Virus record (IMG/VR): IMGVR_UViG_3300028422_001975
Location: 1-45,740 of that record
Reading direction: 5' to 3' (one strand)
Source: a virus
Length of the DNA stretch: 45,740 bases
Shown here piece by piece: positions 1-45,740 of the stretch. Each line of letters begins with the position of its first letter. Positions within the stretch are counted from its first letter, which is position 1. The notes below the pieces were generated by a model, which was given only the letters and a program-made list of their open reading frames with translations, had not been told where the DNA came from and ran no database searches. A program made the position numbers and the translations under genes.

Positions 1-390
1 CTATTCTGCGGTGAACTTGAACTCCTGGCCATCTGGGATCCGCTCGGCTGACACCGGGTATTTCGGGCGGCGGGGGTCGATGCCGGTGATGCGGAACTGC
101 TCGCGCCCGGTGCTGAACTGGCGGCCGTAATCGGCGGGGGAAAGCCCAAAGGCCTCGGACAGCGCCTCGAACCGAAGCCGCTCGGGATCGAGAGCGCTGC
201 CATCCGGCAGGGGGATCGAGACGCGGAAGGTGGCATCGAACCCCCAGCGCAGGTCGGCGCCGGTGATGTCGCGCGGCTCGACCACTAGGCCATGACGAGC
301 GGCGACGGCTTCGCAGGCCTTCAGCATTTCAGCTTGCAGGCGCCGGCGCAGCACGGGCGTCAGGTTTCTTGGTGGCTTGGCGCTGGGCAT
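1..390 (-). CDS. Conserved small phage protein, function unknown
   Basis: Complete 129-residue ORF whose TAG stop sits at the window edge. The N-terminus is basic (MPSAKPPRNLTPVLRRRLQ). The C-terminus has the pattern FGLSPADYG, then FRITGIDPRRPKYPV, then DGQEFKF, which I recognise from a family of small uncharacterised phage proteins ending in 'ITGi..R..kYPv.....dGk.fKF'. No catalytic motif or membrane segment is visible. There is no clear Shine-Dalgarno sequence before the ATG at 388-390. It is transcribed away from the integrase, so phage-type DNA continues left of the integrase and the left boundary may lie outside the window. Function is unknown; the phage-family assignment is from memory. 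Confidence 0.6.
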   Translation of the reverse strand: MPSAKPPRNLTPVLRRRLQAEMLKACEAVAARHGLVVEPRDITGADLRWGFDATFRVSIPLPDGSALDPERLRFEALSEAFGLSPADYGRQFSTGREQFRITGIDPRRPKYPVSAERIPDGQEFKFTAE

Positions 391-535
391 GGAAGTTTCG
401 TGTTTGGGGTGTGCCGACAGGATTACCTCTTGCGCGGCCTCCGATCAAACCATCGGCGCAGAAGGGGGCGGGCGTCCGTCTGTTCCCCACCCCGTGCGCA
501 GGGCAAAGTCACCTAACACCTTGTTTTTCTTTTTA

Positions 536-584
536 GGAATTGTCACCCGGCCTTCAATTCCACCTTCCGCCTATATTCCGGTCC
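536..584. repeat. Structured repeat, copy 1 (upstream of integrase)
   Basis: This copy reads GGAATTG (536-542), a 12-nt spacer, CAATTCC (555-561), then ACCTTCCGCCT and, after a short variable stretch, TTCCGGTCC ending at 584. The two 7-bp arms form a perfect dyad. The second copy at 3044-3092 has the same arm spacing and nearly the same 3' extension (25 of 27 bases from TTCCACC onward), but a different 12-nt spacer. This copy starts 118 bp before the integrase ATG. Conserved arms with an unconserved spacer suggest a protein-binding site, for example an operator or integrase/excisionase arm site. That role is inferred. Confidence 0.6.
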
Positions 585-653
585 CTGCCCCGTGGTCCGA
601 CTTGATCGTGGCGCGGGTCTACGCCTGTGTCGTCGGGCAAGGAGGCGGGATGG

Positions 654-1925
654 ATGGTCAAACGACTGAAACTGAATGAGAAAACTCTGCGCGAGGCAGA
701 ATCTAAGCCCGGCGTTAGCTATCAGATCTTCGACACGGAGGTGATCGGCTTCGCCGCCCGTGTGCAGGCATCGGGCGCGCGCACGTTCACCATCGACTAC
801 CGGCACGCCGGTCGGCAGCGGCGGATGACCATCGGGCGCTGGCCGGAATGGAGTGTCACGGCCGCGCGCGAACGCGCCAAGGAACTGCGCCGCGCCATCG
901 ACGAAGGGCAGGATCCTCTGGCGGCGCGCGACGAGTGGCGCGGGGCCCCGCGCGTCACGGACTTGATCGACCGCTACATCGCCGAGCACCTGCCAAAACT
1001 TGCCAAGACCAATGCGGGCGACCAGGTCTCGATGCTGAAGAAGATGGTGGAACCGGCCTGGGGCACCCGGCTGGTGACGGAAATCACCAAGTCCGACGTC
1101 GCGAAGTTTCTCGATTTCGTGGCCGAGGGCCGCCCCCGCCCCTGCAAGCCAAAGCCCAACAACCGGGCCCGCAAGCTGCAGGGTCACAAGCCTACCCCGA
1201 TCCGCGCCAACCGCATGGGCGAGGTGCTGCGCAAGATGTTCACGCTGGCGATGGAATGGGAATGGCGGGCGGACAATCCGGCGCAGGGGTTCCATCGGAG
1301 GCTCGAACATGCCCGCGAGCGGTTCCTGTCGCCCGAAGAACTGACCCGGCTGGCATCCGTGCTGGATGCCGCCGAGGATCAGCGCGCCGCGGCGATCATC
1401 CGCATGTGCATGCTCACCGGCGCTCGGGTGGGCGAGGTCAGGACCGCGCGGTTCGAACAGTTCAACCTCGACTATGCCATCTGGTCGAAACCCGCCTCGA
1501 CCACCAAGCAGCGCAAGATCCACCGTGTGCCGATTTCGCAGGACGTCGCAGCCATCGTGCGCCTGCGTCTGCGGGCGGTGCCGAGCGGCAATCCGTGGCT
1601 CTTCCCCGGCGACACGGTTGGCCAGCCGGTGCGTGAAATCCGCCGTTTCTGGGCCAAGGCACAGAAGGACGCCGGGCTGGCCGACGTCCGCATCCACGAC
1701 CTGCGCCACACCTTCGCCTCCCTGCTTGTCAGCGGCGGCGCATCGCTGGAAATGATCGGCAAGCTCTTGGGCCACAGCCAGATGCAGACCACCCAGCGTT
1801 ATGCGCACCTGATGGATTCCCCCTTGCGCGCAGGCGTCGATACGGTGGCCAGTCTCCTGCGCCCGCGGCCCCGCCTTGTGCATGACGCAGCGCAGGACGG
1901 AACCGACTTGCCGAAATCGGCCTGA
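654..1925 (+). CDS. Tyrosine-recombinase phage integrase
   Basis: Site-specific recombinase expected to integrate and excise the element through a covalent phosphotyrosine intermediate. The start is placed at ATG 654 because AAGGAGG (639-645) lies 8 nt upstream; an upstream in-frame GTG at 627 would add nine residues but contains that ribosome-binding site. In the 423-residue product, residues 1-95 look like the DUF4102-type N-terminal arm-binding domain (FDTEVIGFAARVQASGART, then GRWPEWSVTAARERA). A SAM-like core-binding domain follows (about 100-200), then the catalytic domain with R258 (TGARVGE), a lysine near 285-288, H348 and R351 (IHDLRH), H374 (LLGH) and nucleophile Y383 (QRYAHL). All expected catalytic residues are present, so it should be active. 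The stop lies 3 nt from the end of a convergent gene. Confidence 0.95.
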   Translation: MVKRLKLNEKTLREAESKPGVSYQIFDTEVIGFAARVQASGARTFTIDYRHAGRQRRMTIGRWPEWSVTAARERAKELRRAIDEGQDPLAARDEWRGAPRVTDLIDRYIAEHLPKLAKTNAGDQVSMLKKMVEPAWGTRLVTEITKSDVAKFLDFVAEGRPRPCKPKPNNRARKLQGHKPTPIRANRMGEVLRKMFTLAMEWEWRADNPAQGFHRRLEHARERFLSPEELTRLASVLDAAEDQRAAAIIRMCMLTGARVGEVRTARFEQFNLDYAIWSKPASTTKQRKIHRVPISQDVAAIVRLRLRAVPSGNPWLFPGDTVGQPVREIRRFWAKAQKDAGLADVRIHDLRHTFASLLVSGGASLEMIGKLLGHSQMQTTQRYAHLMDSPLRAGVDTVASLLRPRPRLVHDAAQDGTDLPKSA

Positions 1926-1928
1926 CCT

Positions 1929-2552
1929 TCACACCGTTTCCTCGCCACGCAGCTTGCGCCAGAGGGAGTTCAGCCGCTTGCGGATGGTGCTTTCATCCGG
2001 CACTTCCCCCGACTTCGAATTCTGGACGAACCAGTCCTGCACCAGCGCAACCAGCGCGGTCTGGGTGTCGGGCACCCCCTTTTCGAACAGGAAAAGGGTC
2101 AGCCACGCGTACATGGAATCCCAATCGTACCGCGGACTGGCGCCGATGGTGGAGGCCGGGCGGCGCAATAGGTCGCGTTCTTCCTCGAATTGCAGCAACG
2201 ACCCCGATGCCACCAGAAGGTCTGACGAGCGAATCGGCAGCCCATCCGATGGTTCGGTCACGTGTGCCCAGGTCGCGCTGCCGGGTTTGAGAACGCGCCT
2301 CAATCGGCCGATATCGTCGCTCGGCCCGAACCGCCTGAACATGCACATCAATTCGGCGATGGGCACCTCGACCAAGCCCCCCACGACTTCATCCCCACAT
2401 CTGACGGGCGGAATGCCTGCGACAACCTTCAGCTGGCCCTCTGCCGCCCAGCCCGCGACATCGGCCGGGGGACAGCCCCAGCGCACAGCAATTTCGTAGA
2501 TAGAATAGAAGGCGACGGGCGGCAAAGGCATGAACGAACTCCTCTCAGACAT
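1929..2552 (-). CDS. Conserved hypothetical protein next to the integrase
   Basis: A 207-residue protein. The ATG at 2550-2552 is chosen because AAGGA precedes it by about 7 nt; the open frame runs on to 2747 but the upstream part looks non-coding. The N-terminus (FYSIYEIAVRWGCPPADV, WAAEGQLKVVAGI) resembles a MerR/excisionase-like helix-turn-helix with a wing. The C-terminus (YDWDSMYAWLTLFLFEKGVP, ALVALVQDWF, DESTIRKRLNSLWRKL) resembles a helical domain found at the end of many uncharacterised alphaproteobacterial proteins that I recall near phage integrases. It converges with the integrase, with stops 3 nt apart. A DNA-binding or regulatory role is inference only. Confidence 0.7.
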   Translation of the reverse strand: MSERSSFMPLPPVAFYSIYEIAVRWGCPPADVAGWAAEGQLKVVAGIPPVRCGDEVVGGLVEVPIAELMCMFRRFGPSDDIGRLRRVLKPGSATWAHVTEPSDGLPIRSSDLLVASGSLLQFEEERDLLRRPASTIGASPRYDWDSMYAWLTLFLFEKGVPDTQTALVALVQDWFVQNSKSGEVPDESTIRKRLNSLWRKLRGEETV

Positions 2553-2582
2553 ACGACGTCCTTCAGCCAGGGCTGTCGGACT

Positions 2583-2614
2583 GCGGGTTACAAAAACCCG
2601 CCGTGCGAAGCACG
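2583..2614. other. Two tandem hairpins upstream of the convergent gene
   Basis: GCGGGTT (2583-2589) pairs with AACCCGC (2595-2601) over a 5-nt loop. CGTGC (2602-2606) pairs with GCACG (2610-2614) over GAA. They lie about 30 bp upstream of the leftward start at 2552, so on the minus strand they fall in or near that gene's leader. No poly-T tract follows on either strand, so an intrinsic terminator is not supported. Function unknown. Confidence 0.4.
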
Positions 2615-2827
2615 CGGGTGGACTGGCTGCAGCCCACGTCGGCGAGGAAAACTGCCTGTAATTGGGCACTCCACCCCAAGAGGGGCGGGACCTGGCTTCG
2701 GTTGCCTTGTCGATTCTTATGTTCTGCTCAACCACGAATCTACGCATCCGGAAGGCGAGCGATCAACCAGAATCCTACGCTGGCGCAACGGAACAAAAAA
2801 AGAACTTGCGGATATCGTCCAGAACCC

Positions 2828-2868
2828 CCGGAACCCGACCGGAACGGTCCATTCCGGCAATTCCGGTC
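2828..2868. promoter_or_regulatory. Cluster of CCGGAA/TTCCGG sites with an 8-bp dyad
   Basis: This lies in a 600-bp stretch (2553-3153) with no convincing gene. CCGGAA occurs at 2828 and 2839 and TTCCGG at 2852 and 2861, so two direct copies face two inverted ones. The strongest dyad is GACCGGAA (2837-2844) with TTCCGGTC (2861-2868), perfect over 8 bp with a 16-nt spacer. The TTCCGGTC half-site also ends both structured repeats (576-583 and 3084-3091). A binding region for an early phage regulator or excisionase is plausible; no -10/-35 pair is convincing. Confidence 0.4.
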
Positions 2869-3043
2869 GCTGCGAAACCGGCGAAACCGCCTCAGCGCCG
2901 CCCAATCAGCCCCAAGCTGACGAAGCGATGGCGACGAAGTGCAGATTGTCGCCAAGAACCGGCGCTTGGGATGCGCTGCGAGGGCTGCGGCAACGCCTGT
3001 CGCGTCGCGCGCTATCCGCTGAAAGTCCAATAAAACAAGGGGT

Positions 3044-3092
3044 GGAATTGGGAGGTAGCGGCCAGTTCCACCTTCCGCCTGTCTTCCGGTCC
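3044..3092. repeat. Structured repeat, copy 2 (upstream of excisionase operon)
   Basis: GGAATTG (3044-3050), 12-nt spacer, CAGTTCC (3063-3069), then ACCTTCCGCCT and TTCCGGTCC ending at 3092. It is offset from copy 1 by exactly 2508 bp throughout, with no gaps. Here the dyad extends to GGTGGAA (3041-3047) with TTCCACC (3066-3072). It starts 110 bp before the excisionase-like ATG at 3154, nearly the same distance that copy 1 keeps from the integrase start. Confidence 0.6.
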
Positions 3093-3153
3093 TCGCGCTC
3101 TGCTTCGCTGAAACCGCCCCCGGCAGAGGGGCGCGAGGCGAACGGAGCAGCCC

Positions 3154-3402
3154 ATGAAGGACATGCAAAACGACCCGGTGGAGGAGGTCCCTGACCTCCT
3201 GGCCGACTGGATCAGCCGCGAGCAGCTGGCCCGCGCACTGGATTTGACCACAGACACTTTGTCGCGGTGGGAGGCCCGCCGTCAGGGTCCGCCCTGCACA
3301 CGCATAGGTCGTAAGACCTTCTATCGCCGCGCCGCCATCCAGGAGTGGATCAGGGCGCAGGAACAGGCCCACCCGGTGCGCAAGACGCGGGGGCGGTCAT
3401 GA
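3154..3402 (+). CDS. Excisionase-like MerR/AlpA helix-turn-helix protein
   Basis: Small 82-residue DNA-binding protein and first gene of the early operon. Residues 19-72 carry the winged-helix pattern of the excisionase/AlpA family: WISREQLARAL for the first helix, DTLSRWEARRQG for recognition helix and turn, then PPCTRIGRKTFYRRAAIQEW for the wing and final helix. GGAG at about 3144-3147 precedes the ATG. It overlaps the next gene by ATGA. Position downstream of the integrase and size suggest a recombination directionality factor or early transcriptional regulator; the sequence does not separate the two. Confidence 0.75.
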   Translation: MKDMQNDPVEEVPDLLADWISREQLARALDLTTDTLSRWEARRQGPPCTRIGRKTFYRRAAIQEWIRAQEQAHPVRKTRGRS

Positions 3403-3638
3403 CGATCCACCCCCGCAGTTCCGCCTGGCCCGCCGACCGCGTGGCCGACGCCCGCGCCGTCCTCGCCGATGTCGCACATCACAGCGATCTCCTGATTCGG
3501 CTCGCCTGCAACGTGCTTGCCCAACATGGCGAGACCCCGGACGAACGTGCTGATGCCCAGCGCCTTCTGGTGGTGGTTGATGCGCGGCGGCCGGTGCGGC
3601 GCGCCCAGCGCGAGGATCAGGGGAGGGCTGCGCGATGA
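3399..3638 (+). CDS. Small hypothetical phage protein
   Basis: A 79-residue ORF whose ATG (3399-3401) overlaps the preceding TGA and whose own TGA overlaps the next ATG at 3635, so it is embedded in a translationally coupled operon. It begins MTIHPRSSAWPADRV and is mostly helical with a basic, low-complexity C-terminus. No recognisable domain. The coupling on both sides is the main evidence that it is translated. Confidence 0.6.
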   Translation: MTIHPRSSAWPADRVADARAVLADVAHHSDLLIRLACNVLAQHGETPDERADAQRLLVVVDARRPVRRAQREDQGRAAR

Positions 3639-4030
3639 TGCGCCGTGGCACCCCCGAGGCCGATCTGCAGCGTGCCGTGGTGCAGGCGCTGCGCATCGCC
3701 CTGCCCCGCAGCGCGATCATCCATCACTGCGCCAACGAGGTGACCGAGTCCGGGCCCCGCGGGGCCAAGCGCCAGGCGATCCTTGTCGGCATGGGTGTCC
3801 ATGCGGGGTTCGCCGATCTGATGGTCCTGTGCGAAGGCCGCGTCCTGTTCCTCGAGTTGAAGGCGCCGAAGGGGCGGCTGCGGCCGGAGCAGGAAGCGTT
3901 CCGCGATGCCGTTCTGGCGCAGGGGTTCGGCTGGGCGCTGGTGCGAAGTCTCGACGACGCGCTTGGCGCGCTGGCCGATCACGGGTTCACCACGCGCATC
4001 GCCTCTGCCCCGCGGAGGCCCACGCCATGA
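3635..4030 (+). CDS. VRR-NUC domain nuclease
   Basis: A 131-residue protein of the VRR-NUC branch of the PD-(D/E)XK nucleases. The active-site signature is clear: GFADLMVL with D61, FLELKAPKG with E74 and K76, and LRPEQ with Q86. Stand-alone VRR-NUC proteins are common in phage early regions, where a role in processing branched or recombination intermediates is proposed. It sits between a small unknown protein and the replication protein, overlapping both by ATGA, consistent with DNA metabolism. The exact substrate cannot be read from sequence. Confidence 0.9.
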   Translation: MMRRGTPEADLQRAVVQALRIALPRSAIIHHCANEVTESGPRGAKRQAILVGMGVHAGFADLMVLCEGRVLFLELKAPKGRLRPEQEAFRDAVLAQGFGWALVRSLDDALGALADHGFTTRIASAPRRPTP

Positions 4031-5034
4031 GCCACGAGGCCACCAACTGGGCCATCAAGCAACGCGGGTTGAAGCCCACGACCAAGATCGTGCTCTGGCA
4101 CCTCTGCGACCGGTTCAACCCGGACTACGGCTGCTTCCCCTCCCAAGGTCGGCTCGCGCATGACTGTGAAATCAGCCGGTCCACGCTGAACGATCACCTT
4201 GGCCAGCTCGAGGCCGTGGGACTGCTGCGGCGGGTGCCGCGGCTCGATCCCGTGACCAAGCGACAGCTGCCCACCCGCTACATCCTGGGGTTCGAGCCGG
4301 GCTTCACACCTGTGGCTGTGGTGCCGTGTCCGGAAATCGGACACGGGGAGGATGAGGCTGAGGAAAGCCTCGACGGTGCCGATGTTTGCGACGTCGGAGG
4401 CATGGCCGATACCTTGCCGTGTCCGGATTTCGGACACGGGATCGACGCGGGAGCCGTGTCCGATTTTCCGACCGAGCCGTGTCCGGAAAATGCCGAAAGC
4501 CGTGTCCGAAATCCGGACACTAACCCTGTAAGGGAACCTCTAAGTAAACCAGTAAAGGAGGAGGAGGGCGCGCAAGCGCGCGAGTGCGTATCCGATGAGG
4601 TGTTCGGGGACCTGCTCGCCGCGCTGGGCCTCGACCCCGCCGTTCTGCCCGGCTGGTGGCAAGGCTGGCCGCCCCGGCTGCATGTCCAGCGCTGGCGCGA
4701 CGAACTGGGGCTGACCGAGGCGGAGATCATCGCCGCCGCCGAGGCCTCCCGTGAAGAGCATCCCGAACCGCCAGACGGGCCGAAGGCGCTGGACCGCGCC
4801 ATGCAACGCGCCGCCCAGCGCAAGGTCGAGGATGCCGGGCGGAAGCGGCGGAAGCCGAAAGTGGCCCCTGCCCCGGCCGCCAAGCCGATCACCGACTTGC
4901 CAGCCTTCTACGCCGATCTGGTCAACTCCGACCGCTACCTGCCGGTCAGCGCGATCAGCAACACGATGCGCGATGCCATGCTGGCCCGGGGGCTCGTGAC
5001 ACCCGAACGCCTGCGCGAGCGCGGAGTGCGGTGA
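4027..5034 (+). CDS. Winged-helix phage replication protein (putative initiator)
   Basis: A 335-residue protein starting at an ATG that overlaps the previous stop. Residues 1-75 form a winged helix-turn-helix (LKPTTKIVLWHLCDRF, FPSQGRLAHDCEISRSTLNDHLGQLEAVGLLRRV), as in the phage 'helix-turn-helix/replication O-like' proteins. A low-complexity linker (about 100-165) with repeated PCPEIGHG / PCPDFGHG / PCPEN units is encoded by the dyad iterons. A helical C-terminal region (about 185-335) includes the basic stretch RKRRKPKVAP. Lambda O likewise carries its origin iterons inside its own gene, so an initiator role is likely but inferred. It overlaps the methyltransferase start by GTGA. Confidence 0.75.
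   Translation: MSHEATNWAIKQRGLKPTTKIVLWHLCDRFNPDYGCFPSQGRLAHDCEISRSTLNDHLGQLEAVGLLRRVPRLDPVTKRQLPTRYILGFEPGFTPVAVVPCPEIGHGEDEAEESLDGADVCDVGGMADTLPCPDFGHGIDAGAVSDFPTEPCPENAESRVRNPDTNPVREPLSKPVKEEEGAQARECVSDEVFGDLLAALGLDPAVLPGWWQGWPPRLHVQRWRDELGLTEAEIIAAAEASREEHPEPPDGPKALDRAMQRAAQRKVEDAGRKRRKPKVAPAPAAKPITDLPAFYADLVNSDRYLPVSAISNTMRDAMLARGLVTPERLRERGVR
4324..4520. repeat. Iteron-like dyad array, candidate replication origin
   Basis: Five copies of CCGTGTCCG lie in about 200 bp at 4324, 4417, 4454, 4477 and 4500. Three form dyads with a 5-nt A/T-rich spacer: CCGTGTCCG/CGGACACGG at 4324-4346 and 4417-4439 (perfect 9-bp arms), and GTGTCCG/CGGACAC at 4502-4520 (perfect 7-bp arms). All lie inside the replication-protein gene, in the part coding for its variable linker. 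The arms are much better conserved than the protein needs, and the layout resembles lambdoid origins nested in the initiator gene. Origin function is inferred. Confidence 0.6.
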
Positions 5035-6107
5035 ATGGCATGGTGCTTCGTCCCCGGCACGGATTGTCCCTCTGCGCAGGCGGTGGAGGCCTTGATCTGG
5101 GCCTCATGCTCGCCGAGCCCGGCTATCACACCCGCGCCTTCGTCGAATGGGAGAACTGGCCTCGCGCCGTCCTCATCGCGGCCCAGCGCGCAGGATACTT
5201 TGCCCCGGCCCCGATCTGGAGCGACCTGCGCAGCTTCGATGCCCGGCCCTTCCGCGGAGCGTTCGACGCCGTCCTCGCAGGCTATCCCTGCCAGCCCTTC
5301 AGTGCGGCCGGCAAGCGAGCCGGGGCCGACGATCCTCGCCACCTCTGGCCCGACGTCACCCGCGTTATCGGCGAATGCCGCCCGGAATGGGTCTTCCTTG
5401 AGAACGTCGCAGGGCACGTCACCCTCGGGCTTGAGACCGTCCTGCGAGAGCTTTGGGGATTGGGCTACACGCCTGCGGCGGGCCTGTTCTCGGCGGCTGA
5501 GGTCGGCGCGCCGCACGAGCGGCTGCGCATCTTCATCCTGGCCCACACCGATGAGTCTGCATCCCGGCACTGGCAGCTACAACCCGGCCGGAAACAGCGA
5601 CTTCACCCACAAGGCAGAGGCATTGGCGCTGGGCATCGCGAATGCTCTGCCGAACCACTGGCCGACACCGGCCGCGCAGAACTGGAAGGGGTCGAGCCAG
5701 GCAAGCATCACCCGCACCGATGGCAAGTCCCGGATGGACCTGCTGCACTACCGGGCGGAGCAGGGCTTCACCCGCCCGGCCCCGTTGATCTGGCCGGATG
5801 GGCCGCGGTCCTCGCCGCACGCCCCGATCTCGCGCCCGCTCTGGGCTTCGATGATTGCCTCGCATGGGCGCGTCGTCTCGCGGCGGATCCTGAAGGGCCG
5901 GGCGCGGCGGCGGCTGAACCCGCTCTTCGTCGGATGGCTGATGGGCTGGCCCATCGGGCACGCGCTCTGCGCCTGCTCGGCAACGGAGTTCACCCACTGG
6001 CAGCAGCACATGCGTGGCGCTCTCTCGCAGCTGCCCATGGCCTCGGGCCCGTGGATCTGGCGGCCGACGGACCAGGCCCAGCGCCCGGCACAAATGGATT
6101 TCCTTGA
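5031..6107 (+). CDS. DNA (cytosine-5) methyltransferase
   Basis: Transfers methyl from SAM to cytosine C5. The 358-residue product has motif I (LCAGGGGLDLGL, 14-25), motif IV GYPCQPF with catalytic C87, motif VI FLENV (123-127), motif VIII-like APHERLRIFIL (160-170) and C-terminal motif IX/X (RRMADGLA, then LLGNGVHPLAA). The target-recognition region between VIII and IX is low-complexity and is overprinted by a second gene. The start is GTG 5031, overlapping the preceding TGA; ATG 5040 is an alternative. No cognate restriction endonuclease is adjacent, so an orphan phage methylase that masks DNA from host restriction is likely. Confidence 0.9.
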   Translation: MNGMVLRPRHGLSLCAGGGGLDLGLMLAEPGYHTRAFVEWENWPRAVLIAAQRAGYFAPAPIWSDLRSFDARPFRGAFDAVLAGYPCQPFSAAGKRAGADDPRHLWPDVTRVIGECRPEWVFLENVAGHVTLGLETVLRELWGLGYTPAAGLFSAAEVGAPHERLRIFILAHTDESASRHWQLQPGRKQRLHPQGRGIGAGHRECSAEPLADTGRAELEGVEPGKHHPHRWQVPDGPAALPGGAGLHPPGPVDLAGWAAVLAARPDLAPALGFDDCLAWARRLAADPEGPGAAAAEPALRRMADGLAHRARALRLLGNGVHPLAAAHAWRSLAAAHGLGPVDLAADGPGPAPGTNGFP

Positions 6108-6123
6108 AGGATTGCAGCCATGA
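5551..6123 (+). CDS. Overprinted phage protein in the +1 frame of the C5 methyltransferase
   Basis: A 190-residue ORF starting MSLHPGTGSYNPAGNSDF, with WPTPAAQNWKG in the middle and RLNPLFVGWLMGWPIG near the end. I recognise these features (SLHPGTGSYNPAGN, WPTP units, LNP-FV-WLMG-P) from a recurrent phage protein family of unknown function. The same DNA reads methyltransferase motifs IX/X in the other frame, so both frames look selected. Its TGA (6121-6123) overlaps the ATG of the next gene at 6120, continuing the chain of ATGA junctions in this operon; the methyltransferase stop at 6107 would break it. No Shine-Dalgarno sequence is evident at 5551, so expression by internal initiation or frameshifting is open. 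Confidence 0.6.
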   Translation: MSLHPGTGSYNPAGNSDFTHKAEALALGIANALPNHWPTPAAQNWKGSSQASITRTDGKSRMDLLHYRAEQGFTRPAPLIWPDGPRSSPHAPISRPLWASMIASHGRVVSRRILKGRARRRLNPLFVGWLMGWPIGHALCACSATEFTHWQQHMRGALSQLPMASGPWIWRPTDQAQRPAQMDFLEGLQP

Positions 6124-6788
6124 GTTTCCACAGCCGGGTCAGCGGCACCAGGATCAAGCGCGCGCTGGGCGTGCAGGCCGCACTTGAATGGGCGTTCCGG
6201 ATCGAACAGGCGCAGCTGGAATTGCCCCTGCCCCCAGACGTGACTGAGGAAGGCTTCGGCTTCGGCCTGGAATACGTCCTGCTGCAACGGGCCGTGCTGG
6301 GCTGCAAGATCGACGGCGGCCAGCACAAGATCGGCGGCTACACCCATGAGGACGCCGAGGTGATCGCCGCGACCGTCGCCGGGATCCCCGAGAACCTCGG
6401 CGGCAAGCGCATGGCGATCCGCGTCGCCGAACTGGCCCGCGCCGGGCTGACCCCGGACTGGATGCCGGGCGCCGTCCCGCGATGCGTGCCGACCATCGTG
6501 AAACAGAACCAGCATGGCACGCATGCGGGCGCCATCGTCGTCGGTACCGAACGAATCCGCGTCCGTGGCCCGGGCGCGCGTGCCACATGGAAAACCATCG
6601 ACATCCTGGCCTGCCCGGTCACTTTCACGCCCCATCCCCATCAGATCGAGGCCGCCCGGCGTGGCTACGACGACTGGTGGCAGGCGCTGGGCTGGGTGCG
6701 GGACGGGCTGATCGCGGGCGGGATGCTGCGGGAGGTTGAGGTGACGGCAGCGATGCCGAAGGCGCGGCCTTGGATTTCCTGTAAATGA
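6120..6788 (+). CDS. Conserved phage protein, function unknown
   Basis: A 222-residue ORF whose ATG overlaps the stop of the overprinted ORF. It begins MSFHSRVSGTRIKRALGVQAALEWAFR and contains GLEYVLLQRAVLGCKIDGG and a C-terminal DDWWQALGWVRDGLIAGGML segment. I recall similar proteins in rhodobacterial and rhizobial prophages, always in the early region and without assigned function. No catalytic or membrane motif is visible. It is the last gene of the early operon; the type I restriction-modification genes start 190 bp later. Confidence 0.65.
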   Translation: MSFHSRVSGTRIKRALGVQAALEWAFRIEQAQLELPLPPDVTEEGFGFGLEYVLLQRAVLGCKIDGGQHKIGGYTHEDAEVIAATVAGIPENLGGKRMAIRVAELARAGLTPDWMPGAVPRCVPTIVKQNQHGTHAGAIVVGTERIRVRGPGARATWKTIDILACPVTFTPHPHQIEAARRGYDDWWQALGWVRDGLIAGGMLREVEVTAAMPKARPWISCK

Positions 6789-6978
6789 TCTGTCATCTCG
6801 TGCGGCGAAGTTTCAACCGATGGCAGATTTGCTTCAGCCCGAACACCGTAGGACGTTGCGGGGCCACCAGATGCGAACTAGGGTGCCACATAGCTATGCG
6901 CTGCAAGGGCTCGGTTTTCTGAAGATATTTCCGACACTGACCGTTCTGGCGCCAAAGTAAGGACAGCAGTGTAGAACC

Positions 6979-9369
6979 ATGAACCAGGCCGCCCACAACA
7001 AGCTCATCTCCTTCATCTGGTCCATTGCTGACGACTGCCTGCGCGACGTCTATGTGCGCGGCAAGTACCGTGACGTTATCCTGCCGATGGTCGTCCTGCG
7101 CCGCCTCGACACGCTGCTAGAACCCACCAAGGCGGCCGTCCTCGAGGAAGTCCGCTTCCAGCGCGAAGAGATGAAGGCGACAGAGCTCGATGATGCCCCG
7201 CTGACCGCTGCCTCGGGATACGTGTTCTACAACACCAGCAAGTGGACGCTGAAGCAGCTTCACGCCACGGCCACGAACAACCAGCAGATCCTGCTGGCCA
7301 ACGTCGAGGAATATCTCGGCGGCTTCAGCGACAACGTCAAAGAGATCATCGCCCGCTTCAAGCTGCTCGAGCAGATGCGTCACATGGCGAACAAGCAGGT
7401 CCTGCTCGACGTGCTGGAAAAGTTCATTTCGCCGTACATCAACCTGACGCCCCAAGACGCCGAAGACCCGGACGGCAACATGATGCCCGGCCTGTCGAAC
7501 CTCGGCATGGGCTATGTCTTCGAAGAACTGATCCGCAAGTTCAACGAAGAAAACAACGAGGAAGCCGGGGAGCACTTCACCCCGCGTGAGGTCATCCATC
7601 TGATGACCCACCTCATCTTCGACCCGATCAGCGGCCAACTGCCACCGGTGATGACGATCTACGACCCGGCCTGCGGCAGCGGCGGGATGCTGACCGAGGC
7701 CCAGAACTACATCAAGGAACCCGAAGGCCCCATCGCGGCCAAGGGCGACGTCTACCTTTATGGCAAGGAAATCAACGACGAGACTTATGCCATCTGCAAA
7801 TCCGACATGATGATCAAGGGCAACAACCCCGAGAACATCAAGGTCGGCTCGACGCTGGCCACCGACGAATTCTCCGGCCATCGCTTCGACTTCATGCTGT
7901 CGAACCCGCCTTACGGCAAAAGCTGGAAGAGCGATCTCAAGCACATCAAGGACGGCAACGACGTCATCGATCCGCGCTTTCAGGTGGAACTGACCGATTA
8001 TTGGGGCAAGACGGAAGCCGTCGATGCCACGCCACGCTCCAGCGACGGGCAACTCCTGTTTCTGATGGAAATGGTGGGCAAGATGAAGCCCATCGCCAAC
8101 AGCGCCATCGGCTCACGCATCGCCTCCGTCCACAACGGCTCCAGCCTGTTCACCGGCGACGCGGGCAGCGGCGAATCCAACATCCGCCGCTTCATCATCG
8201 AAAACGACATGCTGGACACCATCATCCAGCTGCCGAACAACCTGTTCTACAACACCGGCATCTCCACCTACATCTGGCTTTTGACCAACGCCAAGCCCGA
8301 GGGGCGGCGCGGCCGTGTGCAGTTGATCGACGCCAACCTGATGTTCCGCAAGCTGCGCAAAAACCTTGGCGACAAGAACTGCGAATTCGCCCCGGACCAT
8401 ATCGACGACATCATCGCCGCCTACATGGCCTTCCAGCCGGTCGAACGGCAGCTTGACGCCAACGGCGATCCCACCGGCATCGCGGTGCAGATCTTCGACA
8501 ACACCGATTTCGGCTATCACAAGGTCACCATCGAACGCCCCGACCGCCGCCGCGCGCAGTTCAACGCGGAACGGCTGGAACCCCTGCGCTTTGACAAATC
8601 CCTGCGCGAACCGATGGAGCATCTGTGGGTCGAACATGGCGACAAGGTCTATGAGCCGGGCTTCCTGAAGGGTCAGGCCAAGGCCATTCAGGCCTGGTGC
8701 GAGGAGCAGGAGATCGCGCTGAACGCCAAGCAGCGCGGCAAACTGGTTGATACCTTGCTCTGGCAGAGAAACCGCGATCTGATCGGGGTCGGCCATCAGC
8801 TGATGCAGGCCGTCGGCACCGAGGAAACGGCGGATTTCAACGCCTTCCGCGATCATGTGGGCAAGGTGCTGAAGGCCCGCAAGATCAAGCTGACCGCGAC
8901 CGAGAAGAACGCGATCCTGAACGCGGTCAGCTGGTATGCCGATGACGCGGAAAAGGTGATCGACAGCATCCAGCGCTATTCCAAGGCAGAGCTGGAGGCG
9001 GTGGCAGAGCGGCTTGGCTGTGGCGTTGATGAACTTGGCGACTTCGGCCTTTATGCCCAGCCGGATGGCAGTTACCTGACCTACGCCCCCAGCACCGACC
9101 TGCGCGACAGCGAGGCGGTGGCCCTGAAGGACAGCATCCACCGCTATTTCAAGGCCGAGGTAAAGCCGCACGTGCCCGAGGCCTGGATCAACCTCGACAC
9201 GGTCAAGATCGGCTACGAGATCAGCTTCAACAAGTATTTCTACCGCCACAAGCCGCTGCGCAGCCTCGATGACGTGACGCGGGACATTCTGGCGCTGGAG
9301 CAAAAGGCCGATGGCCTGATCGCCGATATTCTGGGGGTGAAGCCCGCCGATCTGTCGGAGGCGGTGTGA
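6979..9369 (+). CDS. hsdM: Type I restriction-modification system, methyltransferase (M) subunit
   Basis: N6-adenine methyltransferase subunit of a type I complex (HsdR2M2S1). In the 796-residue product, residues 1-160 form the N-terminal helical HsdM domain (WSIADDCLRDVYVRGKYRDVI). GEHFTPREV (197-205) is the conserved lead-in to the SAM motif I DPACGSGGML (229-238), and the catalytic motif IV NPPYG is at 309-313. The protein is longer than the roughly 500-residue enterobacterial HsdM; the extra C-terminal 250 residues are helical and end YRHKPLRSLDDVTRDILALE, a form seen in other long HsdM proteins. It overlaps hsdS by 1 nt (TGATG). The 190-bp leader (6789-6978) shows no confident promoter. 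Confidence 0.95.
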   Translation: MNQAAHNKLISFIWSIADDCLRDVYVRGKYRDVILPMVVLRRLDTLLEPTKAAVLEEVRFQREEMKATELDDAPLTAASGYVFYNTSKWTLKQLHATATNNQQILLANVEEYLGGFSDNVKEIIARFKLLEQMRHMANKQVLLDVLEKFISPYINLTPQDAEDPDGNMMPGLSNLGMGYVFEELIRKFNEENNEEAGEHFTPREVIHLMTHLIFDPISGQLPPVMTIYDPACGSGGMLTEAQNYIKEPEGPIAAKGDVYLYGKEINDETYAICKSDMMIKGNNPENIKVGSTLATDEFSGHRFDFMLSNPPYGKSWKSDLKHIKDGNDVIDPRFQVELTDYWGKTEAVDATPRSSDGQLLFLMEMVGKMKPIANSAIGSRIASVHNGSSLFTGDAGSGESNIRRFIIENDMLDTIIQLPNNLFYNTGISTYIWLLTNAKPEGRRGRVQLIDANLMFRKLRKNLGDKNCEFAPDHIDDIIAAYMAFQPVERQLDANGDPTGIAVQIFDNTDFGYHKVTIERPDRRRAQFNAERLEPLRFDKSLREPMEHLWVEHGDKVYEPGFLKGQAKAIQAWCEEQEIALNAKQRGKLVDTLLWQRNRDLIGVGHQLMQAVGTEETADFNAFRDHVGKVLKARKIKLTATEKNAILNAVSWYADDAEKVIDSIQRYSKAELEAVAERLGCGVDELGDFGLYAQPDGSYLTYAPSTDLRDSEAVALKDSIHRYFKAEVKPHVPEAWINLDTVKIGYEISFNKYFYRHKPLRSLDDVTRDILALEQKADGLIADILGVKPADLSEAV

Positions 9370-10622
9370 TGACGCTTGCCGCGTTCCCCGCCCATTCCGA
9401 ATACAAGGCTTCCGGCTATGATTGGGTCGGCGATGTGCCCGCGCACTGGGCAGTCGAGAAACTGGGCACTTGCCTGACCTCGGTATCCCGAAAAGGGCGG
9501 CCTGACCTTCCGTTGCTCTCGATTACCCGTGAAGAGGGGGTGATCGAACGCGACGTGGACGATCAAGAAAGCAACCACAACTTCATCCCAGAGGACCTGA
9601 GCAATTACAAAGTCTTGCGGGCAGGTCAGTTTGGCATGAACAAAATGAAGGCGTGGCAGGGGTCCTACGGGATTTCCAACCATACTGGCATCGTAAGCCC
9701 CGCATACTTTGTTTTCGACATCACGCGAGAGGTTGATCCGGCGTTCTTCAACCGCGCGCTTCGCAGCAAGCTGTATGTCTCATATTTCGCCGCCGCTTCG
9801 GATGGCGTGCGGATTGGACAGTGGGACTTGTCCAAAACACGGATGCGGGAAATTCCGGTTCTGCTTCCTCCCCTCCCCGAACAACGTGCCATCGCGGCGT
9901 TTCTGGATGAGAAATGCGCCAAGGTGGATGAGGCGGTGCGGATCAAGGAAGAGCAGATCGCGCTGTTGCGCGAGCGGCGGCAGATCCTGATCCAGCAGGC
10001 CGTCACCCGCGGCCTGAACCCCGCCGCCCCGATGAAGGACAGCGGCATCGACTGGATCGGCCAAATCCCCGCGCATTGGGAGCGGCGAAAGGTTCGCCAT
10101 CTTTTTTCTATCGGGAGAGGCCGAGTGATTCCAAAAGACGAGTTAGTGGAAAACGGCCTTTATCCTGTCTATTCGTCGCAAACGAAGAACGATGGCATTT
10201 TTGGTTACCTGAATAGCTACGACTTTGACCAAGATCAGCTCACTTGGACAACAGACGGCGCAAACGCTGGAACAGTCTTCCGTCGGCGGGGAAAGCACAA
10301 TTGCACAAATGTGTGTGGAACATTGTCGCCAAAAACTAACGATACGGATTTGGATTTCTGCGTTCATGCCGTGGGACATGCTGCCTTATTCTACAAGCGC
10401 CCAGACACCAATGGTGCAAAAATCATGAACGAAGAGATGGCGGCCATCGAGTTTCCTTTGCCACCCATGGAAGAGCAAATCCTAATTTCTAGGAAAATTT
10501 CTGAGGTCAGCGAAAAATTTGAAAATGCTTACTCGATCAAGGAAGACCAGATCGCGGCACTCAAGGAATACAAGACCAGCCTGATCAACGCGGCGGTCAC
10601 GGGCAAGATCAAGGTGGCGTAA
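9369..10622 (+). CDS. hsdS: Type I restriction-modification system, specificity (S) subunit
   Basis: Determines the bipartite recognition sequence through two target-recognition domains (TRDs). The ATG at 9369 overlaps the hsdM stop; GTG 9366 is possible. The 417-residue product shows the standard duplicated layout: TRD1 (about 1-170), conserved helical spacer (LPPLPEQRAIAAFLDEK, then IALLRERRQILIQQAVTRGL), TRD2 (from DSGIDWIGQIPAHWERRK to about 365), and a second spacer (LPPMEEQILISRKI, IAALKEYKTSLINAAVTGKI). TRD2 (about 10090-10560) is visibly A+T-richer than TRD1, as expected if its specificity was swapped in by recombination. The target sequence cannot be predicted here. Confidence 0.93.
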   Translation: MTLAAFPAHSEYKASGYDWVGDVPAHWAVEKLGTCLTSVSRKGRPDLPLLSITREEGVIERDVDDQESNHNFIPEDLSNYKVLRAGQFGMNKMKAWQGSYGISNHTGIVSPAYFVFDITREVDPAFFNRALRSKLYVSYFAAASDGVRIGQWDLSKTRMREIPVLLPPLPEQRAIAAFLDEKCAKVDEAVRIKEEQIALLRERRQILIQQAVTRGLNPAAPMKDSGIDWIGQIPAHWERRKVRHLFSIGRGRVIPKDELVENGLYPVYSSQTKNDGIFGYLNSYDFDQDQLTWTTDGANAGTVFRRRGKHNCTNVCGTLSPKTNDTDLDFCVHAVGHAALFYKRPDTNGAKIMNEEMAAIEFPLPPMEEQILISRKISEVSEKFENAYSIKEDQIAALKEYKTSLINAAVTGKIKVA

Positions 10623-10631
10623 GGGGGGATC

Positions 10632-13600
10632 ATGGTCAGCAACACCAAGGAAGTGGCGTTAGAACAGGCGATCCAGCGGCACCTGACGGGCCTGACGAGT
10701 GAGGAACTGGCTGGCCAGCCCGCGCCGGATGGCCATGGCCCCTTTCGCCTCGGCCTGCCTGCCGATTTCGACGCTGAATACGCACTCGACACCCGGCTGT
10801 TCTGGGAGTTTCTGGAAACCACCCAAGGCAAAGAGCTGGCCAAGCTGAAGGCACGCAATCCAGGCGACTGGCAGCGCAAGATCCTTGAACGCTTCGACCG
10901 GCTGATCAAGAAGAACGGCGTGCTGCATCTGCTGAAGAAAGGCCTCGCCGTCGACGATGCCTTCTTTGCGCTGATGTACCCCGCGCCGCTGGCCAGTTCC
11001 GCCGCCAAGGTGCACGAAAACTTCGCCGCCAACATCTTCAGCGTGACCCGGCAGGTGCGCTATTCGCAGACCAACCCCGGCGAAGAGATCGACATGGTCC
11101 TCTTCCTCAACGGGTTGCCGCTGATCACCATCGAGCTGAAGAATGCCTGGACCGCCCAGACCGCCCGTTATCACGGGCAGAAGCAGTATCGCGACGGCCG
11201 CGACGCCACCCAGCCCCTGCTGCAGTTCGGCCGCGCGCTGGTGCATATGGCGGTGGACACCGACGAGGTGTTCATGACCACGAAGCTGGCGGGGCCCGCG
11301 ACCTTCTTCCTGCCCTTCAACAAGGGCCATGAACAGGGCGAAGGCAACCCGCCCAACCCGAACGGCCACAAGACCGCCTATTTGTGGGAAGAGGTTTTCA
11401 CCAAGGAAAGCCTTGCGGGCATCATCCAGCATTTCGTGCTGCTGGAGGGCAAGGCGACCGACCCGCTGGCCAAGAAGTCGATGATCTTCCCGCGCTATCA
11501 CCAATTGGAGGTGGTGCGCCGATTGCTGGCCCATGCGGCGACGACCGGCGTCGGGCACAGCTATCTGATCCAGCACTCGGCGGGTTCAGGCAAGTCGAAC
11601 TCGATCACCTGGACGGCCTATCAGCTGATCGAGACCTATCCGGCCAAGGTGGGCATTCCGGGCGCCAAGGGGCTGGACCAGCCGCTGTTCGACAGCGTGA
11701 TCGTGGTGACCGACCGGCGGCTTCTGGACAAGCAGCTGCGCGAGAACATCAAGGATTTCTCGGAGGTCAAGAACATCGTCGCCCCGGCGCTGCGCTCGGC
11801 CGATCTGAAATTGGCGCTGGAGAGCGGCAAGAAGATCATCATCACGACGATCCAGAAGTTCCCTTTCATCATCGAGGGGATCGCCGACCTGAGCGACAAG
11901 CGGTTCGCGGTGATTATCGACGAGGCCCACAGCGGCCAGAGCGGTAGCGCGCATGACAACATGAACCGCGCGATGGGTGCGGGCGATCAGGACCCGGACG
12001 AGGATGACCCGCAGGACCGGATCCTCGCGGCGATGCAGTCGCGCAAGATGCGTGGCAACGCATCGTATTTCGCCTTCACGGCCACGCCCAAGAACACGAC
12101 GCTGGAAAAGTTCGGCGAGCGCCAGGCGGATGGCAGCTTCAAGCCCTTCCACCTCTACAGCATGAAGCAGGCCATCGAGGAAGGTTTCATCCTCAACGTG
12201 TTGGCGAACTACACGACCTACAAGAGCTATTACGAGATCCAGAAGTCGATTGCCGACAACCCCCTGTTCGACACGAAAAAGGCCCAGAAGAAGCTGCGGG
12301 CCTATGTCGAGCGCAGCCAGCAGACGATCAACACCAAGGCCGAGATCATGCTCGACCATTTCATCGAGCACGTGGTGACGCCGAAAAAGCTGCGCGGCAA
12401 GGCCAAGGGGATGATCGTCACCCAGAACATCGAGGCGGCCATCCGCTACTACAAGGCGGTGACCAAGCTGCTGGCGGACCGGGGCAGCCCGTTCAAGGTG
12501 CTGATCGCGTTCTCTGGCGAGAAGGTCGTGGACGGGGTGACCCACACCGAGGCCGAGATGAACGGGTTTCCCGAAGCCGACACGCGGGACCGGTTCGACG
12601 AGGACGACTACCGGCTGTTGGTGGTGGCCAACAAGTATCTGACCGGTTTCGACCAGCCGAAACTGACCACGATGTATGTGGACAAGAAGCTGCAGTACGT
12701 CCTCGCCGTGCAGGCGCTGTCACGGCTGAACCGTTCGGCCCCGAAACTCGGCAAACGGACCGAGGACCTGTTCATCCTGGACTTCTTCAACGACGTGACG
12801 GACATCAAGGCGGCCTTCGACCCCTTCTACACTGTCACCACCCTTTCATCTGCAACGGATGTGAACGTCCTTCACGAGCTGAAGGGATCGCTTGACCAGG
12901 TCGGCGTCTACGAATGGCAGGAGGTCGAAGAGTTCGTCACGCGCTATTTCGCTGGCGAGGACGCGCAGGCACTCAGCCCGTTGATCGATGTGGCGGCGGA
13001 TCGGTTCAACCATCAACTGGAACTGGCCGAGAAGGACAAGATCGACTTCAAGATCAAGGCGCGACAGTTCGTCAAAATCTATGGCCAGATGGCGTCGATC
13101 ATGCCGTTCGAGGTTCTGGAATGGGAGAAGCTCTTCTGGTTCCTGAAGTTCCTGGTACCAAAGCTGAAGATCAATGATCCGGACCAGGATATGCTGGACG
13201 AGTTGCTGGAGGCCGTCGATCTATCCTCTTACGGCTTGGAGCGGACCAAACTGAACCACACGATCGGTCTCGACGCATCCCCAACCGAACTCGAACCTCA
13301 GAACCCCAATCCACGGGGCTATCGGGATGGTGAACCCGAGAAAGACCCGCTCGACGAGATCATCCGGTCATTCAACGAGCGATGGTTTCAGGGGTGGAGC
13401 GCCACACCGGAGGAACAACGGGTCAAGTTTATCAACGTCGTGAACAGTATACGGTCGCACCCCGACTACACTGAAAAGTACGAAGCGAATAGTGACCCAT
13501 ATAACCGCGGCCTGGCCCTTGAAAAAATGCTGCAGGAAGTAATGCTGAAGCGTAGAAAGGAAGAACTGGAGCTTTACAGGCTCTTCGCCTCAGATCCTGC

Positions 13601-13658
13601 GTTCAAGACCGCGTGGAGTCAGAGTATCGAAAAGGTACTGATGACCAATTCGGTGTAG
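10632..13658 (+). CDS. hsdR: Type I restriction-modification system, restriction (R) subunit
   Basis: ATP-driven DNA translocase and nuclease. The 1008-residue product has an N-terminal PD-(D/E)XK nuclease core (EEIDMVLFLNG with D154, then ITIELKNAW with E168 and K170, and QKQYRDGRDA). Superfamily 2 helicase motifs follow: Walker A AGSGKSNS (317-324), IIDEAHSGQ with DEAH at 430-433, FAFTATPK (480-487), and RecA2 motifs (MIVTQNIEAAIRYY, LVVANKYLTGFDQP, VQALSRLNR). The C-terminal helical domain binds the methylase core. All catalytic residues are intact, so restriction should work. It follows hsdS by 9 nt, with GGGGG before the ATG. Codon use turns A+T-richer in the last 200 bp. Confidence 0.95.
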   Translation: MVSNTKEVALEQAIQRHLTGLTSEELAGQPAPDGHGPFRLGLPADFDAEYALDTRLFWEFLETTQGKELAKLKARNPGDWQRKILERFDRLIKKNGVLHLLKKGLAVDDAFFALMYPAPLASSAAKVHENFAANIFSVTRQVRYSQTNPGEEIDMVLFLNGLPLITIELKNAWTAQTARYHGQKQYRDGRDATQPLLQFGRALVHMAVDTDEVFMTTKLAGPATFFLPFNKGHEQGEGNPPNPNGHKTAYLWEEVFTKESLAGIIQHFVLLEGKATDPLAKKSMIFPRYHQLEVVRRLLAHAATTGVGHSYLIQHSAGSGKSNSITWTAYQLIETYPAKVGIPGAKGLDQPLFDSVIVVTDRRLLDKQLRENIKDFSEVKNIVAPALRSADLKLALESGKKIIITTIQKFPFIIEGIADLSDKRFAVIIDEAHSGQSGSAHDNMNRAMGAGDQDPDEDDPQDRILAAMQSRKMRGNASYFAFTATPKNTTLEKFGERQADGSFKPFHLYSMKQAIEEGFILNVLANYTTYKSYYEIQKSIADNPLFDTKKAQKKLRAYVERSQQTINTKAEIMLDHFIEHVVTPKKLRGKAKGMIVTQNIEAAIRYYKAVTKLLADRGSPFKVLIAFSGEKVVDGVTHTEAEMNGFPEADTRDRFDEDDYRLLVVANKYLTGFDQPKLTTMYVDKKLQYVLAVQALSRLNRSAPKLGKRTEDLFILDFFNDVTDIKAAFDPFYTVTTLSSATDVNVLHELKGSLDQVGVYEWQEVEEFVTRYFAGEDAQALSPLIDVAADRFNHQLELAEKDKIDFKIKARQFVKIYGQMASIMPFEVLEWEKLFWFLKFLVPKLKINDPDQDMLDELLEAVDLSSYGLERTKLNHTIGLDASPTELEPQNPNPRGYRDGEPEKDPLDEIIRSFNERWFQGWSATPEEQRVKFINVVNSIRSHPDYTEKYEANSDPYNRGLALEKMLQEVMLKRRKEELELYRLFASDPAFKTAWSQSIEKVLMTNSV

Positions 13659-13670
13659 GGCGGAGAAATC

Positions 13671-13805
13671 ATGCCCACACAAGGATACACTGATACTCAC
13701 CCAAAAACGAAAAGTGCCGCGCTCATCATCAGCCACCACGGGCCTGCCGATCTTGGGCGAGGATGGCATAACCAGAAACAAAACCAAAGTGATCCCCATT
13801 TGTAA
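13671..13805 (+). CDS. Small ORF coupled to the following HEPN-like gene
   Basis: A 44-codon ORF starting MPTQGYTDTHPKTK and ending NQKQNQSDPHL. GGAG lies 7 nt before the ATG, and its TAA overlaps the next ATG in a TAATG junction, the best arguments that it is translated. It starts 12 nt after the hsdR stop, so it would be co-transcribed with the restriction genes. No domain or relative is recognised. It may be a leader peptide controlling the next gene, a small partner protein, or chance. Confidence 0.4.
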   Translation: MPTQGYTDTHPKTKSAALIISHHGPADLGRGWHNQKQNQSDPHL

Positions 13806-14884
13806 TGCCAAGAAAGTCAGATCTACGGCGAGGCTATTCGAAGATCTCCATTCAAATGGCTACAAGCCCAAAAAAAATTTCTGGATGGCCAGTCTCACTC
13901 GAAGACGACAAGCCAATCAAAAATCTCAATGGACGTCCGTCCCGAGCTATCCAGCCCGAGTTTACTTCCGCCTTTTTCAAAGACATTCAAGGATACTGGC
14001 GTCGAACAGATACGAGTGTCGACGTTGATTTCGATGAGCTCTGCGTTGCAACGCATGGGCACATACGACGATCAATTGTATCTGATGTCGAGTTCATGAT
14101 CTACCATGATCGGATCCCCGACTGGGTTCATATGGCTGGTATTGAACCAGAAAGCCGCGTCACGAAGCAGAGATTCGAACAGCTTCTGGCCAGATCCCAA
14201 CCAGATGCCGTGCTTCATAAGTTCCTGTACTTGCAAGATGTACAGGGCCTGCTCACTAATCTGCAAAGAACAAGCGCGCAAATAAGTCAGGTGGTTGGAG
14301 AATTTTATGGAATTCTCAATGACAGCGTTTTCTATATCTATTCTCCGAATGAGAGAGTTGGATTTCGCTCTTCAGTTTCTGCAGCCACTGCCCTCTTGCA
14401 TGCACATCTTGAAACGACCTTTGTTCGCCTTAGAAGCATGCTCGATTATGCCGTAAAACTAGCGCTAGAAGCTGAATGCACCGGTGCGGATTTTTCAAAG
14501 ATTGTAAAATTGCGCGGCGCATCAAAGCAATACATCGACAAGAAGGAACTTCGGATTAACGAAAAAGAAGGCACCTTGTTTGTGAAGGATGAACTGATTT
14601 GGATGATATCCTCAATCAGAGATCGAATTGTTCATGACGGCCATTTGGACATTAGCGCCCGCGTTTACGAGAACTTCAAAAGAGCGCGATTGGTTGAAAG
14701 GTTTGTTCTGATTCCAGACATGACTGATGGTCGATTTGACACGTTCAAGAATCGTACAAATTTCTATGGCCGAGATCTCAAGATAAATTATGACTTGCCA
14801 AAAATCCTTGATGAATTCTATCGCCGCTTACTTAGAACAATCGGCTTCATACATGACGCCTACGCTGCCAAACGCCTGTCGTAG
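13805..14884 (+). CDS. Unknown protein with a HEPN-like RxxxxH motif, at the end of the hsd operon
   Basis: A 359-residue protein of clearly A+T-richer DNA than its neighbours. The first 50 residues are basic and probably disordered; the rest is mostly helical. Near the C-terminus IRDRIVHDG (271-279) matches the R-x4-H motif of HEPN domains (R272, H277), preceded by a long helix pair (LLHAHLETTFVRLRSMLDYA, 198-217) as in HEPN four-helix bundles. Many HEPN proteins in defence islands are RNases or toxins; others are inactive. Alternative start: ATG 13856. The 1-nt overlap with the upstream small ORF and its place behind hsdR suggest an accessory defence role, which is inference. Confidence 0.6.
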   Translation: MPRKSDLRRGYSKISIQMATSPKKISGWPVSLEDDKPIKNLNGRPSRAIQPEFTSAFFKDIQGYWRRTDTSVDVDFDELCVATHGHIRRSIVSDVEFMIYHDRIPDWVHMAGIEPESRVTKQRFEQLLARSQPDAVLHKFLYLQDVQGLLTNLQRTSAQISQVVGEFYGILNDSVFYIYSPNERVGFRSSVSAATALLHAHLETTFVRLRSMLDYAVKLALEAECTGADFSKIVKLRGASKQYIDKKELRINEKEGTLFVKDELIWMISSIRDRIVHDGHLDISARVYENFKRARLVERFVLIPDMTDGRFDTFKNRTNFYGRDLKINYDLPKILDEFYRRLLRTIGFIHDAYAAKRLS

Positions 14885-15016
14885 ACCATAGGGTGCCATC
14901 CTGCATGGCACGCCCGCAACGTATTCCTCTTGCCCCCTTCCTCTGGTTCCTCCCCGGCCCCGAATGTATGCGGGGGGGCGCAGCGCGGCGGTTCGCTAGC
15001 GTGAGGCATTTTCACC

Positions 15017-15177
15017 GGGGAAGCCAGGCGGAAGCCACCTTGCGACCCGGAGCCGAAAATCTTTAGTCAGATCAGCGACTTGCGGAATCACGATCTGGCC
15101 GGGGTGGATTCCCAGCGGGAAGCCAGGGAAGCCACCTTCGGGGAAGCCATTTGGCCGGAAGCCACCCCAGAAAGCCA
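15017..15177. repeat. Cluster of AAGCCA direct repeats
   Basis: Within the 443-bp gap 14885-15327, AAGCCA occurs at 15021, 15032, 15120, 15129, 15144, 15159 and 15172, several times as GGAAGCCACC. The pair at 15021/15032 is closely echoed by the pair at 15120/15129, each preceded by a G run and followed by CACCTT. Spacing is irregular (9 to 15 bp within the main block), which argues against CRISPR. It may be a protein-binding cluster or a recombination scar at the right edge of the restriction-modification island. Confidence 0.5.
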
Positions 15178-15262
15178 ATTCGTTAGAAGCCGTTGAATCC
15201 GCTTTACTTTTCGGGTTGACAGACCTGCCCCCATTGACCTACCCCTTGATCATCGAAGAATT

Positions 15263-15300
15263 GCGCCCGGAGGAACCCCCTCGCGGGCGCTTTTCATTTT
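15263..15300 (+). terminator. Rho-independent terminator
   Basis: GCGCCCG (15263-15269) pairs with CGGGCGC (15284-15290), extended inward by GAGG (15270-15273) with CCTC (15279-15282) and a single bulged G. It is followed directly by TTTTCATTTT. This would end rightward transcription from the restriction-modification/HEPN-like block before the ParB-methyltransferase genes, which start 27 bp downstream. Confidence 0.7.
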
Positions 15301-15327
15301 CCTCCCCCACATCCCGAGCCCCATCCC

Positions 15328-16590
15328 ATGGACCTCGTATTCGCGCCGAGCCAGGTAGAGTCCTGGCCGATTGCCCGGCTGCGCCCCTATGCCCGCAATG
15401 CCAAGACGCATGGCGACGACCAGGTGGCGAAGATCGCCGCCAGCATGGCCAAGTTCGGCTGGACCGTGCCCTGCATGGTGGCCGACGACGGCGAACTGAT
15501 CGCGGGCCATGGCCGGGTGCTGGCCGCGACGATGCTTGGCCTGACCGAAGTGCCGGTGATCCGGCTGAGCCACCTCGACGAGGCGGAACGCCGCGCCTAC
15601 CGGATCGCCGACAACAAGCTGACCGAACTGGGCGAATGGGACGAGGCGCTGCTGCGCGACGAGATCGCGGGGCTGCTGGCTGAGGATTTCGACCTGACCC
15701 TGCTCGGCATCAACGATGATGAGCTTGACGCACTGTTGCGGGATCCTGAGGCGCTGGGCGGGGAAGGTCCGGTCGAGGGCGAGGACGACGTTCCGGAATT
15801 GCCGGTCACTCCGGTGTCGGTGCCGGGCGACGTCTGGCAGCTGGGCGCGCACCGGCTGATCTGTGGCGACAGCACCGCGGCGGAAGTGGTCGGGCGGCTG
15901 CTGGGCGATGTGCGCCCCCTGCTGATGGTCACCGACCCGCCCTATGGCGTGGAGTACGATCCCTCCTGGCGCAACCAGGCGGGCGCGGCCAAGACCAAAC
16001 GCACCGGCAAGGTGCTGAACGACGACCGGGCCGACTGGCGCGAGGCATGGGCGCTGTTCCCCGGCGACGTCGCCTATGTCTGGCACGGCGCGCTGCATGC
16101 CGCGACCGTGGCGGACAGCCTGACCGCTGCTGGTTTCGCGATCCGGTCGCAAATCATCTGGGCGAAGGACCGGCTGGTCCTCAGCCGCGGCGATTACCAC
16201 TGGCAGCATGAACCCTGCTGGTATGCGGTGCGCGCCAAGGGAAAGGGTCACTGGGCCGGGGACCGCAAGCAGACGACGCTGTGGCAGATCGCCAACCGGG
16301 ATCAGGACGCCGACACCGTGCACGGCACCCAGAAGCCGGTCGAGTGCATGCGCCGCCCGATCCTGAACAATTCCAGCCCCGGCCAGGCAGTCTACGAGCC
16401 CTTCATGGGCTCCGGCACCACGCTGATCGCGGCCGAGTCCACCGGCCGGGTCTGCTTCGGGGTCGAGTTGAACCCGGCCTATGTCGATGTGGCCGTCGAG
16501 CGCTGGCAATCCTTCACCGGTCAGGAGGCGCTGCTCGCAGAAACCGGCGAGACCTTCGCCGCCCTCCAGGCAAAGCGGCTTGCGGCATGA
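15328..16590 (+). CDS. ParB-domain/DNA methyltransferase fusion 1
   Basis: A 420-residue fusion. Residues 10-140 are a ParB/Srx-like N-terminal domain (IARLRPYARNAKTH, GELIAGHGRVLAA, AYRIADNKLTELGEWD). Residues 165-400 are a beta-class amino-methyltransferase with catalytic motif IV TDPPYG (DPPY at 203-206) ahead of the SAM motif FMGSGTT (about 358-364) and FGVELNPAYVDVAVERW. The order DPPY then FxGxG is that of N6-adenine or N4-cytosine methylases. Such phage fusions are usually orphan methylases protecting phage DNA. It overlaps the next gene by ATGA. No strong Shine-Dalgarno sequence is seen before the ATG. Confidence 0.9.
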   Translation: MDLVFAPSQVESWPIARLRPYARNAKTHGDDQVAKIAASMAKFGWTVPCMVADDGELIAGHGRVLAATMLGLTEVPVIRLSHLDEAERRAYRIADNKLTELGEWDEALLRDEIAGLLAEDFDLTLLGINDDELDALLRDPEALGGEGPVEGEDDVPELPVTPVSVPGDVWQLGAHRLICGDSTAAEVVGRLLGDVRPLLMVTDPPYGVEYDPSWRNQAGAAKTKRTGKVLNDDRADWREAWALFPGDVAYVWHGALHAATVADSLTAAGFAIRSQIIWAKDRLVLSRGDYHWQHEPCWYAVRAKGKGHWAGDRKQTTLWQIANRDQDADTVHGTQKPVECMRRPILNNSSPGQAVYEPFMGSGTTLIAAESTGRVCFGVELNPAYVDVAVERWQSFTGQEALLAETGETFAALQAKRLAA

Positions 16591-17909
16591 ACGCGCCCCT
16601 CCTGCCCGGACGGATCGAGCATTGGCCCCTCGCCCGTCTCCGGCCCTATGCCCGGAATGCCAAGACCCACGACGCCGATCAGGTCGCGAAGATCGCCGCC
16701 AGCATGGCCGAGTTCGGCTGGACCGTCCCCTGCCTCGTCGCCGCGGAAGGCGAGTTGATCGCAGGCCATGGCCGCGTTCTGGCCGCGGCCCAGCTCGGGC
16801 TGACCGAGGCGCCGGTCATCGTGCTGGGCCATCTTACAGAGGCACAGCGACGCGCCTACCGCATCGCCGACAACAAGCTGACCGAACTGGGCGGGTGGGA
16901 CGAGGCGCTGCTGCTCGAGGAACTGCGCGGGCTGATGGCCGAGGACTTCGACCTAGGGCTGATCGGGATCCCCGAGGATGAACTGGACGCGCTGCTGAAC
17001 GATGCCGATGACCGCGCGCCCATCGACGATCACACCGCCGACACCATCCCTGACGCTCCGGCTGACCCGATCACTCGCCCCAGCGATGTCTGGGCGCTGG
17101 GCGACCACCGGCTGATCTGCGGCGATGCTACCGATTCTGCCGTGGTGGCCCGGCTGATGGACGGGGCGCAGGCGTCGCTGATGTTCACATCCCCGCCCTA
17201 TGCCCAGCAGCGCGACTATGGCGCGGCGAAGGAAAAGGTCGGCGATTGGGATGCGCTGATGCAAGGGGTCTTTGGCGCGGCGCCTGTCACCGCCGATGCC
17301 CAGCTGCTGGTCAACCTCGGCCTCGTCCACCGCGACGGCGAGTGGATCCCGTATTGGGAAGCCTGGCTCGACTGGATGCGCGCGCAGGGCTGGCGGCGCT
17401 TCGGCTGGTATGTCTGGGACCAGGGGCCGGGCCTTCCCGGCGACTGGAACGGGCGGCTGGCGCCCTCGCACGAGTTCATCTTCCACTTCAACCGCCAGCC
17501 GCGGAAGCCGAACAAAACGGTGGAGAGCAAGCACGCGGGCGAAACCCTCGGCGGGGGCGGCCTGCGCGCGGCCGACGGCACGGTCCACCGCAAGACCGGC
17601 TACGGCAACGCCATCCAGAGCCACCGGATCCCCGACAGCGTATTCCGGATCATGCGCCACAAGGGCGGGCTGGGCGCGGCCGGATCGCACCCGGCCGTGT
17701 TCCCCGTGGCGCTGGTCGAGGCGGTTCTGGAAGCCTTCACGGATCCCGGCGACCTGGTGTTCGAACCCTTCTGCGGCTCTGGCACCCAGCTGATCGTCGC
17801 GGAACGCACCGGGCGGCGCTGCTGCGCGGTGGAACTGGACCCGGTCTATTGCGACGTGGCGGTGCGGCGGTGGGAGTTGGCGACGGGGAGGAAGGCCAGC
17901 CGCGATTGA
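16587..17909 (+). CDS. ParB-domain/DNA methyltransferase fusion 2 (tandem paralogue)
   Basis: A 440-residue second fusion starting at the ATG that overlaps the stop of the first. The ParB-like N-terminus is nearly the same as in the upstream gene (LARLRPYARNAKTHDADQVAKI, GELIAGHGRVLAAAQ, AYRIADNKLTELGGWDEALL). The methylase half differs: motif IV is TSPPY (201-205) rather than TDPPY, followed by an insert (AQQRDYGAAKEKVGDWD), and the SAM motif is FCGSGTQ (about 394-400). TSPPY is typical of N4-cytosine or certain N6-adenine methylases, so the paralogues probably modify different targets. The first part looks like a recent duplication, the second like a replaced catalytic module. Confidence 0.9.
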   Translation: MNAPLLPGRIEHWPLARLRPYARNAKTHDADQVAKIAASMAEFGWTVPCLVAAEGELIAGHGRVLAAAQLGLTEAPVIVLGHLTEAQRRAYRIADNKLTELGGWDEALLLEELRGLMAEDFDLGLIGIPEDELDALLNDADDRAPIDDHTADTIPDAPADPITRPSDVWALGDHRLICGDATDSAVVARLMDGAQASLMFTSPPYAQQRDYGAAKEKVGDWDALMQGVFGAAPVTADAQLLVNLGLVHRDGEWIPYWEAWLDWMRAQGWRRFGWYVWDQGPGLPGDWNGRLAPSHEFIFHFNRQPRKPNKTVESKHAGETLGGGGLRAADGTVHRKTGYGNAIQSHRIPDSVFRIMRHKGGLGAAGSHPAVFPVALVEAVLEAFTDPGDLVFEPFCGSGTQLIVAERTGRRCCAVELDPVYCDVAVRRWELATGRKASRD

Positions 17910-18008
17910 CCAGTTGGCCCGAACTTGCGAATGTTCGCCCAGAAGGAGAATGGGAAATCGGCCTACCGCCTTCGGTACTTGAATGGTCGAATTTCGCCGG
18001 AGCAGTTG

Positions 18009-19007
18009 ATGCGTAGCCCTTCCCTTTCGTCCCCCGGCAAAGCCGACCAACTCATCGATATCTTTGAACGCGAGATGGAGGTCGAATACCGGGGCGAGCG
18101 GTATCGGGTTCGCGACAATGGTTCCGCGCATCGTCTGCCCCAGAAACGGCAGAAGACCAGACCGCTTGATGACCAATGGACCTTTGGGCGGCAGGGGTTG
18201 TCGACTGGCTACATGTATCTGAGCGGCGTGCCCGTTCATCGGATCATCTGCTGGGCTTTTCATGGCGAGCCGCCCACCGACCGCCATGTCGTTGATCACA
18301 TCGACACGAACAGGGCAAACAATCGACCGGAAAACCTGCGGTGGGTCACGCGGCTGGAAAACGTGCTGCTAAACGAAATCTCTGCTCGGCGCATCGAACT
18401 GGTCTACGGTTCGATTGAAGCCTTCTTCGCTGATCCCACCCGGGTCCAGACCGATAAGGTGTTTCCCGACATATCCTGGATGCGCACCTTGACGAAGGAC
18501 GAGGCGGCAGCCGCAAAAGCGCGTTTGCAGGAATGGGCAAAGAGCGGCTCTGTCCCAAGCGGTGGCGCGCTGGCCGAGTGGCTTTATGGGACACGAGAGC
18601 GGGCAAGCTATGAACCACCGCCGGAAGAATATGAGTCGCTGACACCGTCTGTCGTGCAGGTCAAATGGAAGGTGCCGACAGAATTCCCACTTTGTCCGGA
18701 GGCAGTGACCGAGGACGCGCTCGAACGCTACGCGGAAAACCTGAAGTTTGGCCGTGTTTTCGCACGAAACCATCTCTACCAGAGTTTGGTCGTGCAACAT
18801 GGCATGACCGAGGACAGCCTCGTGGTTCTTACTCACGATCCTAGCGACAATGCGATCAAGGACTGGGCGGTCGCGCATGTCGGTGTCCGCGGCGAATTCT
18901 TCTACCACCGCAGCGAACACCAGTATTTTACCCTGCAGGGGGCCCTCAAGACTTTCTGTGAACTGACCGGCGACAGCTACGACGACTGCATGGACGACTA
19001 CTGCTGA
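18009..19007 (+). CDS. HNH endonuclease family protein
   Basis: A 332-residue protein. An HNH core is present in the first third: VPVHRIICWAFHG, then VVDHIDTNRANNRPENLRWVTRLENVLLN, with the His-Asn-His pattern in HRI, DHID and NNRPENL as in phage HNH homing-type enzymes. The remainder (about 120-332) is not recognised and ends with an acidic DDCMDDYC. ATG 18009 is chosen because GGAG (17999-18002) lies 6 nt upstream; ATG 17931 or TTG 17925 in the same frame would add up to 28 residues but lack a ribosome-binding site. It could be a free-standing homing endonuclease, a packaging-associated nuclease, or the partner of the adjacent methylases. Confidence 0.75.
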   Translation: MRSPSLSSPGKADQLIDIFEREMEVEYRGERYRVRDNGSAHRLPQKRQKTRPLDDQWTFGRQGLSTGYMYLSGVPVHRIICWAFHGEPPTDRHVVDHIDTNRANNRPENLRWVTRLENVLLNEISARRIELVYGSIEAFFADPTRVQTDKVFPDISWMRTLTKDEAAAAKARLQEWAKSGSVPSGGALAEWLYGTRERASYEPPPEEYESLTPSVVQVKWKVPTEFPLCPEAVTEDALERYAENLKFGRVFARNHLYQSLVVQHGMTEDSLVVLTHDPSDNAIKDWAVAHVGVRGEFFYHRSEHQYFTLQGALKTFCELTGDSYDDCMDDYC

Positions 19008-19011
19008 TCGA

Positions 19012-19581
19012 TCAGCTACCTTCAGGGAGCCGGTACACCATCCCCCTGCCCTCGACCTTGTCTGCTGCGATTGGCAGACCCAGCTTCTTCTTCAGAGCGC
19101 CAGAGATGCTGCCCCTGACCGTATGTGCCAGCCACCCGGTGGCTTCGACCATCTCGGCGACCGTCGCGCCCTCGGGGCGCTGCAGCATGGCGATGATCTG
19201 GGCCTGCTTGGTGCCAGCGCGGATGGCGACGGGCGTCGCGTTGTCGGTGTCGTCGGGCGTGCGCTCTGCCTCTTGCTTCGGCTTCGCCTTCCGCGCGCTG
19301 GCGACAGCGGTGGCCACCACCGGCTCGATCCCGATGGCCTCCAGCCCGGCCTCGGTCGCGATCAGCGTGGTGCCGTGGCCGTCACCGGTCTCGCGCCACA
19401 TCGGCTCATGGCGGCGCAGGTTGGCCTCGACCTCCTCGAGCCAGCCGCGGGTGATCATCTTGCCGACGACCATCTTGGCGGCGGCGCCTACCAGCCCCTC
19501 GGGCAGTGGCAGGGCGAGATTGCCGGGCCGGGTCGCGGCGCGGGACAGGATCAAGGACTGGGTGTCGGACGGGGTGGTCAT
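19012..19581 (-). CDS. DUF3489 domain-containing protein
   Basis: A 189-residue protein, last gene of a leftward operon that converges with the HNH gene (4-nt gap). The C-terminal 70 residues (GTKQAQIIAMLQRPEGATVA, ATGWLAHTVRGSISGALKKK, VEGRGMVYRLPEG) are the DUF3489 winged-helix-like domain. Members are common in alphaproteobacterial phages and mobile elements and have no established function; DNA binding is likely from the fold. The ATG at 19579-19581 is preceded by GGAGG, which is paired in a hairpin. Confidence 0.85.
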   Translation of the reverse strand: MTTPSDTQSLILSRAATRPGNLALPLPEGLVGAAAKMVVGKMITRGWLEEVEANLRRHEPMWRETGDGHGTTLIATEAGLEAIGIEPVVATAVASARKAKPKQEAERTPDDTDNATPVAIRAGTKQAQIIAMLQRPEGATVAEMVEATGWLAHTVRGSISGALKKKLGLPIAADKVEGRGMVYRLPEGS

Positions 19582-19585
19582 CGGG

Positions 19586-19631
19586 GCCTCCGTGGCTGTG
19601 GGCGCGCGGTGTGCGCGCCTTCTACGGAGGC
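19586..19631 (-). promoter_or_regulatory. Leader hairpin sequestering the DUF3489 ribosome-binding site
   Basis: On the minus strand GCCTCCGT (19631-19624) pairs perfectly with ACGGAGGC (19593-19586). Nested inside, GGCGCGC (19619-19613) pairs with GCGCGCC (19607-19601) over a 5-nt loop. The 3' arm of the outer stem contains the GGAGG Shine-Dalgarno sequence, 5 nt before the ATG, so folding should mask it. A third perfect stem (GCCCCGTC/GACGGGGC, 19634-19654) lies just upstream. Translational control of this gene is inferred from the pairing. Confidence 0.55.
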
Positions 19632-19677
19632 AAGCCCCGTCGTGCTGACGGGGCAGCCGTCGCGCCGTGTGGGCGCG

Positions 19678-19905
19678 TCAGGCGGCGTGTTCGCCCTCGC
19701 CAAAGAGGAAGTCCGTGATCTTGCGCAGATCAGCAGCAACGCTGTTGAGCGATCCGACGGCGCCCCAATTGATGGCGTCTGGATCGAATTCGAAATGGTC
19801 GTCGCTGAGGGCCTTCAGGCGCTCCAGCATCGTGTCGATCTCGGCCTTGGCGGCGATGAAGGCGTCGAGGGCCTTGTCGTTCGAGGCGGCGCGGCGGATG
19901 GTCAT
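19678..19905 (-). CDS. Small hypothetical phage protein
   Basis: A 75-residue acidic helical protein. The ATG at 19903-19905 (MTIRRAASNDKAL) is preferred because GAAGGA lies about 9 nt upstream; an in-frame ATG at 19932 has no ribosome-binding site. It contains FIAAKAEIDTMLERLKAL, DHFEFDPDAINWG and a helical C-terminus. I recall relatives in rhodobacterial prophages without function. It lies in the leftward operon with three other small genes. Confidence 0.6.
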   Translation of the reverse strand: MTIRRAASNDKALDAFIAAKAEIDTMLERLKALSDDHFEFDPDAINWGAVGSLNSVAADLRKITDFLFGEGEHAA

Positions 19906-20016
19906 GGCGGGGCATCCTTCGGTGAGTTGCATCGTTCTGGTGCCAACACCATCGCTCTGTCGGGCGAATGATCGTAGGCAAATCGGAGCAATATCAGTGC
20001 GTTCTGATCACTCCGG

Positions 20017-20238
20017 TCAGATCAGGCGCATCTCGGCCAGCGCGCGGCTGACGGCACCCAGCTGGGCGGTCGGCAGTTCGATCTTCAGGTGCGACAGGAC
20101 GTCGGACGCCTCGGCCGGGATCCCGCTCTCGCGCAGCGCCTGCTCGATGACTTCGGCGATGGCGTCCGGGCGGCTCAGGTCGAAGCCCTCGGGAAGGGTG
20201 GAGTAGTCGATGCGGATTGTGGTGATGGCCATGGTCAT
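20017..20238 (-). CDS. Small hypothetical phage protein
   Basis: A 73-residue ORF starting MTMAITTIRIDYSTLPEGF. GAGGAGG is 8 nt before the ATG at 20236-20238, which fixes this start rather than the longer open frame to 20292. The predicted fold is a short strand followed by helices (AIAEVIEQALRESGIP, LGAVSRALAEMRLI). No family recognised. It begins 13 nt after the stop of the preceding leftward gene, so the two are one transcript. Confidence 0.6.
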   Translation of the reverse strand: MTMAITTIRIDYSTLPEGFDLSRPDAIAEVIEQALRESGIPAEASDVLSHLKIELPTAQLGAVSRALAEMRLI

Positions 20239-20251
20239 GTCAGCGGCCTCC

Positions 20252-20446
20252 TCAGCGCCGTGCTGCGGCGAGACCCGCGGCATAGGCCTCAATCAGTGCG
20301 GCGCGGATCGACCAGACGGCAACATCGTGGAAATCCAGCCCGTCGCTGTTCCGGGTGTCCAGCGTCTCGACGAAGAAGTGGCGCTTCGCGATGTCGAGCA
20401 TCAGCGCCTCGGGCGCGTTGGGGGCGGGTTTGGCAGTTGTGGTCAT
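20252..20446 (-). CDS. Small hypothetical phage protein, first of the leftward operon
   Basis: A 64-residue ORF starting MTTTAKPAPNAPEALMLDIA. GGAG lies 8 nt before the ATG at 20444-20446. It contains RHFFVETLDTRNSDGLDFHD and an Ala-rich helix at the C-terminus (WSIRAALIEAYAAGLAAA). I recall similar 60-70-residue proteins in Rhodobacter prophages, directly before the terminase genes and in the opposite direction. No function known. The leftward promoter should lie in 20447-20569. Confidence 0.6.
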   Translation of the reverse strand: MTTTAKPAPNAPEALMLDIAKRHFFVETLDTRNSDGLDFHDVAVWSIRAALIEAYAAGLAAARR

Positions 20447-20503
20447 GGTCTGGTCTCCGATCCAGGGGTGAGTTCCTGATCGCAGAATCGCTCCAGAGGG
20501 GGA

Positions 20504-20551
20504 GATAATCAACGGCAATGATTATCTTTTTCTGCTTATTTTCAATATATT
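20504..20551. promoter_or_regulatory. Divergent control region: operator-like dyad and possible late promoter
   Basis: GATAATCA (20504-20511) and TGATTATC (20519-20526) form a perfect 8-bp dyad with a 7-nt spacer, followed by a T run. The following stretch is strikingly A+T-rich for this genome. A possible rightward promoter is TTATCT (20522-20527), 18-nt spacer, TATATT (20546-20551), overlapping the dyad and ending 18 bp before the terminase ATG at 20570. It lies between the leftward small genes and the whole structural operon, so a switch point is expected here. The exact promoter is a guess. Confidence 0.45.
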
Positions 20552-20569
20552 GACAGGCATCACAGCGCC

Positions 20570-21106
20570 ATGAAGGGTATGAGCGAACGCGAGTATGCGG
20601 CCCATTCCGGCCTGTCCCGCGGCGGGGTGCAGAAGGCGCGCAAGAACGGGCGGTTGGTTGTCCATGACGACGGGTCGATCAACGCCGCCGCCTCGGATGT
20701 GCGGCGGGCGGAGATGACGGACCCCGACCAGCAACGCCGGTCATTTGGTGGCGATGGGCTGGCCAGCGGCCCCGGAGACACGACTTCGTATATCAAGGCG
20801 CGCACGGCGCTGACGGTCTATGCGGCGCAGGAACGGCAGCTGGCGGTCCAGAAGAAGAAGGGCGCGCTGGTCGACCGTGCACGGGCGGAGACCCTCGTCT
20901 TCCGCCTGGCGCGGCAGGAACGGGATGTCTGGGTGACCTGGCCCGGACGGGTGGCCGCGCTGATGGCGGCACAGATCATGGCGGAGGTGGAACGGCAATC
21001 CGGGGCATCGGTGACGATCGAGACGGCGATCATGCAGAGGGTGCTGGAAGCCCATGTCCGCGAACAGCTCGACGCCCTCGCCGACCTCAGGGTCTCGCTT
21101 GCATGA
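20570..21106 (+). CDS. Terminase small subunit
   Basis: DNA-recognition subunit of the packaging terminase. In the 178-residue product, residues 4-45 form an Nu1-like helix-turn-helix (SEREYAAHSGLSRGGVQKA). A central helical segment (YIKARTALTVYAAQERQLAV) serves as oligomerisation coiled coil. The C-terminal part (LVFRLARQERDVWVTWPGRV, AAQIMAEVERQSGAS) matches small terminases I recall paired with GpA-type large subunits. No Shine-Dalgarno sequence precedes the ATG and the putative -10 is close, so a very short leader is possible. It overlaps the large-subunit frame by 53 bp. Confidence 0.8.
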   Translation: MKGMSEREYAAHSGLSRGGVQKARKNGRLVVHDDGSINAAASDVRRAEMTDPDQQRRSFGGDGLASGPGDTTSYIKARTALTVYAAQERQLAVQKKKGALVDRARAETLVFRLARQERDVWVTWPGRVAALMAAQIMAEVERQSGASVTIETAIMQRVLEAHVREQLDALADLRVSLA

Positions 21107-23105
21107 TGAGGACGACCGCAACGATCTGACCGAGGGTCTCGACCTCGGCTTCGACGGCGCCGAGGATCTTCTGCGGGTCTGGCGGCAGGGGATGCGCCCC
21201 GACCCGAACCTGACGGTGTCGGAATGGGCGGATCAGCATCGCTGGCTGTCCTCGCGCGGCGCGGCGGAGCCGGGGCGGTATCGCACCGCCCGCGCGCCCT
21301 ATCTGCGCGAGATCATGGATGCGCTCTCGCCCAGCCATCCGGCCCAGCGCATCACCTTCATGAAGGCGGCGCAGGTCGGGGCCACGGAAGCGGGCAACAA
21401 CTGGATCGGCTTCGTCATCCATCACGCGCCGGGGCCGATGCTGGCGGTGCTGCCGAGCCTGGAATTGGCGAAGCGCACCTCGCGGGGCCGTCTTGATCCC
21501 CTGATCGCGGACAGCCCGGCCCTGCGGGAACGGGTGAACCCGGCCCGATCCCGCGATGCGGGCAACTCGATGCTGTCGAAGGAATTCCCCGGCGGCATCC
21601 TGGTGCTGACCGGCGCGAACTCCGCCACTGGCCTGCGGTCGATGCCCGCGCGCTATGTCTTTCTCGACGAGGTCGACGCCTATCCGGCCTCGGCCGACGA
21701 GGAAGGCGATCCGGTCACGCTGGCCGAGGCGCGGACGACGACCTTCTCGCATCGGCGCAAGGTGTTCATGGTCTCAACGCCGACGATCCGGGGGCTGTCC
21801 CGGATCGAGCGGGAATTCGAAGCATCGGATCAGAGGCGGTACTTCGTGCCCTGCCCGCATTGCGGGGCGATGCAGTGGCTGCAGTTCGACCGCCTGCGCT
21901 GGGCAAAGGGGAAGCCGGAAACGGCGGCCTATCACTGCGAGGGCTGCGAACGGCCCATTGCCGAGCACCACAAGACCGAGATGCTGGCCAAGGGGGAATG
22001 GCGGGCGACTGCGGTGTCCAGGGATCCGAAGGCCATCGGTTTCCACCTCTCGGCGCTCTATTCGCCCTTGGGGTGGAAAAGCTGGTCCGATGTCGCGCGG
22101 GAATGGCTGGCGGCGCAAGGCTCGGACGAAACGCTGCGCGCCGCGCGCAACACGCTTCTCGGCGAGACATGGGTCGAGTCGGGCGACGCGCCGGAATGGC
22201 AACGGCTGGCGGATCGGCGGGAGGCTTGGAAGACGGGCACGGTCCCCATGGCGGGGCTGTTCCTGACCGCTGGAGCCGACGTCCAGAGGGACCGGATCGA
22301 GGTCGACATCTGGGCTTGGGGTCGGGGCCTCGAAAGCTGGCTTGTCGATCATATCGTCATTCCCGGCGGGCCTGACGATCCGGCGGCATGGGACAAGCTG
22401 ACGGCTGTGTTGGGACAGAGCTGGCAGCACGCCAACGGCGCCTTCATGACCGTGGCACGGCTCGGCATCGACACCGGCTACGAAGCGGCGGCCGTCTATG
22501 GCTGGTCGCGCAAGGTCGGGTTTGAGCAAGTCGCGCCGCTGAAGGGCCTTGAGGGCTTCAACCGGTCGGCGCCGGTCTCCGGCCCGACCTATGTCGATGC
22601 GACCGTGGCTGGCCGCCGCCTGCGCCGCGGGGCCCGGCTCTGGTCGGTGGCCACGGCGACGTTCAAGGCAGAGACCTACCGCTTCCTGCGGATTGAACGG
22701 CCGAGTGACGAGGATCGCGCGCTGGGCATTCTCGATGCGTCTGGGACCGTGCACATCCCAGGCTGGGCCGACACCGAATGGCTGAAGCAGCTGGTGGCGG
22801 AACAGCTGGTCACGATCCGCAACAAGCGCGGCTATGCCCATCAGGAATGGCAGAAGATGCGCGAGCGGAACGAGGCGCTGGACTGCCGGGTCTATGCCCG
22901 TGCCGCGGCATGGATCCTCGGCGCCGACCGCTGGGACGAGGCCACCTGGCGGCGGCTCGAAGCACAGGCAGGCGTCGAAACGCGCATGCCCGCCGCCGTG
23001 CCCGCGGCAACGGAAATGGCAGCATCGGCCGCACCGAAGGCCGGAACGCTGACCACGCCACGTCGGAAACGGCGGGCCTACACCCCGAACTTCATGAGGG
23101 ACTGA
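21054..23105 (+). CDS. terL: Terminase large subunit, lambda GpA family
   Basis: Packaging ATPase and nuclease. The 683-residue product matches the GpA family: adaptor segment (PDPNLTVSEWADQHRWLSSR), Walker A-like KAAQVGATE (104-112), Walker B FLDEVDAYP (DEVD at 205-208), coupling motif VSTPT (240-244), and a zinc-ribbon-like CPHC (267-270) with CEGC (295-298). The nuclease half (ADVQRDRIEVDIWAWGRGLE, then GIDTGYEAAAVYGW) follows. The ATG at 21054 lies 53 bp inside the small-subunit gene; TTG 21099 is a possible shorter start. GpA-type terminases usually make cohesive ends, so a cos rather than pac mechanism is expected. Confidence 0.95.
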   Translation: MSANSSTPSPTSGSRLHDEDDRNDLTEGLDLGFDGAEDLLRVWRQGMRPDPNLTVSEWADQHRWLSSRGAAEPGRYRTARAPYLREIMDALSPSHPAQRITFMKAAQVGATEAGNNWIGFVIHHAPGPMLAVLPSLELAKRTSRGRLDPLIADSPALRERVNPARSRDAGNSMLSKEFPGGILVLTGANSATGLRSMPARYVFLDEVDAYPASADEEGDPVTLAEARTTTFSHRRKVFMVSTPTIRGLSRIEREFEASDQRRYFVPCPHCGAMQWLQFDRLRWAKGKPETAAYHCEGCERPIAEHHKTEMLAKGEWRATAVSRDPKAIGFHLSALYSPLGWKSWSDVAREWLAAQGSDETLRAARNTLLGETWVESGDAPEWQRLADRREAWKTGTVPMAGLFLTAGADVQRDRIEVDIWAWGRGLESWLVDHIVIPGGPDDPAAWDKLTAVLGQSWQHANGAFMTVARLGIDTGYEAAAVYGWSRKVGFEQVAPLKGLEGFNRSAPVSGPTYVDATVAGRRLRRGARLWSVATATFKAETYRFLRIERPSDEDRALGILDASGTVHIPGWADTEWLKQLVAEQLVTIRNKRGYAHQEWQKMRERNEALDCRVYARAAAWILGADRWDEATWRRLEAQAGVETRMPAAVPAATEMAASAAPKAGTLTTPRRKRRAYTPNFMRD

Positions 23106-23320
23106 TGGACCTGGAACGCATGCAGGCCCTGCTGACCGCGCTGCAGGAAGCCCGCTTCGCCGGGCTGCGCAGCGTCAGCTATGACGGCAAGACCGTGACC
23201 TATGGCACGGACGCCGAACTGGCGGCGGCCATCCGGGATCTGGAGGGGCGGATCGGAGCGGCCAGCGGCACGTCTGCCCGGCGCCGTCGGTGGGGCACCG
23301 TCGCGACCAAGGGGCTTTGA
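23105..23320 (+). CDS. gpW-like head-tail joining protein
   Basis: A 71-residue protein starting at an ATG that overlaps the terminase stop (TGATG), with GAGGG upstream. The sequence MDLERMQALLTALQEARFAG, VSYDGKTVTYGTDAELAAAI, DLEGRIGA has the helix, beta-hairpin, helix pattern of the gpW family, which closes the capsid portal before tail attachment. Size and position between terminase and portal match lambda W. The C-terminus is short and basic. Confidence 0.85.
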   Translation: MDLERMQALLTALQEARFAGLRSVSYDGKTVTYGTDAELAAAIRDLEGRIGAASGTSARRRRWGTVATKGL

Positions 23321-23322
23321 CC

Positions 23323-24825
23323 ATGGTGTTCGACGCTTTCCGCGCGCGGCTTGGCTCGATCATCGGTGGCTTCGACGCCGCACAGTCCCATCGCCGCATG
23401 CGCGGGTTCCGCGCGACACGCGCGCATGTGAACACGCTGATCGCGGCTTCGGGCGAGACCATCACCGCCCGGGCGCGCTGGCTCGTACGCAACAACGGAT
23501 ATGCCGCGAACGCGGTCGATGCCTTTGCCAACCATGTCGTCGGTGACGGGATCAAGCCCTCGTCGAAGATAACTGAGGCCGCAAAGAAGGAGGAACTGCA
23601 GAGGCTCTGGCTCGCCTGGACCGACGAGGCGGATGCCGAGGGGCTGACCGACTTCTTCGGCCTGCAGCGTCGGGCCGCGCGAGAGGTCTTTCTGGCGGGA
23701 GAGGTCTTCCTGCGCATCCGCGCACGACGGCCCGAGGACGGGCTGACCGTGCCAATGCAGCTGCAGATGCTGCCCTCGGAAATGCTGCCCCAGGACATGA
23801 CCCGCGTCCTGCCCGGTGCGGGATCGATCCGGCAGGGCATCGAATTCGACGGCATCGGGCGGCGGGTGGCCTACCACTTCCTGCGCCGCCATCCGGGCGA
23901 CCTGACCGATCCGGGGCTGGCGGGCGAGACGGTGCGCGTTCCGGCATCCGAGGTCATTCACATCCTCGACCCCGTCGAGGCGGGCCAGTTGCGCGGCGTG
24001 TCGCGCTTCGCCGCGGCCGTTGTGAAGCTCTTCACCCTCGATCTCTATGACGATGCGGAACTGGAGCGGAAGAAGACCGCGGCGATGTTTGCGATGTTCA
24101 TCACGTCGCCTGCGCCAGAAACGGCGCTCGATCCGGCCGAGGACGATCTCGAGGTTGAACCCGGCCAGGTGGTGCGCCTCGATCCCGGTGAGGATGTCAC
24201 CACGCCATCCACCCCGGATTCCGGGTCCACCTATGAGCCGTTCCAGTACCGGACTCTCCTCCAGATCGGCGCGGCGCTGGGCGTGCCCTATGGCTATCTC
24301 ACGGGCGACACGGCCAAGGGCAATTTCTCGAACACGCGGATCGCGCTCGTCGACTTCCGCCGCCGCATCTCGGCCTTCCAGCATTCGGTCATGGTCTATC
24401 AGCTCTGCCGTGCCGTCTGGACGCGCTGGATGGACACGGCCGAGCTGGCGGGCGCCATCGATCTGCCGAGCTATGCCACCGAACGGCGCGCGTACCTCGC
24501 CTGCGACTGGCTCCCCACGAAATGGGACTGGATCGACCCAGCTAAGGATGCCGCGGCCGAGATCCTGCAGATCGAGGCGGGGCTGAAGTCCCGCACGCAG
24601 GCCATCGCCGAACGCGGCTACGACGCAGAACAGGTCGACCGCGAAATCGCGGCCGAACGCAAACGCGAAGCGGAACTGGGGCTCGACTTCCGGCGGCCGG
24701 GATCACCGGCGCAGGCGGCGGGTGGTGGGGCGGCTTCGGGCAAGTCCGAGGGCAACCAGCCCGACAGCGGCGAAAACACAGACGACGGCGAGGACCGGGA
24801 ATCCCGGCCCGTGGAGGAGGGATGA
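23323..24825 (+). CDS. Portal protein, lambda gpB family
   Basis: Dodecameric portal at the capsid vertex through which DNA is packaged. The 500-residue product has the lambda-family N-terminus (RRMRGFRATRAHVNTLIAAS, RARWLVRNNGYAANAVDAFA, VGDGIKPSS), a central wing domain (AREVFLAGEVFLRIRARRPE) and the stem/clip region (FAAAVVKLFTLDLYDDAELE, YEPFQYRTLLQIGAALGVPY, LTGDTAKGNFSNTRIALVDF). The C-terminal 80 residues are acidic and low-complexity. It starts 2 nt after the gpW-like stop and overlaps the protease gene by 4 nt. Confidence 0.95.
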   Translation: MVFDAFRARLGSIIGGFDAAQSHRRMRGFRATRAHVNTLIAASGETITARARWLVRNNGYAANAVDAFANHVVGDGIKPSSKITEAAKKEELQRLWLAWTDEADAEGLTDFFGLQRRAAREVFLAGEVFLRIRARRPEDGLTVPMQLQMLPSEMLPQDMTRVLPGAGSIRQGIEFDGIGRRVAYHFLRRHPGDLTDPGLAGETVRVPASEVIHILDPVEAGQLRGVSRFAAAVVKLFTLDLYDDAELERKKTAAMFAMFITSPAPETALDPAEDDLEVEPGQVVRLDPGEDVTTPSTPDSGSTYEPFQYRTLLQIGAALGVPYGYLTGDTAKGNFSNTRIALVDFRRRISAFQHSVMVYQLCRAVWTRWMDTAELAGAIDLPSYATERRAYLACDWLPTKWDWIDPAKDAAAEILQIEAGLKSRTQAIAERGYDAEQVDREIAAERKREAELGLDFRRPGSPAQAAGGGAASGKSEGNQPDSGENTDDGEDRESRPVEEG

Positions 24826-26147
24826 TGCACCACACCCAGATCGCCCAGCGCGTCTTCAACACGCCCCTGATGGTCGATCCCGCCAAGGCGCTGGCCTTCC
24901 TGACCGGGCTCGGCCCACGGATCGTAGGTCGGGAAATCGCTGTCGAGGGTATGGCTGTGGATCCAGAGGATCAGGCCACCGCCAGCCTGCCCCCCCGGGC
25001 GTCGCTCTTCGGCGACGACCTGACCAACCGCCAGGCGCGGAACGGAAGCCAGCCCTTCGCGGTCGTCGACGGGATCGCGGTCATCGAGATCGCGGGCACG
25101 CTGGTGCATCGCGGCGCCTGGATCGGGCAGTCCTCAGGGCTGACCTCCTATGAGGGGATCGCGGCGCAGCTGCAGGCGGCCGTTGCCGATCCGGCGATCC
25201 GGGGCATCGCCCTCGACATCGACAGCTTCGGTGGCGAAGTGGCGGGTGCCTTCGACCTCGCCGACCGCATCCGGGCCGTGCGTCAGGTCAAACCCGTGCA
25301 GGCTTTCGTCGCCGATCACGCCCTCTCGGCCGCCTATGCGCTGGCCTCCCAGGCCGACCGGGTCATCCTGCCCCGCACCGGCGCTGTCGGCAGCATCGGC
25401 GTCGTCGCCATGCACAGCGACATGAGCGGGGCGCTCGACCAGAAGGGCATCGCCGTGACACTGATCCATGCCGGGGCTCGCAAGGTAGATGCGAACCCAT
25501 ATCAGCCCCTGCCCGAAGTCGTCCGCGCCCGGATCGCAGGCGAGTTGGAAGACCTCCGCCAGCTCTTCGCCGAAACCGTCGCCGAAGGGCGCGGACGGCG
25601 CCTGGATACTCAACGCGCGCTGGGCACCGAGGCCGCTGTGTTCCGCGGCGAGGCGGCGGTCTTCGCCGGTCTTGCCGATGAGGTGGCCGATCCGGTCACC
25701 GCCTTCCGCGCTTTCGCCGCCGCACCCCGCGGCACAACCACCCTCAAATCCAACCCCAAGGGAAAGGGCCCGATGATGACCACCGCCCCCGAAGACCATG
25801 CGCAGCCTCCGGTCGCGCCTGCTGCCAGCACCCCGCAGGAACCGGCCCCGACAGCGCCAGTCGCACCGCCGCAAACGGCGGCGGCCGCGATGTCGCCCGA
25901 AGCCATCCGCGCCGAGGCGTCCGAGGTCGCTCAGGTCTGCGCGCAGGCAGCCCGGCTCGGAATTCAGATCGATGCCGCCGATGCCGTCGCCAAGGGAGTT
26001 AAGCCTGAGGCGCTGCGCGCCAAGGTGCTCGCCGATCTCGCAGCCCGTAGCGATGCTGCGGGCATCATCGCCACCGACCCGGCCGCGGGCGCGAAAGAAA
26101 GCCCCATCGTCGCGGCCGCGAAGAAATCGGCCGCCGCCTCGCGCTGA
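24822..26147 (+). CDS. S49-family head maturation protease with scaffold-like tail
   Basis: SppA/ClpP-fold serine protease like lambda gpC. The 441-residue product has the oxyanion segment LDIDSFGGEVAG (131-142), catalytic Ser169 in DHALSAAYALAS, GAVGSIGVV (187-195), and Lys221 in ARKVDANPYQPL, equivalent to the lambda gpC Ser-Lys dyad. After about residue 310 the protein becomes Ala/Pro-rich and then helical (AIRAEASEVAQVCAQAARLG), the position of the Nu3-like scaffold in lambda. A separate scaffold could arise from an internal start such as the ATGs at 25774-25779, but this is not shown. GGAGGAGG precedes the start. Confidence 0.93.
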   Translation: MMHHTQIAQRVFNTPLMVDPAKALAFLTGLGPRIVGREIAVEGMAVDPEDQATASLPPRASLFGDDLTNRQARNGSQPFAVVDGIAVIEIAGTLVHRGAWIGQSSGLTSYEGIAAQLQAAVADPAIRGIALDIDSFGGEVAGAFDLADRIRAVRQVKPVQAFVADHALSAAYALASQADRVILPRTGAVGSIGVVAMHSDMSGALDQKGIAVTLIHAGARKVDANPYQPLPEVVRARIAGELEDLRQLFAETVAEGRGRRLDTQRALGTEAAVFRGEAAVFAGLADEVADPVTAFRAFAAAPRGTTTLKSNPKGKGPMMTTAPEDHAQPPVAPAASTPQEPAPTAPVAPPQTAAAAMSPEAIRAEASEVAQVCAQAARLGIQIDAADAVAKGVKPEALRAKVLADLAARSDAAGIIATDPAAGAKESPIVAAAKKSAAASR

Positions 26148-26200
26148 CAATTCTTCCCGCACTGGGCGCCCCCATCCCCCAACATCCTGGAGACTGAACT

Positions 26201-26581
26201 ATGCCCGTCCTGACGGAACCGCCCAGCATGGGCGACATCCTCAAATATGAGGTCAACCCGAACTACAGCCGCGAGGTGGTGACGCTGCTCGCTGGCATGC
26301 CCTATCCCGTCGGCTCGGTGCTCGGGAAAATTACGGCGAGCGGCAAGTACACCCTGTCGCCCGCGACCGGGGCCGACGGATCGCAGGTCGCCACGGCCGT
26401 CCTGCTCTATGCCGTCGACGCCACACTGGCCGATGCCACCGGCATCGTGCTGGTCCGCGGCCCCTCGATCGTGTCGCGCGCGGCTCTAGCCTACGGCGCG
26501 ACGGTCGATGACGGCACCAAGATCGCCGCGAAACTCACCCAGCTGGCCGCCGTCGGCATCATCGCCCGCGACGGCGTCTGA
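26201..26581 (+). CDS. Head decoration protein, lambda gpD family
   Basis: A 126-residue capsid-stabilising protein. The gpD signature is visible: EVNPNYSREVVTLLAGMPYP, VGSVLGKITASGKYT, ATAVLLYAVDAT, IVLVRGPSIVSRAALAYG and IIARDGV at the C-terminus. It is only slightly longer than lambda gpD (110 residues). Trimers would bind capsid three-fold axes after expansion. GGAG lies before the ATG, and the gene sits between protease and major capsid protein, as in lambda. Confidence 0.93.
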   Translation: MPVLTEPPSMGDILKYEVNPNYSREVVTLLAGMPYPVGSVLGKITASGKYTLSPATGADGSQVATAVLLYAVDATLADATGIVLVRGPSIVSRAALAYGATVDDGTKIAAKLTQLAAVGIIARDGV

Positions 26582-26608
26582 TCACCCTCATTCCCCCGGA
26601 GCACCCCA

Positions 26609-27631
26609 ATGACCCTCGTCCGCAATCCCTTCGACGCTGGCGGCTATTCGCTGGCCGAGATGACGCAGGCCATCAACATCCTGCCCAACCTCTACACGCG
26701 CCTCGCCCAGATCGGCCTCTTCCGCTTCGAAGGCGTCAGCCAGCGCTCGGTCATCATCGAACAGTACGAAGGCGTCCTGAGCCTTCTGCCCTCTGTCCCC
26801 CTCGGTGGCCCCGCCACCGTTGGCACCCGCGAGGGCCGGTCCATGCGCAGCTTCGCCCTGCCGTGGATCCCGCATGACGACGTGGTCCTGCCTGCCGACA
26901 TCCAAGGCGCCCCCGCGCTGGGCGCCTTCGACGCGGCCGATCCCCTCGTCGAGGTGATGAACCGCAAGCTTCTGCTGATGCGCCGCAAGCATGCCCAGAC
27001 CCGCGAATACATGGAGATGAACGCGCTGCGCGGCATCGTGAAGGACGGGGCGGGGACCACCCTCTACAACTACTTTACCGAATTTGGCCTGGCGCAGATC
27101 TCGGTCGACTTCGTCCTCGGCACCGCGAGCACGAACGTTCAGGGCAAGGTTCGCGAGGTGCTTCGCGCCATTGAGGACAACCTCTTGGGCGAGGCCATGA
27201 CCAGCGTCCATGCGCTGGTCAGCCGCGAATTCTTCGACAAGCTGATCGCCCACCCCAAGACCGAGGAAGCCTACAAGTTCTACGCCTCGACCGGCGCCCA
27301 GCCCCTGCGCGAGGACGTCCGCCGCAACTTCCCCTTCGGCGGCATCCTGTTCGAGGAATACTCCGGCACCGTCACCCTCTCGACCAAGGCCACCGAACGG
27401 CTGGTCCCGGCGAATGAGGGGATCGCTTTCCCGCTCGGCACGATGGACACCTTCACGACCTACGGCGGCCCGGCGAACCTCTTGGAAACCGCCAACACCA
27501 TCGGCCTGCCGCTCTACGCCCGCCAGCATCTCGACGAGAAGGGGCGCTGGATCGACGTGATGACCGAGGCCTCGATCCTGCCGGTGAACAAGCGGCCGCG
27601 GCTGGCCGTCCGGATCCACAGCTCGAACTGA
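26609..27631 (+). CDS. Major capsid protein, lambda gpE family
   Basis: A 340-residue HK97-fold shell protein, same length class as lambda gpE (341). Family features: MTQAINILPNLYTRLAQIGL, FALPWIPHDDVVLPADIQG, a RRKHAQTREYMEMNALRG helix, FGLAQISVDFVLGTAST, VHALVSREFFDKLIAHPKTE, and a C-terminus with TMDTFTTYGGPANLLET and LPVNKRPRLAVRIH. GGAG precedes the ATG. It is expected to be cleaved and crosslinked or decorated during maturation together with the upstream protease and gpD-like protein. Confidence 0.95.
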   Translation: MTLVRNPFDAGGYSLAEMTQAINILPNLYTRLAQIGLFRFEGVSQRSVIIEQYEGVLSLLPSVPLGGPATVGTREGRSMRSFALPWIPHDDVVLPADIQGAPALGAFDAADPLVEVMNRKLLLMRRKHAQTREYMEMNALRGIVKDGAGTTLYNYFTEFGLAQISVDFVLGTASTNVQGKVREVLRAIEDNLLGEAMTSVHALVSREFFDKLIAHPKTEEAYKFYASTGAQPLREDVRRNFPFGGILFEEYSGTVTLSTKATERLVPANEGIAFPLGTMDTFTTYGGPANLLETANTIGLPLYARQHLDEKGRWIDVMTEASILPVNKRPRLAVRIHSSN

Positions 27632-27637
27632 TCTGTC

Positions 27638-27952
27638 ATGTCCGTCTTCGCCGCCGCCATGGATCGCATCTTCACCCATGCCTCCATGGCGGCTCCCGCC
27701 CTCTGGATCTCGGCCACCACGTCCGAGGAACGCCCGATCCGCATCATCCGCCGCGCCCCGGATCGCGTGACCGACTTCGGGGCGGGCCGGTTCGTCAGCG
27801 ACACGACGGTGGTCGATGTGCGCGTGGCCGACCTGCCCGCCCCGCGCCCGGGCGACGTGATCGTCATCGGCGCGGACAGCCATGTCATCCAGGGAGAACC
27901 GCTGCGTGATCGCGAACGGCTGATCTGGACCCTCGATCTGAGGCCCGCATGA
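27638..27952 (+). CDS. Head-tail joining protein, lambda gpFII-like
   Basis: A 104-residue protein starting 6 nt after the capsid gene. The segment RPIRIIRRAPDRVTDFGAG, then VVDVRVADLPAPRPGDVIVI and DRERLIWTLDLRPA, fits the phage head-tail attachment family (FII), a small beta-barrel that docks the tail to the head. Position after the capsid gene and 4-nt overlap with the next tail gene agree. Similarity is judged by eye. Confidence 0.75.
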   Translation: MSVFAAAMDRIFTHASMAAPALWISATTSEERPIRIIRRAPDRVTDFGAGRFVSDTTVVDVRVADLPAPRPGDVIVIGADSHVIQGEPLRDRERLIWTLDLRPA

Positions 27953-28578
27953 AGCTGAAGCTGGAAATCAGCCCCGACCTCGCCGCCCTGATGCAGGCGG
28001 AAATCGCTGCCGGTGAAAAGGCCGTCACCACCGCCATGCGCGAGGCGGGAGCGGGCCTCAAATCCGCTTGGCGCGGCCAGATCACCGGCGCGGGCCTCGG
28101 CACCCGGCTCGGCAACTCGATCCGGCTGGCCACCTATCCCAAGGGCGGCGAGAGCCTGAACGCGGCGGCGCTGGTCTGGTCCAACGCCCCGGTGATCGTC
28201 GGCGCGCATGACACGGGGCCGATGATCCGGTCGCGCGACGGGTTCTGGCTGGCCATCCCCACCCCGGCCGCAGGCAAATCCACGCGCGGCGGACGGATCA
28301 CCCCGGGCGAATGGGAGCGCCGCACCGGCCTACGCCTGCGGTTCATCTACCGGCGCCGGGGCCCTAGCCTGCTGGTGGCCGAGGGGCGGCTCAACAGCAA
28401 GGGACGCGCAGTGGCGTCAAGATCGAAGACCGGTCGCGGGCTGACCACTGTGCCGATCTTCCTGCTGGTGCCGCAGGTCAAGCTGCGCAAGCGGCTCGAT
28501 CTGGCGCGGGATGCCGAGCGGGCCATCGACGCCGTACCGGGGCGGATCGTGGCGGGGTGGTTTGGGGCCAGTCGCTGA
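27949..28578 (+). CDS. DUF6441 family phage tail protein
   Basis: A 209-residue protein, start overlapping the previous stop by ATGA. It begins MKLKLEISPDLAALMQAEIA and contains AMREAGAGLKSAWRGQITGA, GLGTRLGNSIRLATYPKGG and VPIFLLVPQVKLRKRLDLAR, which I recognise as the DUF6441 family of rhodobacterial phages. Its place between the FII-like joiner and the tail terminator is where lambda gpZ-type tail completion proteins sit, so a neck or tail-completion role is likely. The next phage tail gene is 1.3 kb away because a toxin-antitoxin-like pair intervenes. Confidence 0.8.
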   Translation: MKLKLEISPDLAALMQAEIAAGEKAVTTAMREAGAGLKSAWRGQITGAGLGTRLGNSIRLATYPKGGESLNAAALVWSNAPVIVGAHDTGPMIRSRDGFWLAIPTPAAGKSTRGGRITPGEWERRTGLRLRFIYRRRGPSLLVAEGRLNSKGRAVASRSKTGRGLTTVPIFLLVPQVKLRKRLDLARDAERAIDAVPGRIVAGWFGASR

Positions 28579-28686
28579 GCACACAGTGACCTGATCGGGA
28601 GGTAATCCATCGCAACGCCTCCTCAGCATCGCCTTGCCCAAGCATTCCTGTTGCTTCCCGCGGCAGCGTCGCTACAACCTGAAACG

Positions 28687-29388
28687 ATGAACCGACACAC
28701 GCCCATACACGAGTTCGTTGGGGTCGGCCTGTACTCTTTGGCCGATGCAGCGCAGCTCCTGAAGGCACCACCGCGGACACTGCGGAGGTGGCTCGATGGC
28801 TATGACTACAAGAGAAACGACGAAATCCAGCACGTTGCACCGCTCTGGAAACCAGACATCCCCAAAATTGACGATGAAATCGAACTGAGCTTTCGCGACC
28901 TCATCGAACTTCGTTTCGTACGGGCTTTCCTTGACAATGGGATTGGGCTGAAGGCTGTTCGGAACTGCCTTGAATATGCTCGGCAGTGCATACAAACGGA
29001 TCGCCCCTTTTCATCTGGTCGTTTCCGGACCGATGGGCGCACGATCTTCCTCGAGAGCCTTGATGCCTCGGCTGAGCCAAAGTTGCTTGATCTGAAGGCC
29101 AAGCAGTATGTCTTCAAGCAGGTTGTCGAGCAGAGCTTCAAGGATCTGGACCTGGAAGGTGACATCGTAACGCGGTGGAGGCCTTATCGGGGTAAGGACA
29201 GCATTGTCGTCGACCCCACAAGATCCTTTGGCCAGCCAGTTGCGTCGGCATCCGGTGTCCCAACGATTGTCCTCGCGGAATCCGTCAAAGCGGAAGGCTC
29301 CGTCTCTCGTGTGTCGGCGATGTACGAAGTTGAGAAGTCGGTGGTCCAGGATGCGGTCAAATTCCATGAGGAGCTGATGGCCGCTTGA
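28687..29388 (+). CDS. Antitoxin-like protein (MerR-like HTH plus DUF433-type domain)
   Basis: A 233-residue protein. Residues 14-40 form a MerR-type HTH (LYSLADAAQLLKAPPRTLRR). The middle is helical (LSFRDLIELRFVRAFLDNGI). The C-terminal region from IVVDPTRSFGQPVASASGVP to SVVQDAVKFHEELMAA matches the DUF433 pattern (G-x-P-V-a-S-G-VPT, then 'vs...Y.v....v.dAv.fh'). DUF433 proteins are often antitoxins for PIN-like toxins, and the next ORF is such a protein, overlapping by 4 nt. ATG 28687 is chosen over an upstream TTG at 28651. It lies inside the structural operon, so it is an insertion relative to related phages. Confidence 0.8.
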   Translation: MNRHTPIHEFVGVGLYSLADAAQLLKAPPRTLRRWLDGYDYKRNDEIQHVAPLWKPDIPKIDDEIELSFRDLIELRFVRAFLDNGIGLKAVRNCLEYARQCIQTDRPFSSGRFRTDGRTIFLESLDASAEPKLLDLKAKQYVFKQVVEQSFKDLDLEGDIVTRWRPYRGKDSIVVDPTRSFGQPVASASGVPTIVLAESVKAEGSVSRVSAMYEVEKSVVQDAVKFHEELMAA

Positions 29389-29777
29389 AGGTGATGGTCG
29401 ATGAAAACCTTCCTATGGTCATGGCGAAATCGCTCGCAGCCCTTTTCGCTGGAAAACACGAAGTCGTACATCTGAGAGAAAAGTTCGGCCCCGCGGTCAA
29501 GGATACCGAGTGGATCGGGGCCTTAAACGCCGAAGGCCATTGGGTCATCATCTCAGGGGACCGGCGGATTGCGAAGAACAAGGCTGAACAGCAAGCGTTC
29601 AAGAGCTCGAAGCTGGTAGGGTTCTTTCTCGCCCCAGGGCTACAAAAGGCCAAACTGACCAAGCAGATGGAACGCCTGATGGCGCTATGGGAAACCATAG
29701 AAACGCAAGCCGATCTGGTCGGAGGCGGCGCCATGTTCGAAATCCCGATGAAAAGCAGCAAGCTCAACCAGATTTGA
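29385..29777 (+). CDS. PIN-like (DUF5615/VapC-related) toxin candidate
   Basis: A 130-residue protein starting at TTG 29385, overlapping the antitoxin stop, which gives the family-typical beginning MKVMVDENLPM; GTG 29391 and ATG 29394 are alternatives. Acidic residues expected of PIN-like nucleases are D6/E7, the DTEWIG segment (40-45) and ISGDRRIAKN (57-66). This is the order DENLP, then the DxxW/I region, then SGDRRI, of the DUF5615/PIN-like toxin group, which cleave RNA. C-terminal residues are helical. The pair could act as an addiction or anti-phage module. Activity is not shown. Confidence 0.78.
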   Translation: MKVMVDENLPMVMAKSLAALFAGKHEVVHLREKFGPAVKDTEWIGALNAEGHWVIISGDRRIAKNKAEQQAFKSSKLVGFFLAPGLQKAKLTKQMERLMALWETIETQADLVGGGAMFEIPMKSSKLNQI

Positions 29778-29866
29778 CTGTCTGGTATTCACGCCGAGAA
29801 ACGCGCGCTGCCCCGTACTTCGGGAGCATCGGGGCAATCGGCTCTTTCCGTTGGAACAGACCAAAG

Positions 29867-30289
29867 ATGCCCACCACCCGCGAAACCGTCCTCGCCGCAC
29901 TGCTCGCGCGGCTGCAGCCACTTGCCGCCCTCACCCTGCGTGATGAGGTCCTACCCGAGCGGATCCCCGCGGCAGGGCTGATCATCCTGCGCGATGGCCA
30001 ACCGGGCGAGCCCGAGGTGACGCTGTCACCGCTACGCTACCACTATCAGCACCGGGCTGAGCTGGAGGTCGTCGTCCAGGCAGGCACCGGCCGGGCCAGC
30101 GCCTTCGACGATCTGATCGCCGCCATAGGCGCGGCGCTGGAAGCCGACCAGATGCTCGGCGGCCTTTGCGACTGGGTCGAACCGGAGGCCCCGGCATCGG
30201 TCGACCTGCCCGTCGAGGGGGCCGCGGCCCTTATGGCGGCGGTGATCACCGTCGTTCTGCACTACACCACCACCGGCCCTCTGGCCTGA
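29867..30289 (+). CDS. Tail terminator-like protein (lambda gpU position)
   Basis: A 140-residue protein starting at ATG 29867; the frame is open upstream but that part runs into the toxin gene. It begins MPTTRETVLAALLARLQPLA and contains ERIPAAGLIILRDGQPGEPE, LSPLRYHYQHRAELEVVVQA and PVEGAAALMAAVITVVLHYT. I recall this family from Rhodobacter prophages, where it is sometimes mislabelled acyl-CoA transferase. Fold pattern and position before the tail tube protein suggest the tail terminator that caps the tube. Confidence 0.75.
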   Translation: MPTTRETVLAALLARLQPLAALTLRDEVLPERIPAAGLIILRDGQPGEPEVTLSPLRYHYQHRAELEVVVQAGTGRASAFDDLIAAIGAALEADQMLGGLCDWVEPEAPASVDLPVEGAAALMAAVITVVLHYTTTGPLA

Positions 30290-30313
30290 CACCCCACATC
30301 CAAGGAGACCCCC

Positions 30314-31252
30314 ATGGCACGCGCTCACGGCGCGCGGGCGCAGATGGCGCTTGCGTTCGAGACAGTTTATGGCACCCCGCCCGCCAGTGGCTATCGGCTG
30401 ATGCCCTTCGCAAGCACCACGCTCGGATCAGAACAGCCGCTGATCGCCTCGGAGCTTCTGGGCCAGGGGCGCGACCCGCTGGCCCCGATCAAGGACGCGG
30501 TCACCGCCGACGGCGATGTCGTCGTGCCGATCGACGTCGAGAACTTCGGCTTCTGGCTGAAAGCCGTCTTCGGCGCCCCGACTACGACGGGGACCACGCC
30601 CAAGACCCACACCTTCCAGTCGGGGAACTGGAGCCTCCCCTCGATGGCCATCGAGGTGGCCATGCCCGAGGTGCCCAGGTTTGCGATGTATGCGGGCTGC
30701 GTGATGGACCAGCTCAGCTGGCAGATGAACCGGTCGGGCCTCCTGACCGCCACTGCCCGCCTGATTGCGCAGGGCGAGACCATCGCTGCCGCCACGGCCG
30801 CAGGCACGCCGACCGCACTGGGCCTGCAACGCTTCGGCCATTTCAACGGGGTCGTGAAGCGCAATGGCACGGCGCTGGGCAACGTCGTCTCGGCCGAGAT
30901 CAGCTATGCAAACGGCCTCGACCGGATCGAGACTATCCGCAACGACGGCAAGATCGAGGGTGCAGATCCCGGAATGGCCGCGCTGACCGGCCGGATCGAG
31001 GTCCGTTTTGCCGATAGCGCCCTCGTCACCCAGGCCATCGACGGCACGCCCTGCGAGTTGGAATTCGCCTACAGCCTCGGGGCGAACGCCAGTCTCACCT
31101 TCACCGCCCACGCCGTCTACCTGCCCGTCCCGCGGATCGAAATCCCCGGACCCCAGGGCATCCAGGCCACCTTCGACTGGCAGGCAGCGAAGGCCACCAG
31201 CCCCGCCCGCATGTGCACCGCCGTCCTCGTCAACACCGTCACGGGATACTGA
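30314..31252 (+). CDS. Phage tail tube protein
   Basis: A 312-residue protein forming the tail tube of a non-contractile phage. It begins MARAHGARAQMALAFETVYG and TPPASGYRLMPFAS, contains GSEQPLIASELLGQGRDPLA, DVVVPIDVENFGFWLKAVFG and GQFHFNGVV-like repeats in LQRFGHFNGVVKRNG, as in the major tail tube family of siphoviruses. AAGGAG lies before the ATG. It is followed directly by the chaperone genes, matching lambda V-G-T-H order. Confidence 0.9.
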   Translation: MARAHGARAQMALAFETVYGTPPASGYRLMPFASTTLGSEQPLIASELLGQGRDPLAPIKDAVTADGDVVVPIDVENFGFWLKAVFGAPTTTGTTPKTHTFQSGNWSLPSMAIEVAMPEVPRFAMYAGCVMDQLSWQMNRSGLLTATARLIAQGETIAAATAAGTPTALGLQRFGHFNGVVKRNGTALGNVVSAEISYANGLDRIETIRNDGKIEGADPGMAALTGRIEVRFADSALVTQAIDGTPCELEFAYSLGANASLTFTAHAVYLPVPRIEIPGPQGIQATFDWQAAKATSPARMCTAVLVNTVTGY

Positions 31253-31254
31253 TC

Positions 31255-31692
31255 ATGATCCGACTGAACCTGTCGAACCGGCCCGAATGGCTGGATCTGC
31301 TGCCCGGCCTGCGCGTCCTTGTGGCGCCCCTGACCACCGCGCTGATGGTCTCCGCCCGCGCCGACCCCATGATCGACGGCCTCTCGGAAAGCTCCAGCCA
31401 GGAGGACATGGCGCTGGCCATGGCCAAGGCTGTCGCGCGCCGCGCGGTGCTGGAATGGGAAGGGGTCGGCGACGATGCGGGCAACCTCGTGCCGGTCAGC
31501 CCGGCCGGGATCGACGCCCTTCTCGAAATCTGGCCGGTCTTCGAGGCCTTCCAGGCGCAATACGTCGCCCGCGGCCTGTTGCTGGATCAGGAAAAAAACG
31601 CCTCCGCGCCCTCGCCGACTGGTCCTTCGGCGGGGGCGACGGCTACTGCGCGGCCTGCTCTGGCCCCTGCCCGGACTGCCCCGCAAGACTGA
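31255..31692 (+). CDS. Tail assembly chaperone, lambda gpG-like
   Basis: Short form (145 residues) translated without frameshifting. It begins MIRLNLSNRPEWLDLLPGLR and includes the helices DMALAMAKAVARRAVLEWEG and PAGIDALLEIWPVFEAFQAQ. The last 30 residues (Ala/Pro/Thr-rich) lie after the slippery sequence and look like filler translated only in the unshifted frame. In lambda the G protein coats the tape measure during tail assembly. Position between tube and tape-measure genes supports the same role. Confidence 0.85.
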   Translation: MIRLNLSNRPEWLDLLPGLRVLVAPLTTALMVSARADPMIDGLSESSSQEDMALAMAKAVARRAVLEWEGVGDDAGNLVPVSPAGIDALLEIWPVFEAFQAQYVARGLLLDQEKNASAPSPTGPSAGATATARPALAPARTAPQD

Positions 31693-31922
31693 ACCGGCCG
31701 CAAACCGTCGAGGGCTGGCAGGTCTGGGACCTGACCCAGCGTCTTGGCGGCCAGCTGCGCATCGCGCCGGGCGCCGTCATCGGATGGGACATGGGCGCCG
31801 CGCTGTCACTGGCCGAGGCGCTGGGGCTCACCCCCCTGATCGCCGCCGAACTGCTGCCCGAGATCGAGGCGGTGATGGTGCGCAAACTCAACGAGCAGAT
31901 GGAAGGACGCCGGAATGGCTGA
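31255..31922 (+). CDS. Tail assembly chaperone GT fusion by -1 frameshift
   Basis: Predicted frameshift product. Ribosomes read the G frame to the heptamer at 31593-31599, slip back one base, and continue as KKRLRALADWSFGGGDGY to the TGA at 31920-31922, adding about 109 residues. The extension holds CAACSGPCPDCPARLNRP (a CxxC pair cluster), VEGWQVWDLTQRLGGQLRIA and IGWDMGAALSLAEALG, which is conserved-looking and has no plausible start of its own near its beginning. It overlaps the tape-measure start by 8 nt. This corresponds to lambda gpGT, which links the chaperone to tube subunits. Confidence 0.8.
31593..31638 (+). other. Programmed -1 ribosomal frameshift signal
   Basis: The slippery heptamer A AAA AAC (31593-31599) is in the correct register, with AAA and AAC as zero-frame codons of the G gene. 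After a 7-nt spacer (31600-31606) a stem-loop begins: 31607-31618 pairs with 31627-31638 in 12 consecutive pairs (11 Watson-Crick, one G-U) around an 8-nt loop. Slippery site, spacer length and GC-rich stem match the canonical cassette. The resulting frame leads straight into the only long open frame downstream. Confidence 0.85.
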
Positions 31923-34377
31923 GAAGAAGGTCTCCGTCCGCCTCGTGGCGGAGGGCGGACGCCGCGTGCGCGCCGAGCTGGAGGGTGTCGGCGAAGCCGG
32001 AGCCCGTGGCTTCGGTCGGCTCAGCCGCGAGATGGAACTGGCGAACACGCGGCTTGCGGCCTTTGCGCGCCGTGCCGGTCTTGCCCTCGGGGCCGCTGCC
32101 GCGGCGGCGACAGCATCGCTAGGCCTGATCGTTCGTTCGACGGCCGAGAGCGCCGCGCAGATCCGGCAGTTCGCGCAGGTCGCCAATGCGACGCCCGAGG
32201 CCCTGCAGCGCTGGTCGGCGGGGTCGCGGACGGTTGGGATCGAGCAGGAGAAGCTTGCTGACATCCTGAAGGACGTGAACGACCGGGTCGGGGATTTCCT
32301 GCAGACCGGTGGCGGGCCGATGGCGGATTTCTTCGAGAGTGTCGCCCCTAGGGTAGGCGTCACCGCTGACCAATTCGCCCGCCTCTCCGGCCCCGAAGCC
32401 CTCCAGCTCTACGTCGACACGTTGGAACGCGCCGGTCTCAACCAGCAGGAGATGACCTTCTATCTCGAGGCCATGGCCTCGGACGCCACGCGTCTGCTGC
32501 CGCTCCTGCGGAACGGCGGGGCCGAGATGGCCCGTCTGGGCGACCAGGCCTCCGACCTTGGCGCGGTTCTGGACAGTGATGCGCTGGAAGCCCTGCGCCG
32601 CACCCAACTTGCGCTGGGCACCGTATCTCTCGTGTTCGACGGCCTGCGCAACCGCATCGCCGTCGCTGTCGCCCCGACCATCGAGGCGCTGGCGAATGCC
32701 TTCGTGGCGCTCGCCTCCGACGGCGGCATCCTGCGGTCTGCCATCGACACACTGATCGGCAACCTCGGCCGTCTCGCCTCCTATGCCGCGACCTTCGCCG
32801 CTGTCATGGCCGGGCGCTGGGTTGCTGGGCTTGCCGCCGCGGCCCTCTCCGTGCGCGGCCTAGCGACGGCGCTCCTGTTCCTGCGCGGCGCCCTCATCCG
32901 CACCGGCATCGGCGCGCTGATCGTCGGAGCGGGCGAGCTGGTCTATCAGTTCTCGCAGCTTGTCGCCCGGGTCGGTGGCGTGGGCGAGGCCTTCCGGCTT
33001 CTGGGCGATCTGGCCCGCGAGGTCTGGTCTCGTATTGGCCTGTCGCTGGACGCGGCGCTTGCTCGCATGGCCGCCGGATGGGAGGGGCTGAAGGCCGCCG
33101 GGCTCTCGGCGCTGGAAGGCACCATCGCGGGTGTCGTCAGATTCGGCGACAGGACGGCAGCGATCTTCCAGGGCGCCTATGACGCGGCCGTCGCTATCTG
33201 GGGCAGTCTGCCGGGCGCCATCGGCGACTTCGCCTTCCAAGCGGCAAACGGGCTGATCTCGGGTGTCGAGGCGATGCTCAACGGTGTCGTCACCCGGATC
33301 AACAGCTTCATCGAGACCCTGAACGCGGCGCTGGCGTTGCTGCCCGAATGGGCCACCGGCGAAGGCGGCGTGAGGATCGGCGTTCTCGACCCAGTAGAGC
33401 TGGGGCGCATCGGCAATCCCTTCGAGGGTGCCGCGACGGCTGCGGGCGCTGCGGCGGCGGACGCCTTTTCCGCCGCGCTGGCTCGCACCTACCTGGAACC
33501 GCCTGATCTTGGCCTCGGTGCCATGGCCGATGACGCCCGCGCCCGGGCCGACGGCTATCGCGAGGCGGCCGGGATGCTCGCCGACGCCGCCGGTCGGCCA
33601 CTGGCCAGTTGGCAGGCGCTGAAGGATGCGGTGACCGGCACCGGCACCGAGGCCGAAACCGCGCTGGCGGATGCAGCCGCTTCTGCCGATGCCCTGACTT
33701 CCGGGTTGAACGGCACGGCCACCGCCGCTGACGGTGCGGGCGGTGCCGCGCGCGACGCCGGGGCGGCTGCGGCCGAGGGCGCGGACACGGCCCTCACCGG
33801 CTGGCAGGCCGTCACCGCCGCGCTCGCCGACTACGCCGCCAAGGCGCGCGACATCGGCGGGGATATCGGCAGCGCGCTCGTGGGCGCGTTCACCTCGGCC
33901 GAGAACGCCATCGGCGACTTCGTGAAGACCGGCAAGCTCGATTTCCGCGATCTGGTCACGTCGATGATCGCCGATCTGGCCAAGCTCGCGGCTCGTCGCT
34001 TCATCCTCGGCCCCATCGCCAATGCCCTTTCCGGCGCGCTGGGCGGCGCGAGTGGGATTTTCGCGAACATCCTGCATGCGGGCGGGACGGTTGGTGCCCC
34101 TGGCCCCGGCCGGATGGTCAACGCCTTGGCCTTCGCGGGCGCGCCGCGCATGCACTACGGGGGCTGGGCCGGGCTGCGCCCCGACGAGGTGCCCGCGATC
34201 CTGCAACGCGGCGAGCGGGTACTCTCCCGGCGCCAGGCGGCAGGCTACGACCAGTCGGGCGCCTCGACCGTCAACGTCACGATCAACGCCCGCGACGCCG
34301 AGAGCTTCCGACAATCCCGCACGCAGGTCGCCAGCGACATCGCCCGCGCCGTGTCGCTGGGCCGTAGGGGGATGTGA
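31915..34377 (+). CDS. Tail tape measure protein, lambda family
   Basis: An 820-residue protein that sets tail length and is ejected with the DNA. The N-terminus is helical and charged (KVSVRLVAEGGRRVRAELEG); residues near 50-75 and 280-350 are hydrophobic and Ala-rich (GLALGAAAAAATASLGLIV, AATFAAVMAGRWVAGLAAAA). The C-terminal part has the lambda tape-measure domain (AIGDFVKTGKLDFRDLVTSM, IADLAKLAARRFILGPIANA). At about 2.4 kb it predicts a tail near the usual siphovirus length (roughly 120 nm at 1.5 A per residue). It starts inside the GT 3' end. Confidence 0.92.
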   Translation: MAEKKVSVRLVAEGGRRVRAELEGVGEAGARGFGRLSREMELANTRLAAFARRAGLALGAAAAAATASLGLIVRSTAESAAQIRQFAQVANATPEALQRWSAGSRTVGIEQEKLADILKDVNDRVGDFLQTGGGPMADFFESVAPRVGVTADQFARLSGPEALQLYVDTLERAGLNQQEMTFYLEAMASDATRLLPLLRNGGAEMARLGDQASDLGAVLDSDALEALRRTQLALGTVSLVFDGLRNRIAVAVAPTIEALANAFVALASDGGILRSAIDTLIGNLGRLASYAATFAAVMAGRWVAGLAAAALSVRGLATALLFLRGALIRTGIGALIVGAGELVYQFSQLVARVGGVGEAFRLLGDLAREVWSRIGLSLDAALARMAAGWEGLKAAGLSALEGTIAGVVRFGDRTAAIFQGAYDAAVAIWGSLPGAIGDFAFQAANGLISGVEAMLNGVVTRINSFIETLNAALALLPEWATGEGGVRIGVLDPVELGRIGNPFEGAATAAGAAAADAFSAALARTYLEPPDLGLGAMADDARARADGYREAAGMLADAAGRPLASWQALKDAVTGTGTEAETALADAAASADALTSGLNGTATAADGAGGAARDAGAAAAEGADTALTGWQAVTAALADYAAKARDIGGDIGSALVGAFTSAENAIGDFVKTGKLDFRDLVTSMIADLAKLAARRFILGPIANALSGALGGASGIFANILHAGGTVGAPGPGRMVNALAFAGAPRMHYGGWAGLRPDEVPAILQRGERVLSRRQAAGYDQSGASTVNVTINARDAESFRQSRTQVASDIARAVSLGRRGM

Positions 34378-35003
34378 TGGCGTTTCACGAAGTCCGGTTT
34401 CCGGACAACATCAGCCGTGGCGCGCGCGGCGGTCCCGAACGGCGCACCCAGATCGTCGAACTGGCGAGCGGGGCCGAGGAGCGCAACGCCAGCTGGGCCA
34501 ACTCCCGCCGCCGCTATGACGTCGCCTACGGCATCCGCCGCGCCGACGATCTGGCGGCCGTCGTCGCCTTCTTCGAGGCGAGGAATGGCCGCCTCCACGG
34601 CTTCCGCTTCAGGGACTGGGCAGACTTCAAGTCCTGCCTGCCATCGCAAACGCCCGGCCCGACCGATCAGCCGATCGGAACCGGCAACGGAAGCACAAAC
34701 ACCTTTCAGCTGGCCAAACGCTACACCTCGGGCGCGCAGTCCTGGACGCGGGCGATCACCAAGCCCGTCGCGGGAACCGTGACCATCGCCCTTAACGGCA
34801 CGACGCAAGCCTCCGGCTGGTCGGTTTCCACGACCACCGGCCTTATCACCTTCACCACCGCCCCCGCGGCAGGCGTGGCCATCACCGCGGGCTTCGAATT
34901 CGACGCCCCCGTCCGCTTCGACACCGACGCCCTCGACGTCACCCTCGACCTAGAACGCCTCGGGTCGATCACCTCGATCCCCCTCGTGGAAATCCGCACA
35001 TGA
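34377..35003 (+). CDS. DUF2460 distal tail protein (GTA ORFg12-like)
   Basis: A 208-residue protein; the ATG overlaps the tape-measure stop (TGATG), with GTG 34374 as alternative. It begins MAFHEVRFPDNISRGARGGP and continues TQIVELASGAEERNASWANS and YDVAYGIRRADDLAAVVAFF, the DUF2460 signature seen in the Rhodobacter capsulatus GTA distal tail protein. The C-terminal half is a beta-sandwich (GTVTIALNGTTQASGWSVST). It attaches the tail tip to the tube. In the GTA it directly precedes the DUF2163 gene; here a lysis cassette separates them. Confidence 0.9.
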   Translation: MAFHEVRFPDNISRGARGGPERRTQIVELASGAEERNASWANSRRRYDVAYGIRRADDLAAVVAFFEARNGRLHGFRFRDWADFKSCLPSQTPGPTDQPIGTGNGSTNTFQLAKRYTSGAQSWTRAITKPVAGTVTIALNGTTQASGWSVSTTTGLITFTTAPAAGVAITAGFEFDAPVRFDTDALDVTLDLERLGSITSIPLVEIRT

Positions 35004-35347
35004 ACGACGAATCCTTCTGGTCCCACCTTTGGCGCGAGATCGCCGCCTCGACGGCGTTGATGCTGGCCTTCTGGGGCGCGCTGGGCGGTGCGACCAATGC
35101 CCTGACCACCCGAATGGCGCTGCGCGAAGCCCTGCGCCATGTCCTGCTCGGCGGGTTGATCGCCGCCGGGATGGGCAGCTTTTCCATCGTGATCGTGGCG
35201 GGCTGGCTCGGCCTACCCGATGGCGCCGTCGCCGCGGGCGGGGCGGTCGGCTCGGCCGCCTACCTGGTCGGCGTCTTCGGGGCGGCCTTCATCGAACTGA
35301 TCCTCGCGAGGCTCCGCCGCGCCGGGAAGGATGACGCCGATGCATGA
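35000..35347 (+). CDS. Holin-like membrane protein
   Basis: A 115-residue protein whose ATG overlaps the DUF2460 stop. Three hydrophobic segments are visible: about 17-34 (TALMLAFWGALGGATNAL), 47-71 (VLLGGLIAAGMGSFSIVIVA) and 76-105 (AVAAGGAVGSAAYLVGVFGA). A short charged C-terminus (RLRRAGKDDADA) follows. Three membrane segments and position before a GH24 endolysin fit a class I holin, though no holin family is recognised with certainty. It could alternatively be a tail-associated membrane protein. Confidence 0.65.
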   Translation: MNDESFWSHLWREIAASTALMLAFWGALGGATNALTTRMALREALRHVLLGGLIAAGMGSFSIVIVAGWLGLPDGAVAAGGAVGSAAYLVGVFGAAFIELILARLRRAGKDDADA

Positions 35348-35471
35348 GATCCTTCGCCTTGCCCGTTCGCTGCGCTGCGATTCCGCCGACCCCGGTCAGG
35401 CCTTTTCCCACCGGCTGCGCATCGGCCTCGCGGTCGCCGTTCTTATCCTTTTCCTCTCAACCCTCGGGTAA
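35340..35471 (+). CDS. Small single-span membrane protein in the lysis cassette
   Basis: A 43-residue ORF, ATG 35340, overlapping the end of the holin-like gene by 8 nt and stopping 4 nt before the endolysin ATG. AAGGA lies 8 nt upstream of the start. The first half is basic (MHEILRLARSLRCDS, then FSHRLRIG) and the last third is one hydrophobic helix (LAVAVLILFLSTLG). Single-span peptides in this position can be antiholins, spanin parts or secretion helpers; none is recognisable here. The Shine-Dalgarno sequence and tight packing are the evidence that it is real. Confidence 0.5.
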   Translation: MHEILRLARSLRCDSADPGQAFSHRLRIGLAVAVLILFLSTLG

Positions 35472-35475
35472 ACCC

Positions 35476-36180
35476 ATGCAAACCTCTGATCGGGGGCTTC
35501 TGGCCCTGATCCGGCACGAGGGTATCGTGCCTGGTCCCTATCTCGACGTTAAGGACGTCTGGACCTTCGGTATTGGCCATACGGCCGCCGCCGGTCCGCC
35601 CGATCCGGCGCGGATGCCGCGCGGGATGCCCGGCGATCTCGATACCGGGATCCGCGAGGCCTTTCGCATCTTCCGCGCCGATCTCGCCACTTACGAGGCC
35701 GAGGTACTGCGCGCCGTGAAGGTGCCGCTGGAACCCCACGAGTTCGATGCACTGGTCAGTTTCCACTACAACACCGGCGGCATCGCCAAGGCCGCGCTGA
35801 CGCGCCACGTGAACGCAGGCAATCGTGCCGCGGCCGCAGCGGCCTTCATGGGCTGGCTCAAGCCCGCGACCATCCGGTCCCGCCGCGAGGCCGAGCGCGA
35901 TCTCTTCGCCAAGGGCCGCTATCCGACCGGCACCATCCCTGTCTGGGCCGTCGACCGCAACGGCCGGGTCGATTTCTCGCGGCCGATCCGGCGGCTGATC
36001 GAGGCCGAGGCGCTGGCACTGCTGCGCCCGCCCCTCAATTCACAGTCGATCCTCATCTCACCTGCCCCTTCCACGACCGCCACCGACACCGACACCGACA
36101 CCGACACCGCGCCCGTGCAGGCGGCGCCGAGCCTGACCACCCGCATTTTCGCCTTCCTCAAGACCCTGATCGGAGCATGA
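35476..36180 (+). CDS. Endolysin, GH24 phage lysozyme
   Basis: Muramidase that cleaves peptidoglycan at lysis. The 235-residue product has the complete T4-type catalytic triad with exact spacing: E15 (RHEG), D24 (PYLDV), T30 (VWTFGIGHT). The fold continues with VPLEPHEFDALVSFHYNTGG and a helical lobe (FMGWLKPATIRSRREAERDL). There is no N-terminal signal sequence, so it probably needs a holin. After about residue 195 there is a Thr/Asp linker encoded by four GACACC units (36085-36108), then a hydrophobic C-terminal segment RIFAFLKTLIGA that may contact the membrane. The ATG lacks a strong Shine-Dalgarno sequence. Confidence 0.92.
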   Translation: MQTSDRGLLALIRHEGIVPGPYLDVKDVWTFGIGHTAAAGPPDPARMPRGMPGDLDTGIREAFRIFRADLATYEAEVLRAVKVPLEPHEFDALVSFHYNTGGIAKAALTRHVNAGNRAAAAAAFMGWLKPATIRSRREAERDLFAKGRYPTGTIPVWAVDRNGRVDFSRPIRRLIEAEALALLRPPLNSQSILISPAPSTTATDTDTDTDTAPVQAAPSLTTRIFAFLKTLIGA

Positions 36181-36182
36181 CC

Positions 36183-36392
36183 ATGAACTGGACCCTTGCA
36201 CGTGGCCTCGTCTATCTGGCCTGCCTTGCCGCCTCCGGCCTCGCCGTGGCGGGGCTCGCGGATTTCGACCTGGCTACCGGCACGCTCGATATTCGCCCCT
36301 TCAATCTCTATGCCCTGACCGGCGCGACCGGAGGCGCCGTGTCTTCGCTCCTGGCGTCCGTGGCCCTGCTGCGCGGCTGGGGGCGGAAGTGA
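36183..36392 (+). CDS. Small membrane protein, second holin candidate
   Basis: A 69-residue protein. ATG 36183 is preferred to ATG 36177 because GGAG (36172-36175) is 7 nt away from the former and only 1 nt from the latter. Two hydrophobic helices are visible (GLVYLACLAASGLAVAGLA and ATGGAVSSLLASVALLRGW), with a short basic end (GRK). Two-span small proteins next to an endolysin are often class II holins or antiholins. It overlaps the DUF2163 gene by GTGA. Confidence 0.6.
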   Translation: MNWTLARGLVYLACLAASGLAVAGLADFDLATGTLDIRPFNLYALTGATGGAVSSLLASVALLRGWGRK

Positions 36393-37273
36393 AATCCCTC
36401 CCGTCCGCGCTGCAAACCCATCTCGACGAGGGCACGACCACGCTTGCCTGGTGCTGGCAGATCACGCGCGCTGACGGCGTGACCTTCGGCTTCACGGACC
36501 ATGACCGGACCCTGTCATTCGACGGGACCGAGTTTGAACCGGAAAGTGGGCTGACCGCCTCCGAGGTCCGGTCGGGATCCGATCTGTCGGTGGACGCGCA
36601 GGACGCGCAAGGCGTGCTGTCGTCCGACCGGATTACCGAGACCGACATCCTCGACGGCCGATGGGACAATGCGGCGGTTGAGGTCTGGCGGGTAAACTGG
36701 TCGGCACCGGCGCAGCGCGTGCTCCTGCGCCGCGGGGCCATCGGCCAGATCCGGCGCGGGCGGCTGGCTTTCGTCGCCGAGGTCCGGTCGCTGGCGCACA
36801 TCCTTGGCCAGACGGTGGGGCGGACGTTTCAGGCGAGTTGCGACGCCGCGCTGGGCGATGCGCGCTGCGGAGTGAACCTCGAGGCCCCGGCCTTCAAAGG
36901 CAGCGGCGCTGTCATTGATGTGCCGCGGGACCGGGCATTCACGGCCTCTGGCCTCGGCGCCTTCGCGGCGGGCTGGTTTGCCTTCGGGCTGGTCGAATGG
37001 TCGACCGGCGCGAATACTGGGCGGCGGGTCGAGGTGCTGTCGCATGACCTCGTCGACGGCATTGCCATCCTGACCCTGCTGGAAGCGCCGGTACGCCCGA
37101 TCACGGCAACGGATGACTTCGTGGTCCGGGCGGGCTGCGACAAGCGGATCGCCACCTGTAGCGCGAAGTTCGCCAACACCTCCAACTTCCGGGGCTTCCC
37201 GCATATCCCCGGCCAGGATGCCGTGCTGCGCTATGCCACCAAGGATGGCGGGCACGAGGGGGCGGTGCTGTGA
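36389..37273 (+). CDS. DUF2163 tail-tip protein (GTA ORFg13-like)
   Basis: A 294-residue protein starting with GTG that overlaps the previous stop. It has the DUF2163 N-terminus (LQTHLDEGTTTLAWCWQITR, VTFGFTDHDRTLSFDGTEFE) and the C-terminal cysteine-rich region (CDAALGDARCGV, then AGCDKRIATCSAKFANTSNF, RGFPHIPGQDAVLRY). In the Rhodobacter GTA the equivalent hub protein contains an iron-sulfur-type cysteine site; the four or more cysteines here (in CDAALGDARC and CDKRIATC) agree. It is followed by the NlpC/P60 gene with a GTGA overlap, as in the GTA. Confidence 0.92.
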   Translation: MKSLPSALQTHLDEGTTTLAWCWQITRADGVTFGFTDHDRTLSFDGTEFEPESGLTASEVRSGSDLSVDAQDAQGVLSSDRITETDILDGRWDNAAVEVWRVNWSAPAQRVLLRRGAIGQIRRGRLAFVAEVRSLAHILGQTVGRTFQASCDAALGDARCGVNLEAPAFKGSGAVIDVPRDRAFTASGLGAFAAGWFAFGLVEWSTGANTGRRVEVLSHDLVDGIAILTLLEAPVRPITATDDFVVRAGCDKRIATCSAKFANTSNFRGFPHIPGQDAVLRYATKDGGHEGAVL

Positions 37274-37704
37274 AGACCGCCGATCCCTCCCGCGTCATCG
37301 CCGTCGCGCGGTCGTGGCTTGGCACACCCTATCACGACCAGGCCAGCTTGCGCGGGGTCGGCTGCGACTGCCTCGGCCTTGCGCGCGGCATCTGGCGCGA
37401 AGTCGTAGGGCCCGAGCCATTCCCGATCCCGCCCTACAGCCGGGATTGGGGCGAAAACGGCCCGCGCGAGGTGCTGGCCGAAGGGGCGCGACGGATGATG
37501 CAGGAACTTGATCCATCCGAGGCCGTGCCCGGTGCACTGATCCTGTTCCGGATGTTGCCCCGCGCCATCGCCAAGCATGTCGGGATCCTCACCGGCCCCG
37601 ACACCTTCCTTCACGCTTATGAACGCCTCGGTGTGATCGAAGAACCGCTGACGCCCACATGGCGACGCCGCATCGCCTTCGCTTTCCTCTTCCCCGCACG
37701 CTGA
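37270..37704 (+). CDS. NlpC/P60 family tail peptidase (GTA ORFg14-like)
   Basis: A 144-residue cysteine peptidase expected to open peptidoglycan during DNA entry. Catalytic residues: C34 in VGCDCLGLARG, H103 in KHVGILTG and H115 in FLHAYERLG. It starts at GTG overlapping the DUF2163 stop. Segments ARSWLGTPYHDQASL and GALILFRML fit the phage NlpC/P60 subgroup (TIGR02219-like, 'phage cell wall peptidase'). Its place in the tail-tip cluster indicates a virion-associated rather than a lysis role. Confidence 0.93.
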   Translation: MKTADPSRVIAVARSWLGTPYHDQASLRGVGCDCLGLARGIWREVVGPEPFPIPPYSRDWGENGPREVLAEGARRMMQELDPSEAVPGALILFRMLPRAIAKHVGILTGPDTFLHAYERLGVIEEPLTPTWRRRIAFAFLFPAR

Positions 37705-37713
37705 GATTTTCCC

Positions 37714-40700
37714 ATGGCCACGCTCGTCCTTGGCGCCGTCGGTTCCGCCATCGGCGGGGCCTTTGGCGGCGCTATCCTTGGTTTCTCTGGTGCCGCCATC
37801 GGCGGTTTCATCGGCTCGACCATCGGTTCGGTCGTGGACAGCTGGATCGTGTCCTCGCTGGCGCCCGCACAGAAGATCGAGGGCCAGCGGCTGGATTCCC
37901 TACGCATCACGTCCGCGACCGAAGGGGCGATCATTCCGCGCCTCTACGGCCGCATGCGTATCGGCGGCAATATCATCTGGGCGACCGACTTCCGCGAGGA
38001 GACAAAGACCACCACCCAAGGTGGCGGCAAGGGCGGTGGCGGCGGCAAGGTCCAGACGACCGAGTATCTGTACTACTCCAGTTTCGCCGTAGCGCTTTGC
38101 GAGGGCCCGATCACCGGCATCGGCCGCATCTGGGCCGACGGCAAGCCGCTGGACATGACGGGGATCACGTGGCGCTGGTATCCCGGCAACGAGACCCAGA
38201 CGGCCGACCCGTTCATCACGGCCAAGATGGGCGCGGCCAACACCCCCGCCTATCGCGGCACGGCCTACGTCATCTTCGAGGAACTGCAGCTTGCCGCCTA
38301 CGGCAACCGCCTGCCGCAGCTCAGCTTCGAGGTATTCCGGCCGCTTGCGGATCCCGGCACCGCCGAGGGGTTGGCGAAGGCGGTCACCATGATTCCCGCC
38401 TCAGGCGAATTCACCTATGCGACCGAGGCCGTGCGCAAGACGGTGGGTGCGACGACTACCGTCTTCGGCCAGACCACCGGCGGCACGACCTCGGCCGAGA
38501 ACCTGAACGCACTGCACGATGAGGCCGACATCGTCGTGGCCCTCGACCGCCTGCAAGCCATGGCCCCGGCCGTCGAGAGCGTCAGCCTCGTCGTCGCCTG
38601 GTTTGGCAACGACCTGCGCGCGGGCAACTGCACGATCAAGCCGGGTGTGGAGGTGGCGACCAAGGTCACCAGCCCCAAGTTCTGGACGGTCAATGGCGTG
38701 GCACGGGCCGCCGCCCATTTGGTCAGCCGTGATGCCGAGGATCGGCCGAACTATGGTGGCACGCCTGCGGATTTCGCGGTGGTTCAGGCCATTCGCGAGA
38801 TGAAGGCACGCGGGCTGCGGGTGACGTTTTATCCCTTCCTCCTGATGGATGTGCCGCCCGGGAACACCCTGCCGAACCCCTACAGCGCGAATGCCGCGAC
38901 GCCTGGCCAGCCTTCCTTCCCTTGGCGCGGTCGGATCACCTGTTCCCCGGCTGCGGGCTATGCCGGAACGGCCGACAAGACCGCCGCCGCCACAACGCAG
39001 GTCTCCAGCTTCTTCGGCGCGGCCACCCCTGCGCAGTTCGCCGTGTCGGGCGACACGGTCAGCTGGACCGGCCCCTCCAGCGACTGGGGCCTGCGCCGGA
39101 TGATTTTGCACTACGCCCATCTCTGCGCCGTCGCGGGCGGAGTCGATGCCTTCCTGATCGGCTCGGAGATGCGCGGCCTGAGCACCATCCGCTCGAGCGC
39201 CAGTACCTATCCGGCCGTCACCGCCTTCAAGGCGCTGGCAGCCGATGTGAAGGCCATCCTCGGGACGGGCACCAAGGTCGGTTACGCCTCCGACTGGTCG
39301 GAATATTTCGGTCACCAGCCCGGCGACGGCAGCGGCGATGTCTATTTCCACCTCGACCCGCTCTGGTCGGATGCCAACATCGATTTCATCGGCATCGACA
39401 ACTACATGCCGCTCTCCGACTGGCGCGACGGTTTCGACCATGCCGATGCTCTCGAAGGCTGGCCCGCCATCCATGACCGGGCCTACCTGCAGGCCAACAT
39501 CGCGGGCGGCGAAGGTTTCGACTGGTTCTATGCCAGCGCCGCCGACCGGTCGGCCCAGATCCGCACCCCGATCTCTGATGGCGCCGCAGGCAAGCCATGG
39601 GTCTTCCGTTACAAGGATCTGCGCGCCTGGTGGTCGAACCTGCATTTCAACCGGCCGGGTGGGGGGGAGAGCGGCACGCCCACGGCATGGGTGCCGCAGT
39701 CGAAGCCAGTCTGGTTCACCGAACTGGGGTGCCCGGCCATCGACCGGGGCACAAACCAGCCGAATGTCTTCTTCGACCCGAAGTCGTCGGAGAGCTTTAC
39801 GCCCTACTTCTCCCGCGGCTGGCGCGACGATGCCATCCAGCGCGCCTATCTGGAAGCCAGCTATCTCTGGTGGGGTCAGGCGGTAAACAACCCGACCTCC
39901 TCCGTCTATGGCGGCCGGATGGTGTATGTCCCGGAATGCGCCGCCTGGACCTGGGATGCGCGTCCCTATCCGTTCTTCCCCGAGCTTACCGGGGTCTGGA
40001 CGGACGGCCCGAACTGGCGGCTCGGCCACTGGCTGACGGGGCGGCTGGGTGCGGTCTCGCTCGCCGCTCTCGTGCGCAACCTCTGCCTGCGCGCTGGGCT
40101 GGCAGAAAGCCTGATCGACGTCTCGGGTCTCTGGGGTGCGGTCGAGGGCTATGTGATCGGAGCGCTGGAAAGCCCCCGCGCGTCGATTTCCACGCTGGCC
40201 CGCCACTTCGGCTTCGACGCCATCGAGACCGAAGGCTTGATCCGCTTTGTCATGCGCGGGCGGGCATCGAGCCTCACCCTTACGGTAGATGATCTGGTCG
40301 CAAGCCGCGAGGGCGAGGCCTTCGAGCTGACCCGCGGCCAGGAGACCGAACTGCCGCAGGCGCTGAAGTGGCAGATCGCGCGGGCGGATGAGAACTACGA
40401 CGCAGCCATCGTCGAGGCCCGTCGCATCACGGTCGACACGACCCGCATCGCGTCCGAGTCCTTCCCCATGGCAATCCCGCCCGAGGAGGCAGAACGCCGC
40501 TGCCGCCGCGCGCTGATGGAAGCCTGGATCGGCCGGGAAAGCGCCACCTTCCGCCTGCCTCCCTCGCGGCTCGCTCTCGACCCCGCCGACGTGATCCGGC
40601 TCGCCCATGATGGCCGCCAAGTGGAATTCAGGCTGGTGTCCGTCGCCGATGCCGAGGTGCGGGGCATCGAGGCCGTCCGCCAGGACCGTGCCGCCTACGA

Positions 40701-41712
40701 TCTGCCACCCGGCGATCCCCGCCCTGCCTCGCTTGCCAGCCCCGTCGTCTTTGGCACGCCGGAGGTGGTGATGCTGGACCTGCCGCAGATCAGCGAAGAC
40801 CTTCCCGCACATCGCCCCTTGATCGCCGCCCATGCCAGCCCCTGGCCGGGCGAGATTGCGGTCTTCCGCAGCGCCTCGACGGATGGGTTCAATCTGCAGA
40901 CGACCTTTGGCAGTCGGGCCCGGATCGGCACGCTGGCCTTTGACCTCTTTCCGGGGCCGACCTCCCGCTTCGATCTGGGCAATGCGCTGGTGGTCGATCT
41001 CCTGACGGGGACGCTCGAGAGCGTGACGGACGTCGCGCTCTTTGGCGGGGCGAATGCGCTGGCGGTCGAAAGCGCCGCTGGCCAATGGGAGATCGTCCAG
41101 GCTGGTGCGGCCGAACTGATCGCCCCGGGCCGCTATCGCCTGACCCGCCTCCTGCGCGGCCAGCGCGGAACGGAACATGCCATGGGCAACCCGGCTCCGG
41201 CTGGCGCGCGGGTCGTGGTGCTGGACGCCGCGCTTTCGGCGCTGCCCATCGCCGAGGCTGACCTTGGCTTGCCGTGGAACTGGCGCGTGGGCCCGGCCGC
41301 GCGCGCTGTCACCGACGAGAGCTATGCCGCAGTGGGCTTCACCCCGACCGGCCGGGGCCTTCTTCCCTTCGCGCCGGTCCATGTCGAACAGCCGTGGCGA
41401 ACGGCACGCAGCCCGGGCGATCTGACCATCCGCTGGACGCGCCGGTCCCGCGCGCTGGTCGCCGATGCCTGGGAACAGGTCGAAGTGCCGCTGGCCGAAG
41501 ATGTCGAGGGGTATGACGTCCAGATCCTCGATGGTGCTTCGGTCAAGCGCACGCTGACCAGCACAACGACCTCCGTCCTCTACACCGCCGCCCAGCAGAC
41601 CACTGATTGGGGTGCCCCGTTCGGCCCCGCCCAGACGCTGGCGATCCGCATCTACCAGCTTTCGAACCGCCTCGGGCGCGGCACGCCCGCGACCGTCACG
41701 CTGCAATTCTAA
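37714..41712 (+). CDS. Host-specificity/tail-tip megatron protein with GTA TIM-barrel domain (ORFg15-like)
   Basis: A 1332-residue baseplate hub protein. The N-terminus is Gly/Ala-rich and hydrophobic (LGAVGSAIGGAFGGAILGFS), followed by a tail-J-like part (GAIIPRLYGRMRIGGNIIWA, ALCEGPITGIGRIWADGKPL). Around residues 400-740 is the GTA TIM-barrel domain, with SDWSEYFGHQPGDGSGDVYF, FIGIDNYMPLSDWRD and VWFTELGCPAIDRGT. After it come the phage-tail insertion domain and a C-terminal part ending with a fibronectin-like segment (PGDLTIRWTRRSRAL, VEGYDVQILDG). It is expected to contact the cell surface. It is the largest gene in the window and complete. Confidence 0.93.
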   Translation: MATLVLGAVGSAIGGAFGGAILGFSGAAIGGFIGSTIGSVVDSWIVSSLAPAQKIEGQRLDSLRITSATEGAIIPRLYGRMRIGGNIIWATDFREETKTTTQGGGKGGGGGKVQTTEYLYYSSFAVALCEGPITGIGRIWADGKPLDMTGITWRWYPGNETQTADPFITAKMGAANTPAYRGTAYVIFEELQLAAYGNRLPQLSFEVFRPLADPGTAEGLAKAVTMIPASGEFTYATEAVRKTVGATTTVFGQTTGGTTSAENLNALHDEADIVVALDRLQAMAPAVESVSLVVAWFGNDLRAGNCTIKPGVEVATKVTSPKFWTVNGVARAAAHLVSRDAEDRPNYGGTPADFAVVQAIREMKARGLRVTFYPFLLMDVPPGNTLPNPYSANAATPGQPSFPWRGRITCSPAAGYAGTADKTAAATTQVSSFFGAATPAQFAVSGDTVSWTGPSSDWGLRRMILHYAHLCAVAGGVDAFLIGSEMRGLSTIRSSASTYPAVTAFKALAADVKAILGTGTKVGYASDWSEYFGHQPGDGSGDVYFHLDPLWSDANIDFIGIDNYMPLSDWRDGFDHADALEGWPAIHDRAYLQANIAGGEGFDWFYASAADRSAQIRTPISDGAAGKPWVFRYKDLRAWWSNLHFNRPGGGESGTPTAWVPQSKPVWFTELGCPAIDRGTNQPNVFFDPKSSESFTPYFSRGWRDDAIQRAYLEASYLWWGQAVNNPTSSVYGGRMVYVPECAAWTWDARPYPFFPELTGVWTDGPNWRLGHWLTGRLGAVSLAALVRNLCLRAGLAESLIDVSGLWGAVEGYVIGALESPRASISTLARHFGFDAIETEGLIRFVMRGRASSLTLTVDDLVASREGEAFELTRGQETELPQALKWQIARADENYDAAIVEARRITVDTTRIASESFPMAIPPEEAERRCRRALMEAWIGRESATFRLPPSRLALDPADVIRLAHDGRQVEFRLVSVADAEVRGIEAVRQDRAAYDLPPGDPRPASLASPVVFGTPEVVMLDLPQISEDLPAHRPLIAAHASPWPGEIAVFRSASTDGFNLQTTFGSRARIGTLAFDLFPGPTSRFDLGNALVVDLLTGTLESVTDVALFGGANALAVESAAGQWEIVQAGAAELIAPGRYRLTRLLRGQRGTEHAMGNPAPAGARVVVLDAALSALPIAEADLGLPWNWRVGPAARAVTDESYAAVGFTPTGRGLLPFAPVHVEQPWRTARSPGDLTIRWTRRSRALVADAWEQVEVPLAEDVEGYDVQILDGASVKRTLTSTTTSVLYTAAQQTTDWGAPFGPAQTLAIRIYQLSNRLGRGTPATVTLQF

Positions 41713-41733
41713 TCCCAACCCACGGGAACCGCC

Positions 41734-43656
41734 ATGTCCGACACCTCCACCCATCTGGGCTTGCCCTACCTCCTGGCGGCCCAAGCGCAGAAGCATGTCA
41801 CCCACAACGAGGCGATGCGCCTGCTCGACGCCATGGTCCAACTCTCGGTCCTTGACCGGACGCGCATTACGCCACCCGCCAGCCCGGCAGACGGCAACCG
41901 CCATCTGGTCGCTTCGGGCGCCACTGGCCTCTGGGCTGGGTGGGACCTGAACATCGCCTTCTGGGTCGATGGCGCATGGATCCGCCTCGTCCCGCGCACC
42001 GGCTGGATGGTGTGGGTCGCAGCCGAGGGCCTGTTCCTCGTCTGGACCGGCAGCGCCTGGGAGGTCGTGGGCGAGCCCCGCGACGTCTCGGACGCCGTGT
42101 TCAGCCTCGTGAACGATGCGGACCCGACGAAGAAGGCAACCTTCTCGCTGGCGGGGATCAGCGCAGGGACCACCTGCAGCTTCACGCTGCCGAACACCTC
42201 CTCCGAACTGGCAATCCTTGCAGGCACGCAGACCTTCACCGGCAACAAGACCTTCTCGGGGACGCTGACGGCGTCCGGGACCGTGACCGTTTCGGCCGCC
42301 AGCGCCTCGATCGGCACGGCGACGACGACCGCCACCTACGGGATTGGCACCGGCGTCACGACGACCGGCGTCACCAAGACCGTCAACCTCGGCACCGGCG
42401 GCGCTTCCGGATCAACGACTGTCGTCAATATCGGCTCTGCGACGGCTGGCGCGGGCGGCACGACCGTCATCCACACGCCCACCGTCACCTTCGCCAATGC
42501 GGTCACGCAGGTCGGCATGCCGCAGGCCACCCTGACGGCGCAGCTGCTGGGCCTCGGCGGGGCCTCTGCCGACAGCTACAACCGGCTGTCGGTGAACACC
42601 CCAGCCGTCCTCCTGAACAACGGGGGCGCCGGGATCGAGGCAACGGTCAACAAGGCCGCGGCCGGGAACGACGCCGCCTTTGCCTTCAAAACCGGCTTCT
42701 CCGCCCGCGCGCTGATCGGCCTCCTCGGTAACGATGACTTTAGCTTCAAGGTCAGTCCGGACGGGTCGGCCTTCTTCGATGCCATGAGGATCGACCGTAC
42801 CAGCGGCCAGTTGGAATTGCCGCAGCCGACGGTCCTGCCGGGGCTGGTGGCCGCGCCATCCCCGCCGCCCGCGGGCAAGGCATCGGTCTATGCCCGCAAT
42901 CGCGCCGGGGCGCCGTGGATCGACGTGATGCGTCCTTCGGGCCGGGACTTCCCCCTGCAGCCGCACTTCGGGGTGAACCGGATCGCCAACTGGTCGCCAT
43001 CGGTCACGACCACGATCACCACCGAAGGCATGCCGATCACCTCGGTCGGCACCGTCTCGCACCCCACTCTGGCTGCAACAAACCTCGCCGCCTCAATGCG
43101 GCGCTGGCGCCTGACCTCTGCGGCCGTCGTGGACTCGGTGGCCGACCAGCGATCCGCAGGCTGGGCCTGCTGGCGCGGCAATGCGGCGGGCCTCGGCGGC
43201 TGGACCTTCGTGACGCGGATTTCGCTCACAACCCTGCAGGCGACCGGCATGGGGTTCTTCGGCCTCTATGGCTCCACCGCTGCGCTGGCCACCACCCTGA
43301 CGCTGGCCGCAGCCATCAACTGCATCGGCATCGGTTTCCAGCGCGGCACCCATGCCAACTGGCAGCTGGTCGCGAACGACGGCACCGGCGCACCAACGCT
43401 CACCGACATGGGCGCGAGCTTTGCCATTGCCACCGGCGGGGTGCTGACCCTGTTCATAGCCGCGCCGCCGAACGGTTCGTCGGTGTGGGCCCGAGCCGTG
43501 AACGAGGTCACTGGCGCCGTCTTCGAACAGGAAATCGCCGCCGACCTGCCCGCCGCCACGCAGTTCCTGTCGCCGCGGCTGTTCCTGAACACCGGCGCCA
43601 CGGCCGCCGCCGTCGCTTACGACTGCGCTGGGGTCTACGTCGAGACGGACTTCTGA
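41734..43656 (+). CDS. DUF2793 tail fibre protein
   Basis: A 640-residue protein. Residues 1-115 are a DUF2793 domain (THLGLPYLLAAQAQKHVTHN, EAMRLLDAMVQLSVLDRT, GTGLWAGWD-like GLWAGWDLNIAFWVDGAWIR), common at the N-terminus of rhodobacterial phage fibres. A Thr/Gly/Ala-rich repetitive shaft follows (about 165-260: FTGNKTFSGTLTASGTVTVS and similar), probably trimeric. A globular C-terminal domain (about 440-640) may bind the receptor. No intramolecular chaperone or depolymerase motif is recognised. It ends the structural operon; no rho-independent terminator is evident after it. Confidence 0.85.
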   Translation: MSDTSTHLGLPYLLAAQAQKHVTHNEAMRLLDAMVQLSVLDRTRITPPASPADGNRHLVASGATGLWAGWDLNIAFWVDGAWIRLVPRTGWMVWVAAEGLFLVWTGSAWEVVGEPRDVSDAVFSLVNDADPTKKATFSLAGISAGTTCSFTLPNTSSELAILAGTQTFTGNKTFSGTLTASGTVTVSAASASIGTATTTATYGIGTGVTTTGVTKTVNLGTGGASGSTTVVNIGSATAGAGGTTVIHTPTVTFANAVTQVGMPQATLTAQLLGLGGASADSYNRLSVNTPAVLLNNGGAGIEATVNKAAAGNDAAFAFKTGFSARALIGLLGNDDFSFKVSPDGSAFFDAMRIDRTSGQLELPQPTVLPGLVAAPSPPPAGKASVYARNRAGAPWIDVMRPSGRDFPLQPHFGVNRIANWSPSVTTTITTEGMPITSVGTVSHPTLAATNLAASMRRWRLTSAAVVDSVADQRSAGWACWRGNAAGLGGWTFVTRISLTTLQATGMGFFGLYGSTAALATTLTLAAAINCIGIGFQRGTHANWQLVANDGTGAPTLTDMGASFAIATGGVLTLFIAAPPNGSSVWARAVNEVTGAVFEQEIAADLPAATQFLSPRLFLNTGATAAAVAYDCAGVYVETDF

Positions 43657-43843
43657 TCCGGTCTCGTGGAAAACCAACGCGTGTGAAGTCCGAGCCGGGC
43701 GACATCAACAGGAAGCGCCGAACGCCTCGACCGTGGCGCATCGCCCGGCCCGGATCACAGGTTCACGGTTTCAAGGAGCGGCAGGGATTCGCTGCGCCGG
43801 AATGGTGGCACAGCTAAGCGGCATCTGTCCCCTGCGGCGATGG

Positions 43844-43855
43844 GCACAATTGTGC
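43844..43855. other. 12-bp perfect palindrome
   Basis: GCACAATTGTGC is its own reverse complement. It lies in the 204-bp gap between the fibre gene and the leftward gene ending at 43861, just past that gene's stop. It could be an operator or a short terminator stem; no T run follows. Nothing else is recognised in 43657-43860. Confidence 0.4.
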
Positions 43856-43860
43856 ACCTG

Positions 43861-44586
43861 TCAGTTGACAAGTGCGGGTGTCAGCAGCTGGTCCGTGTCG
43901 AGTTTCAGCGCGCTACGCCACAAGGGCGTCTTGGTGACGTGATGCACCTTTTTGCCGTCCTGTTCATCCGGCGTCTCGACGATCAATCCGGCCCATTCGA
44001 GCGGACGCAGCACGCAAGCTGAGAATGCGGCCATCTCGCGCCAACCGGCTGTATCCCAATCCTGCTCCTCGCCATAGAAGGCGGCGAAGAGCTTTCGCTC
44101 GGTGATACCCTGGTTCGCCTCGACATTGATCACATTCATCCAGACATCCCATTTGCCGAAAGGGCGATCATCGAACCGGGCATAGGACGCGTGGTCGATC
44201 TTGAGCACGAAGAAGGGGATCAGTTCGGCAAACAGCTGCGCCGGGGCATGGGCGATTTCAGCTCCGCGTTTGGTCAGCCGGAATTCACCCTTGAAATGCC
44301 GCCCCAGGCGGAGGGTGATCAGCAGGTAATGCAGGACTTCGAGCGGCGGGAACTCGAATTCGTTGATGACCTTGCTGTAGCGGAACATTTCCTCCGCGCC
44401 CTTGCCAGGCCATGCAAAATTCTCGACCGCCCAATGCACGAAGACGCGCTTGAAGGCCTTGGTCTGGGTCAGACCGATGGCACCATGCTCCTGCGCATAG
44501 CGAAGGGTCAGCAAGGCTGCACGCAGCATGGGCGAATGCGCGAGGTCGGGATGGTCGTCTGAAAGAGGGCGGAACTCGATCATCAT
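43861..44586 (-). CDS. Conserved hypothetical protein
   Basis: A 241-residue protein without signal or membrane segments. The sequence ALLTLRYAQEHGAIGLTQTK, FKRVFVHWAVENFAWPG, KVINEFEFPPLEVLHYLLIT, LRLGRHFKGEFRLTKRGAEI and FFVLKIDHASYARF resembles an uncharacterised family that I recall from many alphaproteobacterial genomes and plasmids. Two winged-helix-like repeats are possible (LTKRGAEI is typical of a wing), but no function can be assigned. It is transcribed toward the phage fibre gene. It may be accessory to the phage or the first host gene. Confidence 0.7.
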   Translation of the reverse strand: MMIEFRPLSDDHPDLAHSPMLRAALLTLRYAQEHGAIGLTQTKAFKRVFVHWAVENFAWPGKGAEEMFRYSKVINEFEFPPLEVLHYLLITLRLGRHFKGEFRLTKRGAEIAHAPAQLFAELIPFFVLKIDHASYARFDDRPFGKWDVWMNVINVEANQGITERKLFAAFYGEEQDWDTAGWREMAAFSACVLRPLEWAGLIVETPDEQDGKKVHHVTKTPLWRSALKLDTDQLLTPALVN

Positions 44587-44672
44587 GCGATGCTGCCACA
44601 GCGGCCCAACCGAGGCCAGATCGAAGGATCGCCTTCTACGAGTGGGCGAAGCGGGAGTGTGTGGCTCGCTGT

Positions 44673-44701
44673 TGCGGAGAATATCGGCCTTATTCTCCGC
44701 A
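44673..44701. other. Perfect 11-bp inverted repeat
   Basis: TGCGGAGAATA (44673-44683) and TATTCTCCGCA (44691-44701) form a perfect dyad with a 7-nt spacer. It lies 20 bp beyond the stop of the leftward gene at 44721. No poly-T run follows on either strand, so it is not a standard intrinsic terminator. Two 11-bp arms about a 7-bp centre is also the geometry of a tyrosine-recombinase core site, but no copy was found near the integrase. Confidence 0.5.
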
Positions 44702-44720
44702 CTTTCTGCGGCGAATGCCC

Positions 44721-45740
44721 TTAAGCTGGAAGTATGAGGAGAGGCTCCTCCTTTTCGCTTTCAAGATCTTTCAGGTAGGCAGGGCCGGGAATCTGATTTT
44801 TGATTAGGTTCTGGGCCAGTTCTGATTGCGAGCTGATTGCTGCAACGCTGTCGCGCAAGCCCTGCACCAACACTTCCGCCTGCGGCAGCGCCAGACGTCG
44901 CGCCTCAGCGTAGGAAATGGTGTCCGGAGCGCCTTGGCTACAGAGCCGCGCGAGAGCGTCAGGAGTAAGCGACTGGCTTAGGTCGAGGAAACGTTGCGCG
45001 CGCCTCTCGGCCAGCTGCTTTGCCGCTTCCAACTCGTCGATCGTAAAGAGGGCGCGCAATCCGGCCTCATGGCAAAGCCTGATCGCAGCAGCCAATGACC
45101 AAAGCAAATCCAAATCTGCAGCTGTTATGGCCCCCTTTTGCATGGAGTCCGACTTCTGCTGGAAATGGACCTCAAGCCGACCTGCCGATATTGCAAGTGT
45201 TTGTTCAGCAGCCTCAGCGCTGCTCACCTTGTTTGAACGAGCGGACAGCGTGTCTACCGTATCCAGCTGTGTGCCAACGTCGGCGAAGATCATGCGCACA
45301 TCATCGGCGCGGCGATCCGAGGTGACATTGGCGATCTTGGCTTCGATGGTTCCGAGATGAGCCTCAATCCCCTTCAGCCGTTTCAGCATGATGGAAAAAC
45401 CGACCACAGATACCCCCAGCCCAAGGCCGGCAACCGCGAGTGTCCCTAGTTGTAGGTTTTGCAGCATGACCAGAGAGGATTGAATCTCGGCCAATCGCGA
45501 TTTGATCTGCTGGTTCTGGATGACACTGGCGGCCCCAAGCCCAAGATTCGCAAACCCAACGACGGGGTTGCCGCCACTGTTCATGACGCTGCTGAGAATG
45601 GTTTGTAGCATTCCAGTTTCTTGCAGAAATCCGACGCCGCGTCCGGAAGCGACGTCACGGACGACAGACCCTGTAACCTTGTAGAGGCCCGAAGCGACAC
45701 CGTGGACAAGCTCTGGCGGAACTGCACGCAGAAGTATCAT
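44721..45740 (-). CDS. Unknown protein with two hydrophobic segments, possibly incomplete at its start
   Basis: A 339-residue ORF reaching the window edge; an ATG codon is formed by the last three bases, so it may or may not be the true start. Hydrophobic stretches appear at about 56-74 (NPVVGFANLGLGAASVIQNQ) and 92-118 (LQLGTLAVAGLGLGVSVVGF), followed by a long helical, probably coiled-coil region (LKRLKGIEAHLGTIEAKI onward). I recall similar proteins in scattered bacteria with no known function. It could be a membrane-associated accessory or defence protein; this is speculation. Codon use is less GC-biased than the phage genes, suggesting different ancestry. Confidence 0.6.
   Translation of the reverse strand: MILLRAVPPELVHGVASGLYKVTGSVVRDVASGRGVGFLQETGMLQTILSSVMNSGGNPVVGFANLGLGAASVIQNQQIKSRLAEIQSSLVMLQNLQLGTLAVAGLGLGVSVVGFSIMLKRLKGIEAHLGTIEAKIANVTSDRRADDVRMIFADVGTQLDTVDTLSARSNKVSSAEAAEQTLAISAGRLEVHFQQKSDSMQKGAITAADLDLLWSLAAAIRLCHEAGLRALFTIDELEAAKQLAERRAQRFLDLSQSLTPDALARLCSQGAPDTISYAEARRLALPQAEVLVQGLRDSVAAISSQSELAQNLIKNQIPGPAYLKDLESEKEEPLLILPA

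Follow-up and report, generated by a model that had tools for sequence, protein, structure and literature searches.

The viral locus analysed here very probably encodes a C5 DNA methyltransferase as two chains, read from overlapping frames: a catalytic chain (F1) and a second chain (F2) for target recognition and motif IX. Both frames are conserved and open, F1 is without a modelled recognition domain, and F2 holds motif IX and a region that is found in frame in other phage methyltransferases. The window, that is, the whole stretch of DNA that was analysed, is the 45,740-bp IMG/VR virus record IMGVR_UViG_3300028422_001975. The two ORFs lie on the same strand and are almost coextensive, with starts 4 nt apart. 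The GTG of F1 at 5031 overlaps the stop of the upstream neighbour (GTGA), a replication-initiator-like gene terminating at TGA 5032-5034. The layout of the locus is as follows:

5031-6107 (+): F1, C5 methyltransferase catalytic chain of 358 aa with motifs I-VIII and X, GTG start
5035-6123 (+): F2, +1 ORF of 362 aa with putative recognition modules plus motif IX, ending at TGA 6121-6123
6120-6123 (+): ATGA, where the F2 stop overlaps the start of the next gene (nearly all relatives have ATGA or GTGA here)

The original prediction had placed a second protein over the C-terminal half of the methyltransferase, sharing about 560 bp with it. The +1 ORF is as it was described: ATG 5551 opens MSLHPGTGSYNPAGN, WPTP and RRLNPLFVGWLMGWPIG lie inside, all three peptides belong to F2, and TGA 6121-6123 overlaps the ATG of the next gene as predicted. 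The overlap is genuine and involves the target-recognition region, with selection found in both frames, but it extends over about 1073 bp rather than 560, because in all standard relatives the +1 frame is already open at ATG 5035 and stays so up to 6123. The notion of an unrelated protein confined to the C-terminal half has to be given up: F2 is nearly coextensive with F1 and most likely represents the missing part of the same enzyme. Similarly, of the two motifs assigned to F1, only motif X is there; motif IX is located in F2, and RRMADGLA is the F1 segment that precedes motif X and lies over motif IX.

With the F2 segment 5551-6120 as the only query, 76 loci were retrieved from viral contigs and 80 from genome contigs, mostly of Rhodobacterales. 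This is far beyond chance. In nearly all those loci, frame 1 encodes the methyltransferase N half and the C-terminal motif X, and the +1 frame encodes the F2 homologue, a constant frame relation. Among 111 non-redundant relatives, both frames are open in every one (F2 from the position equivalent to 5035), and the F1 and F2 stops are spaced by 16 nt in nearly all. When the search was widened with coliphage and cyanophage F2 queries and the frames were scored with HMMs, 340 loci were obtained. In 320 of them, the segment comprising the target-recognition domain (TRD) and motif IX lies in the +1 frame relative to motifs I-VIII as well as to motif X; in three, it shares the frame of motifs I-VIII. 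In one metagenome-assembled contig (L145:87-1274), motifs I-VIII and F2 share one frame and motif X is in another, which could reflect either a fusion that occurs naturally or an assembly error of one base.

Analysis of F1 revealed motifs I-VIII with the catalytic PCQ and ENV, as well as motif X (GNxV...P). The Pfam model PF00145 matches only residues 12-179 (E 5.8e-31; 108.6 bits vs a cut-off of 22), and phrog_363 matches residues 12-335, motif X included (E 7e-55). The catalytic residues P86, C87 and Q88 are invariant, as are G305, R309, L313, R314, G317 and N318 in the motif X region. The main F1 segments are:

5064-5567 (+): F1 motifs I-VIII, including PCQPFS and ENV (PF00145; pLDDT mostly > 90; Foldseek match to M.HhaI)
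5574-5741 (+): F1 linker, aa 182-237, apparently replacing the recognition domain (pLDDT < 50; neutral F1 dN/dS)
5943-6014 (+): motif X region of F1, DGLAHRARALRLLGNGVHPLAAAH, under constraint in F2 as well (F1 dN/dS 0.03-0.13; pLDDT 93)

The AlphaFold2 model of F1, built from 74 sequences, corresponds to a C5 catalytic domain; rows from the phages collection were left out in alignment for structure modelling. Block means of pLDDT are mostly > 90 at residues 11-170, < 50 at 182-237 and 93 at motif X, with the disordered residues coinciding with a neutrally evolving stretch. Foldseek matched the model to M.HhaI (E 3.9e-15) and M.HaeIII over approximately 173 of 324-327 columns; therefore, only the large domain is matched. 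The F1 chain does not have a target-recognition domain and motif IX of its own, residues 182-237 being disordered and neutral and motif IX lying in F2. On the two-chain reading, what was the recognition region of F1 is now a neutral and probably disordered linker that needs only to stay open.

F2 is composed of WxTPxAxD/N..KG modules, numbering from one to about six among relatives, and ends in RRLNPLFVGWLMGWPIG. The following parts can be distinguished in the window:

5539-5654 (+): first F2 module, WPTPMSLHPGTGSYNPAGNSDF..., containing ATG 5551 (F2 dN/dS 0.06-0.16; module comparison)
5659-5766 (+): second F2 module, WPTPAAQNWKGSSQASITRTDGKSRMDLLHYRAEQGF, with invariant W37, P38, P40, K46, G47, D63 and L65
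5908-5958 (+): F2 motif IX, RRLNPLFVGWLMGWPIG, with invariant L122, P124, W129, L130, M131 and P134, aligning with the in-chain motif IX of Gordonia phage SchottB

The family phrog_1008 matches residues 78-230 of the full 5035-6120 product (E 1.9e-17), along with the F2 products of K1ind2 (1.1e-64), Paenibacillus phage Bloom (6e-72) and phPA-G (4e-12); phrog_27243 also matches F2 (E 7e-104). The same phrog_1008 recognises the in-frame TRD-IX-X C-termini of single chains in the Gordonia phages SchottB (3e-32) and Gudmit (3.6e-49). SchottB carries QQLSPVFVEWMMGLPRG in one chain with motifs I-VIII and the motif X LKMLGNGVVP; in E. coli Dcm, RRLTPRECARLMGF occupies motif IX and is followed by motif X. 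The family shared between F2 products and the Gordonia in-frame C-termini, combined with the alignment at motif IX, indicates that F2 consists of methyltransferase TRD and motif IX sequence. The original prediction had been made to depend on +1 homologues outside the shadows of methyltransferase genes. Some do exist, namely these two Gordonia C-termini, yet their absence would have been a misleading test because F2 is itself methyltransferase sequence. SchottB (L346) and Gudmit (L345) additionally show a variant split, in which a +1 frame with recognition-like modules ends ahead of motif IX, leaving IX and X to the catalytic frame, which in Gudmit includes further modules as well.

Other comparisons with F2 gave less. 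Pfam and NCBIfam models produced zero matches in the 66 F2 sequences searched, hhalign gave no meaningful alignment of F2 with E. coli Dcm, and a PDB sequence search returned no real match. AlphaFold2 modelled F2 alone with low confidence (mean pLDDT 61.8). A poor fold is what one would expect if F2 needed its partner in order to fold, though it is no evidence for that.

Selection was estimated by a four-class count in OLGenie style plus a sliding window, in three length classes. The resulting dN/dS values are approximate, as the pairs are non-independent and the counts are without multiple-hit correction: 0.12-0.19 for F1 and 0.5-0.8 for F2 in the N half, and 0.57-0.85 for F1 and 0.23-0.29 for F2 in the overlap. 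By sliding window, F1 is constrained up to about 5570 (motifs I-VIII, 5031-5570), neutral at 5571-5720 (0.8-2.4), and constrained again at 5721-5885 (0.30-0.40) and at motif X (0.03-0.13 over 5931-6065). F2 is constrained from about 5480 to its end, reaching 0.04-0.10 at the motif IX region and just after. Selection on F1 and F2 is complementary by segment. Selection in one frame only, which would have spoken against an overlapping pair, was looked for, and each frame was found to have constrained segments of its own.

The rate of changes that are synonymous in F1 and nonsynonymous in F2 (dSN) is low in the first 30 codons or so (0.083, 0.162 and 0.283, then about 0.4), and drops again from about 5421 (0.19 down to 0.04). 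This suppression marks the parts of F2 that matter, although close to a start, mRNA structure is another possible cause of few synonymous changes. Two segments of F2 follow from these values:

5035-5120 (+): constrained start of F2 (dSN 0.083-0.28 vs a plateau of about 0.4; F1 codon 2 AAT in 111/111)
5121-5420 (+): F2 open, with amino acids hardly constrained (F2 dN/dS 0.5-1.0; no F2-frame stops)

The weak constraint on F2 at 5121-5420, though the frame is kept open, is odd for a translated protein.

The start of F2 is most likely ATG 5035, judging from its sequence context. This ATG stands directly after the upstream stop, in a conserved TGAATG, and is preceded by GGAG 8 nt before. It is created by F1 codon 2, which is AAT in 111/111 loci; for the other Asn codons in the region, the ratio of AAC to AAT is 121:23. 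An internal start at ATG 5551 was considered and is unlikely, because constraint begins upstream, the ATG is the M of a WPTPM module, and a few relatives have GTG or ACG in its place or lack it.

Base composition and stop codons give further information about both frames. In the overlap, GC3 is 0.863 in the F2 phase vs 0.578 in the F1 phase, so the gene-like GC pattern there belongs to F2 and not to F1, whose GC3 is 0.80 upstream of 5550. Synonymous shuffles predict about 1.5-3 stops per frame; nevertheless, both frames are open in the 111 relatives. For the N half, F1 synonymous shuffles give 1.9 expected F2-frame stops per locus, and the sole one present, in 111/111 loci, is the TGA of the upstream gene, part of the GTGA that this gene shares with F1 right at the beginning. 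In the third frame, the number of stops agrees with the expectation (2.6 vs 2.75). Moreover, CTN and GTN codons before an A, where a final G would create a TGA in F2, never end in G in F1 (0/434, in 19 alignment columns), compared with 370/1032 in the upstream and 485/787 in the downstream flanking gene.

Openness was also evaluated in a wide set of 153 further non-redundant loci. F2 is open in 96% of them vs 13% expected, an N-half figure that may be biased upward by the partial use of full-length F2 queries in retrieving the set; the Rhodobacterales set is free of this bias because it was retrieved with 5551-6120 only. F1, in turn, is open through the F2-dominated segment in 99.4% of the wide set vs 5.7% expected, and in 100% of the Rhodobacterales set vs 21%.

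These data bear on three other readings of the locus. F2 could be a non-coding shadow of a GC-rich methyltransferase gene, since long spurious ORFs are common in this GC-rich window and F2 homologues lie almost entirely in methyltransferase loci. However, it is F2, not F1, that shows the coding GC3 pattern and the lower dN/dS in the overlap, stop avoidance is seen in F2 but is missing from the third frame, and a Paenibacillus phage gene with 47% GC is annotated with the same layout. A shadow-only reading is contradicted by GC3, dN/dS and stop avoidance, and has been rejected as scarcely credible.

If F2 is translated, it might still be a separate protein, such as a regulator or an anti-restriction factor, rather than a methyltransferase subunit, and F2 alone indeed has no Pfam match. 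This is unlikely, given that F2 contains the motif IX missing from F1, that homologous sequence is in-chain in the Gordonia methyltransferases, and that F1 is without a recognition domain. It is also quite improbable that programmed ribosomal frameshifting near 5551 joins motifs I-VIII of F1 to the modules and motif IX of F2 as a single polypeptide, possibly followed by a return shift for motif X. The DNA segments follow the order of a single-chain enzyme (I-VIII, TRD, IX, X), and the L145 contig has I-VIII and F2 in one frame. Nonetheless, frameshifting requires neither an open F2 upstream of the shift nor an open F1 after it, and both are selected; including motif X would take two shifts, and no conserved shift site was recognised on inspection by eye.

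Under the two-chain reading, F1, started at GTG 5031, would fold as the large catalytic domain with motifs I-VIII and carry motif X, providing catalysis and cofactor binding. Ribosomes arriving at the stop of the upstream gene would start F2 4 nt downstream, at ATG 5035, and the closeness of the starts may couple the synthesis of the two chains. F2, with its target-recognition-like modules and motif IX, would then bind F1 in trans and act as the small domain that reads the DNA. The enzyme would probably serve to methylate phage DNA, protecting it against restriction.

A natural split has been described for M.EcoHK31I, a C5 methyltransferase (YGGCCR) of two polypeptides that is active once assembled (PMC3404938; PMC3439449); its large chain has motifs I-VIII and X, and its small chain IX (PMC3404938). 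Compared by this published motif distribution, F1 likewise has I-VIII and X and a second chain has IX, as in 320/340 loci. Lee et al. 1995 reportedly found the small gene nested in the large one in another frame, and F2 also overlaps F1 in another frame. There are nevertheless differences. The predicted TRD of M.EcoHK31I is published as part of its large chain, whereas in the present locus the TRD region of F1 evolves neutrally and it is F2 that has the modules. In addition, F2 spans almost the whole of F1, relatives differ in module number, and the arrangement belongs to phages in which no partner restriction enzyme of that type is evident.

M.AquI is another two-polypeptide C5 enzyme, with motifs I-VIII in one chain and the later motifs in the second (PMC3404938). 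Its small subunit has IX, X and part of the variable region, unlike the present locus, where X stays on the catalytic chain and the genes overlap lengthwise. Multispecific phage C5 methyltransferases, such as that of Bacillus phage SPbeta, have several side-by-side recognition modules that share chain and frame with the catalytic domain. The several modules are shared with F2, but here they are out of the catalytic frame. A literature search, with most subscription journals outside it, did not find the arrangement described in phages.

On balance, it seems rather likely that this is an old and widespread phage architecture, present in phages of Proteobacteria, Cyanobacteria and Firmicutes, with a variant in phages of Actinobacteria. 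A C5 methyltransferase would be split between two nearly coextensive frames with starts a few nt apart, the functional parts of each chain lying largely over the free parts of the other. Module arrays would evolve out of frame over the catalytic linker, so that specificity could change without touching the catalytic domain. If true, this would be a rare same-strand overlap where selection can be followed per frame and segment over many genomes and where an overlapping gene acquires and loses specificity modules. Should F2 be the source of target recognition, specificities predicted for such enzymes and tests of one gene alone would mislead, because F1 alone would be without a recognition domain.

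Hundreds of the surveyed phage loci hold two overlapping methyltransferase ORFs, of which annotators usually kept one in the records examined. Both are annotated in K1ind2, K1H and Paenibacillus phage Bloom, F1 alone in N15 (gene 58) and RcMcDreamy, and F2 alone in Ssp-JY39, EcoPhCCP1 and phPA-G. In Escherichia phage N15 (L338, 1122-2117), the same overlap lies under gene 58, with the F2 ORF unannotated; in Pseudomonas phage phPA-G (L347, 1442-2310), the F2-type ORF is annotated as a hypothetical protein and the catalytic frame beneath it is unannotated. The families phrog_363 and phrog_1008 (both 'DNA methyltransferase') match F1 and F2, respectively, here, in K1ind2 and in Bloom; they are labelled as separate methyltransferases, and the labels are silent on their often being two frames of one locus.

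Finally, about 1-2 kb downstream of F1, several loci (L013, L022, L055, L062, L147 and others) have another match of C5 methyltransferase type, a distant one with about 29-34% identity to the F1 N half. In the window itself, a complete-looking type I restriction-modification operon lies directly downstream (6979-13658), comprising HsdM (6979-9369), HsdS (9366-10622) and HsdR (10632-13658).
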